From positions 1 through 64,000 of the forward strand of contig NZ_QGKL01000039.1 in NCBI RefSeq assembly GCF_003172895.1: a stretch of DNA of 64,000 nucleotides, given 5' to 3'. The position numbers and the translations under genes were made by a program. Shown here piece after piece: positions 1 through 64,000 of the stretch. The DNA comes from Leucothrix arctica (GTDB taxonomy: Bacteria; Pseudomonadota; Gammaproteobacteria; Thiotrichales; Thiotrichaceae). Under the pieces are notes generated by a model, which saw only the letters and a program-made list of their open reading frames with translations, was not told where the DNA came from and did no database searches. Position 1 is the stretch's first letter. Every line of letters starts with the position of its first letter.

Positions 1-613
1 GTCGCCAGCAACCTACTCACCGCTACGCAAAGGCAGAAAAAGTACACCTAAGCATACCAAATGTGCTTAATCGGCAGTTTCAGCCGAGCAAGCCAAATCA
101 AGTTTGGGCGGGTGATGTCACTTATATTTGGTCGGGTTCAACTTGGTTGTATCTTGCAGTGGTCATTGATTTATATGCAAGGCGTATCGTTGGCTTTGCT
201 ACCAGTAAAAGCCCAGATAGCGAACTGACAAAAAAGGCATTAAGAATGGCCTATGAAAGCAGAAGGAAACCTAAACGTATTCTATTTCATAGTGACCAAG
301 GCTGCCACTACACCAGTAAGGCGTACCGTCAATGCCTGTGGCATTTTGGCATGAGGCAAAGCCTTAGCCGACGAGGAAACTGTTGGGATAATTCACCCGT
401 AGAACGGTTCTTTAGAAGCTTTAAAACCGAGTGGATGCCAAAATCAGGTTACGTTTCATTTAACGAAGGTGCTCAGGCGATTACTCAATACATTAATCAG
501 TATTATAATCGTTACCGCCCACATGCTAACAATGGCGGGCTATCGCCAATAATGGCAGAAGAAAAATTTGGATTAACCTCTAAAGAGGTGGCCAGTTTTA
601 GTTGACCACAACA
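1..613 (+). mobile_element. IS3-family insertion sequence, right portion
   Basis: The element ends at about 613. Read on the minus strand its end begins TGTTGTGGTCAACT, a TG...CA terminus as in IS3 elements. Immediately beyond it the minus-strand IclR reading frame resumes in recognisable form (HPPLRRLVSHAQP). The boundary is inferred from where IclR similarity stops; the left end and any target-site duplication are outside the window. Confidence 0.75.
3..605 (+). CDS. IS3-family transposase (OrfB-type integrase), 5' truncated by window edge
   Basis: DDE transposase/integrase (rve) domain that moves an insertion sequence. The frame is open from the first bases of the window, so the real gene starts upstream; the GTG at 63 is only an internal codon. 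Visible motifs are [10 protein letters not shown] with the first catalytic Asp, [10 protein letters not shown] with the second, and [13 protein letters not shown] with the Glu, followed by YNRYRPH near the C-terminus. This is the IS3/IS150 OrfB signature order. The stop at 603-605 lies inside the presumed right terminal inverted repeat, as usual for IS3 elements. The OrfA partner and left end are outside the window. The element interrupts the IclR gene encoded on the opposite strand. Confidence 0.93.
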
Positions 614-898
614 CGGTTGTGCGTGAGATACCAGACGTCTTAATGGAGGATGGCAATTACTTAAAATGAATAGCTTCATTGATAGTGAGTAACGGTCGCC
701 TTCGACGGAGCGCACTACATACTCTCGTATCACCAAGCGTTCTAGCATGCGGTAAATTTCACTAGGACTGCGTCCCATTTCTTTGACTATCTCACCTCTT
801 GTTAGTCCAGCAGGTTGCTGTGCTAACAGTTCAAGAATGTCTAAGCCCTTATCTAGCGCGGGTGCTCGGTAAGCAGATTTACTGTCGGTGGTGCTCAT
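614..898 (-). pseudogene. IclR-family transcriptional regulator, disrupted by IS insertion
   Basis: N-terminal half of an IclR-type repressor. It has the winged-helix segment (APALDKGLDILELLAQQ, then LTRGEIVKEMGRSPSEIYRMLERL) and the start of the effector domain (HPPLRRLVSHAQP), where the reading frame runs into the IS end at 613. The start at 898 gives MSTTDSKSAYRAPALDKG, the usual IclR N-terminus, preceded by a GAAGAAAAG ribosome site; an in-frame ATG at 976 is possible but less likely. The effector-binding domain must lie beyond the IS, if it survives. The gene is divergent from the sugar operon starting at 1080, so it probably controlled that operon. A truncated DNA-binding domain may still be made. 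Confidence 0.85.
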
Positions 899-990
899 TG
901 TCTTTTCTTCAATAGTTTTTCGGCGACCATAATTTAGCATATCTCTTATTGTCTTGTCGTAGCCGTATTTAATCATATACAGATTTTTTA

Positions 991-1062
991 TTCATATACG
1001 AATTATTGTTTGCATGAATTTATCATATATGGATATACTGTTCACATACAAATAATTGTTGT
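991..1062. promoter_or_regulatory. Promoter and paired direct-repeat operator of the sugar operon
   Basis: Two 22-bp direct repeats, 991-1012 and 1041-1062, share the pattern TTCAyATACrAATwATTGTT and lie exactly 50 bp apart, close to five helical turns. Between and overlapping them is a plausible sigma70 promoter, -35 TTGCAT at 1010-1015 and -10 TATACT at 1034-1039 with an 18-bp spacer. Repeat 1 overlaps the -35 box and repeat 2 covers the start of the transcript. That layout suits repression by the adjacent IclR protein. The repeats are seen; the regulator assignment is inferred from gene position. Confidence 0.55.
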
Positions 1063-1079
1063 TACATAGGAGGCTTGTC

Positions 1080-1832
1080 ATTTTACGTTTACAGGGAAAA
1101 ACCATATTGGTTACGGCTGCTGGCCAAGGCATTGGTCGAGCAAGTGCTATTGCATTAGCTACCGAAGGTGCGAAAGTTATCGCGACAGACCTTTCTAGTG
1201 AGTTGATCAATACTTTAAGTCAGGACTATCCACAGATAGTTACCCATACATTAGATGTGACAGATAAGGCTGCGATCGCTAGCTTGGCTGAACAGTATCC
1301 AGAATTAGATGGCCTCTTTAATGTCGCTGGCTTTGTGCATGAAGGAACCATCATGGATGCTTCTAGTGACGACTGGGACTTCAGTTTCAATCTGAATGTG
1401 AAGTCGATGTATATGATGGTTCAGGCATTCATGCCCGCATTACAAAAGCAAGCAGCCAAAAATGGAACGGCATCAATACTGAATATGTCTTCTATGGCTT
1501 CTTCAATTAAAGGCTTTCCGAAGCGCACACTTTACGGTGCGACGAAGGCGGCAGTGCTTGGTTTAACTAAAGCGATTGCGGTTGACTTTGTGGTTGAAGG
1601 TATTCGTTGTAATGCTTTATGTCCTGGGACTGTTGATACGCCTTCGTTACGTGGCCGAATTAATAGTGCTGCAGACCCCGTGCAGGCTGAGAAAGATTTC
1701 ATTAGCCGACAGCCGATGGGTCGAGTCGCAACGGTAGAAGATATGACCCCAATGGTTGTGTACTTGTTGTCTGACGAAAGTAGCTTTGTGACAGGTCAGG
1801 GCATGTTGGTCGATGGGGGAGTGACGATATGA
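1080..1832 (+). CDS. SDR dehydrogenase, 2-keto-3-deoxy-L-fuconate dehydrogenase/BDH2-like
   Basis: Classical short-chain dehydrogenase of about 250 residues using NAD(H). The cofactor loop TAAGQGIG is at about residues 12-19 and catalytic Tyr152/Lys156 sit in YGATK. The segments [12 protein letters not shown] and [16 protein letters not shown] resemble the BDH2/2-keto-3-deoxy-L-fuconate dehydrogenase group. The start is unusual. A strong AGGAGG at 1068-1073 sits 6 nt before an in-frame ATT at 1080, giving MLRLQGKT as in relatives. No ATG or GTG is available there; the only upstream in-frame start, TTG at 1056, has no ribosome site and precedes the SD. The stop overlaps the next ATG (ATGA), so it is translationally coupled to the ABC ATPase. 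Likely role: oxidation of a 2-keto-3-deoxy sugar acid in the pathway encoded downstream. Confidence 0.85.
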
Positions 1833-3364
1833 ATTCGTCGCCGTCATTGGTCGATATGTCTGGTATTGAAAAGCGTTTTCCGGGCGTACACGCGCTTAAA
1901 AACGTCTCTTTCAATCTGCGGGCTGGCGAAGTTCATGCTCTGATGGGGGAGAACGGTGCAGGAAAGTCGACGCTGATGAAAATCCTTTCAGGGGTATACC
2001 TGCGTGACTCTGGTGTCGTGCGTTTGGATGGTAAGGAAGTTACTTTTGCAGAGCCGAAAAAAGCACAAGATGCAGGTGTTGGCATTATTCATCAAGAGCT
2101 GAGTCTGATGAATGACTTAACGGCGGCACAGAATATTTTTATTGGCCGTGAGCCTCGCTTCGGCTTTGGGCGTTTAGATGAAAAAGCTCTAAACCGTCAA
2201 GCGAGTGAGATTTTCGCATCGATGAATCTGGATCTTGATCCACGGGTATGTGTGGGTGAGTTAAGTATTGCGCGCCAACAGATGGTTGAAATCGCCAAGG
2301 CATTATCCTATCGCTCTCGTGTATTAATCATGGACGAGCCTACGGCTGCCTTGAACGATACTGAGATTGATGAGTTGTTTGTAATCATTCGACGCTTGCA
2401 AAAAGAGAACGTAGGGATCATCTACATCAGTCATAAAATGGATGAGCTGAAACGCATATCTGATCGTGTCACGATTATGCGTGATGGTGAAAATGTTGAC
2501 ACGGTGGATGCGAAGGCAACACCTGTGAGTGACATCATTGCAATGATGGTTGGGCGAGCCTTGATCGATAGTGATGTAGAAATACCAGATACCTCTGAAG
2601 GGACGCCTGCACTTGAAGTTCGTGGTTTGACTCGTGGAAGAGAGATTGTCGATGTTGGTTTTACGGTACAAAAAGGCGAGATTTTAGGATTCGCTGGGCT
2701 AATGGGCGCTGGCCGAACTGAGGTTGCTAGGGCGATTTTTGGTGCTGATCCGCGAGATGCGGGTGAGGTTTTGGTACACGGTAAAAGCGTTGATATCCAA
2801 AGTCCAGCAGATGCGGTGGCATCGGGTATCGGTTACTTATCTGAGGATCGAAAGCACTTCGGTCTGGCCATCGGTATGGATATCCGAGCCAATGTTGCTA
2901 TGGCTTCATTAGAAAACTATACCTCTAAAATGGGCAAGTTGGATGAGGCTGCTATCGGCTTAGTGACGCGAGAATATATCGATAAATTGGATATACGCAC
3001 ACCATCTGATCAGCAAGAAGTACGGCTGTTGTCTGGTGGTAATCAACAGAAAGTAGTTATCGCTAAGTGGTTATTACGTGATTGCGAAATCTTGATTTTT
3101 GACGAGCCTACTCGGGGTATAGATATCGGAGCTAAGGCTGAAATATACAAACTTTTAAACCGTTTGGCAGCACAGGGACGGGCAATCATTGTTATTTCCT
3201 CTGAGTTGCCAGAAATATTACGGGTTTCGCACCGGATAGCGGTGATGTCTGAAGGCAGACTCACGGGAATACTACCCGGCGGTGCTAACACGACTCAGGA
3301 AGCAATTATGCATCTGGCAACTAAGCGCGAAACCGTTAGTGAATCTTTGGGAGCAACTGCATGA
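1829..3364 (+). CDS. Sugar ABC transporter ATP-binding protein (RbsA/MglA type, two NBDs)
   Basis: A 511-residue cytoplasmic ATPase with two nucleotide-binding domains, the normal size for CUT2 sugar importers. The first domain has Walker [10 protein letters not shown] at about residue 40, signature [15 protein letters not shown] and Walker [11 protein letters not shown]. The second has the degenerate loop GLMGAGRTE typical of RbsA C-terminal halves, then [15 protein letters not shown] and [12 protein letters not shown]. The start ATG overlaps the preceding stop, and the stop overlaps the permease start at 3361, so these three genes form one tightly coupled block. It energises import by the permease and binding protein that follow. 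The substrate cannot be read from the ATPase. Confidence 0.95.
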
Positions 3365-4368
3365 CCTCGACCGATATTAGTAACCAGCCGTCTTTATTGA
3401 GACGCTTGATTAGCGGTGACGCACAGCAAAAGTTACTTGCCTTTGCCAGTTTGGTTTTGTTGTTGATTGGTTTCAGCATAGCATCGCCCAACTTTATGCA
3501 GGTCTCGAATATTATCGCGATTTTGCAAGCATCCAGCGTCAATGGCGTATTAGCGATTGCGGCAACATTGGTGATTATTACCGGAGGTATTGACCTCTCG
3601 GTTGGCACCATGATGACTTTTTGTGCGGTGATTGCAGGTGTAGTTCTAACCTATGCTGGCTTACCACTTCCTTTCGGTATTTTAGCAGCGATTTTGGCAG
3701 GGGCATTTTGCGGTCTTTGTTCAGGCACACTGGTCGCCAAACTCAAAATCCCTCCGTTTATTGCCACCTTAGGCATGATGCTAATCCTTAAAGGACTTTC
3801 GTTAGTTATTTCAGGTACAAGACCGATTTATTTCAACGAGACGGCAGGGTTTGATCTGATCTCCCGTGGTTCGATTATTGGTTATTTTTTCCCATCATTA
3901 CCTATTCCGAATGGTGTGCTGATTCTGTTTCTTGTGGCCATTAGTGTGTCTTATATTTTGAGTCGTACGGTACTAGGGCGGTATTGCTTTGCATTAGGGA
4001 GTAATGAGGAGTCAGTGCGCTTGTCAGGCGTAAATACCGACCGCTGGAAAATGGCAATTTATGCCTTATCTGGCGCTATTGTGGGTATCGGTGGTTTGTT
4101 GATTGCTTCGCGACTCAACTCTGCACAGCCGGCCTTGGGTTTAGGTTATGAATTAGAGGCAATAGCGGCGGTCGTGATTGGTGGCACATCCCTATCAGGT
4201 GGTCGCGGAACGATTTTAGGTACTTTGATTGGTGCGCTGATTATGGCGGTCTTGATCAATGGTTTACGCATCTTGTCAGTGGCGCAGGAATGGCAAACCG
4301 TGGTGACGGGAGTGATTATTATTTTAGCAGTGTATGCCGACATGATGCGACGCAGAAAGTCGGGCTAA
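3361..4368 (+). CDS. Sugar ABC transporter permease (RbsC type)
   Basis: A 335-residue inner-membrane protein with about eight to ten hydrophobic segments and the CUT2 permease motifs [17 protein letters not shown] and [26 protein letters not shown]. The start overlaps the ATPase stop by four bases (ATGA). As in ribose-type systems a single permease gene probably forms a homodimer. It works with the ATPase upstream and the binding protein 75 bp downstream to import the sugar or sugar acid degraded by this operon. Confidence 0.94.
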
Positions 4369-4442
4369 GTTTGTTAAGTTTTAAAGTGGCGAGGTTTCAG
4401 GTTTAGAAAGTAGCTTTATCAATTCTATTTAGAGGACGGAGA

Positions 4443-5399
4443 ATGAACATGTTAAACAGAAGAACATTTGTTTCAACGATCGTAGGTCTTGCATTAGTGG
4501 CTAGTGCACCGTTTGCGTTAGCAGACGATAAAAAGATGTACATACCTTTGATATCAAAGGGTTTCCAACATCAGTTTTGGCAGGCTGTTAAATCTGGTGC
4601 AGATCAGGCCGCTGAAGAGTTTGGTGTAGACATTACCTTTGAAGGTCCAGATAACGAAACGATGGTTGATCGACAAATCGATATGTTGTCAGCAGGACTT
4701 GCGAAAAAACCAGCGGCGATTGGTTTTGCTGCATTAGACAGTCAAGCAGCTATTCCACTGCTCAAACAAGCGAAGAAAGCCGGTATTCCTATTGTTGCAT
4801 TTGACAGTGGTGTTGAGAGTGACATTCCTGTGAGTACTGCAACGACTAACAATGTTGCGGCTGCGGCACTGGCTGCAGACAAAATGTCTGAATTGATTGG
4901 TGGTAAAGGCAAGGTTGCGATTGTTGCGCATGATCAAACTAGTCGCACAGGTATTGATCGTCGTGATGGCTTTATGAACCGTATGAAAGAAAAACATCCT
5001 GGTATAGAGGTAGTTTCAGTTCAATACGGCGCAGGTGATCAACTTCAGTCTACAGAAATTTCGAAGTCAATTTTGACAGCGTATCCCGACCTGAAAGGTA
5101 TGTTTGGTACTAATGAAGGTTCGGCTATTGGTGTTGTAAATGGCGCACGTGAAAGTGCTAGAAAAGGATTAATTATCATTGGTTATGACAGTGGCGCAGC
5201 ACAGAAAAAAGCTATTATGGATGGTTTGATGGCTGGTGCGATTACTCAAAATCCAGTGGGTATCGGTTATGAAACAGTGAAAGCTGCGGTGATGTCGGCT
5301 CGAGGTGAAAAGGTTGAGTTGTTGATCGATACAGGTTTTTATTACTACGACGCGAAGACAATAAACGATCCTAAAATCGCAGCAGTATTATACGATTAA
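4443..5399 (+). CDS. Periplasmic sugar-binding protein (CUT2/RbsB type)
   Basis: A 318-residue type I periplasmic binding protein with a Sec signal peptide (MLNRRTFVSTIVGLALVASAPFALA, cleavage near residue 27). The mature start KKMYIPLISKGFQHQFWQAVKSG is typical of the family, as are DNETMVDRQIDML, GFAALDSQAAIPLLKQA and VAFDSGVES. A purine-rich ribosome site (GAGGACGGAG) precedes the ATG. In contrast to the coupled genes before it, it has its own 74-bp leader and is followed by a hairpin at 5415-5434. This arrangement often lets the binding protein be made in excess. Best guess for the ligand is a pentose or 6-deoxyhexose; this is inferred from the catabolic genes only. Confidence 0.93.
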   Translation: MNMLNRRTFVSTIVGLALVASAPFALADDKKMYIPLISKGFQHQFWQAVKSGADQAAEEFGVDITFEGPDNETMVDRQIDMLSAGLAKKPAAIGFAALDSQAAIPLLKQAKKAGIPIVAFDSGVESDIPVSTATTNNVAAAALAADKMSELIGGKGKVAIVAHDQTSRTGIDRRDGFMNRMKEKHPGIEVVSVQYGAGDQLQSTEISKSILTAYPDLKGMFGTNEGSAIGVVNGARESARKGLIIIGYDSGAAQKKAIMDGLMAGAITQNPVGIGYETVKAAVMSARGEKVELLIDTGFYYYDAKTINDPKIAAVLYD

Positions 5400-5414
5400 A
5401 GGTTGAAGTGCCTT

Positions 5415-5450
5415 GCCCTTTAGCGATAAGGGGCGGGGGCTTATTTTTAT
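5415..5450 (+). terminator. Hairpin with T-rich tail after binding-protein gene
   Basis: GCCCTTT pairs with AAGGGGC (one G-T wobble) around the loop AGCGAT, followed within a few bases by a T-rich stretch at 5441-5450. It may act as a partial terminator or as a 3' stabiliser of the binding-protein message inside the operon. Confidence 0.4.
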
Positions 5451-5486
5451 TACAAATATCACACTGAACACGAAACTAAAAATACT

Positions 5487-7128
<1,642 letters not shown>

Positions 7129-7171
7129 CTGCTGTACTAAAAATGAAAATGATTAACTTGGAACTGTCACT

Positions 7172-8695
7172 ATGAGCACAGAGCAAACATCCGTCCAATT
7201 GCATGAAAATGACAATGTTAGAGTGGCTATTGCTACCTTAATTAAAGGTATTTCTAGTTCTGTTGAGACGCCAGTCTCTACAATCCCCTTGGGACATAAG
7301 TTTGCTAGTGCTGAAATTAAGACTGATGAGCCTATCATTAAGTACAACCAAATTATTGGATTTGCTTCTGAGCATATTGCCAAAGGTGATCACGTTCATA
7401 CACATAATTGTCAGTTTCGAGGAGACTTTGAGCGCGACTCCGCGTCAGGTTCTAAGTCTACGCCTACACAATTTTTTGCAGCAGATCAACGCGCTACGTT
7501 TATGGGGTTTAAACGTGCTAACGGTAAGGTCGGGACACGCAACTATTTGGCGGTAATGACGACGGTGAATTGTTCAGCGACTGTTGCGAAAATGGTGGCT
7601 AAGCACTTTGAAGATGATGCCCTTGATGACTACCCCAATATTGATGGTGTGGTCGCTTTTGCTCATTCAACAGGGTGTGGCATGGGGATGGAGGGGGATG
7701 GCTACGATAACTTCCAGCGTATTCTACATGGTTATGCGACCCATCCTAATTTTGCGGGTGTTTTGATGATTGGTTTGGGCTGCGAGACGGCTCAGATTAG
7801 TGACTTGAAGAAGAATTATAGTCTTGCGGATGATGCAGGGTTTCAATCTATGACTATTCAGGGTGTCGGCGGCACGCGTAAAGCGGTTGCCGAGGGGATT
7901 AAGCGATTAGAGCAGATGCTGCCCGCAGCCAATGCTTGCATACGGGAAAAGGTTTCGGCTGAGCATTTAACGTTGGCGCTTCAATGTGGTGGCTCAGATG
8001 GCTACTCAGGCATCACAGCGAATCCAGCGTTAGGTGCTGCAGCTGATTTATTGGTGAGGCATGGTGGAACAGCGATATTGGCTGAAACACCTGAAATTTA
8101 TGGGGCGGAGCACTTACTCACGGAGCGAGCGAATACACAGGAAGTCGCTGATAAATTAATGGAGCGGATTCGTTGGTGGGAGCACTACACGCGAATTAAT
8201 AATGGCTCGATTGATAATAATCCATCACCCGGTAATAAGGCGGGTGGGCTAACAACTATTCTGGAAAAGTCTCTTGGTGCTGTTGCAAAAGGCGGAACAA
8301 CTGACCTGATGCAAGTGTTGAAATATGCAGAGCCAGTGACAGAGAAGGGGTTTGTTTTTATGGATAGCCCAGGTTATGACCCCGTGTCAGTGACGGGTGA
8401 GGTGGCTTCAGGCGCAACAGTGGTTTGTTTTACAACGGGACGAGGTTCAGTGTTTGGATACAAGCCTTCGCCGAGTATTAAATTAGCGACCAACTCTCAG
8501 CTTTACGAGCACATGTCTGAGGATATGGATATTAATTGTGGTGAGGTGTTGAGTGCAGGTGTGTCGATTGATGAAATGGGTGAGCGGATTTTTCAATTGA
8601 TTCTTAAGGTCGCGTCAGGTCAGCCTTCTAAGAGTGAGGCGCTTGGCTTTGGAGATAATGAGTTCAATCCTTGGATGATCGGAACGGTGATGTAG
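7172..8695 (+). CDS. UxaA-family (altronate/galactarate-type) dehydratase
   Basis: A 507-residue sugar-acid dehydratase. Residues 1-85 form the SAF domain (VQLHENDNVRVAIATL, IPLGHKFASAEI, GDHVHTHN). From about residue 110 comes the large catalytic domain (FMGFKRANGKVGTRNYLAVM, CGGSDGYSGITANPALG, ending FNPWMIGTVM). The family removes water from an aldonate to give a 2-keto-3-deoxy acid. Here it would feed the 2-keto-3-deoxy acid to the SDR at 1080 and the FAH hydrolase at 5487. A fuconate-type pathway more often uses an enolase-superfamily dehydratase, so the use of a UxaA-type enzyme is notable. Last gene of the operon, 43 bp after the SDR. Confidence 0.88.
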   Translation: MSTEQTSVQLHENDNVRVAIATLIKGISSSVETPVSTIPLGHKFASAEIKTDEPIIKYNQIIGFASEHIAKGDHVHTHNCQFRGDFERDSASGSKSTPTQFFAADQRATFMGFKRANGKVGTRNYLAVMTTVNCSATVAKMVAKHFEDDALDDYPNIDGVVAFAHSTGCGMGMEGDGYDNFQRILHGYATHPNFAGVLMIGLGCETAQISDLKKNYSLADDAGFQSMTIQGVGGTRKAVAEGIKRLEQMLPAANACIREKVSAEHLTLALQCGGSDGYSGITANPALGAAADLLVRHGGTAILAETPEIYGAEHLLTERANTQEVADKLMERIRWWEHYTRINNGSIDNNPSPGNKAGGLTTILEKSLGAVAKGGTTDLMQVLKYAEPVTEKGFVFMDSPGYDPVSVTGEVASGATVVCFTTGRGSVFGYKPSPSIKLATNSQLYEHMSEDMDINCGEVLSAGVSIDEMGERIFQLILKVASGQPSKSEALGFGDNEFNPWMIGTVM

Positions 8696-8874
8696 TAGCG
8701 GGCAAGTAAAGTGATTTATTAATCTATTTTGGTGCGTAAATTTACTTTTGGTTTTTTATGGTGCGAAAAAACTACATACTTAACAGCTTTGCTTGCTAAT
8801 CAACGGTATCTTTTCTTTGGCTTATTTCTTGCATAAAATAACAAGAAGTCTAAACCAAACAAGGATAGCGATTA

Positions 8875-9735
8875 GTGTCAGCAGTACCTTTAGAAACAAT
8901 AGAGCCATCCTCAGGTTGGAAAGCCAAGCTTGAGTTGGGCTATGTTGCACGTGAAACACGCACTGTCTTAGCGCACCGCAGTCGTCGTGGGCCATTAGCT
9001 GTCCAACGTGCTTTCTACCCTGAAGGTGCGGTTTGTCATTCCTATATCTTGCACCCGCCCGGTGGTGTTGTTGGTGGCGACGAATTACTTATCAATGTAT
9101 CTGTCGATAAAGATGCTCAAGCACTGCTAACTACTCCAGGCGCAACAAAATTCTATCGTTCATTAGGCGACAAAGCCCATCAAGTTCAGCGTTTTACAAT
9201 TGCTGAAAACGCCTGTTTGGAGTGGCTACCACAAGAAACAATTTTCTTCCCCGGTGCAAATGCAGGGCTTAGCACGCAGATTCAGCTACACGCTCTGTCT
9301 CGCTACATCGGCTGGGAAGTACATTGTTTAGGTCGTCCAACCAATAACGAACGATTCGAGTCTGGCCAAGTGTTGTTCTCAACGGACATCACACGAGATG
9401 ACAAGCCGCTATACAAAGAGCGCTTATTTATCAATGGCCTTGGTGACTTAGACGCGTTAGCAGGCTTAAACGGCTATCCCGTTACTGCAACCCTAATCGC
9501 ACTGCCTGCAACCGACGAAGTTTTACAGCTAGTTCGACAACACTGCCAAAACTTTACTGAGCAACATAAAGCCGACGGCTTTGCAGGCGCTACCTTATTA
9601 AATGATGTGTTAGTGGTCCGTTACTTAGGTAACAGTACCGAGCTAGCACATCGACTATTTAGAAATATTTGGCTGAGTATTCGGCCGTTTGTGAATGGCC
9701 TTGACGCTGTTTCACCTCGAATTTGGTCCACCTAG
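8875..9735 (+). CDS. ureD: Urease accessory protein UreD
   Basis: A 286-residue nickel-insertion chaperone that docks on the urease apoenzyme and recruits UreF and UreG. Family motifs are [51 protein letters not shown] and [14 protein letters not shown]. It starts with GTG at 8875 after an AAGGATAG ribosome site. First gene of the urease operon, following a 179-bp gap from the sugar operon that should hold the urease promoter. No clear regulator binding site could be recognised there. Confidence 0.95.
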
Positions 9736-9743
9736 GAGGAGCC

Positions 9744-10046
9744 ATGGAATTAACACCTCGCGAAAAAGATAAATTAATGTTGTTTACGGCAGGGCTATTA
9801 GCTGAGCGTCGTTTGGCTAGAGGCGTAAAGCTGAACTACCCTGAGTCGATTGCGTTCATTAGTGCTGCTATTTTGGAAGGCGCGCGTGACGGTAAAAGCG
9901 TTGCTGAGCTAATGGATTTCGGCCGCACCTTGTTAACGGTGGATGATGTGATGGATGGCATTCCAGAGATGATTCACGATGTGCAAGTTGAGGCGACATT
10001 CCCAGACGGTACCAAGTTGGTGACTGTTCACGATCCCATTGTATAA
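9744..10046 (+). CDS. ureA: Urease gamma subunit
   Basis: A 100-residue small structural subunit of urease (urea + H2O to ammonia and carbamate). The family start [23 protein letters not shown] fits ATG 9744, which follows a strong AGGAGGA at 9734-9740; a longer in-frame extension from 9723 would overlap ureD and is not needed. It ends [14 protein letters not shown] as expected. Separate gamma and beta genes are the usual bacterial arrangement. Confidence 0.97.
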
Positions 10047-10058
10047 GGTAGGTGACGC

Positions 10059-10388
10059 ATGAAACCGGGTGAAATTATTATAGGTGATGGCGGTGATATC
10101 GTCATTAACGAAGGCCGCGACAAGGTGACTGTTTCCGTGGCGAATATGGGTGATCGACCGATTCAAGTCGGCTCTCATTATCATTTTTATGAAACCAATA
10201 CTGCATTGCAGTTTGACCGTGAAGCCACAAAAGGCTTCCGTTTGGATATTGCTGCAGGTACAGCAGTGCGTTTTGAGCCGGGTCAAACACGTGAAGTGAC
10301 CTTGGTGAATTACGTAGGCTCTCGTGAGGTTTATGGCTTCAGAGGTGATGTGATGGGGTCGTTGGATAAAGGACACAATCATGAGTGA
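10059..10388 (+). CDS. ureB: Urease beta subunit
   Basis: A 109-residue urease beta chain with [46 protein letters not shown] and [10 protein letters not shown]. It lies 12 bp after ureA with an AAGGTAGG ribosome site, and its 3' end overlaps the ureC start by 8 bp. It forms the cytoplasmic (alpha beta gamma)3 enzyme with UreA and UreC. Confidence 0.97.
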
Positions 10389-12096
10389 TTCTATGAACAA
10401 GATAGATCGACGCGCTTATGCAGAAATGTACGGCCCAACTACCGGTGACCGCGTGCGCTTAGGCGACACAGAGCTGTTCATCGAAGTTGAAAAAGACTAC
10501 ACAACTTACGGCGACGAAGTGAAGTTCGGTGGCGGTAAAGTTATTCGTGACGGCATGGGGCAGAGTCAACGCCCGGATGCTGAGGTTGCGGATTTGGTCA
10601 TTACCAATGCCTTGATCCTAGATCATTGGGGTGTGGTGAAAGCGGATATCGGCATCAAGCACGGTCGTATTGTTGCGATTGGTAAAGCGGGAAACCCTGA
10701 TATACAAGACGATGTGAATATCATCGTTGGACCAGGAACTGAGGCGATTGCAGGTGAAGGTTCGATCATTACCGCGGGTGGTGTGGATTCTCATATTCAC
10801 TTTATTTGCCCGCAACAGGTAGACGAAGCGCTGAGTTCAGGTGTCACCACTATGTTAGGTGGTGGAACAGGCCCTGCGACAGGAACCAACGCAACCACCT
10901 GCACACCCGGTATTTGGAATATGCACCGCATGTTGCAAGCCGCTGACTCGTTACCAATGAACATCGGTTTCTTGGGTAAGGGTAACGCGAGTTTGCCGCA
11001 AGGTTTGAACGAGCAGGTTGAAGCGGGCGCAATGGGTTTGAAGCTTCATGAAGACTGGGGAACAACGCCAGCTTCGATTGATAACTGCCTAACGGTTGCC
11101 GACAACTACGATATTCAGGTAGCGATTCATACTGATACGCTGAATGAGTCGGGTTTTGTTGAAGACACGATGGCGGCGTTTAAAGGCCGTACTATCCACA
11201 CTTACCACACGGAAGGTGCAGGTGGTGGACATGCGCCAGACATTATTCGTGCCTGTGGTGAAGATAATGTGTTGCCGTCCTCAACCAATCCAACACGTCC
11301 ATATACGGTAAACACGGTTGATGAGCATTTGGATATGTTGATGGTTTGCCATCACCTTGACCCAAGTATTGCCGAAGATGTGGCGTTTGCTGAGTCTCGT
11401 ATTCGTCGTGAAACCATTGCCGCGGAAGACATCCTGCATGACTTAGGTGCATTCTCAATGATTGCCTCTGACTCGCAAGCAATGGGCCGTGTCGGTGAAG
11501 TGATTACTCGCACATGGCAAACCGCGCACAAAATGAAAGTGCAGCGTGGCAGTTTGGAAGGTGATCCATCCACACATGATAATGCGCGTGCGAAGCGCTA
11601 TATCGCGAAGTACACTATTAACCCTGCGATTACTCACGGTATCTCACATGAAGTAGGTTCGGTGGAAGTCGGTAAATTAGCTGATTTGGTGATGTGGAAA
11701 CCTGCATTCTTTGCAACCAAACCAAGCCTAATTATTAAAGGTGGAATGATTGCGTCGGCACCGATGGGTGATCCGAATGCATCTATTCCAACGCCTCAGC
11801 CAGTTCACTACCGTCCAATGTTTGGTGCGTTAGGTGCTGCGATGCATGCGACGCGTATGACCTTTATGTCGCAGGCGTCTATTGATAAAAAAGTACCTGA
11901 GATGTTGGATTTGAAAAGTATGATCGGTGCGGTCAAAGGCTGCCGAAACATCAAAAAAGCTGACATGATTTTGAATGATTATCAGCCGACGATTGAAGTT
12001 GATTCACAGACCTATGAAGTGAAAGCGGATGGTGTGCTGTTAACTTGTGAGCCTGCCGAGATTTTGCCGCTTGCACAACGCTACTTCTTGTTCTGA
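10381..12096 (+). CDS. ureC: Urease alpha (catalytic) subunit
   Basis: A 571-residue dinickel amidohydrolase of standard length. Nickel ligands and catalytic residues are all visible: His138 and His140 in SHIH, carbamylated Lys221 in GLKLHEDWG, His250 in VAIH, His276 in [10 protein letters not shown], Asp364 in [10 protein letters not shown], and the mobile flap Cys323-His324 in MVCHHLD. The enzyme therefore looks fully active. The start overlaps ureB and the stop overlaps the ureE ATG by one base. Confidence 0.98.
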
Positions 12097-12596
12097 TGAT
12101 TAGACTTACTACAAAACTAACGCCAGAGATGGCGAGTGAAACCGTTGCTCAAGCGAGTGTTGTTTTGCCTTTGGATCTACGCATTAAAACTCGTCAGCGC
12201 GTGACTTTAGAGTCAGGTGAGGATGCAGGGATTTTTCTAGAGAAGGGCGCAATCTTGCGTGGTGGTGAGAAGCTACAGTCAGAAGATGGCTTGGTCGTTG
12301 AGATCATTGCGGCAAATGAAAATGTGTCTAGCGTTTATGTGGATGATGCGTTGGCGCTGGCTAAGGCGGCTTATCACTTAGGTAATCGTCACATTCCATT
12401 GCAAATCGATACGGGTGTTTTACGCTACCAGCATGACCATGTGTTGGATGAGATGGTGAAAGGCTTTGGTTTAACGGTAACAGTTGAGCAAGCGCCTTTC
12501 GAACCTGAAGGTGGTGCTTATAAGAGTGGCTCACATGCCCATGGTAGTCACTCTCATGGCGCGCACAGTCACGGTGATGGAGAGCACTCACATTGA
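12096..12596 (+). CDS. ureE: Urease accessory nickel carrier UreE, His-rich tail
   Basis: A 166-residue nickel metallochaperone. The N-terminal peptide-binding half (LDLRIKTRQRVTLESGED, FLEKGAILRGGE) is followed by the metal-binding half with the conserved GNRHIPLQ and RYQHDHVL. The C-terminus from about residue 146 is a His-rich tail (HAHGSHSHGAHSHGDG) that stores several nickel ions. Overlaps both ureC and ureF, so it is translationally coupled. Confidence 0.96.
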   Translation: MIRLTTKLTPEMASETVAQASVVLPLDLRIKTRQRVTLESGEDAGIFLEKGAILRGGEKLQSEDGLVVEIIAANENVSSVYVDDALALAKAAYHLGNRHIPLQIDTGVLRYQHDHVLDEMVKGFGLTVTVEQAPFEPEGGAYKSGSHAHGSHSHGAHSHGDGEHSH

Positions 12597-13297
12597 CCGA
12601 GGTTAGCTCAGTACCGGCAGCGCCAGAGGTGTCAGTGTCTTTGATGCGTCTAATGCAGTTAACTAGTCCTAGTTTGCCTGTTGGCGCGTTTGCTTACTCG
12701 CAAGGTTTAGAGTCAGCAGTTGAAATAGGGTTGTTAACTGACTTGGCCTCTTCTCGGTTGTGGATTAAAAACATCATGTCGCAAGGTTTGGCGCGTTTAG
12801 ATGTGCCGATCTTTTACCGCTTATACCGCGCATGGCAGGCGTTAGATGAGGCAGAGCTAAGGTCACTCAACGCCCAAATATTCGCTCAACGTGAGACTAG
12901 TGAGTTACAAGCAGAAGATGCTCACATGGGCGGTGCGTTATCGCGCTTGTTAATTGACTTAGGTATGACTGAAGCTGCATTGTGGCAGCGCTCGGAGCAA
13001 CTGAGTTTCACAACGATGTTTGCATTAGCAGCAGTGAAGTGGGATATCGAGATCAATCAAGCGGCAACCGGTTTACTCTGGTCATGGTTAGAAAACCAAG
13101 TCGCCGCAGCAATCAAATTAGTACCCCTCGGGCAAACCGATGGGCAGCGATTAATTGGGCAATTATTAGAGGATATTCCTGCGCTATTAGTAATGGCACA
13201 GCAACTACCCGACGATGAAATAGGCTCATGCCTACCCATGCTAGCTATTTTAAGTGCGCAGCATGAAACCCAATATTCGCGATTATTCCGTTCTTAA
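12593..13297 (+). CDS. ureF: Urease accessory protein UreF
   Basis: A 234-residue all-helical urease maturation factor acting with UreD and UreG. Recognised by [25 protein letters not shown], the family hallmark. The start is a TTG at 12593 overlapping the ureE stop; the next candidate starts would remove the beginning of the conserved region. It ends [11 protein letters not shown], as is typical. Confidence 0.95.
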
Positions 13298-13308
13298 GAG
13301 AGAAGATT

Positions 13309-13929
13309 ATGGCAGACAGTAAGTTCCTTCGTGTCGGTGTTGGTGGTCCAGTTGGATCAGGTAAAACAGCACTGTTGACGCAGTTATGTAAAGAGATGAA
13401 AGACCACTATGAAATGGCGGTCGTGACAAACGATATCTATACCCGTGAAGACGCCGAGTTCCTATTGCGTAATAAGGCCATGGATGCTGACCGTATTGTA
13501 GGTGTAGAGACGGGTGGTTGCCCGCACACAGCCATTCGTGAAGATGCGTCGATCAACCTTGCAGCGGTTGAAGGCTTGCAGGTGAAATTCCCAATGCTGG
13601 ACTTTGTTATCATAGAGAGTGGTGGTGATAACTTGAGTGCAACGTTTAGCCCTGAGTTATCAGACCTCACTATTTATGTGATTGACGTCGCGGCGGGCGA
13701 TAAGATCCCTCGTAAGGGTGGCCCAGGCATTACTAAGTCAGACTTGTTGGTAATTAATAAGACGGATCTTGCACCAATGGTTGGCGCGTCACTTGAAGTG
13801 ATGGATACCGATACTAAGCGCATGCGTGGTGATAAGCCTTATGTGTTTACGAACTTGAAAACAGGTGATGGTGTACAGACGATTATTGATTTCATCATTC
13901 ATAAAGGAATGTTGGACGCGAAAGTTTAG
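13309..13929 (+). CDS. ureG: Urease accessory GTPase UreG
   Basis: A 206-residue SIMIBI-class GTPase that delivers nickel to urease. P-loop GPVGSGKT at residues 13-20, metal-binding CPH in [32 protein letters not shown] and the G4-like VINKTDLA. Good AGAGAAG ribosome site. It is the last gene of ureDABCEFG. No nickel permease, hydrogenase-type transporter or urea channel is adjacent. No strong terminator directly follows; the first intrinsic terminator downstream is that of the first small-RNA-like unit. Confidence 0.97.
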
Positions 13930-13991
13930 TTATAGCCGTCTGGTTTGTAGCTTAGTTACAAAAACTAAACTCAGCGTTGATATATTATAGA

Positions 13992-14020
13992 TTGATTGAA
14001 GTGGGTAAGATCATTAGTAT
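13992..14020 (+). promoter_or_regulatory. Promoter of sRNA-like unit 1
   Basis: -35 TTGATT (13992-13997), 17-bp spacer, -10 TAGTAT (14015-14020), then 7 bp to the conserved GTAAG. The box AAAAACTAAAC at 13960-13970 lies 21 bp upstream of the -35, at the same distance as in units 2 and 4. Confidence 0.7.
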
Positions 14021-14027
14021 TAAAAGC

Positions 14028-14107
14028 GTAAGATGATTTCCTCCTCCTCAATCAATTTGAGGTAGTTGACTTAAGCCACTTTGTCTTCTACCTCACTTTG
14101 GTTTTTT
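14028..14107 (+). ncRNA. Putative small RNA, unit 1 of five
   Basis: An 80-nt unit from the conserved GTAAG to the end of the T-run. The CU-rich tract TTTCCTCCTCCTCA at 14037-14050 is complementary to Shine-Dalgarno sequences. Hairpin 1 pairs CCTCAA with TTGAGG (14046-14062). Hairpin 2 pairs GAGGTAG (14059-14065) with CTACCTC (14088-14094), with an inner GAC/GTC pair, and is followed by CACTTTGG and six T, an intrinsic terminator. The two hairpins share GAGG and exclude each other. No protein similarity is seen. A 10-codon ORF (ATG at 14033) runs through the unit, so a translated leader remains possible. Confidence 0.7.
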
Positions 14108-14430
14108 AATCTCTTCCAGTAAGTCCGCTCAATACCTCAATACCTCAATACATTTCCTGACATACAAATATCTAAGTTTTAGCTCGTCCATAAGCAAAAC
14201 TTTAATACTTCCTATACGCTTCATTTTTATGACTGATGACATGCGCATTTTTAGCAACGTGATACAAAGAGGCTAATTTGAAGTCATGCATGAATCAATT
14301 TTAAATATGTTACGGACAGGTGCTGGCTTACAAGAGTAGCAATACAAGGTGTCTAAGATATTTAGAAAGGGTGATTGAAATATGTGTGTTGGATGTGATT
14401 GCAGCTTTTCAACAATAACGGTTTGAAATA
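14108..14430. other. Spacer between sRNA units 1 and 2
   Basis: About 320 bp with no reading frame of coding character on either strand. It contains a short AATACCTC tandem repeat (about 14130-14155) and otherwise AT-rich unique sequence. It is similar in length to the spacer between units 3 and 4, but the sequence is largely diverged. Confidence 0.6.
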
Positions 14431-14463
14431 TAAAAACTAAACACAGAGATAAAATATTATTGT

Positions 14464-14492
14464 TTGAAGGTCGTGATGAGTATCACTAATAT
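14464..14492 (+). promoter_or_regulatory. Promoter of sRNA-like unit 2
   Basis: -35 TTGAAG (14464-14469), 17-bp spacer, -10 TAATAT (14487-14492), 7 bp to GTAAG. AAAAACTAAAC at 14432-14442 is again 21 bp upstream of the -35. Confidence 0.72.
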
Positions 14493-14499
14493 GAAAGGT

Positions 14500-14579
14500 G
14501 TAAGATGATTTTCTCTTCCTCAGTCCAATTGAGGTAGATGACTAAGGCCACTTTGCCCTCTACCTCGCTTCGGTTTTCT
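14500..14579 (+). ncRNA. Putative small RNA, unit 2 of five (most diverged)
   Basis: Same 80-bp architecture as unit 1 but the most diverged copy. The CU tract is TTTTCTCTTCCTCA, weakening the anti-SD run. Hairpin 1 (CCTCAG/TTGAGG) is kept through a G-T pair although the loop changed. The terminator stem is GAGGTAGA (14531-14538) with TCTACCTC (14559-14566), 8 bp, plus an inner GGC/GCC. The tail is TTTTCT rather than six T, so termination may be leakier. The 70 bp after the unit are near-identical to those after unit 4 (TTTCCCCTCCCAAGG onward), showing segmental duplication. Confidence 0.65.
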
Positions 14580-14738
14580 GATTTCCCCTCCCAAGGAATT
14601 CTGCGCACAATCTTATACTTTTATAGTACCAAGACAAGTTTTTTTTCTGTATCTCCCTCATCGTATAGCCTATCTCAACTGCTGTTTATTGCTGCACCCT
14701 TGTTATATATAGCTCTAGCTATATGTTAGTACGAATAA

Positions 14739-14813
14739 GGGTTAGAATATATAAACTGAGTGGTTAAGTTAAGTCAATTGATTAAGGGCGGCTGAATAGC
14801 TAATATCTAACCC
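14739..14813 (+). promoter_or_regulatory. Promoter of sRNA-like unit 3 with flanking inverted repeat
   Basis: -35 TTGATT (14778-14783), 17-bp spacer, -10 TAATAT (14801-14806), 7 bp to GTAAG. The promoter is bracketed by GGGTTAG (14739-14745) and its reverse complement CTAACCC (14807-14813), separated by 61 bp. Unit 5 has the same arrangement with the same 61-bp spacing; units 1, 2 and 4 lack it. Confidence 0.7.
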
Positions 14814-14893
14814 GTAAGATGATTTCCTCCTCCTCAATCAATTTGAGGTAGTCGACTTAAGCCACTTTGTCTTCTACCTCACTTTGGTTTTTT
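14814..14893 (+). ncRNA. Putative small RNA, unit 3 of five
   Basis: 80 bp, differing from unit 1 by a single base (GTAGTC instead of GTAGTT in the terminator loop side). It has the same CU-rich tract, the same two alternative hairpins and a six-T tail at 14888-14893. Near-identity with unit 1, while their upstream regions differ, implies that the transcribed 80 bp are under selection or gene conversion. Confidence 0.72.
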
Positions 14894-15216
14894 AATTCCC
14901 CTCCCAAGAATACTCTAGCAAAACTTAGACTGTCTCAGTCATATATAAGTATCCGCTTTTCTCTCAAGTTTAGATCTCGTACCACTCAGCCCATCTAGTT
15001 TATACATCGCATTTTGTAGTTAGACTTCAGTCTAAAGCTATCCACGCATAGTATTGTCTATTTTTTATAAGGGTGACAAGACTAGATAGTCTTGGATAGT
15101 GAAAGTAGTTAAACGAGATAGTATGAGGAGTTTAGTGCAGAAGAGATGTAGAAAAGCGTTATAAATAAGATGGGTCTATAGGTAAGAGTTTCTCAACGAA
15201 TTTGTGTTGCGATTAT
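14894..15216. other. Spacer between sRNA units 3 and 4, with two short palindromes
   Basis: No coding signal. Two compact inverted repeats stand out: TTAGACT-TC-AGTCTAA at 15020-15035 and CAAGACTA-GA-TAGTCTTG at 15077-15094. Neither is followed by a T-run, so they look more like operators or stem elements than terminators. Their role is unknown. Confidence 0.5.
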
Positions 15217-15248
15217 AAAAACTAAACACAGTGTTGATATATTGTCGT

Positions 15249-15277
15249 TTGATGAACGTGATGAATACCACTAATAT
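15249..15277 (+). promoter_or_regulatory. Promoter of sRNA-like unit 4
   Basis: -35 TTGATG (15249-15254), 17-bp spacer, -10 TAATAT (15272-15277), 7 bp to GTAAG. AAAAACTAAAC at 15217-15227 lies 21 bp upstream of the -35, as in units 1 and 2. Confidence 0.72.
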
Positions 15278-15284
15278 AGAAGGC

Positions 15285-15364
15285 GTAAGATGATTTCCTC
15301 CTCCTCAATCAAATTGAGGTAGATAGCTTAAGCCACTTTGCCATCTACCTCACTTTGGTTTTTT
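15285..15364 (+). ncRNA. Putative small RNA, unit 4 of five
   Basis: 80-bp unit with an intact CU-rich tract. Hairpin 1 is CCTCAA/TTGAGG with a changed loop (TCAAA). The terminator stem is extended to 9 bp, GAGGTAGAT with ATCTACCTC. The two bases added on each side are complementary, a paired change compared with units 1 and 3. Six T at 15359-15364. The downstream flank matches that of unit 2. Confidence 0.72.
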
Positions 15365-15525
15365 GATTTCCCCTCCCAAGGAATTCTGCGCACAATCTTA
15401 TACTTTTCCAGTATCAAGACAAGCTGTTTCTTTTTCTCTCGCTCTCTCCTGTACATATACTCAAATCTTAATCTGGCGTTCAGCCTTGTAATTACTGCCT
15501 TAGGCATTATTGGTTTAGTTTTTTA

Positions 15526-15600
15526 GGGTTAGAATTAATAAACTGAAAGGTGAGATTAAGTCAATTGATGAGAGGTGTATGAATCGTTAATATCTAACCC
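15526..15600 (+). promoter_or_regulatory. Promoter of sRNA-like unit 5 with flanking inverted repeat
   Basis: -35 TTGATG (15565-15570), 17-bp spacer, -10 TAATAT (15588-15593), 7 bp to GTAAG. GGGTTAG (15526-15532) and CTAACCC (15594-15600) flank it with 61 bp between, exactly as at unit 3. Confidence 0.72.
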
Positions 15601-15680
15601 GTAAGATGATTTCCTCCTCCTCAACCAAATTGAGGTAGCTGACTTAAGCCACTTTGTCTCCTACCTCACTTTGGTTTTTT
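15601..15680 (+). ncRNA. Putative small RNA, unit 5 of five
   Basis: 80-bp unit with an intact CU-rich tract. Hairpin 1 has loop CCAAA, and terminator GAGGTAG/CTACCTC has an inner GAC/GTC pair and six T (15675-15680). It is the last copy; 222 bp then separate it from sthA on the same strand. It could in principle act as a leader for sthA, but its own strong terminator and the identical orphan copies upstream argue for a free RNA. Confidence 0.72.
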
Positions 15681-15733
15681 AATGTCTGTAATATTTGTAT
15701 CTCCTTTCGTATGATCCAAGACGTTTCATCTTA

Positions 15734-15764
15734 AGTCTCACCAAAGTCTCACCAAAGACTCACC
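15734..15764 (+). repeat. Short 11-bp tandem repeat upstream of sthA
   Basis: AGTCTCACCAA occurs twice in tandem, followed by a third partial copy AGACTCACC. No obvious function; it may be a protein-binding site or simple slippage product in the sthA leader region. Confidence 0.4.
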
Positions 15765-15902
15765 CCTTCAGTTCCTCTTGTTCAAAACCCCATAGGTTGC
15801 ATTAGTCGTGCGAATGGTAATTCTTGTTAGACTCCGCGCGTTATTTTCTGTAATTTAGTCGCGATACGCTTTCTCTTACACCCAAAGTCTGGAAACCACC
15901 TA

Positions 15903-17372
15903 ATGACAAGCAAAACAAAGCCAAACAGCAAGCAAGCGAACGAAAAAATTACTTTCAATGTTGATCAAAAGCATAAATATGACTTGATCGTTATTGGTAG
16001 TGGCCCTGGAGGACGTCGAGCGGCAATTCAGGGTGCTGAGTTAGGTAAACGTGTGTTGGTTATTGAAAAAGGTCAAAAGGTTGGAGGCGTGTCAGTGCAT
16101 ACTGGAACAATTCCTAGTAAAACGATGCGTGAGACAGTGCTTAATTTGTCAGGGATGCGCGAGCGTGAGTTTTACGGACATAGTTATCGTGTAAAAGAAG
16201 ATATTTCTGCTGCCGACATTTTTGAGCGATTAAATAAAACGCTTCATCACGAAGTCGAAATTCAAGAAATGCAGCTCAATCGTAATCGCATAGAGACTAT
16301 TTATGGCTTAGCGAGTTTCGCTGATGCTCATCATATAAATATTCATACTGAATTGGGTGATGGTCCTTGTGTTCGTGGTGAAATCATTGTGATCGCGGTA
16401 GGGACTAAACCATACAGACCCGATTACGTTCCATTCAACGGTGAAACAGTTGTAGATAGCGATGAACTGTTGAGTATGAAAAAAATCCCAAGTTCACTGG
16501 CTGTTGTTGGAGCGGGTGTTATTGGTCTTGAGTATGCGACTATTTTTAGTGCGCTAGATGTGGCGGTTACTTTGATCGATCCACGGACTAAGATTTTGGA
16601 CTTTGTGGATCGCGAGGTCATGCAATACACGGTAAACCAATTGCGTGATAGTGGTGTAACTTTCCGTCTAGGTCATAAAGTAGAGAAGATAGAGAAGGAT
16701 CCTGTGAGTGGCCGTCACTTGTGCTACTTAAATAGCGGTCGAATGGTTACTGCTGAAGTGGTGTTGTTTGCGGCTGGTCGAGTTGGAACTACCGATCGCT
16801 TAGGTTTAGAAAACTGTGGTTTGGACGTCGATGACCGTGGTCGCATAAAAGTTAATGAGAATTTTCAAACAGCGATCGAAAACATTTATGCAGTTGGTGA
16901 TGTTATTGGTTTCCCAAGTCTTGCCTCTACCTCGATGGAACAAGGTCGCGTAGCGGTTTGCCGAGCTTACAACCAACCGATGAATGACATGTCACAATTT
17001 TTCCCATACGGGATTTATTCTGTGCCAGAGATTTCAATGGTAGGAATGACGGAAGAAGACGTTCAGAAACGTAATATTCCTTATGAGGTCGGTGTTGCCC
17101 GTTTCCGTGAGACAGCTCGTGGGCAAATCATGGGACTAAGAACAGGTTTAATGAAGTGTATTTACTCTATAAAGACTCAGCGTTTGCTAGGTGTGCATAT
17201 AGTAGGTGAAGGTGCGACTGAGCTAGTTCACATTGGACAGTCAGTAATGGCGCACAAAGGGAAGCTAAGCTTCTTTATTGATAATACCTTTAACTATCCA
17301 ACACTTGCAGAAGCATACAAAATTGCAGCGTTGGATGCTGCAAGTCGTATGCCGCCCGGTTCTGAAGGCTAA
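15903..17372 (+). CDS. sthA: Soluble pyridine nucleotide transhydrogenase
   Basis: A 489-residue flavoprotein of the pyridine nucleotide-disulfide oxidoreductase family that balances NADPH and NADH. The FAD-binding motif VIGSGPGGRRAA is at about residue 31. The NAD(P) site is VVGAGVIGLEYATIFSAL and the second FAD motif is NIYAVGDVIGFPSLASTSMEQGR. The redox-disulfide position reads GGVSVHTGTIPSKTMRETVLN with no cysteine pair, separating SthA from lipoamide dehydrogenase. The N-terminus is about 25 residues longer and hydrophilic. The stop overlaps the stop of the convergent moeB (CTAA). Confidence 0.9.
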   Translation: MTSKTKPNSKQANEKITFNVDQKHKYDLIVIGSGPGGRRAAIQGAELGKRVLVIEKGQKVGGVSVHTGTIPSKTMRETVLNLSGMREREFYGHSYRVKEDISAADIFERLNKTLHHEVEIQEMQLNRNRIETIYGLASFADAHHINIHTELGDGPCVRGEIIVIAVGTKPYRPDYVPFNGETVVDSDELLSMKKIPSSLAVVGAGVIGLEYATIFSALDVAVTLIDPRTKILDFVDREVMQYTVNQLRDSGVTFRLGHKVEKIEKDPVSGRHLCYLNSGRMVTAEVVLFAAGRVGTTDRLGLENCGLDVDDRGRIKVNENFQTAIENIYAVGDVIGFPSLASTSMEQGRVAVCRAYNQPMNDMSQFFPYGIYSVPEISMVGMTEEDVQKRNIPYEVGVARFRETARGQIMGLRTGLMKCIYSIKTQRLLGVHIVGEGATELVHIGQSVMAHKGKLSFFIDNTFNYPTLAEAYKIAALDAASRMPPGSEG

Positions 17373-18118
17373 ATTTGAGTAGTTGAACAGGCAGGGCAGT
17401 TGGGGTTTTTAGTAAGCTTCATTCTCTGCCACTCTAGGTGTTGAGCGTCCAGTAATAGTAGTCTCCCTACAAGTGCTGGGCGCCCTAAAAGCACGTTGAT
17501 AGTTTCTTGTGCTTGCATCGTCCCAATAATGCCAACTACTGGTGCAACTACGCCTTCCATTGAGCAACTTGCGCTTTCTACGCCCGTGTCAGGGTATAAG
17601 CAATTGTAACAAGGGCTATTTTTATCACTTGAATCAAAGGTTGTAACTTGACCTTCTTGGCGAATAGCCGCCCCAGATACCAAAGGCTTCTGTGCTTTTA
17701 TGCAGGCTCGGTTTAATTCAAAGCGGCTAGGGAAATTATCAGTACAGTCGACGACGACGTCTGCGCGTCTGACTTGCTCTAAGAGTTCATTATCACTTAA
17801 TTCATGATCAATCGTCGTGATATTAGTTTGTGGGCTGAGCGACTTAATGAACGCTTTTGCAGAATCAACTTTGAGCTGCCCCACAGTTTGCTCAGTGTGA
17901 ATAACTTGTCTCTGTAGGTTTGAGCTTTCGACAACATCAAAGTCACTTAGGGTTAGATGCCCAACACCAGCCGCCGCAAGGTACATTGCAACAGGCGAAC
18001 CGAGTCCACCCATTCCTATAATAAGTACATTGGCGTCTAATAGTTTTTGCTGACCAACTTCAGTAATAGCAGGTAGTCGGATTTGTCGATCGTATCGCGC
18101 CCGTTGCTCAGGGGTCAT
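17369..18118 (-). CDS. moeB: Molybdopterin-synthase adenylyltransferase MoeB (ThiF family)
   Basis: A 249-residue E1-like enzyme that adenylates the C-terminal Gly of MoaD. The nucleotide-binding GMGGLGSP is at residues 35-42. Also visible are DFDVVESSNLQRQVIHTE, CTDNFPSRFELNRAC and the two zinc-binding pairs, CYNC in the C-terminal half and CPAC near the end. No Moa/Moe neighbours are present, so the ThiF/HesA alternative cannot be fully excluded; length and CxxC pattern favour MoeB. Confidence 0.88.
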   Translation of the reverse strand: MTPEQRARYDRQIRLPAITEVGQQKLLDANVLIIGMGGLGSPVAMYLAAAGVGHLTLSDFDVVESSNLQRQVIHTEQTVGQLKVDSAKAFIKSLSPQTNITTIDHELSDNELLEQVRRADVVVDCTDNFPSRFELNRACIKAQKPLVSGAAIRQEGQVTTFDSSDKNSPCYNCLYPDTGVESASCSMEGVVAPVVGIIGTMQAQETINVLLGRPALVGRLLLLDAQHLEWQRMKLTKNPNCPACSTTQI

Positions 18119-18250
18119 TTGTTAGCTTCCTCTGCCATATTACTCATTCTCAAACGCCATTCGTTCGATTAATGCAAATAATATCATAGGCTGGAGCGTT
18201 TGGAGGAGGGAGTAGATAGGTGAGTAGTGTTTATTCCGGCTAGTGAAACG

Positions 18251-18281
18251 AAAGAAGGGCAGCGAAAAGCTGCCCTTCTTT
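18251..18281. terminator. Strong 13-bp hairpin terminator
   Basis: AAAGAAGGGCAGC and GCTGCCCTTCTTT pair perfectly around GAAAA. It follows the stop of the minus-strand gene at 18303, and would terminate that transcript before moeB; the tails are only short T-runs. Confidence 0.8.
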
Positions 18282-18302
18282 ATCAACGAAAATAATCTAA
18301 CT

Positions 18303-18758
18303 TTATTTGCCAATCCACAATGTCAGTGAGCCATGGCTAGAGGTGTGTCGAGAAGTCTTGTTGTGATGACGAGACTGCTTCTGGTGGCGAGCCTGGCGGT
18401 ACTCGTGGTTGCTCGTGTACGACTTGATTCGCTTGTAAGCGCTTTTTAATCGTTTCTCAAGCGTATTGCGTTCCCACTTTTTTAGGCCGCCTCGGCGATA
18501 CTTATGCTCAAGGTTCGCTACTTCCTTTTGTTCCTGGAGAAGTCTTTTTTCTTCGTAGCGTGTTAGCGAGCGGTTTTTAACGCCGTTGCTAATTAGCCGT
18601 GCTTGTAGAGCCTGAGCTTTGTTTACGCTAAACACGGGCTTAGTCGGTTTATGGTAGCGATTGTGATCTCGGTCGTTATGACTTTGATGAGCACTTGCCT
18701 GCATTGACAGAATTAGTCCAAGTGCAGCAACTCCAGTTGTTATGATTTTTTTCAACAT
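18303..18758 (-). CDS. Secreted basic, His-rich hypothetical protein
   Basis: A 151-residue protein with a clear Sec signal peptide (MLKKIITTGVAALGLILSMQASA, cleavage near residue 23). The mature protein is very basic, with His/Asn/Arg-rich ends (HQSHNDRDHNRYHK and RQARHQKQSRHHNKTSRH) flanking a helical core rich in Lys, Glu and Arg. No family was recognised. The His clusters could bind metal, which is inference. Its own promoter region lies in the 440-bp gap shared with the divergent porin gene. Confidence 0.7.
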   Translation of the reverse strand: MLKKIITTGVAALGLILSMQASAHQSHNDRDHNRYHKPTKPVFSVNKAQALQARLISNGVKNRSLTRYEEKRLLQEQKEVANLEHKYRRGGLKKWERNTLEKRLKSAYKRIKSYTSNHEYRQARHQKQSRHHNKTSRHTSSHGSLTLWIGK

Positions 18759-19202
18759 TCTATGTCTCCTTTTTATAAAAGTAGTGCGTCCTTCTATTAG
18801 TTAAAGCGCGAACCGGAGAGTAGGAGGGTCATCTTTTATTATTTATATAGCTTGAAGAAGGTTGGTTTGTGGTGTGAATTACAAATAACAACAACTGTTG
18901 CTGAATTGGTACAGTTTGTACGGTGCTTATGTAAAGGAATGTAAATAATTATTTTACATATATAATAGTTAGCAACTATCTCTGTGTTCAATAGTTTTTT
19001 AAACGTTTTTTGGCTTTTTATTAGTTATTTTTAGGTTAAATTTGTATTTATTGATGATATTTTGTTTTAAGTAATTTCAAATATGTAAAAATTTGTTGCG
19101 TCAGGGCAACAAAGTGGTTAATCTAGCATATAAGTTATATGTTACTTACGGGGTTACAGTGGCGTAACTTCGGTATTTTTAAAAAGGGTAGGAAACATCA
19201 AA
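18759..19202. other. AT-rich divergent regulatory region upstream of porin 1
   Basis: 444 bp without genes, strongly AT-rich. It contains an 8-bp inverted repeat, TTTGTTGC/GCAACAAA with a 6-nt loop, at 19092-19113, about 90 bp before the porin start. It must hold promoters for the divergent gene pair. The hairpin could sit in a long porin 5' leader, a common place for sRNA control, but I cannot show this. Confidence 0.5.
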
Positions 19203-20075
19203 ATGAAATTAACAACACTAGCAATCGCTATTGCAGCGGCTTCACTTTCTTTTTCAGCACAGGCTGCTGATATCAAGTTTGGTGGTGATTTTCACGTCGG
19301 TTACAAAAGTAGTTTCGGTGACAACAACGGTAAGCACCTTCAGGACGAAGGCTCTGAGCTGTGGATGAATATTAGTGAGAAAGCTGGTGGTCTTACGTAT
19401 TTCGCTCACGTTGAGTTAGAGTTTGACGGTGGTATCTACGGCGATGACGGCGATAACAACGATGGCGATGAGAGCGACGATATTGAAATTGATGAACTTC
19501 AAGTTGGAGTTCAAGGAAAATTCGGTAAAGTTATCTTTGGTGATATCGAAAATGCTTGTGATAAGCTAGAAGTAGGTGGTGACTGGAATGAGTTCTACGC
19601 TGCGAGTGATAGCCGAGGCGATTGTGGTGGTGATCACGAAGGTACAATTCTTTACACTAAAAAAATTGGTAAGGCAGAGGTAGGTATTTCTCATAACACA
19701 GATACTGATGAGAATTCTGCTGCTGTACGTTACAAAGCTAACAAGAACTTAAGTGTTGCTCTTGGTTATATCCAAAGAAAAGGCGACTTAGATAATATCG
19801 TTTCTGCATCAATTACTGCACAGAAAGGTAAGTTTGGCCTTAAAGCTCGTGTAAATGATAACGAGACTAGCTCAAATGGTGATACTGGATACAGCGTTTT
19901 TGCTGCTTACAGTCTTACTAAAGTTGACCTAATCAACATCGGTACTGACAACGACGATAGAGTTTCTTTGGGTTACAACCGTAAGCTTTCTAAGAACTCT
20001 AAGTTGTTCATCGAAGGCGTTAAGCAAGGTAGTGGAGATATTGAGCATGCTGTAGGTGTTCAATACAAGTTCTAA
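19203..20075 (+). CDS. Gram-negative porin (Porin_4-type)
   Basis: A 290-residue outer-membrane beta-barrel. Signal peptide MKLTTLAIAIAAASLSFSAQA is cleaved near residue 21. The mature start ADIKFGGDFHVGYKSSFGD, alternating beta-strand pattern and C-terminal Phe (YKF) are typical of general porins recognised by the Bam machinery. Loop 3 region is acidic (GDDGDNNDGDESDD). Its neighbour at 20367 is a paralogue with the same fold, arranged head to tail with an intervening terminator. Confidence 0.88.
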   Translation: MKLTTLAIAIAAASLSFSAQAADIKFGGDFHVGYKSSFGDNNGKHLQDEGSELWMNISEKAGGLTYFAHVELEFDGGIYGDDGDNNDGDESDDIEIDELQVGVQGKFGKVIFGDIENACDKLEVGGDWNEFYAASDSRGDCGGDHEGTILYTKKIGKAEVGISHNTDTDENSAAVRYKANKNLSVALGYIQRKGDLDNIVSASITAQKGKFGLKARVNDNETSSNGDTGYSVFAAYSLTKVDLINIGTDNDDRVSLGYNRKLSKNSKLFIEGVKQGSGDIEHAVGVQYKF

Positions 20076-20096
20076 TATGACTTGCTAATTTGATCT

Positions 20097-20133
20097 TAAA
20101 AAGGGATGGCCTCGCGGCCATCCCTTTTTTTTT
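20097..20133 (+). terminator. Terminator of porin 1
   Basis: AAGGGATGGCC / GGCCATCCCTT with loop TCGC followed by a long T-run. Textbook intrinsic terminator. Confidence 0.95.
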
Positions 20134-20366
20134 GCCCTAATTTTAGTGTTATTTGTATGAAGTAATTAGTGGTAAAAACCTCGAATTAACGGTGGTTTGT
20201 GGTGTTTTTGTCTTTCATTTTAGAGCGTGCGCTGTTGTTTTTTGATATAAATGTTGTTGCTTTTTCCCAACAGGTATAATAATGTTCTCCCAAGACGTAA
20301 GTTTTACGAGGTATGTACGTCATATTTCGAATAAATATAAAGTATGTAAATCTAAAGGGAATAGAA

Positions 20367-21212
20367 ATGAAATTAAGCATAATCGCAATCGCAATCGCAG
20401 CAGCTTCAATGACTGGTGCAGCACAAGCTGAACTTAAAGTTAGCGGTGACGTTACAGTAAGTTACCAAGAAGATGGTACTGGTGGTTCGTCTTCTTTTGA
20501 TGGTGCTGGTACTGAAGTAATCTTTGATGCTTCTCAAAAAGTAGGTAACTTAACAGTTTTTGGTTCTGCTACTGCTAACATCGGTGGAACTGGTTCTACT
20601 GTAACAGCTGATGATGTATTTCTTGGTCTAAAGGGTGCTTTTGGTACTGTTAAGATCGGTGATACAGACAACGGTTGTGATACTGTAGACACTGGTTGGG
20701 TTGCAGATGATGTATTCATCTCTCACGATTCAGGCGGATGTGCAGGTTCAGATACAAGCAACGTTACTTACTCAAACACTCGTGGCGCTATGACTTACGC
20801 TGCTTCTGTAAGCCCAGAAGACTCTGCTGACAACTTTGCTGTTGGTATCAAAGGTAAGATGGGTCCTGTTACGGCTAGTTTTGGTTATGAGAATGGCGAC
20901 TTAGATGGTGATGCAACTACTTCTGATGTAGATAATGTTGTATTGGGTCTATCTGGAAACTACGGCCCGGTTGCTGTAGGTGTTCGCATGAATCAAATGG
21001 ATGGCGGCGATACAGACTTCGGTTATACTGCTCAATATGCTGCAGGCGCTAACAAGTTCTATGCTGGTTTCGGTGATGTGACTGATCAGGATTCTAAGTA
21101 CCTAGGTTACAACCGTTCAATTGGCAAAAATACTATTGCTGTAATTGAGTGGACGGACAAAGATAAGCTTGTTGATAATCAAGTAGCTGTTGGTCTTAAG
21201 CACAGCTTCTAA
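20367..21212 (+). CDS. Gram-negative porin, paralogue of the preceding porin
   Basis: A 281-residue porin. The ATG at 20367 is preferred over an in-frame start 54 bp upstream because it follows AAAGGGA and begins a clean signal peptide (MKLSIIAIAIAAASMTGAAQA). The mature protein starts ELKVSGDVTVSYQEDG, shows alternating beta strands, a single predicted disulfide-range Cys pair (NGCDT and GGCAG) and ends with Phe (KHSF). It shares the N-terminal and C-terminal pattern of the porin at 19203, including the LGYNR motif, and probably arose by duplication. Own promoter in the 290-bp gap. Confidence 0.88.
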   Translation: MKLSIIAIAIAAASMTGAAQAELKVSGDVTVSYQEDGTGGSSSFDGAGTEVIFDASQKVGNLTVFGSATANIGGTGSTVTADDVFLGLKGAFGTVKIGDTDNGCDTVDTGWVADDVFISHDSGGCAGSDTSNVTYSNTRGAMTYAASVSPEDSADNFAVGIKGKMGPVTASFGYENGDLDGDATTSDVDNVVLGLSGNYGPVAVGVRMNQMDGGDTDFGYTAQYAAGANKFYAGFGDVTDQDSKYLGYNRSIGKNTIAVIEWTDKDKLVDNQVAVGLKHSF

Positions 21213-21237
21213 TATTGTTCTATACAATATGAAGAAC

Positions 21238-21267
21238 AAAAAAGGACAGCTTAGGCTGTCCTTTTTT
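21238..21267 (+). terminator. Terminator of porin 2
   Basis: AAAAAAGGACAGC / GCTGTCCTTTTTT with loop TTAG. Symmetric A/T tails make it usable in both directions, but on the minus strand no gene ends nearby before it. Confidence 0.93.
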
Positions 21268-21322
21268 GTTGATGGATGAAGTGAGTTTCCATCATGAATA
21301 GTTCTAATCACTAGTTATTTTT

Positions 21323-22186
21323 TTACCTTACTCTTTCGTCTATGACAGTAGAGGTTGAGGTATAAGGTAGTCGATAATATCGTGTAAACGTATCCATAGC
21401 CTGAAGTAATGGATTATCTTCATTTCTATCTAGAGGTTTGAAGATTAACTCAGATAAATCTAAACCTATCCCAAAGCGTAATTCAGTTTTAGCTTCTGGA
21501 AACTCATCTTTTTCTGAGCTTTTGAAGCCTTCAGTGTGGTAACCAAGTTGTAGTTCAAAGTACTTTAAAGGCGTTGTTTTTAGTCTCTGAAACCCACCAA
21601 GTTTAAGTGCTGCCACATAGGTATATGCTGAGTAGTTAGTTATTGGATGGTTATTGTTTGAATCAGTAGGCTCGTATTCGACCCGAAGATCAAGCTTGTC
21701 ATCCAGTCCAGGTACTGTGTTCTTTAGATAAGAAACCCCAATACCCGCAGTGTTCATGATTAAGTCTTCGTACGAAAAGCCGTGATCATCAGAGTAGCCA
21801 TCAAAAATTTCTACACCAAACATAATAGCACTCGAAAATAGTGCACTCTTTCTCGCAGCGGCTAACTTATTGTCAGTTTTTTGGTTGAGTCTTTTATTAA
21901 AAAGTTCGTTGATGAGGTATGAGGAGTACATATGCCCAAGTTTATCTGCACCTGCACTACCAGTATCTAGACCAAACCATCCTTCATCATTAAATTTAAA
22001 TGAGTTACTAGTATCCCAGTTCCAGCTGTCTACACCTAAGTAGATTGCACCCGCGGTAATTAGACCAACTTCCCACTTTATTGCACTTGCTGCTTCAGCA
22101 GTAGTCAGTGTGTCTGCTGCGTGAGCAATATTGGCACTGCTGCTAATTGTTAAAAAAAGTGCTGAGGATAAAACGAAACGTTTCAT
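21323..22186 (-). CDS. DUF2279-type secreted protein
   Basis: A 287-residue exported protein. Signal peptide MKRFVLSSALFLTISSSANIAHA. The conserved segment GADKLGHMYSSYLINELFNKRL followed by ALFSSAIMFGVEIFDGYSDDHGFSYEDLIMNTAGIGVSYL matches the DUF2279 (YfiM-like) pattern. The C-terminal half has beta-rich strands (YFELQLGYHTEGF, TELRFGIGLDLSELIF) like a small outer-membrane barrel. Biochemical role unknown. Convergent with porin 2. Confidence 0.72.
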   Translation of the reverse strand: MKRFVLSSALFLTISSSANIAHAADTLTTAEAASAIKWEVGLITAGAIYLGVDSWNWDTSNSFKFNDEGWFGLDTGSAGADKLGHMYSSYLINELFNKRLNQKTDNKLAAARKSALFSSAIMFGVEIFDGYSDDHGFSYEDLIMNTAGIGVSYLKNTVPGLDDKLDLRVEYEPTDSNNNHPITNYSAYTYVAALKLGGFQRLKTTPLKYFELQLGYHTEGFKSSEKDEFPEAKTELRFGIGLDLSELIFKPLDRNEDNPLLQAMDTFTRYYRLPYTSTSTVIDERVR

Positions 22187-22511
22187 TGAAAAGGCTTCCC
22201 TGAAGTTGGCAAATAAGTCGTATTAACTCCCTAAAGAGTATATGTCGCATATTAACCCAAAAATTTGTCGCATACTTCTAAAAGACAAAATTCATGTGTG
22301 CTTTGGCCTGTTATGTGTGGTTTTAATTTTGATTTAAGTTTTCGATATATAGTAATTATTTATTTGAGTAATTTCATAGTGGGGTGTATCCCCCTTTATC
22401 TATTGTTCTCTACCACTTACAGGTGGGCAGGGAGAGTCAGCTAGGCTAGAGCTGCTAGGATCTAAATTATTAATTTAAAACATATCTAGATGAAGGTTGT
22501 TGGGCTCAATA
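22187..22511. other. Gene-free divergent region
   Basis: 325 bp between divergent genes. The motif TGTCGCATA occurs twice, at 22242 and 22266, near the start of the minus-strand gene and may be a regulator site. Several short GC-rich stems occur at 22385-22470 before the Ig/SGNH gene, but no known riboswitch could be recognised. Confidence 0.4.
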
Positions 22512-23996
22512 ATGAAAATATATAAATGTCTACTCGCGCTTGTTGTCGCTGGCTTGCCTGTAATAACAGTTTATGCAGAGGATGGGCCTTGGCCTACGTC
22601 CGTCGAAGATAATGTTACGTTAACTGCTGATCAACGCGTTTATTTACCGGTATTGGATAACGATATTGGTGTTGAACTCGTATTATTTGATGTAAATACA
22701 ACGACAGCTAAGCTTGGCAGTGTTGAAATGGGTACAGATAAAACAGGTGTTTACTATCAGTCTGCGAATGGTTTTACCGGTGAAGATTCTTTCTGGTATG
22801 CATTTGAAGATAACTTAGGTCGAACGAATGCTGCAAAGGTAATTGTTACTGTATTAGAGCCTACACCAGTGGATCCGCCTGAAGAGGTAGAAGACTTGTA
22901 TCTTGGTTGGCCTGTTGCGACGCCCGATAATATTACTGCACTACAAGACGAAACAATTACTATCGCTGTGTTAGAAAATGATAATGGTCTTGAATTAGGT
23001 TTAACCGATGTCAATGAAGTGACCGTTAGTAATGGTTCAGCAGCAATTATAGAAGATAAAATTGAGTACACTCCCTATCAAGGTTTTATTGGTGAAGACT
23101 CTTTTTGGTATCAGTTTACTGATGCAAGAGGGCGAGCTAATAGCACACAGGTTAGAATAACGGTTAGCGAAGAAGATGCTGTAGTTCCTCCAGTCGAGCC
23201 GCCAACGCCCGAAGTTCCAGAACCAGAAGTTACCTTTAGTAATGTAGAGATGCACTACAACTTGTTGCAGGCTCAGTCACAAATTTTTGGTGAGACTGGC
23301 GGAAACTATTTCATGTCTTTAGCCGAGCCTGCTACCTCAGGAAGCACTAGTTTGTTATTGGGAGGTGATTACGAAATTAAAGATGGTCAGCTAATAACGT
23401 ACTTATCAACTGATGGCGAATACTACACTTTAGCAACTGATACTTTAGATGGTAGGGTGCTGAGTTTGAAGCAGCCGTTGCCGGCTGATACGGCTGATAA
23501 TATCTGGAATTTCTATGATAATGCTGCTCATCCAAATTGGTACGGATATTTGTCTGTTGCCGACTTTGCTGTGCGAGAGTTGAGCGTAGATGTTCTTAAT
23601 TCAGGTAAGCACCTTATGTTGGGTGATAGTTGGTTTCAAAGTGGTGGTATAGAGCAGCGTTTAAAAGAAAGGCTACCCGATGCTGAAATTAGTAATAAAG
23701 GAGTCGGTGGTAGAACCGCAGGTGAAATCTTAGCTGCATTTGATACCGATATTGAAGGACAGTCTCCTGACTTTGTTTGGTTGATTGCAGGAACGAATGA
23801 TTATTTCCAAGATGTTAGTCTGGAAATGTACACAGAAAACATGCGGTCTATCATTGAAAAAATAAATGACAGTGGTGCGAAAGCAATTGTTATTGATAGC
23901 TCAGTTGCACCGAAAATGCACGGTAGTGATGTATTAACCGAACTGTCTCATGAGTACTCAAATGCAGTAGAAAGCTTATTGGTATCGGAAAATTAA
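22512..23996 (+). CDS. Ig-like repeat protein with C-terminal SGNH-hydrolase domain
   Basis: A 494-residue secreted protein. Signal peptide MKIYKCLLALVVAGLPVITVYA. Two similar Ig/cadherin-like modules (about residues 22-115 and 128-222) each end with GEDSFWY and a strand like RANSTQVRITV. They are joined by Pro-rich linkers and followed by a spacer domain. A GDSL/SGNH domain follows: GDSWFQSGG with the nucleophile Ser, GVGGRTAGEI as block II and AGTNDYF as block III. The protein stops after LSHEYSNAVESLLVSEN, before the DxxH block that normally supplies the catalytic Asp and His. It may be truncated or catalytically altered. ATG 22512 chosen for the signal peptide. Confidence 0.72.
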   Translation: MKIYKCLLALVVAGLPVITVYAEDGPWPTSVEDNVTLTADQRVYLPVLDNDIGVELVLFDVNTTTAKLGSVEMGTDKTGVYYQSANGFTGEDSFWYAFEDNLGRTNAAKVIVTVLEPTPVDPPEEVEDLYLGWPVATPDNITALQDETITIAVLENDNGLELGLTDVNEVTVSNGSAAIIEDKIEYTPYQGFIGEDSFWYQFTDARGRANSTQVRITVSEEDAVVPPVEPPTPEVPEPEVTFSNVEMHYNLLQAQSQIFGETGGNYFMSLAEPATSGSTSLLLGGDYEIKDGQLITYLSTDGEYYTLATDTLDGRVLSLKQPLPADTADNIWNFYDNAAHPNWYGYLSVADFAVRELSVDVLNSGKHLMLGDSWFQSGGIEQRLKERLPDAEISNKGVGGRTAGEILAAFDTDIEGQSPDFVWLIAGTNDYFQDVSLEMYTENMRSIIEKINDSGAKAIVIDSSVAPKMHGSDVLTELSHEYSNAVESLLVSEN

Positions 23997-24066
23997 TCGT
24001 TGACTGTAGTTTGCAGGAATTGATGTGCTATGCTAAGTCTAGATTTTGGGATAATATATTAAGATA

Positions 24067-24852
24067 ATGAAAAAGTTACTTACCTACAGCTGTGCTGCTC
24101 TTTTACTGCCAACCCTCGTGTTAGCGGAAGAAAAGCCCGTGGAAACACGAATTAACAAAGTGCGTGTGGGTGGTTCACTTAGTTTTAATTATGACAGACC
24201 TATCTTCAAGGGCATCAATTCAACGACAGGTTATAGCTTAGTACCAAGACTTAGCTTAGGTCCTGTTAGAGATGATGAAAAAAACGGTAAAGCGGGTAAT
24301 GGCTTTGTTGGTCCTTTAAAATTCATGCTTAAACCACGTTTTGGCTTCTTCAAGCAGGGTTACGATGCAAGTGACTCAGTAATGCTGGACGGCATGAAAG
24401 ATCGTGATTCATCATTTAATCTAGGCCTTAAGTTCCAAACTAGAACACCTGTCGGTACTTTTGTGCTTGAAGGCGGTTATGATGTTATTGGCAAGCATGA
24501 TGGTTTTGAAGGTAGTCTACTGTATACAAATCGTATACCGCTTGGAGCATCTCGCCTACGACTTTATCCTGAGGTGGGTGTTTATTACTGGAGTAAGCGT
24601 GTTTCTGACTACTACTACGGTGTGAATCTTGGTGAAGTATCTGTTGGTCTTGATCGTGATGCTTATGACTTAAATAGTACAACCAATTACTTCCTAGGTT
24701 ATAGAGTGGAGTATCCTTTAACTAAGAAGTGGGGACTAACTCATTCACTACGCTCTACTTGGTATGATGACGCAATCACAGATTCACCTATCGTTGAAGA
24801 TGACGCGGATAATGATGTTAGAGCGACGTTTGGTTTAACGTACGATTTCTAA
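24067..24852 (+). CDS. MipA/OmpV-like outer-membrane protein
   Basis: A 261-residue barrel with signal peptide MKKLLTYSCAALLLPTLVLA. Strands alternate (RVGGSLSFNYDRP, SLVPRLSLGP, FMLKPRFGFF, FNLGLKFQTRT, LRLYPEVGVYYWSKRV, NYFLGYRVEYPL) and the C-terminus is Phe (GLTYDF), matching an outer-membrane barrel of MipA/OmpV type. Family membership is moderate; the barrel itself is clear. It lies 70 bp after the Ig/SGNH gene and may share its transcript. Confidence 0.7.
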   Translation: MKKLLTYSCAALLLPTLVLAEEKPVETRINKVRVGGSLSFNYDRPIFKGINSTTGYSLVPRLSLGPVRDDEKNGKAGNGFVGPLKFMLKPRFGFFKQGYDASDSVMLDGMKDRDSSFNLGLKFQTRTPVGTFVLEGGYDVIGKHDGFEGSLLYTNRIPLGASRLRLYPEVGVYYWSKRVSDYYYGVNLGEVSVGLDRDAYDLNSTTNYFLGYRVEYPLTKKWGLTHSLRSTWYDDAITDSPIVEDDADNDVRATFGLTYDF

Positions 24853-24864
24853 ATGAATATTTAT

Positions 24865-24904
24865 AAAAAAGCCCGTTACTATGTAAGTAGTAACGGGCTT
24901 TTTT
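24865..24904. terminator. Strong bidirectional terminator
   Basis: A 17-bp stem (AAAAAAGCCCGTTACTA with its complement) around TGTAAG, with A- and T-tails on both sides. It serves the OmpV-like gene on the plus strand and the DUF1840 gene on the minus strand. Confidence 0.95.
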
Positions 24905-24949
24905 ATGCGTAGAGTTTTTTCCGTTGGTAAGTCAATTACCAACGTTATT

Positions 24950-25270
24950 TTATAGTTTAAAATCCCACATCAAAAATGACTCTTCTGAAATACTTTGCTC
25001 GATAAGTTCAATCAAAGGGTGAGCGCGAAGACTCAAGCCAACAGATTTTGTTGTTTCTTCCTCTTCGTCTATCTCTTCTTGTTCATCATTGTTTAAATTA
25101 TTCAACTCTATGAGCGCACTTTTCAGCGTTGATAGCGCCAGTGGTAAATCTTCAGCGCTGATGGCACTTGGCACAGCATTTCTACGCCCCATTAATTTGA
25201 TTAAGTCAGTAGCGACCTCTTCAAACATATCGACCGTTCCACCACTTTTATTTGTAAAAACAACTAACAT
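24950..25270 (-). CDS. DUF1840 family protein
   Basis: A 106-residue cytoplasmic protein of unknown function found in many beta- and gammaproteobacteria. Family pattern: MLVVFTNKSGGTVDMFEEVATDLIKLMGR at the N-terminus, AISAEDLPLALSTLKSALIEL in the middle and RAHPLIELIEQS near the C-terminus. A very acidic linker (NNDEQEEIDEEEE) lies between. Located 27 bp downstream of glnS on the same strand, so it is likely co-transcribed. Confidence 0.8.
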   Translation of the reverse strand: MLVVFTNKSGGTVDMFEEVATDLIKLMGRRNAVPSAISAEDLPLALSTLKSALIELNNLNNDEQEEIDEEEETTKSVGLSLRAHPLIELIEQSISEESFLMWDFKL

Positions 25271-25296
25271 AACGATCTCCTAGCATAGGATTGAAA

Positions 25297-26958
25297 TTAT
25301 TTAGCCCACGTATCTCGTAAGCTGATGACTCGATTATAGACCAATTTTTCTGGTGCGCTATAGCGAGAGTCTTGAATGAAATAACCTTCACGCTCGAACT
25401 GAAAGCGTGACTCAGGATCTGACGCTGCTAAGCTTTTTTCGCCTTTACAGCCACTAAGGATTGCCAAGCTATCAGGGTTTAGTGACAACATATAGTCTTT
25501 TCCACCAGCGTCAGGTGAGGCATCATTAAACAAGCGATCATACAAACGTACTTCACAATCAACGTTATCTGTAGCATCAACCCAGTGGATTACACCTTTT
25601 GGTTTAATGTCATCTGCCGGGTTTTTGCCGATGGTATCTTCGATGATTCTAGCGCGTACTTCGATGATATTACCTGCTTCATCTTTCACCGCTTCATCTG
25701 CTTCAATCACATAAGCATTACGTAGGCGAACACGTTTTCCAATAACTAGGCGTTTATATTTTTTGTTGGCTTCTTCGCGAAAATCATCCTGATCTATCAG
25801 TAACTCACGAGAAAAGGGTAGATCACGAGATCCAAGGTCGTCACGGCTAGGGTGTCCTGGAGCAGTCATTACTTCCTTTTTATCGTCAGGATAATTAGTC
25901 AGAGTGACCTTTAAAGGGTGCAGTACACACATAGCACGGGCAGCATTTGTATTAAGATCTTCGCGAATAGCAAATTCCAGCATGCCGACATCAACAACAC
26001 CTTCGTTGCGTGAAACACCCGTTTTATCAATAAATTCACGAATAGACTCAGGTGTATAACCACGACGACGCATGCCCGAAACTGTAGGCATACGCGGGTC
26101 ATTCCATCCATCAACCACATTTTCGTCAACAAGCTGCTTAAGTTTACGCTTACTTGTAATCGTGTAGTTCACGTTTAAGCGTGAGAACTCATACTGCGTA
26201 GGTGTTGAAGGAACAGGTAAGTTCTCGATAAACCAATTATATAACGGGCGATGCTCTTCGAACTCAAGTGTACAAATTGAGTGAGTAACTCCTTCGATTG
26301 CATCACCTTGACCGTGTGCAAAGTCATAAGAAGGGTAGATACACCACTTATCACCCGTTTGGTGATGAGTGGCTTTTTTGATGCGATAAATAATTGGATC
26401 ACGCAAGTGCATATTTGGTGAAGCCATATCGATTTTCACGCGGAGTGAACAAGCGCCTTCATCAAAATCTCCAGCACGCATTTTTTCAAATAATGCTAAG
26501 TTTTCCTCAACACTGCGCTCACGAAAAGGACTGTTTGTACCCGCTTCTTTAACTGTGCCGCGATACTCACGTGCTTGTTCTTTATCTAAGTCGCAAACGT
26601 ACGCTTTACCTTCTTTAATTAGGTGTAGCGCCCATTCATGGATTTGATCGAAATAGTCAGAGGTGAACTTAATGTTGCCATCCCACTTAAAGCCTAACCA
26701 CTCAACATCAGCTTTGATCGAATCAACGTACTCGATATCTTCTTTTTCAGGGTTAGTATCATCAAAACGTAAGTTACATTGACCACCAAATGTTTCTGCA
26801 ATGCCGAAGTTTAGGCAAATAGATTTGGCGTGACCGATATGAAGGTAGCCATTTGGTTCAGGAGGAAAGCGTGTTTGAACGGCTTGTACTTTATTAGAGT
26901 CCAAGTCTTCCTTAACGATTTTCTCAACAAAGTTTAGTGGTCTAGTGCTGTTTGTCAT
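25297..26958 (-). CDS. glnS: Glutaminyl-tRNA synthetase
   Basis: A 553-residue class I aminoacyl-tRNA synthetase, the same length as the E. coli enzyme. HIGH motif in [22 protein letters not shown], and the KMSKS-equivalent loop reads [11 protein letters not shown]. Other hallmarks are [47 protein letters not shown] and DWKWDGN-like tRNA contact [11 protein letters not shown]. The start at 26958 ([15 protein letters not shown]) fits family N-termini; an upstream in-frame ATG at 27012 would add 18 atypical residues. Encodes cytoplasmic Gln-tRNA(Gln) charging. Confidence 0.96.
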
Positions 26959-27196
26959 GATTATAAGTTCTGTTATGTGATGGTTTAGCACGCTATTACA
27001 CGTGAGCAGCAAAGGAAAGATTATACAGGCGCAAAGTGTATTTACGCCACATAGGCCAGCGGCAATGTATAAGTATTTTAATGATTAATACTTATACGCA
27101 AGTTAATGGGGTATTTAAAGTTTTCAAAGTAAGTAATTATGGGCATCAATGTTGTTGTGGTTTTAGATACAATGAGCCAATTCCTTTTTTTGAGCG

Positions 27197-27982
27197 ATGA
27201 ATATGTTGCCTTTGTTACGACAAGAACTAGAGTGTTTTTTTGCGGGTCTGTCATTTTATACGCGTATACCAACGCCAGCATGGGTTAAATACAAACCTGA
27301 AAATCTGAACAAGTCTAGGAAATATCTCGCGCTAATAGGTGTTTTTGTAGGGTCAGTGGGAGCATTGGTACTCCTATCACTATCATTTGTTTTACCGAGT
27401 TCGGTCAGTATCTTACTGTCAATGGTCGCAACGGTTTATATAACGGGTGCATTCCATGAAGATGGTTTTGCAGACAGTTGCGATGGTTTTGGTGGCGGTT
27501 GGGAGAAGGCACAAGTACTTTCGATTATGAAGGACAGCCGCATGGGGAGTTATGGGGTAGTGGGGCTATTACTGCTCTTTGGTCTCAAATTTTTGGTGCT
27601 TTGGGAGTTGTTTCAAGTAAATCTAAGTCTGGTGCTTATCACATTAGTGTTAGCGCATGCAGTGAGTCGCCTAATGGCGTCGGTTGTCATGCAGTACTTC
27701 GCATACGTTTCTCATATTGAAACAAGTAAGTCGCACCAAGTAGCATCATTGCGTTTATCAAATAAGAATATGCTGTTAAGTGCGTTGCCTATTTTTATAA
27801 TATTGGCTTTTTCATTGGATTGGCGCTATTTCGTAGCCTTATTAATGTCGTTATTAGTTGCCGGTGTGTTGGGGCAGTACTTTAAAAAGCGAATTGGTGG
27901 TTATACAGGGGATTGCTTGGGTGCTGTTCAGCAGGTCACCGAAGTTGGCTTCTGTGTCATGGTATTGATGCTTGCTAATTAA
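27197..27982 (+). CDS. cobS: Adenosylcobinamide-GDP ribazoletransferase (cobalamin synthase)
   Basis: A 261-residue polytopic membrane enzyme that joins adenosylcobinamide-GDP and alpha-ribazole in B12 assembly. Signature FHEDGFADSCDGFGGGW, then IMKDSRMGSYGVVGL, HAVSRLMASVVMQYFAYV and RIGGYTGDCLGAVQQVTEV. Six or seven hydrophobic segments. It stands alone: no cobU/cobT/cobC or B12 riboswitch is visible nearby. A B12-binding radical SAM protein at 61457 gives the cell at least one possible use for cobalamin. Divergent from glnS. Confidence 0.93.
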   Translation: MNMLPLLRQELECFFAGLSFYTRIPTPAWVKYKPENLNKSRKYLALIGVFVGSVGALVLLSLSFVLPSSVSILLSMVATVYITGAFHEDGFADSCDGFGGGWEKAQVLSIMKDSRMGSYGVVGLLLLFGLKFLVLWELFQVNLSLVLITLVLAHAVSRLMASVVMQYFAYVSHIETSKSHQVASLRLSNKNMLLSALPIFIILAFSLDWRYFVALLMSLLVAGVLGQYFKKRIGGYTGDCLGAVQQVTEVGFCVMVLMLAN

Positions 27983-28121
27983 CATCAAGCCGTATTTCAG
28001 TCATATAGTTTAGATTGTCGTGTATGACATTGAATTATATCTGGTAATCCGTATTATCTGTACGTTAAGGCTGAGTGTTATTGTTAACTGATCATTGATC
28101 TGCCATTAAAGTGGAGTCGAA

Positions 28122-28718
28122 TTGACGAGCTCAAAAGTCATTCAAAATAATGAGAATAACTTTTCAGCACTCTTGGTTAACTATCTTGATCAAAAAAATG
28201 ACAATGGTGCAATGCTATTAGAATATATTGATCGTTACATTGCTCACATTTGCCGAACTCACTATGCGTTTAACTTTTCCGAGCAAGAAGATATTCGTCA
28301 AGAAATGGCAATTATTTTGCTGTGTCAGGGAGAGACGTATCGGCAGCGTTTTGCTAAACGCTTATTGTACGTGATGGTAAGAAACCAATGCCTTGACCAG
28401 TTCCGCAAACAACGACGTCATTTAACCACCTTTGTTTCACCTGCTTCTAAAGAAGACCAACAGTCAGCACCTGCTCCAACTATTTCTGATGGTGCAGATG
28501 CCGAGTTGTTTCAACATTTGAACTGTTTAGAGCGGATTTTTGGTGAAATAGGTGCGCAGCCAACAGGGGCAGAAGACGTGAAAATATACACTCAGTATGC
28601 TTTTGGTTTAAGTCATCTAGAAATATCACTCAGTGCAAACCGAAGTGTAACAGCGATAGCGAGACGACTTTCTATCTTAAGAGATCGCTTAAATAAGTTA
28701 AAGAACGACCTATGTTGA
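28122..28718 (+). CDS. Sigma-70 family (ECF-like) RNA polymerase sigma factor
   Basis: A 198-residue alternative sigma factor. The region-2-like segment EQEDIRQEMAIILL...RQRFAKRLLYVMVRNQCLDQFRKQRRH binds core polymerase and the -10 element. The C-terminal region-4-like helix-turn-helix is LSHLEISLSANRSVTAIARRLSILRDRLNKL. It is diverged from standard ECF groups, so family assignment rests on the overall pattern. TTG start at 28122 behind GTGGAG. Ten bp separate it from the SUMF1-like membrane protein gene, and the two form an evident operon; the partner's cytoplasmic N-terminus could act as an anti-sigma segment (inference). Confidence 0.72.
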   Translation: MTSSKVIQNNENNFSALLVNYLDQKNDNGAMLLEYIDRYIAHICRTHYAFNFSEQEDIRQEMAIILLCQGETYRQRFAKRLLYVMVRNQCLDQFRKQRRHLTTFVSPASKEDQQSAPAPTISDGADAELFQHLNCLERIFGEIGAQPTGAEDVKIYTQYAFGLSHLEISLSANRSVTAIARRLSILRDRLNKLKNDLC

Positions 28719-28728
28719 GACGTAAGCA

Positions 28729-29997
28729 ATGAGTGAAAAAGATTCTAAGCAAACACTAATTACTAAGGAAGATGATCAAGAGTGGGCGAAGATCCTTCAT
28801 GGAGAGATGACTCCTGATTCTGACAATGACACTCATAGTGAAGCGTTGTTGGTTCGCAATTATCTGATTGCTCGCGATGAAGTGGTTGCGTTGAAAGAAG
28901 TTGCTGTCGCGGATGACTTAAATGTTTTGTCTGCTGAAGAAGCTAAGGTTGTTTATCAGCAGGCGAGTAAGCAAATACACATTAGAGCGGCAACACCTTT
29001 TGATCGACTTAAGCGTGCCTTTGTTCCAGCGGCGATAGGTGCACTTTTTTTAGCGGTTGTGATTTTGGCGCTTCCCGATAAATATAAATCCTTTTTAGGT
29101 GACTCTTCAGTTGATGCTTCGCGTGCATCAGTTGCTCAGATGGCAGGTTTGGATTATTCGGGGTATAAGCCAGTGGATGGCGCTGGTGACTATCCAAATA
29201 TGCTGTTGATACACAGCGGTAAGTTCACAATGGGTTGTACTACTGGGTGGGATGATACCGTAGGTTGTCGTGCTAATGAATTTCCACCGCACGAAGTAAG
29301 TGTCAAAACGTTTGAGCTTGCTCAGCATGAAGTCACCGTTAGGCAATTTGAAAAATTTGTGGATGCGACAGGCTACTTAACCTATGCGGAACAAGAGTCA
29401 CGAGGGTGTGTGCATCGTGATTTGAAAGCCGAAGGGCATCCATTTGTAATGGCGCCCGAAATTAATTGGCGAAATCCTGGCTTTCCTCAAGAAGGTCAGC
29501 ACCCCGTGACTTGTATCAGTTGGTCTGATGCGCAAGCTTACATTGCATGGCTGAGTGAGGAACAGGGTAGAGAGTACCGTTTGCCATCGGAGGCTGAGTG
29601 GGAGTATGCCGCGCGTGGTGGTAAAGCCTATGCTTATTTTTGGGGCGCTGAAGCGAATCCTTTATCAGCTAATTACGGTAGTGGTGATGAGGGGAGTCAG
29701 TTTACGACCGTTGTTGGTAAGTACCCAGCTAACGCATTTTCACTTCATGATATGTCTGGGAATTTATGGGAATGGGTGCAAGATTGCTGGCATAAAAAGT
29801 ACGATGGTGCCCCTACAAATGGTGATGCTTGGGTTGATAACTGTAATGGCTCGGGCAAATATACTCGACGTGGTGGGGCATGGGATGCTCCGCCTCAAGG
29901 CATCCGCTCTGCGATTAGAAGCGCGGGCGCTAAAACAGATCGCAGTGTTTTTTATGGATTTAGAGTCGCTCACGATTACACCAAAAATAAAAAATAA
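28729..29997 (+). CDS. Membrane-anchored SUMF1/FGE-like domain protein
   Basis: A 422-residue protein with an acidic cytoplasmic N-terminus (1-97), one transmembrane helix (about 98-115) and a periplasmic formylglycine-generating-enzyme fold (about 150-415). Visible fold motifs include IHSGKFTMGCT, ELAQHEVTVRQFEKFVDATGY, PVTCISWSDAQAYIAWLS, YRLPSEAEWEYAARGG, DMSGNLWEWVQDCW and RRGGAWDAPPQGIRSAIRSAG ending FYGFRVAHD. The last segment lacks the two catalytic cysteines of true formylglycine-generating enzymes, so a sensing or ligand-binding role is more likely. Paired with the sigma factor 10 bp upstream, it resembles a trans-membrane regulator unit. Confidence 0.82.
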   Translation: MSEKDSKQTLITKEDDQEWAKILHGEMTPDSDNDTHSEALLVRNYLIARDEVVALKEVAVADDLNVLSAEEAKVVYQQASKQIHIRAATPFDRLKRAFVPAAIGALFLAVVILALPDKYKSFLGDSSVDASRASVAQMAGLDYSGYKPVDGAGDYPNMLLIHSGKFTMGCTTGWDDTVGCRANEFPPHEVSVKTFELAQHEVTVRQFEKFVDATGYLTYAEQESRGCVHRDLKAEGHPFVMAPEINWRNPGFPQEGQHPVTCISWSDAQAYIAWLSEEQGREYRLPSEAEWEYAARGGKAYAYFWGAEANPLSANYGSGDEGSQFTTVVGKYPANAFSLHDMSGNLWEWVQDCWHKKYDGAPTNGDAWVDNCNGSGKYTRRGGAWDAPPQGIRSAIRSAGAKTDRSVFYGFRVAHDYTKNKK

Positions 29998-30136
29998 TTT
30001 ACCGACCCCCTAAGGTTTTTCAATTTCATACGTTTAATAGGTAAGTCAGACGCAAATCACCGCAGAGTGAGGGTGCTAGAGAGTAATTGCTGCGGGGCTT
30101 TTACTGATGCACGAGATATACCTACCTGACTGTAAT

Positions 30137-30155
30137 AGCCTTTATTTGTAAGGCT
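30137..30155 (+). terminator. Weak hairpin between SUMF1 gene and transposase fragment
   Basis: AGCCTT / AAGGCT with a 7-nt loop followed by CTTT. A possible weak terminator. The preceding 70 bp contain a second stem, CCGCAG/CTGCGG, ending in GGGGCTTTT. Confidence 0.35.
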
Positions 30156-30186
30156 CTTTACTAACCCTAAACGAGTGTGAAATGTC

Positions 30187-30600
30187 ATGTTACAGTCTCA
30201 GAAATCACCATCTTACGATCAGTTCGATAACGCTTCATTACTGCTAGTTGATATGGTGGCGCCAACCAATAAATTGCGTCGCTTAGCAAGACTAATCAAT
30301 TGGAAGTTATTGAATGATTCATTCTCTAACAGTTTTCAGTCAACCCATTCACCATCGTCACGCATGGTATTTTCCTTGCTATACCTTCAGGCGAAAGAGA
30401 ATGTTTCTTACGAAGAATTAGTAGAGCGCTGGGCCGTCACTCCAGAGTGGCAATACTTCTGTGGTGAGACAACATTGAAAGATACATGTCCACTGCATTC
30501 TTCTGCGTTGAGTATTTGGAGTCGTGAATTAGGCGTGAGCGGTTCTAAGCTAATGTGCGCAGCGTTGTCTCCATCATTTGCAGAGTTAAGAATTCACTAA
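30187..30600 (+). pseudogene. IS5-type transposase N-terminal domain only
   Basis: A 137-residue ORF matching only the N-terminal (DUF772-like) part of IS5/IS1182-type transposases: VAPTNKLRRLARLINWKLLNDSF, MVFSLLYLQAKENVSYEELVERWAVTPEWQYFCGE and SALSIWSRELGVSGSKLM. The DDE catalytic domain is absent; the frame ends in TAA and no transposase sequence follows. The reading frame is intact and has a normal ATG, so it is either a decayed IS remnant or a domesticated DNA-binding domain. No terminal repeats were found. Confidence 0.7.
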
Positions 30601-30677
30601 ATGATAATTGGCAAGTGTTGATGATTGATGCAGTATTAGTGCTCTACTACTGCATCAATATTTCATAGGTAACCAGC

Positions 30678-31304
30678 TTGCTAACATTGCGCCAACCCTA
30701 CACTACATTAGCTGATGCAATAGAGTTCGAGATAGAACCTATCAAGCACTCTCGCTTCATCGCTTATGCGCAACCGGTAGATAATGACGAAGCTGCAATG
30801 GCTTTCATTGAGTCTATTCGATTGCTTGCGCCAGATGCGAGGCATCATTGCTGGGCCTACGCGCTTAGAGAAGACTCACGAGTACGCTTTAGTGATGATG
30901 GTGAACCGGGAGGCTCTGCTGGCCAACCTATGTTACGTCAAGTCCAAGGGCGAGAGCTGTTTGATCTTGCCGTGGTTGTTATTCGGTATTTCGGAGGCAC
31001 AAAATTAGGTGTCGGTGGTTTGATGCGAGCTTACGGTGGTGCTGTCGGTCAGCTGCTTGATCGTGCAACACTCACCACCATTACCCCAAAACTTCCTCTC
31101 TGGCTTGAGTATGACTACTCCGACACAACTAGTGTCGATATGAGTCTAGCTACCTTTGACCTTGCAGCTTCTGAAACACTTTACGGTGAGCGGGTAAAAG
31201 CGTGTTTAATGATCGCTGATGAAGACGTTGTTAATATCTATAAGTCACTTCAAATTCAGGTGGGTGGGCGTATTGATTTAACGCTACCTGATGAGTTGAT
31301 TTAA
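30678..31304 (+). CDS. yigZ: YigZ/IMPACT family protein
   Basis: A 208-residue protein of the UPF0029/IMPACT family, linked in eukaryotes to regulation of Gcn2. Motifs: SRFIAYAQPV, DARHHCWAYAL, FSDDGEPGGSAGQPML and VVVIRYFGGTKLGVGGLMRAYGGA in the N-terminal domain, with a ferredoxin-like C-terminal domain. Start taken as TTG at 30678, after AGGTAACC; no ATG lies before the conserved region. Function in bacteria is not settled. Confidence 0.9.
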   Translation: MLTLRQPYTTLADAIEFEIEPIKHSRFIAYAQPVDNDEAAMAFIESIRLLAPDARHHCWAYALREDSRVRFSDDGEPGGSAGQPMLRQVQGRELFDLAVVVIRYFGGTKLGVGGLMRAYGGAVGQLLDRATLTTITPKLPLWLEYDYSDTTSVDMSLATFDLAASETLYGERVKACLMIADEDVVNIYKSLQIQVGGRIDLTLPDELI

Positions 31305-31417
31305 GCTGATTCGTTACTTAAAAGTTCAGTTCTAAAAATCATTTTTCGATCTAATATTGTCAGCTGTTTGCTAAGCGCATAACATGGGGTCATTACAGAC
31401 TTTGAGAGAATAATGAC

Positions 31418-32155
31418 GTGACGACAAAGCTCAGTGTAAACCTAAATAAAATTGCCTTATTACGTAACTCACGCGGTCGAGACTATCCAAGTGTCGTCGG
31501 CTTCGCTAAGAAATTTATCGCGCTAGGTGCTCATGGAATAACGGTGCACCCTCGTGAAGATGAGCGTCATATCACACGGCAAGACGCTCGTGACTTAGCT
31601 AAGCTCTTAGAAGAGTACCCTGAAGTTGAATACAACATCGAAGGCTATCCGTCAGAAGAGTTTTTGACGTTGGTTGAAGAGTGTAATCCCGATCAAGTCA
31701 CTTTAGTGCCTGACGCTGTCGACCAATTAACGTCTGATCACGGCTGGGATGTTGCATGGCACGGTGAATTGCTAATTATGGTTACCGAAAGACTTAAAAA
31801 GTCGGGTATCCGTGTCGCAGCATTTTTAGATCCAGATGTTGAGCAAGTAACGCGTGTTGCCGCAACGGGCGTTGACCGTATTGAGTTGTATACTGAAGAG
31901 TTTGCATCCAGCTACGGCACACCTCAGCAAGCTGAAGTATTAGCAAAGTATGTTGCGGCGGCTGCTCAAGCTGAGCACATGGAGCTTGAGATAAATGCAG
32001 GTCATGATCTCGATAGTGAAAACCTACCAACCTTCCTAACTATTCCCAATATATTGGAAGTATCGATTGGTCATGTGCTAACAGTCGAGTGTATTGAGCA
32101 AGGTATGGAGTCAGTCGTAGCTAAGTACCTCGACATTTGCAGCGCATCTGCTTAA
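31418..32155 (+). CDS. pdxJ: Pyridoxine 5'-phosphate synthase
   Basis: A 245-residue TIM-barrel enzyme that condenses 1-deoxyxylulose 5-phosphate with 3-amino-2-oxopropyl phosphate, the last ring-closing step of DXP-dependent vitamin B6 synthesis. Motifs SVNLNKIALLRNSRG, GAHGITVHPREDERHI, YNIEGYPSEEF, QVTLVPD and ELEINAGHDLDSENL are all typical. GTG start at 31418. Usually next to acpS or recO; here it stands alone between yigZ and a terminator. Confidence 0.96.
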   Translation: MTTKLSVNLNKIALLRNSRGRDYPSVVGFAKKFIALGAHGITVHPREDERHITRQDARDLAKLLEEYPEVEYNIEGYPSEEFLTLVEECNPDQVTLVPDAVDQLTSDHGWDVAWHGELLIMVTERLKKSGIRVAAFLDPDVEQVTRVAATGVDRIELYTEEFASSYGTPQQAEVLAKYVAAAAQAEHMELEINAGHDLDSENLPTFLTIPNILEVSIGHVLTVECIEQGMESVVAKYLDICSASA

Positions 32156-32189
32156 TAGTCGTTTGCTAATACCGAATATCCAGACGTAA

Positions 32190-32227
32190 GAAAGCCCGCA
32201 TTTTATTTAAATAAAGTGCGGGCTTTC
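32190..32227. terminator. Bidirectional terminator between pdxJ and ushA
   Basis: An almost perfect 38-bp palindrome: GAAAGCCCGCA and TGCGGGCTTTC arms around an AT palindrome TTTATTTAAATAAA. It serves both convergent genes. Confidence 0.88.
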
Positions 32228-32240
32228 GAGCTAATACAGC

Positions 32241-33896
32241 TTACTGGTTGTTATATACCATCTCACCTTTCGGCTCAAAAGCATCAACATCCAATGGGTT
32301 ATTGTTTTCTAAGTACTCTTTTAATACGTCTGCATCTACAAAGCCTGTATCTACAAAACTGTCGTGGTCAGACACTTTAGGATAGCCATCACCACCAGCA
32401 GCAGTAAAGCTTGGGAGAGAGAAACGATATTCCTTTTCTAAGTCAATTGCTTCACTACCGACTTTAACATCAGTAACCCCATCAGTAGTAACTGTCATAG
32501 AGATACCCGCAAACTGAGCGTAAGCACCTGTATCTGTCGGTTTGGTAGCCACTTCGTTTAAGTATTTAATGACGTCTTGACCAGACATCGCAACAGACGT
32601 TAACGTATTAGAGAACGGCTGAACCGTTAGCACTTCTTTATAAGTAATGTCGCCCGTTTCAATCGAAGCACGCACACCACCAGAGTTCATCACACCGAAG
32701 TCAGCTTTTGCTTTAACCATCTGAGCCGTCGCAATAATACGACCTAGGTTAGTTTGGCCAAAGCGAACTTTGTTTCGCTCACCGACCAATAACTTGTTAG
32801 TAAAGCCGACTTTAATATCTAGCGCTTCTTTACCCTTATTTAAGTATGGGCCAAGTAACTTAAGCATCTCTTTATTGTGTGCGATCTCGTTGCTAATAAA
32901 TACACGCGTACTTTTTCCGTCAGCGCCTTTTACTTTTTTCTTTAAGTTAATAGGAATTAGTTTGTAAGAAACTAATGTCGCTACGCCATTTTTAAACTCA
33001 AAGTCAGCACGGCCAACATACTTACCCCATTCGTGAGCTTGTAAAATGTAAGTACCGTTTTGCTTATCTGGAGCACAGGCTTGACCCGCTTGATAGTTCT
33101 CATTACGTACGTTCTCAGACTCCATGCAAACTGGCTCTTGAGAGTGTCCGCCAATGACAGCAGTCACTGCACCTTCTGGTAAAGCACGCGCTAGCGTCAC
33201 ATCACCTGGCGCGTTATAACCATGCTTAGCATCGTCGTAGTGCCCCATGTGTGTTACGGCTAGCGTTATGTCTGGTTTGACTTCTTCTACTAACTCTTCT
33301 AATACGATTTTCGCTTCTTCAGCTGGCGAGCGAAACTCTACATTAGATAAAAACTCTGGGTTACCAATACGCGCAGTATCTTCAGTCGTTAGACCTAGAA
33401 TCGCGATTTTGATACCTAGCTTTTCAACAACAGTATACGGCTTGTAAAGTCGCTTACCTTCGTCCTTAGAGTAAATGTTTGCCGACAAGAAAGGGAAACC
33501 TGCCCACTCTTGCTGTTTGTCTAATACGTCTAGAGAGTTATCAAACTCGTGGTTACCTAGTGCCATTGCGTCATAGCCCATCTTACGCATACCGACAAAA
33601 TCTGGCTCAGCGTCTTGCAGGTCAGACTCAGGAACACCAGTATTTATGTCACCGCCAGATAGAAGTATTACTTCACCACCGTCGGCCTCGACTTGTTGGC
33701 GAATAGCATTAATCACGGTAAAACGAGCCGGCATACCATACTCGCCACGGCTATTGTGCCAAAAGCGACCGTGGTTATCATTGGTATGAAGGATAGTCAG
33801 TTTATAGGTTTTATCGTCTTGCCAGTCTTTCGCGAATAGCGGAGTAGCAATACAGCTGATTGCTACTACTGGGAGGATGAATGGATAAACTTTCAT
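32241..33896 (-). CDS. ushA: Periplasmic 5'-nucleotidase/UDP-sugar hydrolase
   Basis: A 551-residue UshA-type enzyme exported to the periplasm (signal peptide MKVYPFILPVVAISCIATPLFA). The metallophosphatase domain shows LTILHTNDNHGRFW, LLSGGDINTG, ALGNHEFDNS, VTHMGHYDD and VIGGHSQEPVC, which supply the two-metal ligands. The C-terminal domain shows NLGRIIATAQMVKAKADFGVMNSGGVRAS and FTAAGGDGYPK, which bind the nucleotide. It salvages nucleosides from extracellular nucleotides. Full length and intact. Confidence 0.93.
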   Translation of the reverse strand: MKVYPFILPVVAISCIATPLFAKDWQDDKTYKLTILHTNDNHGRFWHNSRGEYGMPARFTVINAIRQQVEADGGEVILLSGGDINTGVPESDLQDAEPDFVGMRKMGYDAMALGNHEFDNSLDVLDKQQEWAGFPFLSANIYSKDEGKRLYKPYTVVEKLGIKIAILGLTTEDTARIGNPEFLSNVEFRSPAEEAKIVLEELVEEVKPDITLAVTHMGHYDDAKHGYNAPGDVTLARALPEGAVTAVIGGHSQEPVCMESENVRNENYQAGQACAPDKQNGTYILQAHEWGKYVGRADFEFKNGVATLVSYKLIPINLKKKVKGADGKSTRVFISNEIAHNKEMLKLLGPYLNKGKEALDIKVGFTNKLLVGERNKVRFGQTNLGRIIATAQMVKAKADFGVMNSGGVRASIETGDITYKEVLTVQPFSNTLTSVAMSGQDVIKYLNEVATKPTDTGAYAQFAGISMTVTTDGVTDVKVGSEAIDLEKEYRFSLPSFTAAGGDGYPKVSDHDSFVDTGFVDADVLKEYLENNNPLDVDAFEPKGEMVYNNQ

Positions 33897-34081
33897 GGCG
33901 ACTCCTAAAAATTAGTTGATATTGTATATTAGTCTGATTTAACAGATAAATGGAATGATTCTAGTAGAGAAATCTGATTGTCTATGGGATGAGCTTTGTT
34001 TTGAGTTATGACTGTAGTTATTTGCAAAGTAGATTCAGTCGCCCGATAATGCGCACCTTACGCTTTTTCAGGCCTTACTCA

Positions 34082-35905
34082 ATGTCAGAGACATCAATGC
34101 AATCATTATTAGAGACGTTATCTGCGTCAACTCAAACACTTCTTAAGAATTTATCAGTGCTTCGCGACGGTGGAAATTTAGTCGTTATCAGTCATGTATC
34201 ACGTAGCGAGTCTGTGGAAGCCGCTAAAGTTGCAATGGATGAGTTAGTCGCAGCAGGTTTGGCTGAGGAAAAAGAGCATACGTTTTATAAGTTTAAACCT
34301 GATTTGTTAGTCCACTTGCAACAAACAGTGAGTAAGGAGCAACAGCAAGTCTCTTTTCAACACTGGTTAGCAGCGATGGATCAATTGCTAGGTTTCTTGT
34401 ACCAGCAATGTTTTGAAGATAAGACAATGGCACTTGCTTTAGCGACTCAAGAACGTGACAACTTGATGGCTTATGCCGCTGAGATGGGTCGTACAGATAA
34501 CGTATCAACGGTTAATGCGGAAGGTGTCGTTGAGCTGCTTGGTCGTTGGATTACGTTACTTGAACCACAAGAGTGCCCAATTGAGCTCGCTCAAGTTAAG
34601 CAATGGCGTGGTGCTGCTGAAGAAAAGCTAGGTCCATGGGGTGCTGAGCGCTTTGCGGCGCAGAGTGAAAATATTGAAAGCATGTTGCAGCAAAACTTAG
34701 TCACTGCTGCGTTTAGTGCGGCAAAGTCTTTGTTAGAGATAGCTGAAGACGTGGGTGTTAATGCGTATAACGGTGCGATTAATGATTTAGCATTTGCCAA
34801 TATTTTAGTGGCACGTGCATTGAAGGTTGGCGGCAAAGGTGAGCATGCCCTTAGCTACCTACAAGACGCTCAAAAGTTGACTGAGCCAACGGCTAAAGTT
34901 GATTCGGTTGCAGGTTTATATTTGGTTGCGAGTTTGATGGAGCAGGGCGAGTGTTTGTTTGCACAACAGCAACTAGTTCCAGCTGAGGTTACTTACTCTC
35001 AAGCGATTGAGTTAGCAGATGAGATTGGCGATAAGCAAGGTTCCGGTATTGCTCAGACACAACGTGCGTCGTTGTACTCATTGTTAGAGCGTCCAGCAGA
35101 TGCTTTGCGTGGCTACGAAAGTGCATTGGATGTATTTCAGCAGCTTGATGATAAAACGTTGATAGTTAATGTGTGGCATCAAATAGCGATGCTGCACCGT
35201 GTCAGTGAAGACTTTGAAAGTGCGGTCGCAGCACTTGAAGCCGCTTTGGTGGTACTACAAGATCAAGGCAACGCGGTCGGTGCAATCAGTACATCACTTG
35301 AGCTAGGCGGTATCAGTGAAGAAATGAAGCTACCAGAAAAAGCAGCGATGTATTACCAGCAAGCGTTGGATATGGCGGCTGAGGTTGGTGATGAGTATCG
35401 TCAGGTGGTTGCAGGTAATCGTTTAGCGGACGCGTTGAGACAGCAAGGTAAATTGAAGGAAGCGCTGGCTGAGTTGGAAAAGGCGGTTGTATTAGGTCGT
35501 CAATTTGGCCACTCGGCTGAGCCATGGAAAACGTGGGATATTCTAAGTGATATCGAGAAGGGTAATAGCAACCCTAAAGGTACTTTGGCTGCGCGTCTTA
35601 AGGCCATTGAAGCTTATATCTCTTACCGTGTTGAAGGTGGAGAGAACGAAGAGGCGGATGCTAAATTGTGCGAGATGGTCGTTGAAGCGATTCGTACAAA
35701 TCGTGTTGATGATGCTAAGAGCTTGTTGACTAAGTTAGCTGATAACCCGCAGTGGCAAACGGACCATAACAAAGCGTTATTATCTGTACTGGGTCAGTTC
35801 TTAGAGGGCGCTAGAGGATTGCCATTGCTAGAGAATATGGATCTACATTACCGTCATGTTGCAGAGTTGATGTTGATTCAAGATCAGTTGCCAGATAAGG
35901 CATAA
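34082..35905 (+). CDS. TPR-repeat protein of unknown function
   Basis: A 607-residue cytoplasmic protein from the ATG at 34082 (MSETSMQSLLETL); the ribosome site is weak, and a start at 33989 would add 31 unlikely residues. Residues 15-80 resemble a winged-helix-like segment (KNLSVLRDGGNLVVISHVSRSESVEAAKVAMDELVAAGLAEE). From about residue 230 on, repeated helical pairs of TPR type follow (AEVTYSQAIELADEIGDKQGSGIAQTQRASL, ALRGYESALDVFQQLDD, AMYYQQALDMAAEVGDEYRQVVAGNRLADAL). Possible scaffold or regulator; no catalytic motif seen. Confidence 0.75.
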   Translation: MSETSMQSLLETLSASTQTLLKNLSVLRDGGNLVVISHVSRSESVEAAKVAMDELVAAGLAEEKEHTFYKFKPDLLVHLQQTVSKEQQQVSFQHWLAAMDQLLGFLYQQCFEDKTMALALATQERDNLMAYAAEMGRTDNVSTVNAEGVVELLGRWITLLEPQECPIELAQVKQWRGAAEEKLGPWGAERFAAQSENIESMLQQNLVTAAFSAAKSLLEIAEDVGVNAYNGAINDLAFANILVARALKVGGKGEHALSYLQDAQKLTEPTAKVDSVAGLYLVASLMEQGECLFAQQQLVPAEVTYSQAIELADEIGDKQGSGIAQTQRASLYSLLERPADALRGYESALDVFQQLDDKTLIVNVWHQIAMLHRVSEDFESAVAALEAALVVLQDQGNAVGAISTSLELGGISEEMKLPEKAAMYYQQALDMAAEVGDEYRQVVAGNRLADALRQQGKLKEALAELEKAVVLGRQFGHSAEPWKTWDILSDIEKGNSNPKGTLAARLKAIEAYISYRVEGGENEEADAKLCEMVVEAIRTNRVDDAKSLLTKLADNPQWQTDHNKALLSVLGQFLEGARGLPLLENMDLHYRHVAELMLIQDQLPDKA

Positions 35906-35929
35906 GCCAAGTAAGCAATATTTAGATAC

Positions 35930-35958
35930 AAAAAAGCCTCTATGACAGAGGCTTTTTT
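35930..35958. terminator. Intrinsic terminator, usable both ways
   Basis: AAAAAAGCCTCT / AGAGGCTTTTTT with loop ATGAC, between the convergent TPR and Sel1 genes. Confidence 0.94.
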
Positions 35959-35995
35959 GTATTCAGTGTTTTCGCTCAAAAGAGCGACTGAACGA

Positions 35996-37183
35996 TTACT
36001 TACGTTGGTTATTAAGCTGTACTAGTGCAGCCTTCGCACGTTTCAAGCCTTTCTTAGCCGCTTTGTTGAACCATATACGTGCTTGGTTAGCATCACGCTT
36101 TACGCCGAAACCGTTAGCATACATAGCGCCGACACTGTACTCACCCATTGGTAAGCCTTGTGCGGCTGCTTTTTTGTACCAGCTCATCGCTAAATTATAG
36201 TTCTTAGCTTTTACACCAACACCGTCAAGATACAAGTCACCTACCCATAGTTGAGACTCTGGTAGACCTGCTTGAGCAGCCTTGTTAAACCAGTTAAATG
36301 CTAGGCCAGGATTTTTTGCAGTCGCTTGGCCGTTAAGGTACATAAGACCTAGGTGGTGCTGACCGATAGGGTAGTTCTTTCGCGCTGACTTGTTAAACAT
36401 TTGGAATGCTTGTTGTGGGTTTTTACCCGTTCCAATACCTTGTAGGTACATAACACCAAGACCGTCCATTGCTTCTGCGACGCCCTTATCTGCTGCAAAC
36501 TTCATGTTTCTAAATGCAAGCTGTGGGTTTTTCTTAGTGCCTTTACCGCTAGCATGCATGAGCGCAAGTAAATAACTCGCACCTGGTTTTGCTTTAGGGT
36601 TTTGAGACGCTTTAGTTGCAAAAGCAAATGCTTTGCCAGGATTGGCTCTTACACCAATACCTTTAAAGTAACGCTCAGCTAACATCATTTGTACGCCAAC
36701 CACGCCTTTGTTAGCAGCTCTTTCGTACCAGTTCATAGCAGATCCCATGTTCTTAGGAATGCCATCGCCTTTCTCGTACATTTGACCCAAAGCAATCATT
36801 GAGTCGATAAAGCCTTTTTGGCCAGCGCGTGTAAACCAAAGCGATGCTTGCTTCATATTTTTCCCAGTACCAATGCCTGATGCATATAAAACACCAAGTG
36901 TGTGCATTGCTCTAGGGTATTGTTGGCCAGCTGATTTTTGTGTCCAGCTAAAGCCTAGTTTTGGGTTCTTTTGTACGCCTTGACCGCCCAGATATAAACG
37001 ACCCAAGACATACTGTCCTGCTTTGTCGCCTTTTTTAGCGAACTCAGAGGAGATGGTAAAAGCTTGCTTGTAGTTTTTAGTCTTAAGCGCTTGTTGTAGT
37101 TGAGCATTCGCGTCTGCTGCAGATGACACGCCTGACAGCATTAAACCGAATGACATAGCTAAAATAACAATAATTCTTTTCAT
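35996..37183 (-). CDS. Exported Sel1-repeat protein
   Basis: A 395-residue protein with signal peptide MKRIIVILAMSFGLMLSGVSSA and about nine consecutive Sel1-like repeats of 36 residues. Each repeat has the pattern GxxxLGxMYxxGxGxxKNxxxAxxWFxKAAxxGxxxA (for example YASGIGTGKN, YLQGIGTGKN, YANGFGVKRD). Sel1 solenoids mediate protein-protein contacts; in the periplasm they often support signalling or envelope assembly. The partner is unknown. Confidence 0.88.
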   Translation of the reverse strand: MKRIIVILAMSFGLMLSGVSSAADANAQLQQALKTKNYKQAFTISSEFAKKGDKAGQYVLGRLYLGGQGVQKNPKLGFSWTQKSAGQQYPRAMHTLGVLYASGIGTGKNMKQASLWFTRAGQKGFIDSMIALGQMYEKGDGIPKNMGSAMNWYERAANKGVVGVQMMLAERYFKGIGVRANPGKAFAFATKASQNPKAKPGASYLLALMHASGKGTKKNPQLAFRNMKFAADKGVAEAMDGLGVMYLQGIGTGKNPQQAFQMFNKSARKNYPIGQHHLGLMYLNGQATAKNPGLAFNWFNKAAQAGLPESQLWVGDLYLDGVGVKAKNYNLAMSWYKKAAAQGLPMGEYSVGAMYANGFGVKRDANQARIWFNKAAKKGLKRAKAALVQLNNQRK

Positions 37184-37239
37184 AATAAGTTCTGTTTAGA
37201 CAATGTGATTAATGGCCACAAGTGGCGGGTATGGAGAGC

Positions 37240-37482
37240 CTAGTCTTGAGTTTCTAACTCAGAAACACGCTTCTCTAGCGCTTCTAGTTTTTCTCTCGTA
37301 CGAAGTAGGACAGCGTTTTGGACATCAAATTCCTCACGTGTCACTAAATTCATTTTACGTAAGCCACTTTCAAGGCCTGAGCGTAAGCTAGACTCTATGT
37401 CTTGCTGAGTTGCTTGGAGTGGTTCAGGGATAAGTGAGGAGAGGCGCTTAGCTAGATTGTCTAACTGGTCGATAGGGTCCAT
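37240..37482 (-). CDS. ubiK: Ubiquinone biosynthesis accessory factor UbiK
   Basis: An 80-residue BMFP (YqiC) protein. The N-terminal amphipathic part (MDPIDQLDNLAKRLSSLIPEPL) is followed by a C-terminal coiled coil (LVTREEFDVQNAVLLRTREKLEALEKRVSELE) that trimerises. It assists the aerobic ubiquinone biosynthesis complex. Length and both segments match the family. Confidence 0.9.
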   Translation of the reverse strand: MDPIDQLDNLAKRLSSLIPEPLQATQQDIESSLRSGLESGLRKMNLVTREEFDVQNAVLLRTREKLEALEKRVSELETQD

Positions 37483-37568
37483 TTAAATATCCCGAGGTTT
37501 ATGTAGCCTTGGTATTCTAATGGTTATAGGGGTAAGAATGAAATGAGTATTTCGTAATGTTGCTGGAT

Positions 37569-37601
37569 ATTAACGGAGCAAATGGTGTTTGCTCCGTTAA
37601 T
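37569..37601. terminator. 14-bp hairpin after the 37620 gene
   Basis: ATTAACGGAGCAAA pairs perfectly with TTTGCTCCGTTAAT around TGGTG. No long T-run on either side, so it may be a transcript-end stabiliser as much as a terminator. Confidence 0.55.
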
Positions 37602-37619
37602 GATCAGGATATGCTTTTT

Positions 37620-38183
37620 TTAAAGTGTGCTCACACGTGTAAATATACGTGTTTCAGCAGTGTCGCCATCAGTGGTAACTGAGCCACCCACTTGGATCTT
37701 GTCATCAATTTTGTACATTGCTGCGATATGACCGGCAACGCCTGAAGACTCTTCAGCGGTTGAAAACAATACGTCGATACCGCCTTTTAATTCAACGGTA
37801 TCGCTCATCTGGTAGCGTGCACCAAAACCAACATTCAATGTTTGTTGTGATGAGCCGTTTTCTTTACCGTGCTTAATGCCAGCACGAGAGTAGTAGTCAG
37901 TATCTTCAGAGCTAGACTTATAAGCACCGATACCAACACCTATTTCATTTGAAGTAACACCACTCGCGATATCTGTTTGTATCGTCGCGGTTAGGTAGTG
38001 GTCGTTATTGATTTCCATTGATGCGTTTGCATCAAGGCTAGTGAATGAGTCATCGTCACCTGTTGTTGATGAGACACCGACATCAAAAAAGTCATATGAA
38101 AAATTACTTTGAGCGTAAGACATAGACGGAACAAGAAGTGCAGCTGTAATCACTGCCGATAGGTATTTAGTTTTTGAGGACAT
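37620..38183 (-). CDS. Small outer-membrane beta-barrel protein
   Basis: A 187-residue protein from the ATG at 38183, preceded by AAAGGTC; signal peptide MSSKTKYLSAVITAALLVPSMSYA. The mature sequence alternates in beta-strand fashion (FSYDFFDVGVSSTTG, HYLTATIQTDIASG, EIGVGIGAYKSS, TLNVGFGARYQMSD, KIQVGGSVTTDG) and resembles small eight-stranded barrels of the YfaZ/opacity type. Function unknown. Confidence 0.7.
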   Translation of the reverse strand: MSSKTKYLSAVITAALLVPSMSYAQSNFSYDFFDVGVSSTTGDDDSFTSLDANASMEINNDHYLTATIQTDIASGVTSNEIGVGIGAYKSSSEDTDYYSRAGIKHGKENGSSQQTLNVGFGARYQMSDTVELKGGIDVLFSTAEESSGVAGHIAAMYKIDDKIQVGGSVTTDGDTAETRIFTRVSTL

Positions 38184-38251
38184 GGATTGACCTTTTTTTA
38201 TTGTAATTTTCTGGAGGTATAATGGCAATCATAGCGAAACTTGTTACACGA

Positions 38252-38281
38252 GTGCAGCGCTTTGTGGATAAAAGGCTGCAC
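38252..38281 (-). terminator. Possible terminator of ispG
   Basis: GTGCAGC / GCTGCAC with an extension CTTT/AAAG across a bulge. It lies 26 bp after the ispG stop; the T-run is missing. Confidence 0.4.
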
Positions 38282-38306
38282 CGTACAACTGAAACTTTCT
38301 TAAGTT

Positions 38307-39524
38307 TTAAGCCTTGTAAGTGCGCTCAACATACTGATTAACCAAGACTTGGAACTCCTCAGCAATATTGTCACCCTTAAGTGTTACTGTTTTTTCCCCA
38401 TCCTCGTAGACGGGTGCAACAGGTGTCTCACCTGTGCCGGGAAGGCTTATTCCGATATTGGCGTGCTTGCTTTCACCTGGGCCGTTTACCACGCAACCCA
38501 TAACTGCTACTGACATATCTTCCACGCCTGGGTGGTTATCTTTCCAAATAGGCATTTGGTGGCGTAGGTAAGATTGAATGTCTTCAGCAAGGTGCTGGAA
38601 GTATTCGCTAGAGGTACGACCACAGCCAGGGCAGGCGACAACCTGCGGCGTAAATGAGCGTAACCCTAAGCATTGCAAAATCTCTTGGCCAACGATGACT
38701 TCTTTTTCACGAGGAGCTCCTGGCTCAGGTGTTAGGGAAATACGAATCGTGTCACCTATGCCTTCTTGCAGTAATACCGAGAGTGCCGCCGTTGAAGCGA
38801 CGATCCCTTTACTACCCATACCCGCCTCAGTAAGCCCAAGGTGTAACGGATAGTCACACTGTGACGCTAGGTCTCGATAGGTATGAATAAGGCCTTGTAC
38901 ACCACTTAGCTTGCAGGAAATGATGATTTTATCGTGCGCTAAACCATAAGACTCTGCTTTACGAGCGCTACCAAGGGCAGACTCAATCAGAGCGTCATGC
39001 TGTACTAATGCTAGATCGCGTGGTTGGGCGAGTTTTGCATTTTCATCCAGCATTGTTGCCAGTAACTCTTGATCTAATGATCCCCAGTTCACACCAATGC
39101 GAACGGCTTTGTCATAACGGCAAGCAAACTCAATCATGCTAGCAAACTGCTCGTCACGTTTTTTACCACGACCTACATTGCCGGGGTTGATGCGAAACTT
39201 ACCTAACGCTTCAGCGCACTCTGGCACTGCGGTTAGCAGTTTGTGACCATTAAAGTGAAAGTCACCCACCAAAGGAACATTGTAGCCAATCTTATCAAGG
39301 CGTTCACGGATTTCAGGAACTGCTTTGGCGGATTCGAGATTGTTCACCGTAATTCTGACGAGTTCGGAGCCTGCTTTAGCGAGCTCTGCAACTTGCTGAA
39401 CCGTGCGAACAACATCCGCAGTATCGGTATTGGTCATCGATTGAACAACGATAGGCGCATTACCACCCACTAGAACATGATCAATAGAAACGGGAACGGT
39501 ATTGTGGCGCTTAATAGACTGCAT
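38307..39524 (-). CDS. ispG: 4-hydroxy-3-methylbut-2-en-1-yl diphosphate synthase
   Basis: A 405-residue 4Fe-4S enzyme of the MEP isoprenoid pathway. Start at 39524 ([35 protein letters not shown]); a longer frame from 39584 adds residues not seen in the family. The N-terminal TIM barrel shows [13 protein letters not shown] and [18 protein letters not shown]. The cluster ligands are in [14 protein letters not shown] and [25 protein letters not shown]. Reduction partner (ferredoxin/flavodoxin) not encoded here. Confidence 0.96.
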
Positions 39525-39570
39525 GAGGCAACATTTTAGGAGTTTTGGGACTTGGAGTGTAGCAGAAAAT

Positions 39571-39609
39571 GGCATAATCACCACGGCTCGGGTGACGAGT
39601 GATTATGCC
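39571..39609. terminator. 11-bp inverted repeat between tolC and ispG
   Basis: GGCATAATCAC and GTGATTATGCC are exact complements with 17 bp between them. Read on the minus strand it follows tolC and is followed by ATTTTC; terminator or attenuator ahead of ispG. Confidence 0.5.
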
Positions 39610-39620
39610 ACTTATAGACT

Positions 39621-40988
39621 TTATTTCGTGAGCTGAACCGGTGCTTGGCGAGTGCTTTGTGAACGGTTTAATATGCGTGACAATGTCTGTAAGTCAGTTT
39701 CGCTCAACGTACCTGCTGAATGTTTTAGTCTAATTGTATTAAGTAAAAACGTATTACGTGCAGTTGAGAAGGAGCTCTGTGCTTGGTAAGTGTCACTGTA
39801 AGCAAGCAATACATCTACTGCAGTACGAGTACCCGCTCTAAAGCCTTCTTCTGTTGCCTTTCTAGAAACCTCAGAAGAACTAAGAGAGCGTTGAAGCGCT
39901 TTGATCTGAGTCAAACCAGTCACAATGTTGAGGTAATAAGAACGTGTTTGCTGTGATGCAGAACGTTTTGTCGCTTCTAAATTTTGCATTGCTTGACGCA
40001 AACTAAAGCGAGCTTCTCTGACTTGTGAGTCTATTTTTCCTGAATCATAAAGATTCATACTAAACTCTAGACCAATCGATGCATCAAAAGATTGAGAGTC
40101 AGATGTCGACTCACCTTCAGAATAACCACCGTTGTGTCTGGCAAACATACTGACCGTCGGCTTCTTAGCTGCTCGAGCGATGTCCACTGCCTTTTGAGCG
40201 ACTCGAACGGCCAGCTTGGAAATGATAACGTCTTTATTGTTGGTCGTTGCTGTCTGTGACCAAGCATCAATCTGAGTCGGAGCTGGAACAACAAGTGGCG
40301 TAGTATTGGTTGCACCACGTAAAACCTTGTAATAACGATTAGTCAGAGAGCGTAAGCTTTCAAGTGCAATTTCAACATTTTGATCAGCAACGACTATATC
40401 CGCAAGAGATTGGTCGTAACGGGACTGAGACTCTTTTAAGTCAGTAACCGCAGATCGTCCCGCTTCAAAGTAGGCTTCTACCTGCTTGTTTTGGCGTTCA
40501 ATAGCATTCGCTTCAGCACGTGCTAATTCCGCACTGTCTCGCGCATTTAGAAAGGTAAAATAAGCTTCCGCAACACGTAGTATCAGGTTTTGCTGTTCTG
40601 AGATAAGAGTTTGTTCTGCTTGAGCAATAATAGAGTCAGTTTGTGAAAGCTGCTCTTGTAATGACTGGTTGTAAAGAGGTTTGCCTAGGCCCAGTTGATA
40701 AGAGCCGCTGGTCAGTAGGCTGTTGTCACCTTCACCAGCGCTCCAGCTTTGTGTGTCTTTCACAGTAACCGAGCCAGTTAGCGTTACTGAGCTTCCTAAG
40801 TTAGCTAATGCTTGTGGTCTTTTTTCTAAAGCAGCCAAGTAGCCCGCTTCTGACGCAAGTACTTGAGGGTCTGTCTCTTTAGCATGCTGGTAGACAGTAA
40901 ATAAGTCTTCAGCGTGTGCAGCGCTACTAACTAATAGGCAAGCGACTACGCTTGAAATTAGTGTTCTGGCGGATACTTTTATTATCAT
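39621..40988 (-). CDS. tolC: TolC-family outer-membrane efflux/secretion channel
   Basis: A 455-residue outer-membrane channel with a signal peptide (VSARTLISSVVACLLVSSAAHA) and the duplicated helical-barrel pattern. The first half has EDLFTVYQHAKETDPQVLASEAGYLAALEKRPQA and LILRVAEAYFTFLNARDSAELARAE. The second half has SIGLEFSMNLYDSGKIDSQVREARFSLRQA and EEGFRAGTRTAVDVLLAYSDTYQAQ. It joins inner-membrane pumps or type I secretion ABC exporters. No partner pump is adjacent, as is usual for the general TolC. Confidence 0.9.
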   Translation of the reverse strand: MIIKVSARTLISSVVACLLVSSAAHAEDLFTVYQHAKETDPQVLASEAGYLAALEKRPQALANLGSSVTLTGSVTVKDTQSWSAGEGDNSLLTSGSYQLGLGKPLYNQSLQEQLSQTDSIIAQAEQTLISEQQNLILRVAEAYFTFLNARDSAELARAEANAIERQNKQVEAYFEAGRSAVTDLKESQSRYDQSLADIVVADQNVEIALESLRSLTNRYYKVLRGATNTTPLVVPAPTQIDAWSQTATTNNKDVIISKLAVRVAQKAVDIARAAKKPTVSMFARHNGGYSEGESTSDSQSFDASIGLEFSMNLYDSGKIDSQVREARFSLRQAMQNLEATKRSASQQTRSYYLNIVTGLTQIKALQRSLSSSEVSRKATEEGFRAGTRTAVDVLLAYSDTYQAQSSFSTARNTFLLNTIRLKHSAGTLSETDLQTLSRILNRSQSTRQAPVQLTK

Positions 40989-41122
40989 CTCTTCTAAACC
41001 CTGTTAACCCTATAATGTGCTCATGTTCACTTTAAAGCGGTTTGGTAGATTTGCAATTATATTTACTGAAATTTTACATTCATATAATAGTTCTATGCTA
41101 ATCATTATGCGCTTTATCTTGG

Positions 41123-42052
41123 TTAAACGTATGCTTGTAATAATGTTTTAGCTTGAGTTGCATCTTTTGCTATCTGTTCTTTAAGCATATCAAAGCTGTC
41201 GAACTTCTTTTCAGGCCTAAGAAACTTAATAAGCTCTACCTCAATGTGGCGACCATACACCGACTGGTCGAAGTCAAATAAGTGGGTCTCAAGGCGAGTT
41301 TCAATTCCGTCAACGGTTGGTCTATTGCCAAGGTTGGCGACACCTAGTAACGGGGTGTCACTTAGGCCTTTCACCTTTACGGCATAGACGCCATTAACCG
41401 TTGCTATATTGTCTTGAATCCTTAGGTTTAGTGTGGGGAAGCCGATAGTCCGGCCTAGTTTTGCGCCATGACGTATCCGTCCACTTAAACAGTACTTGCG
41501 ACCAAGTAACTCAGCTGCTGCCGCTGTATCCCCAGACATCAGTTGTTTACGTATGCGAGTACTACTGACTCGTCCGTCGGTGTCTGCATGTGTCAGGCTG
41601 TTGCTTACCTGCATATTATGTAGTTTGCCCATGGACTCAAGCAGCTCGAAATTACCCTTTCTATCTTTACCAAAACAGAAGTCATCACCTACCACTAACG
41701 CTCGGACATTCGCAGCGTTTAAAAGGATGTTGGATACGAAGGCTTCGGCTGGCATCTTTGATAGCGCTTGGTTAAAACGCAGGCAAAGAAAGTAATCAAC
41801 GCCCATCTCTTCTAGGTAACGACACTTGTCACGGAAAGGATAGATACGTGGTGATTGATGATCTGAGAAATATTCAGTCGGTAGTGGCTCGAAGCTAATA
41901 ACAACCTTAGGTAGTGTGTATTGCTGAGACTGTCTTTCTAACTGTTGCAGTATGTGTTGGTGACCAAGGTGTAAACCATCAAAGTTTCCGATAGTAGCAA
42001 CACAGCCATCCTTCAACGCAGCAATCTCTTTTATGTCACGAATTAGTTTCAT
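41123..42052 (-). CDS. ribF: Bifunctional riboflavin kinase/FAD synthetase
   Basis: A 309-residue enzyme making FMN and FAD. The N-terminal nucleotidyltransferase domain has ATIGNFDGLHLGHQHIL and the ISSTRIR-equivalent GRVSSTRIRKQLMSGD. The C-terminal kinase domain has GRIRHGAKLGRTIGFPTLNL, NGVYAVKV, GVANLGNRPTVDG and ETHLFDFDQSVYGRHIEVELIKFLRPEKKFDS. Eight bp downstream of trmL on the same strand; in many relatives ribF instead sits with ileS. Confidence 0.96.
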   Translation of the reverse strand: MKLIRDIKEIAALKDGCVATIGNFDGLHLGHQHILQQLERQSQQYTLPKVVISFEPLPTEYFSDHQSPRIYPFRDKCRYLEEMGVDYFLCLRFNQALSKMPAEAFVSNILLNAANVRALVVGDDFCFGKDRKGNFELLESMGKLHNMQVSNSLTHADTDGRVSSTRIRKQLMSGDTAAAAELLGRKYCLSGRIRHGAKLGRTIGFPTLNLRIQDNIATVNGVYAVKVKGLSDTPLLGVANLGNRPTVDGIETRLETHLFDFDQSVYGRHIEVELIKFLRPEKKFDSFDMLKEQIAKDATQAKTLLQAYV

Positions 42053-42060
42053 ATGGGGGC

Positions 42061-42525
42061 CTACTGCAATCCAGAGAAATTAGTTTGTCTTAATGCCTCA
42101 TAAGTCACAATGGCAACGGTGTTTGATAAATTAAGGCTACGACTGCTGGCCAGCATAGGAAGTCGAAGTAATTGTTCTTTAGGCAGCTTCGACATCAGGT
42201 CTTCGGGTAAACCACGAGTCTCTGGGCCAAACAAAAATATATCACCTGCTTCGTAAGTCACTTCGCTGTAGTTCTTTTCAGCTTTAGTGCTAAAGGCAAA
42301 GATACGGTGAGTATCCTGTTCTTCTAAAAAGTGCTCCCATGACTCGTGTTCCTTGACGACCGTCAGATCACGATAGTCTAAGCCTGCTCGGCGCAGTTGC
42401 TTAGTTTCCATACTGAAGCCCAAAGGGTGAATCAGATGCAACTTGCAGCCAGCGTTGGCACAAAGGCGAATGATATTGCCAGTATTAGGCGGGATTTCTG
42501 GTTGATATAATGCGATTTGAAACAT
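42061..42525 (-). CDS. trmL: tRNA (cytidine/uridine-34 2'-O)-methyltransferase TrmL
   Basis: A 154-residue minimal SPOUT methyltransferase that methylates the wobble nucleotide of certain leucine tRNAs. Motifs: LYQPEIPPNTGNIIRLCANAGCKLHLIHPLGF, LRRAGLDYRDL, LFGPETRGLP and LRLPMLASSRSLNLSNTVAIVTYEALRQ forming the trefoil knot. First gene of a two-gene unit with ribF. Confidence 0.95.
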   Translation of the reverse strand: MFQIALYQPEIPPNTGNIIRLCANAGCKLHLIHPLGFSMETKQLRRAGLDYRDLTVVKEHESWEHFLEEQDTHRIFAFSTKAEKNYSEVTYEAGDIFLFGPETRGLPEDLMSKLPKEQLLRLPMLASSRSLNLSNTVAIVTYEALRQTNFSGLQ

Positions 42526-42684
42526 GGTAAACCAAGGGATTTAAGCAGGTAGTCAGCATACAGGATTTCGAGTGTGTTCATAAGTCGTTATGGTCTGAGA
42601 AGCTAAAAACAAAGAAAGATAACAAAAGTTTAAAAAACTGGTTGACGGAGTGAAGCTAAAGCGGTTTAATAGCGCCTCTTTCGC

Positions 42685-42760
42685 GGCCGAATAGCTCAGT
42701 TGGTAGAGCAGCGGATTGAAAATCCGCGTGTCCCTGGTTCGATTCCGGGTTCGGCCACCA
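42685..42760 (+). tRNA. tRNA-Phe (GAA)
   Basis: 76 nt with encoded CCA. Acceptor stem GGCCGAA/TTCGGCC, D-arm GCTCAGTTGGTAGAGC, anticodon loop TTGAAAA with GAA at 42718-42720 on stem GCGGA/TCCGC, and T-arm CCTGG-TTCGATT-CCGGG. Single gene, no tandem partner. Confidence 0.98.
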
Positions 42761-43073
42761 CGAAAGAAACTAGTTAAAAACCCTCGTTACATCTCCTACA
42801 TTATTAAAAATCCGTTACACGCTTTCCAGCCTAAAGTTGTACACCTAATTATTTCTCAGTTTTATACTCCCTCTCTATTTATAATACTATTGTGTGACGC
42901 TGCTTAGTGTCTAAAGTAATTCTCAGCTTTCAATTCAATAATACTTCATTGTTAAATCAATAATATTTACTAATAACAAAAATCGATTCATTGAATAAGA
43001 TTAATTAATTTATATTAATTAGATGCTTTCCTTATAGTGCTTGTTACAACAAACCATAGGCGGGGGGCTTAAT
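42761..43073. other. AT-rich gene-free stretch after tRNA-Phe
   Basis: 313 bp, increasingly AT-rich toward the next gene, with a near-palindromic AT block (ATTAATTAATTTATATTAATTA, 43002-43020 region). No duplicate of the tRNA 3' end, integrase or other sign of an integrated element was found. Confidence 0.5.
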
Positions 43074-43895
43074 ATGGCTACAATGATAGATTGTGATAGC
43101 AATCATGATATTGTTAGGTTTAGTACTGAGTTGACGCATCAGTCACTGTCTGATCTTTGTAATGGGGATATTCTAGTCATCAGGGTTCCAAATTATTATA
43201 GTTCTATAGCATGCGAAAAAATACTATCTAATCTTGATAGTGAGCAGAAGATCACAGAAAAATACGATAATGCACCTGAGTTAGATATCTACCGATTGGG
43301 TATGGCATATTTTGAAACACGTTTTAATAAAAGCCTTCTTGATACTTACTTTTCATCCTCTGACAAATTTCATGAAGCCGTTGAAGATATTTGCTATCCA
43401 CACACCACGCCACTGGAGGAGTTTGTAAAAGACCTAGATGATTTATGGCCTGCTGGAGCGACTATTCAAACGTTAGAAGACAAAGATATGATGCCAGGCT
43501 TGGTGCGTGTCATTTTGCAAGATCAGTTATTCCCGCCTCATCAGGACATGCTCACTCGAGACGTCCCTGACCTACCTAAAAAAGATCACCCGATATCTCA
43601 GTTAGCCGTTAATATTTATCTAAGAAATTTTGAGGAAGGCGGAGAGCTAGAAATATGGGACTATGCGCCTGATGATACGGAGGTTAAGCAGCTTTACACG
43701 GGTGCGCATGACTTCATTGATCGCAATAAGATTCCGGTCAGTAGCTTAACGATAAAACCACAGGCAGGGGAGCTTATACTCATTCAGTCCAGCAAACTTC
43801 ACTCTGTGCGTCCGGGTACGGGTGGAAACCGCGTGGCTTTTTCTTGTTTTAGTGCCTATCGTGGAGAAGATAAACCTCTGACTTACTGGATATAA
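43074..43895 (+). CDS. 2-oxoglutarate/Fe(II)-dependent oxygenase-like protein
   Basis: A 273-residue protein with an intact 2-His-1-carboxylate facial triad in a double-stranded beta-helix arrangement. His156 and Asp158 are in LFPPHQDML and His243 in SSKLHSVRPG, followed ten residues later by Arg253 (NRVAFSCFSAYRG), in the usual place for a 2-oxoglutarate contact. ATG 43074 lies behind a G-rich ribosome site. The substrate is unknown; no biosynthetic neighbours are present. The AT-rich upstream region and isolated position beside a tRNA are compatible with acquisition by transfer. Confidence 0.75.
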   Translation: MATMIDCDSNHDIVRFSTELTHQSLSDLCNGDILVIRVPNYYSSIACEKILSNLDSEQKITEKYDNAPELDIYRLGMAYFETRFNKSLLDTYFSSSDKFHEAVEDICYPHTTPLEEFVKDLDDLWPAGATIQTLEDKDMMPGLVRVILQDQLFPPHQDMLTRDVPDLPKKDHPISQLAVNIYLRNFEEGGELEIWDYAPDDTEVKQLYTGAHDFIDRNKIPVSSLTIKPQAGELILIQSSKLHSVRPGTGGNRVAFSCFSAYRGEDKPLTYWI

Positions 43896-43912
43896 CCTGA
43901 GTGCTAATAGTT

Positions 43913-44995
43913 CTAGCGGTTGATATAATGTAGCGGCACGCGACGGGTTATGCCAGTGAATAAGGTATACGCGATGGTGCTACTGTTAATGGCAACGCTA
44001 TTTGCGGTGACATCACTTCCCCATAACTCAACGGGTGCGCCTTCTTTGATATGAGGTAGGTGAGTTAAGTCCACTGTTAGCATATCCATAGAGACTCTAC
44101 CAATAATTTGGCTAGGATGTCCATCGATAGAAATGGGCGTACCGTCAGCTGCGTGTCGAGGGTAACCGTCGGCATAACCGATTGCTACGACACCGACGCG
44201 CGTCGGTTTTTCGCATAGGTAGCGTCCACCGTAACCAATTGTTTCGCCTGCTGCGATGTCTCTAATCGAGAATATTGCAGAGCGTAATGACATAGAAGGT
44301 TTTAGTTGCTGGCGTGACTCATGTTCATCACCCAGAGGTGTTGAACCATAAAGCATAATACCTGGGCGGATAAACTGCCCGTGAGAACTAGTATGAGCCA
44401 ATACTGCCGCAGAATTTGCGGCTGAAGTACCATTACTCAGTCCTGTAATCACGTTATTAAAGCGGTCTAATTGTGTATTTGTAATGAGCGCAACAGGGTC
44501 GTCAGCGTGAGATAGGTGAGTCATAAGGACTAATTCATTCACCTGTGGCGCATTTGATAGTAACTCATAAGCAGCGGGTGCAGCTTCTAGCGAAAAACCT
44601 AAACGATGCATGCCGCTATCTACCTTTAAAAAGGCATTGATAGGTTGGTTAAGTTTGGCATTGAGTAACCAATCTAGTTGTTGCTGAGTTGAGACTGCAA
44701 TACTTAAGCGGTGTTCGTCGACTAATAGCATTTCACATTCTTCAAAAACCCCTTCTAATAATAAGATAGGGGTTTTGATACCCGCTTCACGAAGCTCTAA
44801 CGCTTCCTCGGAGCAGGCTACACCAAAGGCATCTGCCTCTGGTGCAAGCGCTTGCCCAACTGCAATAGCACCATGGCCATAAGCATTAGCTTTTAAAATG
44901 GCAATCGCACGCGAATTTGGCGCAGTTGCTTTTGCTAGCCGATAGTTATGGCGAATAGCGTCAAGGTCGATAATTGCGTGTGCTGGGCGTGCCAT
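43913..44995 (-). CDS. alr: Alanine racemase
   Basis: A 360-residue PLP enzyme making D-alanine for peptidoglycan. PLP lysine Lys35 in AILKANAYGHGA, catalytic Tyr in the second-domain IGYGGRYL, KVDSGMHRLGF, MTHLSHADD, FIRPGIMLYGS and GRVSMDMLTVDLT. Stop overlaps no neighbour; it is 17 bp downstream of ridA and thus probably co-transcribed. That pairing makes sense because RidA removes reactive enamines released by PLP enzymes. Confidence 0.96.
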   Translation of the reverse strand: MARPAHAIIDLDAIRHNYRLAKATAPNSRAIAILKANAYGHGAIAVGQALAPEADAFGVACSEEALELREAGIKTPILLLEGVFEECEMLLVDEHRLSIAVSTQQQLDWLLNAKLNQPINAFLKVDSGMHRLGFSLEAAPAAYELLSNAPQVNELVLMTHLSHADDPVALITNTQLDRFNNVITGLSNGTSAANSAAVLAHTSSHGQFIRPGIMLYGSTPLGDEHESRQQLKPSMSLRSAIFSIRDIAAGETIGYGGRYLCEKPTRVGVVAIGYADGYPRHAADGTPISIDGHPSQIIGRVSMDMLTVDLTHLPHIKEGAPVELWGSDVTANSVAINSSTIAYTLFTGITRRVPLHYINR

Positions 44996-45012
44996 TAGCT
45001 TTTTACGGTGTG

Positions 45013-45396
45013 TTAAACAACCATAACTCCTTCAACTTCTACCTGCACGTCTAGTGGTAGCTTTGAGATTTCAACCGCTGCACGTGCAGGGAATGGCTCA
45101 TCAAAGTAACGCACCATGACTTCATTTACTAAAGCAAAGTTGCTTAGATCTGTTAGGTAGATATTTAATTTAACGATATCTTTCGGTGACCCACCCGCAG
45201 CTTCTGTTACTGCTTTGAGGTTACGAAAAACTTGGTCTGCTTGCTCAGCGAAGTCTTGTGTTTCCACTTTCATTGTTACTGGGTTAAGCGGAATTTGGCC
45301 CGATATATAAGTCGTGTTACCAGCGGTTACGGCTTGAGAATAAGGTCCGATTGCTGCAGGTGCTTTGTCTGTAGAGATAATTTTTTTGTCTGTCAT
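45013..45396 (-). CDS. ridA: RidA family enamine/imine deaminase
   Basis: A 127-residue trimeric YjgF/RidA protein that hydrolyses reactive 2-aminoacrylate-type intermediates. Motifs: [30 protein letters not shown], the active-site Arg in [15 protein letters not shown] and VEVEGVMVV at the C-terminus. Upstream partner of alr. Confidence 0.94.
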
Positions 45397-45515
45397 GGGT
45401 GTGTCCTTAAGTTTAGATGTAGCTGTTGATTAAAATATTACAAGCGGAACTATACCAAGCAGATGATTGATGATATCAACTGCTTATTTCATTGTATAGC
45501 AGGTTTTTTAACTAT

Positions 45516-46616
45516 TTATTCTTCCAGTAATGAGTGGGATGGCTCTGAAAATACTTTCCACTTACCTTTTGGTATATCTCTGAACACTTCTTCGAAGCGA
45601 CTGGTATGTAGATTAGAGCCTTCCACAGCGCGAATTAGAATGTGTTTTATGTTGTGAGGGTATTCACGATAAATACGTGCATAGACCTCAGGGTCTTTTT
45701 CGCCACTATCACCAATTAAAATAAACTGGTGCTCAGGGTAGCGATCAATAATATTCATCGTCTTACTGATTTTATACACTTCAGAAGAGCCAAAGAACTT
45801 AAAGAAGCTACGATTAGTTGGGTTGAAATTACGTAGGTTGAGCGAGCCTTTAGGGTAGTACTGATCAAGTAAAGGCTTGAGTAATGGGTACATCTGCCAA
45901 GGTGATGAAGACAAATAGTGAAAGTACGCACCTTCATTTGATAGGTGTTGGAAGAATGCGGGCATACCTTCAACAGCGTGATAGTCCTTAAAAAATACAC
46001 TTTGAATCAGTGCTTTTTTGTCTAACACGTTGCTGGGTTTCAGTGTGTCATCAATATCTGAAATAACGGATAGCCCTTGGCGAGGGATCAGTTGTGTTTC
46101 TGCGTAAAATGTTCGCTCATCACCCTCTGGCATGTGAACGGGTATTTTAACCCAGTCGCCAGTGTTTCCAGATTTGGAGCTGATATCAAATAGTGAGTGA
46201 CCATTCAAACCGCTGCGAGGAGAGGTGTGGATTTGGTTGTCGAGCTTAATGTTGATGCGTTTGTTGCTTTCATTATCGACTAAAAACCACTTAATTCGCT
46301 CTTTGAAGACAGGTAGCTTTGTCTGCTCTTCAGTAACATCCATATACTCTAGTAGTTCTGCAACCGCTTCGACACTCAACATTCTGATGATGCTGTTTTT
46401 GTCTAACTCGTACAGCCAAACGTGCACAGGAATTTTCCATACGCCATCTTGGTTTTGGGTCGCGCTCGTTGGGAAAAAGATAATGTCTTCATCTGTTTTG
46501 AGAGGAGAGCCGTGAAGTACTAAGCTAGGTGCAGCCATCAGCAGACCCGGTCCGATTTTCAACAAGCGTTTGATCAGCGTTAGTTTGGCGGTCAGTGTTT
46601 TTTTCATATCGAGCAT
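45516..46616 (-). CDS. DUF2183/App1-type phosphatase
   Basis: A 366-residue HAD-like protein of the App1 (DUF2183) family, phosphatidate phosphatase-like. The catalytic motif is VISDIDDTLKPSNVLDKKALIQSVFFKDYHAVEGMPAFFQHLS. HAD motif II follows in FHYLSSSPWQMYPLL and the acidic motif in FILIGDSGEKDPEVYARIYREYP. An N-terminal hydrophobic segment (LLKIGPGLLMAAPSLVLHG) may anchor or export it. The bacterial substrate is not established. Confidence 0.85.
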   Translation of the reverse strand: MLDMKKTLTAKLTLIKRLLKIGPGLLMAAPSLVLHGSPLKTDEDIIFFPTSATQNQDGVWKIPVHVWLYELDKNSIIRMLSVEAVAELLEYMDVTEEQTKLPVFKERIKWFLVDNESNKRINIKLDNQIHTSPRSGLNGHSLFDISSKSGNTGDWVKIPVHMPEGDERTFYAETQLIPRQGLSVISDIDDTLKPSNVLDKKALIQSVFFKDYHAVEGMPAFFQHLSNEGAYFHYLSSSPWQMYPLLKPLLDQYYPKGSLNLRNFNPTNRSFFKFFGSSEVYKISKTMNIIDRYPEHQFILIGDSGEKDPEVYARIYREYPHNIKHILIRAVEGSNLHTSRFEEVFRDIPKGKWKVFSEPSHSLLEE

Positions 46617-46643
46617 CTACTTAAAAGTTGTTAGTCGTATTAC

Positions 46644-47897
46644 TTATGCTTCATCGTAAGCTCGGCGAACTTCTTCGCCAATAATCTCAATGCCTTGCTC
46701 TAAAACGCTTTCATCTTGTGCGTAAGAAACACGAATGCACTCTTGAGTATGTTGCCAGCCAGACTCAATACCAGGGAAAAAGTTTTGCCCCGGAATGATC
46801 AGTACGCCACGCGCTTTGAGTCGCTCGTAAAGCACCTGACTACTAATGGGTAAGCCGTCAAACCATAACCAAAGGAAGATCGCGCCTTCAGGCTTGTGGA
46901 TATAATAAGGCAGCTCACCCAGATCTTGCTTAAATAGACCGACTGCAAGCTCTGCACGATTGCCATAAAAAGGAGCGATGTATTCCTTGCTCATTTTCAG
47001 AATTTCAGCACTTTTAAACCACTCAACAGCCATGGATGGACCAAGGTTGCAGCAGGATAAGTTGGCCACTACGCTAGCATTGCTATATGCCTGAATAGTT
47101 TCTTCATTTGCCACGATAATACCCGTACGTACACCCGGTAAACCTAGCTTGGAAAGACTCAATACTAATATCGTATTGTCGTTCCAATGTGGCTTCGCGT
47201 CATTAAATAGGATACTTGGAAACGGTAAGCCATAAGCGCCATCAATAATGAATGGGATGTCATTTTCTTTGGCAATGATATCAAGCTGCGCGATTTCGTT
47301 ATCGGTTAGCACATTTCCCGTAGGGTTGGTCGGGCGTGATACGCACAGTGCTGCTGCGTTATCTAAGTTTAGATTGGAAAAATCAACACGGTACTTAAAC
47401 ATATGGTCACCCAAATGCTCGATCTCAGGGCGGGTTGCGGTAAAGAAGTTATCGCTCAAACCGATATCGCTATAGCCGATGTACTCAGGTGCCATAGGTA
47501 GGTGAATGGAGCGTTGTTCACCGTCACTGGTTTTACCCGCCAACATATTAAATAAGATAAAGAAGGCTGCTTGGCTTCCGTTTGAAATGGCAATGTTTTG
47601 CTCGGTCAGCTCCCAGCCGTATTGCTTTGACAGTAATTCGGCAAGTGCTCTACGAAACTGGCGCTCACCTTTTGGTGACTGGTAGATGCCTAGTAGACTG
47701 CTTAATTGTTCTGGATCTGCGCTGATTTCTGCCATACGCTTTTGGAAAATAGCTTCCATTTCCGGAATTCGCGCAGGGTTACCGCCACCAAGAAACAGCA
47801 TGTCTGGGTTTTCACTGAGCGCAGAGCTAAGATCATCCATGAGTGAGACGATACCTGTTTCTGCTGCAAATTTTTCACCAAAAGCGGAGAGTTTCAT
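46644..47897 (-). CDS. avtA: Valine-pyruvate aminotransferase
   Basis: A 417-residue fold-type I PLP aminotransferase of the standard AvtA length, converting 2-ketoisovalerate plus alanine into valine and pyruvate. Motifs: LFLGGGNPARIPEM, LLGIYQSPKGERQFRRALAELL, PTNPTGNVLTDNEI, FIIDGAYGLPFP and the PLP lysine in VLSLSKLGLPGVRTGI. Twenty-seven bp upstream of the DUF2183 gene on the same strand. Confidence 0.93.
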   Translation of the reverse strand: MKLSAFGEKFAAETGIVSLMDDLSSALSENPDMLFLGGGNPARIPEMEAIFQKRMAEISADPEQLSSLLGIYQSPKGERQFRRALAELLSKQYGWELTEQNIAISNGSQAAFFILFNMLAGKTSDGEQRSIHLPMAPEYIGYSDIGLSDNFFTATRPEIEHLGDHMFKYRVDFSNLNLDNAAALCVSRPTNPTGNVLTDNEIAQLDIIAKENDIPFIIDGAYGLPFPSILFNDAKPHWNDNTILVLSLSKLGLPGVRTGIIVANEETIQAYSNASVVANLSCCNLGPSMAVEWFKSAEILKMSKEYIAPFYGNRAELAVGLFKQDLGELPYYIHKPEGAIFLWLWFDGLPISSQVLYERLKARGVLIIPGQNFFPGIESGWQHTQECIRVSYAQDESVLEQGIEIIGEEVRRAYDEA

Positions 47898-48023
47898 AAG
47901 GCCTACCTGTGACGCGTTATTAATTTTTCAAAGGCTCATGTTCTCATATTAAGGCGGGGCTGGGATAGGCTTGTGATATAGTGATTTTGACGGGTAAAAC
48001 TAGCAATACATAGAGGAAAATGT

Positions 48024-48557
48024 ATGAACTTTTGCAGTGAATGTGGTGATAAAGTCAGTCTAAAAATCCCAGAAGGGGATACTCATTTGCGCCATGTTTG
48101 TGATGGGTGTGAGACGATCCACTACGTAAACCCTAAAATAATTACTGGCAGTCTGCCGATTAGTGGGGACCGTGTTTTGCTTTGTAAGCGAGCAATCGAG
48201 CCGCGCTATGGCTTGTGGACGCTGCCGGCAGGGTTTATGGAAAACGAGGAAACCGTTGCCGAAGGTGCCGCGCGTGAAACTCAGGAAGAAGCGCATGCCG
48301 AGGTGAGTGATTTGCAACTGTACACGGTAACAAGCGTTCCAAGTGTAAGTCAGGTGCATGTCTTTATGAAGGGCGATTTGGTTGATGATAGCTACTCAGC
48401 GGGCGAGGAAAGTTTGGAAGTCGAACTGTTTACGGAAGATGAAATTCCTTGGGATGATATTGCGTTTAGTGCGGTTAAATCGACGCTAAAGCACTATTTT
48501 GAAGACCGTAAAACAGGCGTGTTTCCTGTGCATACCACTGATATTCGACACAGGTAA
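48024..48557 (+). CDS. NUDIX hydrolase with N-terminal zinc ribbon
   Basis: A 177-residue protein. The N-terminal zinc ribbon has FCSECGDK and HVCDGCETIHY (two CxxC pairs), then comes the Nudix box GFMENEETVAEGAARETQEEAHA near residue 72. This architecture occurs in ADP-ribose or NADH-type pyrophosphatases; substrate not assignable. First gene of a three-gene operon (gaps of 6 and 10 bp). Confidence 0.9.
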   Translation: MNFCSECGDKVSLKIPEGDTHLRHVCDGCETIHYVNPKIITGSLPISGDRVLLCKRAIEPRYGLWTLPAGFMENEETVAEGAARETQEEAHAEVSDLQLYTVTSVPSVSQVHVFMKGDLVDDSYSAGEESLEVELFTEDEIPWDDIAFSAVKSTLKHYFEDRKTGVFPVHTTDIRHR

Positions 48558-48563
48558 CTAACC

Positions 48564-49121
48564 ATGTTGCGTCTAATGCTATTAGCGGTAACGGTCGTAG
48601 GTCTTCTTCTTTTGTTGCTCGTCATTTATCTGGGTTATCGGAAAATACGCAAGGGTGTTTCTAGTGCGTGGGATAAAAGTGTTGAAGTCGTTTCCGAGCA
48701 ACAAGAGCGCTGGAAGCATCGTGAAGAGTTAGATAAGCTGCCCGATTTTATGCAGAAAGCATATCAACAATCAGAGCAGATTGAGCAAGATACAGAGTCG
48801 TTAATCTCTGACTGGCAGACGCTATTAAAACCGCTTAATAGCGAAATGCAGCAGATCTTAAATACAACGGCTAATAATCTTGAGCGTGCAGAAAAAAATC
48901 GAAGTTTTTATAATACAAGTTTACCGGCATATGCGGCGTTTGTAGCGAAGTTGAAAACAGACCATATGCATTTAGATAATGCTGAAATACAAAAAGCTAA
49001 AGAAAATCTAGTGGTATTTACAGAAGATTTTCAGCGGTATGAAGGTGGAGTTCAGAAGGCCCGTCGTTTTGACTTTGATGTGCTAATGGATGTGATCAAA
49101 ATACGTTTAAAAAATCGCTAG
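48564..49121 (+). CDS. Membrane-anchored helical protein, function unknown
   Basis: A 185-residue protein with one N-terminal transmembrane helix (MLRLMLLAVTVVGLLLLLLVIYLGY) and a long polar helical, coiled-coil-prone remainder (QQSEQIEQDTESLISDWQTLLKPLNSEMQQILNTTANNLERAEKN). No family recognised. Sits between the Nudix and SRPBCC genes with 6- and 10-bp gaps, so it is surely co-expressed with them. Confidence 0.7.
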   Translation: MLRLMLLAVTVVGLLLLLLVIYLGYRKIRKGVSSAWDKSVEVVSEQQERWKHREELDKLPDFMQKAYQQSEQIEQDTESLISDWQTLLKPLNSEMQQILNTTANNLERAEKNRSFYNTSLPAYAAFVAKLKTDHMHLDNAEIQKAKENLVVFTEDFQRYEGGVQKARRFDFDVLMDVIKIRLKNR

Positions 49122-49131
49122 TGGAGAAAGT

Positions 49132-50127
49132 ATGAGTATCGTTTTACTGATTATTGTTGCGCTAATTTTTGTGGGAGTGTGTTGGTTACTCATGCAGCCT
49201 GCGAGCTATGAAGTGGTTCGTCGCCGCGTAATTAAGGTGAAGCCAGAAGAAGTTTATCCGTTAGTTGCTGACTTTAAACATTGGTCTAGCTGGAGTCCGT
49301 GGGTGATACATGAGCCGAACACTGCGCTTGAATATGGCCCAGTAACCGATGCTAAAGAGGGTTGGTATGCTTGGGAAGGGCGGCATATTGGCGCTGGAAA
49401 AATGGTGCATAAGTCGTTAGTAGAAAATGAGTCTATTGAGCAGAGTTTGGCTTTTTATCGGCCTATGAAATCAAATAGCCATGTGTACTGGCGTTTTAAT
49501 CCAATCGGCGACTATACCGAGGTGACATGGGGAATGCGCGGCAAGATGCCGTTCCTGTTTCGCTGGATGAGCAAAATGATGGATGGCTTTGTTGGTACGG
49601 ATTATGAAATCGGCTTGGGTCTTTTGGCGATGAAAGTGGGTGACATGAGTGAGCCATTTGAACTCGAGTTCCCTGGCGAAGTTGAGGTTGAAGCACAAGA
49701 CTATATTGCTAGTCACTTTGTAGGCTCGTTTGATGACATGAAAGCAGTTATGCATGAAGCGTTTCCAAAAGTTATGCAGGCGGTGGCCTATGGTGGCATG
49801 GCAGTGAATGGTGCGCCATTTACGCTCTATCACGACTTTGATAAGAAAAAACAGCTAGTGGTGTGTGATATTGCAGTGCCAGTCGTTGAGGCAAAGCATG
49901 TTGAAGGGCTTATTAGTGGTACGTTATTAGGTCAAAAATACTCTCGTACAACGCTCAAGGGTAGCTATGATCATCTTGAAAAAACATGGCACAGTGCCTT
50001 TAGTCACGTGCGTATGTATAAGTCTAAATTGCTTGTAGGTAAGCCGATGATTGAACGCTATATGTCTGACCCTACTGAGTCGGAAGGTCTGGATTTGGTC
50101 ACGTATTTAGATTTGCCAATCAAATAA
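49132..50127 (+). CDS. Membrane-anchored SRPBCC domain plus GyrI-like domain protein
   Basis: A 331-residue protein with an N-terminal membrane helix (SIVLLIIVALIFVGVCWLLM). It is followed by an SRPBCC/polyketide-cyclase-like ligand-binding domain (RRRVIKVKPEEVYPLVADFKHWSSWSPWV ... YTEVTWGMRGKMP, residues about 25-170). The C-terminal part from about residue 175 resembles GyrI-like/effector-binding modules (SHFVGSFDDMKAVMHEAFPKVMQAVA ... CDIAVPV). Likely binds a small hydrophobic ligand at the membrane. Last gene of the Nudix operon. Confidence 0.78.
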   Translation: MSIVLLIIVALIFVGVCWLLMQPASYEVVRRRVIKVKPEEVYPLVADFKHWSSWSPWVIHEPNTALEYGPVTDAKEGWYAWEGRHIGAGKMVHKSLVENESIEQSLAFYRPMKSNSHVYWRFNPIGDYTEVTWGMRGKMPFLFRWMSKMMDGFVGTDYEIGLGLLAMKVGDMSEPFELEFPGEVEVEAQDYIASHFVGSFDDMKAVMHEAFPKVMQAVAYGGMAVNGAPFTLYHDFDKKKQLVVCDIAVPVVEAKHVEGLISGTLLGQKYSRTTLKGSYDHLEKTWHSAFSHVRMYKSKLLVGKPMIERYMSDPTESEGLDLVTYLDLPIK

Positions 50128-50221
50128 AAGCTAGAAGCAATGACTAGATTTAGGGCGTAAAATTTATCGCTAAATGTTATCCTTTGCGCCTTCTTAACGG
50201 CATAGTTTCAAAGGATTAGGC

Positions 50222-51271
50222 ATGAATACCCCAACCTCGATCACCATTCGCACACCTGATGATTGGCACCTACACCTACGTGATGGTGAGATGCTAAAAG
50301 CGGTTGCGGGATATACCGAAGCGCACTTTGCTCGCGCGATTATTATGCCAAATCTTGTACCTCCAGTGATTAAAACTGAAGATGCAGTGAGCTACCGAGA
50401 GCGCATTTTAGGTGCGTTACCCGAAGGTACGTCGTTTAACCCGTTAATGACGTTATACCTAACTGAGCAAACTGATCCAGCTGATGTGCGTCAAGGTTTT
50501 GCGAGTGGCGCGATTACTGCTGCGAAGTTGTACCCAGCGGGCGCAACCACAAACTCAGATGCTGGCGTTAAAGACGTTGAAGCGATATTCCCTGTACTTC
50601 AAGCCATGCAAGACATTGGTATGCCATTGCTTGTGCATGGCGAAGTGGTTGATGCGGATATTGATATCTTTGATCGTGAAGCGGTATTTATCGAGCTTAT
50701 TTTGTCTGGCGTTCGTAAAACATTCCCAGAGTTGAAAATTGTCTTAGAGCATATTACGACAGCTGATGGTGTTGCATTTGTTAAGTCTTGCGATAGCAAT
50801 GTGGCTGCGACGATTACACCACACCACTTAACGATTAACCGTAACGCGATGTTGGTTGGTGGCATTCAACCGCACTACTACTGCTTGCCTGTGGCAAAGC
50901 GCGAAACGCATCGTTTGGCGCTGGTTGAAGCGGCTACTTCTGGCGACCCTCGTTTCTTCCTTGGTACTGACTCGGCTCCGCACTTAGATGGCGCGAAAGA
51001 AAGTGCGTGTGGTTGCGCGGGTATTTTTAATGTTTCTGTGACGATGTCGGTATTGGCGCAGTTGTTTGAAACAGAAGGTAAGTTGGAAAACTTGGAACGC
51101 TTTACGTCGCTTAATGGCCCAGCGTTTTATGGCTTGGCTGTGAATGAAACGACAATGACCCTGACTAAGGGTGAGCAGGCGATTGATATTTCAGAGAAGT
51201 TGAATGTTGCGGGTGGACAGATGACTATTTTTGACCCTAAGTTTGAGTTGTTTTGGACGGTTGGTTCTTAA
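50222..51271 (+). CDS. pyrC: Dihydroorotase
   Basis: A 349-residue type II dihydroorotase for pyrimidine synthesis. Binuclear zinc site: [10 protein letters not shown] supplies two His, [16 protein letters not shown] the carbamylated Lys, LLVHGEV and [10 protein letters not shown] the further His, and LGTDSAPHL the Asp. RBS AAAGGATTAGG. A 94-bp leader precedes the ATG. Confidence 0.97.
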
Positions 51272-51358
51272 CAGTTATATGTGGCTGGGTGAGAGTAGGT
51301 GCCATAAAGTGCTATTTATTCTTGCTCGGCTGGTTTAGTTTTATTGGGGTAATTATAA

Positions 51359-51682
51359 ATGAAAAAAATACTATTTCTTTGCAGTCAAAATAAGCTAAGA
51401 AGCCCTACAGCAGAATCAATTTTTTGTAACAAAGAAGATTGGGATGTTAGATCAGCTGGTCTCAATGCTGGAGCCAATGTGTGTATAAGCATAGAAGATG
51501 TTGAGTGGGCAGACTACATTTTTGTTATGGAGCAGACGCATAAAAAGAAACTGCAGAAAAAGTTTCGGGAGCAGATAAAAAATCAAAGCATCATTTGTCT
51601 AAGTATTCCTGATAACTATGACTATATGGAAGAAGAACTTATAAGAATTTTGAAAGCGAAAGTTCCACAATTTGTGACTTAA
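51359..51682 (+). CDS. Short low-molecular-weight protein-tyrosine-phosphatase-like protein
   Basis: A 107-residue protein with the P-loop CSQNKLRSPTAE (CX5R with Cys and Arg kept). The later SIPDNYDYMEEEL could supply the DP[YF]-like acid loop. It is shorter than classical LMW-PTPs (about 150 residues), consistent with the short COG4551-type group. Local AT content is higher than in pyrC, and decayed IS sequence follows, so this patch is probably accessory. Confidence 0.78.
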   Translation: MKKILFLCSQNKLRSPTAESIFCNKEDWDVRSAGLNAGANVCISIEDVEWADYIFVMEQTHKKKLQKKFREQIKNQSIICLSIPDNYDYMEEELIRILKAKVPQFVT

Positions 51683-51780
51683 ATTAGGCAGCAAAAGTCA
51701 CTTTTATATATAAGGAGCTAAGTATGTACCAGTTATATTGAGAGTGTAAATCTACCTGTGTAAGTGCCATTTTGGGTTAG

Positions 51781-52029
51781 TTACAAATAATCAGTTAATC
51801 GCTCTTCAAATTCGATGGCCTCGGCACCCCCCTGAGGGGAATAAAACGATTGAGTGCCGATTTCCAATTGCGAATCGGCATATTCCACTTTTTCGAGGTT
51901 TCTTGAATCGCTTTGCGGATATCTTTAGGGTAGATAAATAGTGTGCTCAAGTTGGTCATATGGTTGCGCCATGAGCGGCTAATGAGTGGGTATTTTTGAT
52001 CCCATTTTTCCGCAAACCTTTCTGGAGTA
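51781..52029 (-). pseudogene. IS256-family transposase remnant
   Basis: Read on the minus strand, the segment encodes FAEKWDQKYPLISRSWRNH, LSTLFIYPKDIRKAIQ, then KKWNMPIRNWKSALNRF and, in another frame, EAIEFEERLTDYL before the stop. This is the C-terminal part of an IS256 (mutator-type) transposase. It has an internal deletion removing the NAVESLN region between RKAIQ and KKW, a frameshift near the C-run at 51827, and no N-terminal half. A decayed fossil, not a gene. Confidence 0.85.
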
Positions 52030-52032
52030 GAT

Positions 52033-52305
52033 ATGAGTTGGTTTTTTGATTTTATCTTTTATTGGCCGTTAGTTATTATTCTGGAAACATACCAGTTTAT
52101 AAGTCTTCTTAGGAGGGCTGGTATTGACATACCATATATAAATTTAGGGATACCGGGTTATCCCGATACTTTATATTTTTCATATAGAAAAAATAACAGT
52201 CCTTACTGCATGTCTCATATTACAAGCATGAGGTATGCAATAAGAGTTTTTGTTCATATTATATATATTGTTTCAGTATGCGTGTTTGTATACAAAATAA
52301 TGTAA
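52033..52305 (+). CDS. Orphan small membrane protein
   Basis: A 90-residue ORF with hydrophobic ends (FFDFIFYWPLVIILETYQFISLL and VFVHIIYIVSVCVFVYKI) and a polar middle. ATG at 52033 follows TGGAG with 5-nt spacing. AT-rich compared with its neighbours, and located directly at the edge of the IS256 fossil. No family recognised; it could be real or chance. Confidence 0.4.
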   Translation: MSWFFDFIFYWPLVIILETYQFISLLRRAGIDIPYINLGIPGYPDTLYFSYRKNNSPYCMSHITSMRYAIRVFVHIIYIVSVCVFVYKIM

Positions 52306-52425
52306 TCCCTCGAAAACTAATAGATATCTTAGCTAGAATGTTTAGAGCATAAACAGATGCTGATGTTAGAGTTTTGAGCTGACCAAATTTAATGGTATTT
52401 GATGAGCTTAAGCACGGAGCTAAAC

Positions 52426-53067
52426 ATGTACAAACTATACTACTACCCCAACAATGCCAGCCTAGCGCCTCACTTCCTACTTCACCATATGAACTTGGAA
52501 TACGAGCTGTTGTTCGTCGACAAAAAAGCCAAATTCCAAAAGTCAGCAGAGTACCTAAAGCTAAACCCCGCAGGTGTTATTCCAACGCTAATTGAAAATG
52601 GTCAGCCTCTCACTGAAAGCCCTGCAATCTGCATTCACCTATGTGAATTTCACCCAGAACAAGGACTTATTCCGTTACTTGGTGATCCTCTACGACCGTT
52701 ATTTTTCCAATGGCTTGCCTACCTAAGCAATACACTTCAAGCTGATCTCATGTTCAGTAACTACGCTCACACGCATACCAATGATGAGCGCACGATCCCC
52801 AATATCGTTGCCGCTCAAAGCGACCGCATTGCAGACGCCTTGTCGATCATCAATGACCAGTTGGAAGGTAAGCAGTATTTATTGGGTGATCAATTAACAG
52901 CCTGTGACTACTTCCTATTTATGCTGGCAGGTTGGTCTTTTCATGGGGCAACGTCACCCTTAACATTTAAGCATCTTGCCGCTTACTTAAAACGCATGAC
53001 TGCAAACTCAACAGTGCAGGCTGTTTGTGAAATTGAAAGCATAGATCTATCGCCGTTTCAGTCTTAA
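52426..53067 (+). CDS. Glutathione S-transferase family protein
   Basis: A 213-residue GST. The N-terminal thioredoxin-like domain has MYKLYYYPNNASLAPHFLLHHMNLEYEL, the cis-Pro motif AGVIPTLIENG and the glutathione-contact LTESPAICIHL. The C-terminal helical domain contains LLGDQLTACDYFLFMLAGW. The ATG at 52426 is chosen because it follows GGAG and starts at the family N-terminus. Active-site Ser/Cys type not resolved. Stands alone. Confidence 0.88.
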   Translation: MYKLYYYPNNASLAPHFLLHHMNLEYELLFVDKKAKFQKSAEYLKLNPAGVIPTLIENGQPLTESPAICIHLCEFHPEQGLIPLLGDPLRPLFFQWLAYLSNTLQADLMFSNYAHTHTNDERTIPNIVAAQSDRIADALSIINDQLEGKQYLLGDQLTACDYFLFMLAGWSFHGATSPLTFKHLAAYLKRMTANSTVQAVCEIESIDLSPFQS

Positions 53068-53264
53068 ACGGCAAGTTTCGTCTCCAAAACACCAATAACA
53101 TTTTCGCATAGCTTATTCGTTAATATGATTGGATATTAGCTTCTCGAATATCTAAGGTGAAGTCAGGCTACGTTTTGTTGTAGCTGATACTGAGGAGCGT
53201 TTAACCATTATCAAATACTCTTCTCAGTCACCTTTCCACTAAAGTTTGATTAAGTGAGACTTCT

Positions 53265-54842
53265 ATGCAAAAGCTATTTTCCCGATTGATATTACCAATA
53301 TCGTTTCTGATATTGAGCTTTGGTCAGGCTCAGGCCAACACGTTGAATATACATAATGGTTCTGACCCTGCGTCACTAGACCCTCATAAGGTATCTGGTA
53401 ACTGGGAAGATAGAATCGTTAGTGATGTTTTTGAAGGCTTAGTAGCTGAAGATAATACAGGTGGCACAATACCTGGTCAGGCTGAAAGCTGGACTGTTTC
53501 TGACGACGGCCTAGTGTATACCTTCAAACTACGTGATGGCATCGTCTGGTCAGATGGTAAGCCTGTTACGGCTGGTGACTTCGTTTTCGGTTTTCAGCGT
53601 CTGATGAATCCAGAAACAGCAGCGGGTTATGCGTATATCCAATACTTAGTAAAAAATGCTAAGGCGATCAATAAAGGCGAGATCAAAGACTTAAATGAGC
53701 TGGGTGTTAAGGCGTTAGACGATAAAACGCTTGAAATTACACTTGAGTCACCAACGCCTTACTTTGTGGGCACGCTTGCTCACTTCACGACTTTCCCAAT
53801 TCCAAAGCATGTCGTTGACGCTAAAGGTAGTGAGTGGATCAAGATAGACAACATCGTTACTAATGGCCCTTATACGCCTACTGAGTGGGTGCCAGGCTCT
53901 CATGTTTTAACAAGTAAAAATGATAAGTATTATGGTGCTGATAAGGTAAGCATCGATAATGTGAAGTTCTTCGCACTTGATGACACAACGGCAGCGCTTA
54001 AGCGTTACCGCGCCGGTGAATTTGATATCATGACTGACTTCCCAACGGATCAGTACGAGTGGATGCAGAAGAACTTACCGGGTCAAGCTCAGGTTGTTCC
54101 TTCGGCGAGTTTGTACTACTACTCAGTGAACACTCAGAAAGCACCGTTTGATAATGCTGATGTGCGTAAAGCACTTTCAATGGGTATCAATCGTGAGGTG
54201 ATTGGACCTCAGGTATTAGGTACTGGTGAGATCGCTGCTTACTCTTGGGTTCCACCGGGACTGGCTAACTACACCTCTGCTCAAATCACTTGGAAAGACT
54301 TGCCATACGGCGAGAAAGTAGCAGAAGCAAAGAAGCTATTAGCAAAAGCAGGCTTTACCAAAGACAAGCCACTAAAGCTGCAGCTACGTTATAACACCAA
54401 TGATAATCATAAGCGTATTGCGGTTGCAATTGCGTCTATGTGGAAGCCAATAGGTGTGCAGGTTGAGCTTTATAATACTGAAACAAAAGTACATTACGCT
54501 GAAATCGGCCAAGGTATTTTAGATGTAGCTCGTGCGGGTTGGGGTGCAGATTACAACGATGCAGATGTATTCCTTAAATTGCTAAGATCAGGAACGCCGT
54601 ACAACTATGGTCGTTACAGTAACAAAGAGTATGACGCCTTAGTGAATAAAGCGAATGTAACTTCTGATGTTGCTGAGCGTGCCAAGTTACTTCAGCAAGC
54701 TGAGCAGATTGCATTGGATGAGTCAGCATCATTTCCGATCTACTATACTGCGACTAAAAATGTTGTTTCGCCAAAGATTAAAGGCTTTGAAAACAACCCG
54801 TTCGATATCCATCCTTCACGTTGGCTGACTAAGGAAGATTAA
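53265..54842 (+). CDS. oppA: Oligopeptide ABC transporter substrate-binding protein (OppA type)
   Basis: A 525-residue periplasmic binding protein of the SBP_bac_5 family, with signal peptide MQKLFSRLILPISFLILSFGQAQA. Motifs: NGSDPASLDPHKVSG, DVFEGLVAEDNTGG, FKLRDGIVWSDGKPVTAGDFVFGFQRLMNP, PFDNADVRKALSMGINRE and ARAGWGADYNDADVFLKLL. The first gene of an oppABC-(DF) operon, with its own promoter in the 197-bp gap. 113 bp with possible stems separate it from the permeases, which often sets excess binding protein. Confidence 0.93.
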   Translation: MQKLFSRLILPISFLILSFGQAQANTLNIHNGSDPASLDPHKVSGNWEDRIVSDVFEGLVAEDNTGGTIPGQAESWTVSDDGLVYTFKLRDGIVWSDGKPVTAGDFVFGFQRLMNPETAAGYAYIQYLVKNAKAINKGEIKDLNELGVKALDDKTLEITLESPTPYFVGTLAHFTTFPIPKHVVDAKGSEWIKIDNIVTNGPYTPTEWVPGSHVLTSKNDKYYGADKVSIDNVKFFALDDTTAALKRYRAGEFDIMTDFPTDQYEWMQKNLPGQAQVVPSASLYYYSVNTQKAPFDNADVRKALSMGINREVIGPQVLGTGEIAAYSWVPPGLANYTSAQITWKDLPYGEKVAEAKKLLAKAGFTKDKPLKLQLRYNTNDNHKRIAVAIASMWKPIGVQVELYNTETKVHYAEIGQGILDVARAGWGADYNDADVFLKLLRSGTPYNYGRYSNKEYDALVNKANVTSDVAERAKLLQQAEQIALDESASFPIYYTATKNVVSPKIKGFENNPFDIHPSRWLTKED

Positions 54843-54955
54843 TTAGCAGCTACGTTTTTTGAGTCGGAATACCTTCGGCTCATTTGGACGTGCCATCAAA
54901 CGTTAACAACGCTGGTGGCATGTTTCATTTTCAAAAATAAGGAGGGTAGATTGAC

Positions 54956-55879
54956 GTGATTAAATATGCATTTAACCGTCTACTAACCACGATTCCAGTA
55001 CTTTGGATTGCGATTACCGTATGTTTTTTCATATTACGAATGGCGCCTGGTGGCCCGTTTGATGGTGACCGCCCACTACCCGAAGCGATTAAAGCGAATC
55101 TGGCAGCACACTATAATTTAGATAAACCCCTGATTGAACAGTACTTCATATATGTAGGTAATGTGCTTCAAGGAAACTTGGGGCCGTCGTTTACAACGCC
55201 GGACTTTACCGTGAGTGAGCAGCTTGCTGTTGGCCTGCCATACACGTTGATTCTGGGTGGCGCTGCATTTTTTGTATCACTGGTTATCGGTGTTGCAATA
55301 GGTGTCTACGGTGCATTAAAACGAAATAGTTACCCTGACCATATATTGGCTGCGATTGTTCTAATGGGTTTGGTGGTCCCCGGTTTTCTGGTTGCACCGA
55401 TTCTACAACTGATCTTTGGTCTGAAATTGAACTGGCTTCCCGTTGGGGGCTGGGGGGATGGCTCGATAAGCTATTTGGTTCTGCCCGTGACGGTTTTATG
55501 CCTGCCTCATATCGCACGTATCTCACGACTCACGCGTGGTTCGATGATAGAGGCACTTAACAGTAATGCCATCCGTACTGCTTATTCCAAAGGATTGAGT
55601 GACACGGCGATTGTTTGGCGTCATGCACTCAGGCCTGCGATGATGCCGGTGTTGTCTTATCTTGGCCCAGCCGCTGGATTTTTGCTGACAGGTTCATTAG
55701 TCGTGGAATCCATCTTTGGTATTCCGGGTATTGGTCGTTACTTCATTAATGCGGCGTTGAACCGTGACTACGGCATGGTGCTCGGCACCGTTGTGTTCTA
55801 CATGGTGCTTATTATGGTGCTTAATTTGCTGGTGGATATTTTCTACGCCTGGCTTGATCCGAGGGTAAGAACACGATGA
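54956..55879 (+). CDS. oppB: Oligopeptide ABC transporter permease OppB
   Basis: A 307-residue inner-membrane permease with the OppB/DppB pattern. The N-terminal IKYAFNRLLTTIPVLWIAITVCFFILRMAPGGPFD is followed by about six membrane segments. The EAA-loop-like RLTRGSMIEALNSNAIRTAYSKGLSDTAIVWRHALRPAMMPVLSYLG contacts the ATPase. GTG start behind GGAGGG. Overlaps oppC by four bases. Confidence 0.95.
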   Translation: MIKYAFNRLLTTIPVLWIAITVCFFILRMAPGGPFDGDRPLPEAIKANLAAHYNLDKPLIEQYFIYVGNVLQGNLGPSFTTPDFTVSEQLAVGLPYTLILGGAAFFVSLVIGVAIGVYGALKRNSYPDHILAAIVLMGLVVPGFLVAPILQLIFGLKLNWLPVGGWGDGSISYLVLPVTVLCLPHIARISRLTRGSMIEALNSNAIRTAYSKGLSDTAIVWRHALRPAMMPVLSYLGPAAGFLLTGSLVVESIFGIPGIGRYFINAALNRDYGMVLGTVVFYMVLIMVLNLLVDIFYAWLDPRVRTR

Positions 55880-56793
55880 GTATTCGGTCACTTAAAGAAA
55901 ATATTGTAGAAGATACGTTTACAGCAGATAAAGAAACGGGCGGCCGTAGTTTGATGCAAAGCGCGGCCTTGCGTTTTTATCGTAACAAGGCAGCAATGCT
56001 CTCCTTGATCATTCTGTGCCTACTGATTTTATCCGCCATCTTCGGGCCTTACCTTATTCCGTTTGGTTATGAAGATCCTGATTGGGCAGCTTTTCGTTCA
56101 CCGCCGTCATGGGACTCAGGACATTACTTTGGAACGGATCAGAATGGTCGAGACTTGCTGGCACGAACCCTTTACGGCACACGTATATCGCTGTTGGTAG
56201 CACTAGTTGCGACTGTCGTATCAGTGGTTATCGGTGTGAGTTACGGTGCTGTTGCTGGTTATATCGGTGGCAGTATCGATCAGGCAATGATGCGTTTTGT
56301 CGACATTATGTATGCTTTGCCCTACATCTTGTTCGTGATTTTGCTGATGGTTATTTTTGGTCGAAATGTATTTTTGTTGTTTGCAGCCATAGGCGCTTTG
56401 GAATGGCTAACGATGGCGCGAATCGTACGTGGTCAGACGTTGTCAATAAAAGAGCGTGAGTTCATTGAAGCAGCACGTGCTACTGGACTCAGTACCTCAG
56501 CGATTATCTTCAAACACATTGTGCCAAATCTGACTGGGCCTGTAGTGATTTATGCGGCATTAACCATTCCAGAAATCATCGCGACAGAAAGCTTTCTTTC
56601 TTACCTGGGTTTTGGTGTTCAAGAGCCACTAACGTCACTAGGTACATTGATTGCTGATGGCGCAGGTGTGATGGAAGTATTGCCTTGGTTATTATTTTTC
56701 CCAGCCGGTGTGTTGGTGACTTTACTGATCAGTTTGTTATTTGTGGGTGATGGCCTTCGAGATGCCTTTGATGCTAAGGAGCTAAAGCGATGA
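55876..56793 (+). CDS. oppC: Oligopeptide ABC transporter permease OppC
   Basis: A 305-residue OppC/DppC-type permease: LRFYRNKAAMLSLIILCLLILSAIFGPYLIPF with GTDQNGRDLLARTLYGTRISLLVAL, and the coupling loop VRGQTLSIKEREFIEAARATGLSTSAIIFKHIVPNLTGPVVIYAAL. Overlaps both neighbours by ATGA, so it is translationally coupled to oppB and the ATPase. Confidence 0.95.
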   Translation: MSIRSLKENIVEDTFTADKETGGRSLMQSAALRFYRNKAAMLSLIILCLLILSAIFGPYLIPFGYEDPDWAAFRSPPSWDSGHYFGTDQNGRDLLARTLYGTRISLLVALVATVVSVVIGVSYGAVAGYIGGSIDQAMMRFVDIMYALPYILFVILLMVIFGRNVFLLFAAIGALEWLTMARIVRGQTLSIKEREFIEAARATGLSTSAIIFKHIVPNLTGPVVIYAALTIPEIIATESFLSYLGFGVQEPLTSLGTLIADGAGVMEVLPWLLFFPAGVLVTLLISLLFVGDGLRDAFDAKELKR

Positions 56794-58613
56794 GTCAGCG
56801 TATATTAACCGTTTCAGACTTAACCGTAAGTTTTGATACAGACGATGGTGTTGTTCAAGCTGTTCGTGGCATAAACGGGTATTTAGATAGAGGCGAGTGC
56901 TTAGGCATTGTGGGTGAGTCGGGTTCGGGCAAAAGCCAGACATTCTTAGCGGCGATGGGTTTGACCAGTAGTAACGGTCACACCAATGGCAAGATAGAGT
57001 TTAAAGGCCAAGACTTACTAAGTTTAAAAAAGTCTGAGCTGAATAAAATTCGTGGCGATAAAATGTCTATGATTTTTCAGGATCCACTGACCTCATTGAC
57101 TTCTCATCTGCCCATCGGCAAGCAAATGCAGGAAGTGCTGCGAACGCATCGTAACATTGGTGGGCGTGAGGCGATGGCGATTTGTTTGGACTGGTTGGAG
57201 CGTGTGCAAATGCCAGAAGCCAAGCGACGTCTTAAGCAGTATCCGCATGAGTTATCTGGCGGTATGCGTCAGCGTATTATGATTGCAATGGCGATGCTTT
57301 GTGAGCCAGATCTGTTGATTGCAGATGAGCCAACCACAGCTTTGGATGTGACTATTCAGGCTGAAATACTCGACATCATGGATAACTTGCGACGTGAGCA
57401 AGGAACGGCCATTGCGCTGATTACGCATGATATGGGTGTGGTTGCCAGAATGTGTGACCGCATTCAGGTAATGCGTCACGGTGAGTATGTGGAAGAAGGC
57501 TCGGTAGAAGATATTTTCTATAACCCTCAGCACGAGTATACCAATATGTTATTGGACTCTGTGCCGCACATAGATGTGACTGGTGCAAAGCCTTCAAAGG
57601 TTAGCAAGGTTGCGATCTATGAGGATGGGGGTAGAGATTTTCTGCGTGCTGAAGATCTTCGTGTTGAGTTTAAAGTGGCGCGTGGCATGTTTGCTAAACC
57701 TGCTATTTTACGTGCGGTAGATGGTGTGAGTTTTGACCTACAAGCGGGTGAAACTTTAGGTATTGTTGGCGAGTCAGGTAGTGGTAAATCTACTTTGGCG
57801 CGTGCTGTTTTACAGTTGATTCCACCGACCTCTGGCACGGTTAGTTGGTTAGGCTCACCGTTGAATAATATCCAAAAGGATGAACTCAAAGCTAAGCGTC
57901 GTGATTTGCAAATTGTGTTTCAAGATCCATTAGCTAGTCTCGATCCATCTAAACCTATTGGTGCTTCGATTATGGAGCCGCTGACGGTATTTGAAAGTCA
58001 GCTGAGTAAAGCAGAAATGCGTGAGCGGGTTAACGAAGTAATGCTGAGAGTGGGTCTGAATGCTTCGTTTATTAATCGTTACCCGCATGAGTTATCGGGT
58101 GGGCAAAATCAGCGAGTAGGTATTGCACGAGCGATTATTACCAAGCCTAAATTGGTGATATGTGATGAAGCGGTATCAGCACTTGATGTCTCGATTCAAT
58201 CGCAGATCATTGATCTGTTAATGGATTTGCAAAAAGAGTTTGGTCTGTCGTTTATCTTTATCTCACATGATCTATCGGTAGTTTGGGAAATCTCGCATCG
58301 TATCTTAGTGTTGTATCTAGGGACGGTTGTTGAGCTGACGGATACGAGTAGTTTATTCAGTAACCCGCAGCACCCATATACGCAGCAGTTGATTTCCTCT
58401 GTGCCTTTGCCAGATCCAAAAATAGAGCGAAAACGTCAGCGGATTAAGTTGGTAGGAGAGATGTCTTCACCAATGGACCCTGCAGCGCGATTACGCTTCT
58501 TGCCGTCGAAAATGCACTTAATGAAAGATGGCTATATTCCAAAGTTGGAAGAACGCTTTCCTGGGCACTTTGTGGCGGAGCATGATGATATTAGTGAGCT
58601 GCTGATTAGCTAG
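56790..58613 (+). CDS. Fused oligopeptide ABC transporter ATPase (OppD-OppF)
   Basis: A 607-residue ATPase carrying both NBDs that are separate OppD and OppF in E. coli. First NBD: Walker A GESGSGKSQT, signature LSGGMRQRIMIAMAM, Walker B LLIADEPTTALDVT. Second: Walker A GESGSGKSTL, signature LSGGQNQRVGIARAI, Walker B LVICDEAVSALDVS. The fused form (YejF-like) is common in some proteobacteria. Completes the peptide importer. Confidence 0.95.
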   Translation: MSQRILTVSDLTVSFDTDDGVVQAVRGINGYLDRGECLGIVGESGSGKSQTFLAAMGLTSSNGHTNGKIEFKGQDLLSLKKSELNKIRGDKMSMIFQDPLTSLTSHLPIGKQMQEVLRTHRNIGGREAMAICLDWLERVQMPEAKRRLKQYPHELSGGMRQRIMIAMAMLCEPDLLIADEPTTALDVTIQAEILDIMDNLRREQGTAIALITHDMGVVARMCDRIQVMRHGEYVEEGSVEDIFYNPQHEYTNMLLDSVPHIDVTGAKPSKVSKVAIYEDGGRDFLRAEDLRVEFKVARGMFAKPAILRAVDGVSFDLQAGETLGIVGESGSGKSTLARAVLQLIPPTSGTVSWLGSPLNNIQKDELKAKRRDLQIVFQDPLASLDPSKPIGASIMEPLTVFESQLSKAEMRERVNEVMLRVGLNASFINRYPHELSGGQNQRVGIARAIITKPKLVICDEAVSALDVSIQSQIIDLLMDLQKEFGLSFIFISHDLSVVWEISHRILVLYLGTVVELTDTSSLFSNPQHPYTQQLISSVPLPDPKIERKRQRIKLVGEMSSPMDPAARLRFLPSKMHLMKDGYIPKLEERFPGHFVAEHDDISELLIS

Positions 58614-58671
58614 CTAAGCTAACTATGGACTCAACTTCTCGATTTTGAGGTTGGGTTATATGGGAGATTAT

Positions 58672-59610
58672 TTACATTTTTGGGAGCGCTGGCTCAGTGA
58701 AGTTAGATGTTTGAAACTCTGACATTTCACTGGCCACCTTTTTCACTGATTCGGCAAATGACTCTAGTGAAGGGTGATGTCGCGTACCTGTTGGGTAGGC
58801 TAAGTCGTAGGTGTAGCTAACGTGTGGCTCAAAACGGCGAGTGACAACATCTCGCCCGCCCCAGACACGAGCAGAGAAAGGTTCAATCACCCCTACGGCC
58901 ATGCCTGCGGCGATCATTGCATACCCAGTGTGAGCAGCGTCAATGTCGATGGTTCTTTTTAGGGATGTGCCTACGCTTTCAAGGCTATCACTGATCTTGT
59001 TCCAATAGTTTGGTTGCTTGTCTGAGATGACGGATAACACAGTTTCACCGATCAAATCCTCTGGTGTAATGATGTCTTTTTTAGCCAGAGGATGATCTTT
59101 ATGAGCAGCAAATACAAAGCGTGCACAACCGATATGCTCGCTGTTAATGCCTATTAAATCAGGAAACTCCAACCCAATGGCAATATCAATGCTATTTGCC
59201 TGAAGTTTGGTAATTAAGGGGGCTATGTTATCGGTATAGATAATGACACGTTCATCGGGGTGGTACTTGCGATGTTCCAGCAGTACCAATGGCAATAAAG
59301 AGGCAGCCAAAGAGGGAGTGCATGAGATTTTTAATTGTTTGGGTTGCTTGGTGCGAATTTGTTCTGCTAAACACTCCAATTTATCAAAGCCTAGAAAGCT
59401 TTCCTCGACAGCTCTAAAAAACTCAATGGCCTCTAAGGTTGGTTTTAAACGACCTTTTCGGCGGTCAAATAATGAAAAATCAAGGGAGTACTCAAGGTCA
59501 CTGATTAAGCGACTAATAGCGGGTTGGGATACATTCATCTCAGCCGCAGCAGCGGAGGTTGTGCCACATAGCATAACGTTTCGAAATGCTTCTACTTGTC
59601 TGAATTTCAT
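58672..59610 (-). CDS. LysR-family transcriptional regulator
   Basis: A 312-residue LTTR. N-terminal winged HTH: MKFRQVEAFRNVMLCGTTSAAAAEMNVSQPAISRLISDLEYSLDFSLFDRRKGRLKPT. C-terminal two-lobe effector domain. Divergent from the M14 peptidase gene and convergent with the opp operon. By position it likely controls the peptidase gene (and perhaps opp) through the dyad at 59631-59649. Confidence 0.93.
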   Translation of the reverse strand: MKFRQVEAFRNVMLCGTTSAAAAEMNVSQPAISRLISDLEYSLDFSLFDRRKGRLKPTLEAIEFFRAVEESFLGFDKLECLAEQIRTKQPKQLKISCTPSLAASLLPLVLLEHRKYHPDERVIIYTDNIAPLITKLQANSIDIAIGLEFPDLIGINSEHIGCARFVFAAHKDHPLAKKDIITPEDLIGETVLSVISDKQPNYWNKISDSLESVGTSLKRTIDIDAAHTGYAMIAAGMAVGVIEPFSARVWGGRDVVTRRFEPHVSYTYDLAYPTGTRHHPSLESFAESVKKVASEMSEFQTSNFTEPALPKM

Positions 59611-59630
59611 ATCGAATCATAACCTTTAGT

Positions 59631-59649
59631 TATTAAGTATAACTTAATA
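59631..59649. promoter_or_regulatory. LysR-type operator candidate
   Basis: TATTAAG and CTTAATA arms around TATAA, a 19-bp dyad of T-N11-A type 21 bp upstream of the lysR start. A second dyad, GAGATA-N7-TATCTC, lies at 59690-59708, 24 bp before the peptidase ATG. Confidence 0.6.
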
Positions 59650-59731
59650 TGCTTTGATGTTAGCTCATTTCACTACTAAAGTGAAAGTCGAGATAGTGAC
59701 AATATCTCACTTAATAATAAGAGAACGTTGA

Positions 59732-61420
59732 ATGAATCGTAGCTATCCACGCACTTTATATAATCTCCCCGACGATACTGTTGAGGCGTGGCTATTCGAG
59801 CCTTTTGAATCTCGCTTACAGGTAGAGAAAGCGTGGGCTGCTCGTGGCAAGAACCTCAAACTACATTGCGCTTATAAATCGCTGTTACACACCGTTTTAG
59901 AGGGTCAGCTGGGTAAGGGTGTAAACGATGTCGTTATCCGTTATCCAGTGATTGACGGTGATGAGCCGCAGCGTTTCCGCTTGGAATGTTATCCCATTAC
60001 TGGTTTGCTAGACGGCGTTGTCAGTTTTGAGCCCTGTAAAGCGACAGTAACTGAGGGCGAGTTACCCTTTTATGAAATAGTGACTGAGAATGTCATTCAA
60101 CGTATTTCCGCTCCTGTGCGCTGGGTCACGAGTAAAACTCAAAAGCGACAGCTTGTTGCTTGCGGCTGGGTTATCAACCAGCAAGGTGAGGGTCGTTACC
60201 TCGCCACAGAGTTTGACTCTATTTATAACGATGCCTGTCAATATGTCGCTGACTTACCTTTGCTTCCAAAAAATGAGAATAATGGGCCATTCTTTGACCG
60301 CTTAATGATTTCCATTGGTTTGCCGATGCCTGATGTTCCTTTGGCGATTGGTAGTAATGCGATTTCATATATTGAGGCGATGCATGAGGATCTTTATTTT
60401 ACGGCTTTGGAGATTATTGAATATCGTTTAAGCGCTCTCAATCGCGGTAAAGAAGTGTTGGGACAAATTGTTCCTGAGGTTGTTTTTGCGGATGAGCCAA
60501 GTTTGTTAATAAGCATAGAGCAGCACTCACTACCTAGTGACATTGAAAATCATGTTTCGGAGAAAGTGGCTAGCTTAAATCGTTTAGAACACTGGCTTTC
60601 CCCGCTACAAGTATTAGATCAATTGGCCGCACTGTCAGGCGTGCGTTTTGATGCAGAGTCACGCCAAGGGCGACCAGTGCTCGGTTGTGCAGTGATTAAT
60701 GGTGCTCCGGTGAAACTGGCTATTTCAGGTGGGCAACATGCTAACGAAAGTAGTGGGGTCGTCGGTGCACTACGCGCAGCACACGTTTTAAAACAAAGAG
60801 GTAACGTGGATTTCACGGTATGCCCATTGGAAAACCCGGATGGATATGCGCTATTCCAGCAGCTCTGTGAAAAAAACCCAAATCACATGCATCATGCGGC
60901 GCGCTATACCAGCACGGGAAAAGATTTAACCTGTGGTACTTCTCATGAGTCACTGATTCGTGGTTTAGCAAAGGCGCAATTGCAGGCAGACGTACACCTT
61001 AATTTGCATGGTTATCCTGCTCATGAGTGGACTCGGCCATTGTCGGGTTATGTCCCTGAGGGCTTTACGGCGTGGACGATTCCGAAAGGGTTCTTTCTGA
61101 TTTGCCGTTACCACGCTGGGTTTGAGGCACAAGCGAGGATCCTGCTTGATGCTGCTATTCAAGCAGTGATTGGGTTTGATGCACAAAAGCAGCAGAATAT
61201 TGAGATGTTGCAGAACTTTTTTCCAATTGTTGATGGTAGCCATTTCGAAGTTGCTGAAGGCGTTGTTCCGTATGTTTTTAGTGAGGATAATGGCACAGAT
61301 TATCCTATTGAAATCATAACGGAAGCACCTGATGAAACCGTTTATGGTGAGGCATTTATGGTCGCGCATGAAAGTCATTATCGAGTGGTATTGGCAGTTG
61401 CTGATGAATTAGCTAAATGA
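59732..61420 (+). CDS. M14 zinc carboxypeptidase-like protein with long N-terminal region
   Basis: A 562-residue protein. The catalytic half (about 325-540) has the zinc ligands His336 and Glu339 in SGGQHANESSG and a His in DVHLNLHGYPAHE (His422 or His426), with the catalytic Glu531 in IEIITEAPDE. The first 320 residues are not a recognised domain and contain no signal peptide, so the enzyme seems cytoplasmic. It could trim peptides imported by the neighbouring Opp system. Expressed divergently from the LysR gene; the radical SAM gene follows after 36 bp. Confidence 0.85.
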   Translation: MNRSYPRTLYNLPDDTVEAWLFEPFESRLQVEKAWAARGKNLKLHCAYKSLLHTVLEGQLGKGVNDVVIRYPVIDGDEPQRFRLECYPITGLLDGVVSFEPCKATVTEGELPFYEIVTENVIQRISAPVRWVTSKTQKRQLVACGWVINQQGEGRYLATEFDSIYNDACQYVADLPLLPKNENNGPFFDRLMISIGLPMPDVPLAIGSNAISYIEAMHEDLYFTALEIIEYRLSALNRGKEVLGQIVPEVVFADEPSLLISIEQHSLPSDIENHVSEKVASLNRLEHWLSPLQVLDQLAALSGVRFDAESRQGRPVLGCAVINGAPVKLAISGGQHANESSGVVGALRAAHVLKQRGNVDFTVCPLENPDGYALFQQLCEKNPNHMHHAARYTSTGKDLTCGTSHESLIRGLAKAQLQADVHLNLHGYPAHEWTRPLSGYVPEGFTAWTIPKGFFLICRYHAGFEAQARILLDAAIQAVIGFDAQKQQNIEMLQNFFPIVDGSHFEVAEGVVPYVFSEDNGTDYPIEIITEAPDETVYGEAFMVAHESHYRVVLAVADELAK

Positions 61421-61456
61421 GTTAAAGCCATCGCAAAACTCGTATAAAATACCTCG

Positions 61457-63400
61457 ATGAAAACACTTCTCTGCATACCTCCCATGACTCAGCTCAATAC
61501 GCCGTACCCAGCGACTGCGTATTTAACGGGCTTCCTTCGCGAACAAGGTTACGAGGTTGAACAACGTGACCTTGCCATCGAGCTGTTGCTAACCTTGTTA
61601 ACGCCCGAAGGTCTTGAGCAAATATTAAGTGTGGTTGAGGATCACTACGCAGACTTTGATGATGACGAATTGCCTGATGCGATTTATCAATTCTTTTCAG
61701 AGTTTGAACGTTATCAACAATGTGTGTTACCCACAATTCGCTTCCTTCAAGGTAAAGATCCAAGTCTTGCGCTACGTATAGTCTCGCGCCGCTTTCTACC
61801 AGAAGGCCCCAGTTTTGAGGGCTTAGAAGGTTTAGATGAAGCCACAGGTGATGTGCTGCAATGGGCATTTGGCGAGCTAGGCACACAAGACAAAGCCAAG
61901 CACCTTGCGACTCTATTTATCGATGACTTGGTGCAAGTAATTCACCAAGGCGTGGATGTAAACTTCAAAATTTCTCGCTACGGTGAAAGCCTTGCGGCAT
62001 CGAACCCTCACTTTGATGAGTTATATGCGATCTTAAATGGTGAGGTCGGTCTAGTTGAAGCGACCTTGCAGCACCTACTGATCAATCATTTAGAAGATGA
62101 GCAGCCAGATGTTTTAGGGATCACCGTGCCTTTCCCCGGCAATATGCTGGGCGCATTACAAATGGCGCGTGCCTGTCGTGAGCACTCACCGAACACTCGC
62201 ATTGTGTTAGGTGGTGGCTATGTTAATACCGAGCTGCGCAGCTTAAGAGACCCACGTATTTTTGAGTTTGTGGATTACATTATTTTGGATGATGGCGAGC
62301 AGCCGCTGTTAACGCTGTTTGATCATCTTAAAAACGATACACCAACAGCAAACTTACACCGCACTTTCTTCCTAGAAAACGGACAAGTGCAGTACCAACG
62401 TCAGAGTGACTTACCCGATATTCCACACGGCGAAATCGGTACGCCTGTTTACCAAGGCTTGCCATTAGAATCGTATTTGTCGCTGTGTGAAATGCTTAAC
62501 CCAATGCACCGGATCTGGAGCGATGGCCGTTGGAATAAACTGACGATGGCGCATGGTTGTTATTGGACGCAGTGCAGTTTTTGCGATATCGGTTTGGATT
62601 ATATTGGTCGATACGATGAAGCAGGCGCAGATATTATTGTTGAGCGCATGGAAAAGCTGATTGCTGAAACGGGTCAAACAGGTTTCCATTTTGTTGATGA
62701 AGCCGCACCGCCAAAAGTTATGTTTGCGATGGCCAAAAAGATCATCGAAAAAGGCCTGACAGTCACGTGGTGGGGCAATATTCGTTTTGAAAAGACCTTT
62801 ACCCCTGAGCGTTGTCAGCTGCTTGCAGACTCTGGTTGTGTAGCGATTTCAGGAGGCTTGGAAGTAGCGTCTGATCGTTTGCTCAAGTTAATGAAAAAGG
62901 GAGTGACCGTCGAGCAAGTAGCGCGTGTGACCAAGGCATTTTCAGATGCAGGTATCTTGGTGCATGCTTATTTGATGTATGGATTCCCATCGCAAACCGA
63001 GCAAGAAACTGTTGAGTCATTAGAGTATGTGCGTCAGTTGATGAAGAATGAATGTATCCATTCGGCCTATTGGCATCGTTTCTCTGCAACGATTCACAGT
63101 CCTGTCGGGCAAAAACCTGAAGAATACGGCGTGACGCTATTACCGCCAGATGATGCACCGTTTGCCAATAATGATATTGAGTTTGTTGACCCTGTAAAAG
63201 CGAATCATGAGTTGATGGGGAAGGGCTTGAAGAAGGCGTTGTATAACTATATGCACAAGCTTGGTTTTGAACAACCTGTGACGTTTTGGTTTGATAAAAA
63301 ACTGGCGAAGCCAAAAACACCTGCTGACTTTATTGAGAAGGCGTTAGCTAACGTACCAAAAGAACGCAAGGTCATACCGATACAACAGAAAGCACAGTAA
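61457..63400 (+). CDS. B12-binding-domain radical SAM protein
   Basis: A 647-residue protein. The N-terminal cobalamin-binding-like Rossmann part starts LLCIPPMTQLNTPYPATAYLTGFLREQGYEV and continues with LGITVPFPGNMLGALQMARACREHSPNTRIVLGGGYVNTEL. The radical SAM barrel has the cluster motif HGCYWTQCSFCDIG: Cys368, Cys373, Cys376, spaced CX4CX2C rather than the usual CX3CX2C. The later GNIRFEKTFTPE and ISGGLEVASDRLLKLMKKGVT fit the SAM barrel. Product unknown. Probably co-transcribed with the M14 gene. Confidence 0.88.
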   Translation: MKTLLCIPPMTQLNTPYPATAYLTGFLREQGYEVEQRDLAIELLLTLLTPEGLEQILSVVEDHYADFDDDELPDAIYQFFSEFERYQQCVLPTIRFLQGKDPSLALRIVSRRFLPEGPSFEGLEGLDEATGDVLQWAFGELGTQDKAKHLATLFIDDLVQVIHQGVDVNFKISRYGESLAASNPHFDELYAILNGEVGLVEATLQHLLINHLEDEQPDVLGITVPFPGNMLGALQMARACREHSPNTRIVLGGGYVNTELRSLRDPRIFEFVDYIILDDGEQPLLTLFDHLKNDTPTANLHRTFFLENGQVQYQRQSDLPDIPHGEIGTPVYQGLPLESYLSLCEMLNPMHRIWSDGRWNKLTMAHGCYWTQCSFCDIGLDYIGRYDEAGADIIVERMEKLIAETGQTGFHFVDEAAPPKVMFAMAKKIIEKGLTVTWWGNIRFEKTFTPERCQLLADSGCVAISGGLEVASDRLLKLMKKGVTVEQVARVTKAFSDAGILVHAYLMYGFPSQTEQETVESLEYVRQLMKNECIHSAYWHRFSATIHSPVGQKPEEYGVTLLPPDDAPFANNDIEFVDPVKANHELMGKGLKKALYNYMHKLGFEQPVTFWFDKKLAKPKTPADFIEKALANVPKERKVIPIQQKAQ

Positions 63401-63420
63401 AACAGCGGTACTGGCGACTT

Positions 63421-63442
63421 TATTCTATACTTTTATAGAATA
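63421..63442. promoter_or_regulatory. Short inverted repeat before the last gene
   Basis: TATTCTAT and ATAGAATA with six bases between, 15 bp upstream of the ATG and just before the AGAAGGAG ribosome site. Possible operator or weak terminator of the preceding gene. Confidence 0.35.
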
Positions 63443-63457
63443 TAGAAGGAGTCAAAT

Positions 63458-64000
63458 ATGAAGTTACACATTCCTCAAGTAGCCTTGCTAATTAGTCTAT
63501 TAGGCGCGAGCTTGCCCGCTCACGCTACCAGTAGCGCTTACGCTGATTTTTACATTCCTTATAAGCAGGTGCAGAGCGATTATACTTGCTTGAATCGCCA
63601 AACGATGGAGGCCGTTTTCGGTATCCCGCTGGCGAGTATTGTGAAAGGCGTTTTTGCAGAAACTAGAACCTACCACCAGTCTATGGTCGGGCCGGGTACT
63701 TACCAAAATATCAATCTGCTGGCTAATGAAACAACCGTACTAGACCCAGTACTGAACTTTGATCGCTTTAATGAGAGTGAAGTGTTTGATTACTCGTTTA
63801 CTCTCGATCTAGTAGCACTGAATACGGAAAACGGTGGTAGTGGAGCAGGACGACAAAAGACCATCGATACTGCCAAGCTAGCGATTATCGCCATAATAAA
63901 AACAGCTGAACTAACCCATAAGGAAGGCAAGTTTCGTGTGTGGATTAACTTTGAAAACTTGCCACTAGCGAATAATTTAGCCGGCTCGGTAGTGCACTCA
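63458..64000 (+). CDS. Secreted protein of unknown function, 3' end outside window
   Basis: Open from ATG 63458 to the window end (181 codons seen). Strong AGAAGGAG ribosome site. Signal peptide MKLHIPQVALLISLLGASLPAHA, cleavage near residue 23. The mature part starts TSSAYADFYIPYKQVQSDYTCLNRQ and has no recognised motif in the visible portion. Codon use and frame continuity look coding. Likely periplasmic or surface protein. Confidence 0.75.
   Translation, partial: MKLHIPQVALLISLLGASLPAHATSSAYADFYIPYKQVQSDYTCLNRQTMEAVFGIPLASIVKGVFAETRTYHQSMVGPGTYQNINLLANETTVLDPVLNFDRFNESEVFDYSFTLDLVALNTENGGSGAGRQKTIDTAKLAIIAIIKTAELTHKEGKFRVWINFENLPLANNLAGSVVHS

Follow-up and report, generated by a model that had tools for sequence, protein, structure and literature searches.

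The 64,000-nt stretch of Leucothrix arctica DNA analysed here (the window) carries five near-identical units between ureG and an sthA-like gene. Are these functional small RNA (sRNA) genes, and if so, what might they regulate and what might switch them on? A preliminary description of the array gave their coordinates, all correctly, and a length of 80 nt, counted from the first base of GTAAG through the T-run, which holds for 5/5 units (Table 1). The units (u1 to u5) form a gap-free alignment of 81 columns with a mean identity of 94%. Pairwise identity was 91-100% in the 5′ 22 nt, 78-98% in the hairpin and 46-78% in the promoters; it was near chance in the far upstream flanks (80-200 bp, 16-35%) and fell back to 21-40% downstream, save for u2/u4 (79%). 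The likeness of the five units is not due to chance. Unit spacings alternate (472/314/471/316), and together with the long u2/u4 match this indicates that the array consists of u1 followed by two blocks, u2-u3 and u4-u5, arisen by duplication of ~786 bp. The tract TTTCCTCCTCCTC is exact in u1, u3, u4 and u5 and weakened to TTTTCTCTTCCTC in u2, as first reported; the two C-to-T changes in the u2 seed still allow G-U pairing. Given its fold z-score of -0.66, along with the broken U-tract and the seed changes, u2 is possibly a weaker or decaying copy.

Table 1. Features of the sRNA array and of related loci. Promoter elements and RNA parts are predictions; sequences other than the window are given by locus handle.
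Feature	Sequence	Position	Strand	Remarks
ureG, urease accessory GTPase	window	13309..13929	+	ORF; left neighbour, sets synteny, outside sRNAs
u1 promoter	window	13954..14020	+	box 13954-13970 (-74 to -58); -35 TTGATT 13992-13997; -10 TAGTAT 14015-14020
sRNA unit 1 (u1)	window	14028..14107	+	R1 111.2 bits; fold -21.5 kcal/mol, z -3.9
u1 parts	window	14028-14049		single-stranded 5′ anti-Shine-Dalgarno seed; then terminator hairpin and U-tract
u2 promoter	window	14426..14492	+	box 14426-14442; -35 TTGAAG 14464-14469; -10 TAATAT 14487-14492
sRNA unit 2 (u2)	window	14500..14579	+	R1 97.9 bits; fold z -0.66; weakened seed TTTTCTCTTCCTC; interrupted U-tract
u3 promoter	window	14740..14806	+	box 14740-14756; -35 TTGATT 14778-14783; -10 TAATAT 14801-14806
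sRNA unit 3 (u3)	window	14814..14893	+	R1 109.8 bits; fold z -3.85
u4 promoter	window	15211..15277	+	box 15211-15227; -35 TTGATG 15249-15254; -10 TAATAT 15272-15277
sRNA unit 4 (u4)	window	15285..15364	+	R1 108.2 bits; fold z -5.1
u5 promoter	window	15527..15593	+	box 15527-15543; -35 TTGATG 15565-15570; -10 TAATAT 15588-15593
sRNA unit 5 (u5)	window	15601..15680	+	R1 110.8 bits; fold z -5.5
sthA-like soluble pyridine nucleotide transhydrogenase	window	15903..17372	+	ORF; right neighbour, outside sRNAs
-35 palindrome promoter	L076	7907		
-35 palindrome promoter	L076	12397		
-35 palindrome promoter	L077	9138	-	
-35 palindrome promoter	L064	153	-	
-35 palindrome promoter	L061	7472	-	
-35 palindrome promoter	L079	8992		
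CTTCCTCATCTCCTCATGATTCGG block	L075	~11112-11135		
CTTCCTCATCTCCTCATGATTCGG block	L069	~7281-7306		
CTTCCTCATCTCCTCATGATTCGG block	L071	~2848-2871	-	
CTTCCTCATCTCCTCATGATTCGG block	L074	~9402-9430	-	
TATTAAGTGnACATTCAT block	L074	~9712-9735	-	
TATTAAGTGnACATTCAT block	L075	~10690-10715		
TATTAAGTGnACATTCAT block	L069	~6860-6885		
TATTAAGTGnACATTCAT block	L071	~3085-3107	-	

Two other features of the window were recorded. Two similar porin-like genes lie side by side (19203-20075 and 20313-21212), and the Rfam model 5_ureB_sRNA (RF02514) matched with 101.8 bits at 10545-10826 (- strand), antisense within the large urease subunit gene. Since that model spans urease coding sequence, the match may simply reflect conserved protein-coding DNA.

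To estimate the distribution of the family, we used a covariance model built from the five window copies (R1), together with DNA and 21-mer searches. Copies were found in 7/7 sampled Leucothrix genomes and in 0/56 other genomes of the family, which also make up the whole order sample here; the reversed-pattern control was zero. The 368 other class genomes contained no copies, the class-wide sample of 369 yielding the window's own alone. When 84,980 named species genomes were scanned for an exact 21-mer, 11 records were returned, all Leucothrix-type: Leucothrix pacifica JCM 18388, uncultured Leucothrix bins, and single bins labelled Thiotrichaceae and Proteobacteria, both of which match genomes of the genus sampled here. 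Within these samples, the sRNA family is restricted to the genus Leucothrix. A phage origin was rejected, as the two matches in an 18-mer scan of viral contigs (14.7 and 10.2 bits) are not copies. An Rfam scan, suggested in the preliminary description, gave nothing credible at the copies at gathering or permissive thresholds, and a literature search found no sRNA publications on the genus. As far as these searches show, neither the family nor the placing of its seed at the 5′ end nor the GcvA-paralogue link (see below) has been described.

The seven Leucothrix genomes hold ~20 further copies, full or decaying, at other loci, and the window's genome has a sixth, divergent copy on another contig (C39). 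At the ureG-sthA locus there are five copies in the window, two in G001 (L076) and one in L. pacifica (L063), and G003 (L079) has one copy adjoining sthA. The order ureG-sRNA-sthA is shared with L. pacifica and G001, and the orthologous locus was recognised in G001, G002 and G003. A TlpA/ResA-like thioredoxin gene adjoins the sRNA there in L063 (5631-6146), L076 (7285-7800) and L079 (8370-8885) and is missing from that position in the window. The first account of a five-copy array was right about the array and missed the genus-wide spread over several unrelated loci, the upstream promoter box and the linkage to the GcvA paralogue. The copies are not leaders or attenuators, because several face convergent genes (L077, L080, L075) or lack a downstream gene.

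The RNA begins with a near-invariant 22-nt 5′ end, GTAAGATGATTTCCTCCTCCTC, and contains the stretch GTAAGATGATTTCC. In single-sequence folds, these first ~22 nt were unpaired in nearly all copies, and the remainder formed a single long terminator hairpin with trailing U's that ends at about nt 80. Mean identity between copies was 97% in the 5′ 22 nt vs. 62% in the hairpin; the anti-Shine-Dalgarno seed is both accessible in these folds and more conserved than the rest of the RNA, which supports the original proposal that the units are paralogous sRNA genes whose anti-Shine-Dalgarno tract is exposed. Two-sided changes were seen in 14/18 pairs, vs. 1-4 in slid controls, and 0/500 shuffles matched this; 92% of pair cells remain paired despite the divergence of the stems. 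The alignment was fitted to the covariance model and so leans towards the structure, but the single-sequence folds agree with it. A predicted intrinsic terminator, a long hairpin with a U-tract, had been claimed for each unit and was found in each. Its loop of ~12 nt is longer than a simple terminator scan allows, so that such a scan misses all five units. With the exception of G003-G004 and one G005 copy, most copies have a loop motif, AAGCCACTTTG, in full or in part, which may be a second contact site. Subfamily B, which is shorter or shifted (e.g., GTTCATGATTCCTCCTCCTCGACCATGGGG...) and drops one T, sits at the GcvA-paralogue locus in G000, G001, G002 and G005.

Could such units be dispersed non-functional repeats of the REP or MITE type, in which a hairpin and a conserved end coincide by chance? 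They are multicopy, intergenic and hairpin-bearing, and decaying copies do exist (G2f, and one in G000 that was lost at the GcvA-paralogue locus). However, the conserved unit runs exactly from promoter to terminator, its stems vary by compensatory pairs, its promoter box is conserved in register, and orthologous positions are kept at both the sthA and the GcvA-paralogue loci, all of which makes this reading very unlikely. The covariance search, put forward originally as a check for an unconserved, decaying local duplication, gave the opposite picture, with strong compensatory covariation among copies in every Leucothrix genome sampled. We consider it hardly credible that the units encode a translated leader or small peptide (ATGATTTCCTCCTCC..., read as MISSSS...), and this was rejected because the frame is not conserved. 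Most copies do have an ATG after GTAAG, and u1 to u5 contain a short frame. But G3a has ATA, frame and length vary among copies, the one-T loss in subfamily B shifts the frame, every seed base is conserved including third positions, and an ATG five bases from the 5′ end leaves no space for a ribosome-binding site.

The separate promoters with 17-bp spacers described earlier for each unit were borne out at the level of prediction, with -35 and -10 hexamers at equal offsets in 5/5. These match the sigma-70 consensus at only ~8/12 positions; a simple promoter scan therefore misses all five, and the promoters look activator-dependent. When 22 copies were aligned on GTAAG, the consensus showed an upstream box, GTTTA (-74 to -70), N7 and TAAAC (-62 to -58), centred near -66, then T-50, A-48, T-45 and TC at -40/-39, and a core of TTGATG (-36 to -31), 17 bp, TAnTAT (-13 to -8) and a C-rich discriminator. 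The box is imperfect in the window's own copies. Its inverted repeat holds T-N11-A centred near -66, which we take to be the usual LysR-type recognition position. A position weight matrix of -76 to -31 was run over 2.44 Mb (two genomes), and its nine best matches were all sRNA promoters (24-47 bits); since the matrix had been built with these nine, the result matters for the absence of other strong sites and not for the scores themselves. The tenth match (17.1 bits) lies beside the G001 sRNA cluster, and G2d, G3a and G1f scored poorly through register shift or decay. The bare GTTTA-N7-TAAAC pattern was rejected as a genome-wide regulon marker, being too frequent and near its reversed-pattern control; none of five extra G000 sites examined leads to an sRNA. 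Over the -35 of copies in other species we also observed a palindrome like TTGwTGCnnnGCArCAA (Table 1). The five window copies are without it, which suggests that a second regulator site was lost or changed in the window's species.

Several paralogous sRNA genes, each with a predicted promoter and intrinsic terminator, are present, as in multicopy anti-Shine-Dalgarno sRNAs, and the family most probably represses translation with Hfq; an Hfq gene is present in 7/7 Leucothrix genomes. The CU tract had been said to be complementary to ribosome-binding sites, and the seed indeed contains the exact complement of AGGAGGAAATCAT (Shine-Dalgarno, spacer and the AT of ATG). The RNA would start at the G of GTAAG or an adjacent base and expose the unpaired 22-nt seed GUAAGAUGAUUUCCUCCUCCUC, antisense to AGGAGG-AAAUC-AU(G), i.e., a strong Shine-Dalgarno sequence, spacer and start codon. 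With such complementarity, it would shield the ribosome-binding sites of target mRNAs. The hairpin and U-tract of the variable 3′ half would end the RNA and serve as an Hfq platform, while many copies with separate promoters would provide dosage and separate tuning, the common seed giving common targets. We consider it likely that these are Leucothrix-specific sibling trans-acting sRNAs of ~80 nt that block ribosome binding in this way, the array being a local expansion.

Predicted targets were scanned in part of each genome, with gene starts chosen by a simple rule, and the controls kept the CU core and had the first nine bases shuffled. In G001, 52 start regions fell below -16 kcal/mol vs. 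33 ± 8 in controls (1/40 controls as high), and five orthologue pairs had both sites below -15 kcal/mol vs. 1.6 ± 1.1 expected (1/60 controls). G000 alone showed no excess of predicted sites over the shuffled-head controls. Conserved predicted pairs, as judged by reading the sequences by eye, include a cation-efflux protein, an ActP-like acetate permease, a FadD-like ligase and an acetyl/propionyl-CoA synthetase; no functional class stands out clearly in Pfam tallies. Transporters made up ~17/60 predicted targets vs. ~10/60 matched controls when sequences were read, but we do not claim enrichment because the Pfam tallies fail to separate the two sets clearly. Evidence for specific targets is only weak, and this, together with pyrimidine-rich repeats in many copies, would also suit a decoy that, instead of pairing with specific mRNAs, titrates something else, such as an RNA-binding protein (e.g., a CsrA-type regulator) or the ribosome/anti-SD machinery. 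The CsrA version was rejected, the RNAs being without the repeated GGA loops of CsrB/RsmZ RNAs. A decoy of either sort is improbable, as constraint reaches past the CU tract to GTAAGATGA, further than a simple decoy would require, and the conserved-target signal of the extended seed exceeds that of shuffled heads.

Returning to the sibling sRNAs and their control, transcription would probably be switched on by a LysR-type activator at the box near -66, for which the most likely candidate is a Leucothrix-specific GcvA paralogue. In G000, G001, G002 and G005, a LysR-family gene is divergent from an adjoining sRNA cluster. The gene passed the NCBIfam GcvA cutoff in 2/2 copies tested and is 85-89% identical among the four genomes; family genomes elsewhere with a match have proteins ≤49% identical to it. 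Leucothrix carries a second, ordinary GcvA besides. Two blocks were also observed at this locus in the four genomes: CTTCCTCATCTCCTCATGATTCGG just downstream of the sRNA cluster (degenerate in G000), possibly part of another RNA, and TATTAAGTGnACATTCAT upstream of the subfamily B copies, which may mark a longer transcript.

It is quite possible, if somewhat short of an even chance, that the sRNAs are real but answer to another regulator (ordinary GcvA or another factor), the linked paralogue serving other genes. G003 (97% complete) has two sRNA copies and no GcvA paralogue, which makes strict dependence on the paralogue doubtful, and the second palindrome over the -35 in other species would also fit this reading. 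Against it, the paralogue is divergently linked to an sRNA cluster in 4/4 genomes having it (the window's array is not so placed), and the box is LysR-type in position and T-N11-A in form. Control by the paralogue is what this arrangement suggests to us. We propose only tentatively that the duplicated GcvA has become a dedicated switch, acting chiefly on the promoters of the multi-locus sibling sRNAs, which would act as a broad, dose-tunable translational brake; with similar reserve, this might parallel gcvA-gcvB, but with an unrelated RNA.

The kind of system is already known, and the family is new. GcvB is encoded at a single locus and is a longer RNA with a G/U-rich seed. In enterics such as E. 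coli, gcvB is divergent from gcvA, is activated by GcvA (LysR) and represses periplasmic-binding-protein mRNAs (PMC1557403). One Leucothrix sRNA cluster is likewise divergent from a gcvA-type gene in four genomes, but the linked gene is the Leucothrix-only paralogue and its activating role would be by analogy; Rfam GcvB (RF00022) had no match in the window or at the GcvA-paralogue loci. Listeria LhrC1-5 are five near-identical sRNA copies of 111-114 nt with separate promoters and an upstream regulator element at about -55 to -75; they depend on LisR and carry three UCCC-type CU-rich sites in loops and linker that pair at the Shine-Dalgarno sequences of targets (PMC4132741). The Leucothrix copies share the near-identity, own promoters, common upstream box and CU-rich anti-Shine-Dalgarno site, but differ in length (~80 nt), in having one CCUCCUCCUC seed at the 5′ end and a LysR-type box, and in their gammaproteobacterial host, and there is no sequence likeness. 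The alphaproteobacterial cuckoo/alpha-r14 (NfeR1)/CcsR RNAs are clustered siblings with an ultraconserved anti-SD motif and freely diverging stems; CCUCCUCCC lies in unpaired hairpin regions, three per alpha-r14 RNA, and RNase E releases the CcsR RNAs from a single precursor shared with a DUF1127 gene (PMC10746234, PMC10253847). Clustering and an ultraconserved motif beside diverging stems recur in Leucothrix, and the earlier view that this likeness is one of concept, not of sequence, stands: the Leucothrix motif is CCUCCUCCUC, not CCUCCUCCC, and is located at the unpaired 5′ end instead of in hairpin regions. Moreover, each unit has its own predicted promoter and terminator, the array adjoins ureG and sthA and no DUF1127 gene, and the family is found only in Leucothrix (Gammaproteobacteria). 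Neisseria sibling sRNAs also pair with ribosome-binding regions; they differ in sequence, copy number and regulation.

For Leucothrix, this adds a well-delimited sRNA family that is absent from Rfam. The same solution, an ultraconserved anti-Shine-Dalgarno tract with freely varying stems in many copies, is now found in a gammaproteobacterium. If the link to the GcvA paralogue is true, this would be a clear case of a new sRNA family and a duplicated transcription factor having arisen together within one genus, and the beginnings of sRNA regulons could be studied in it directly.
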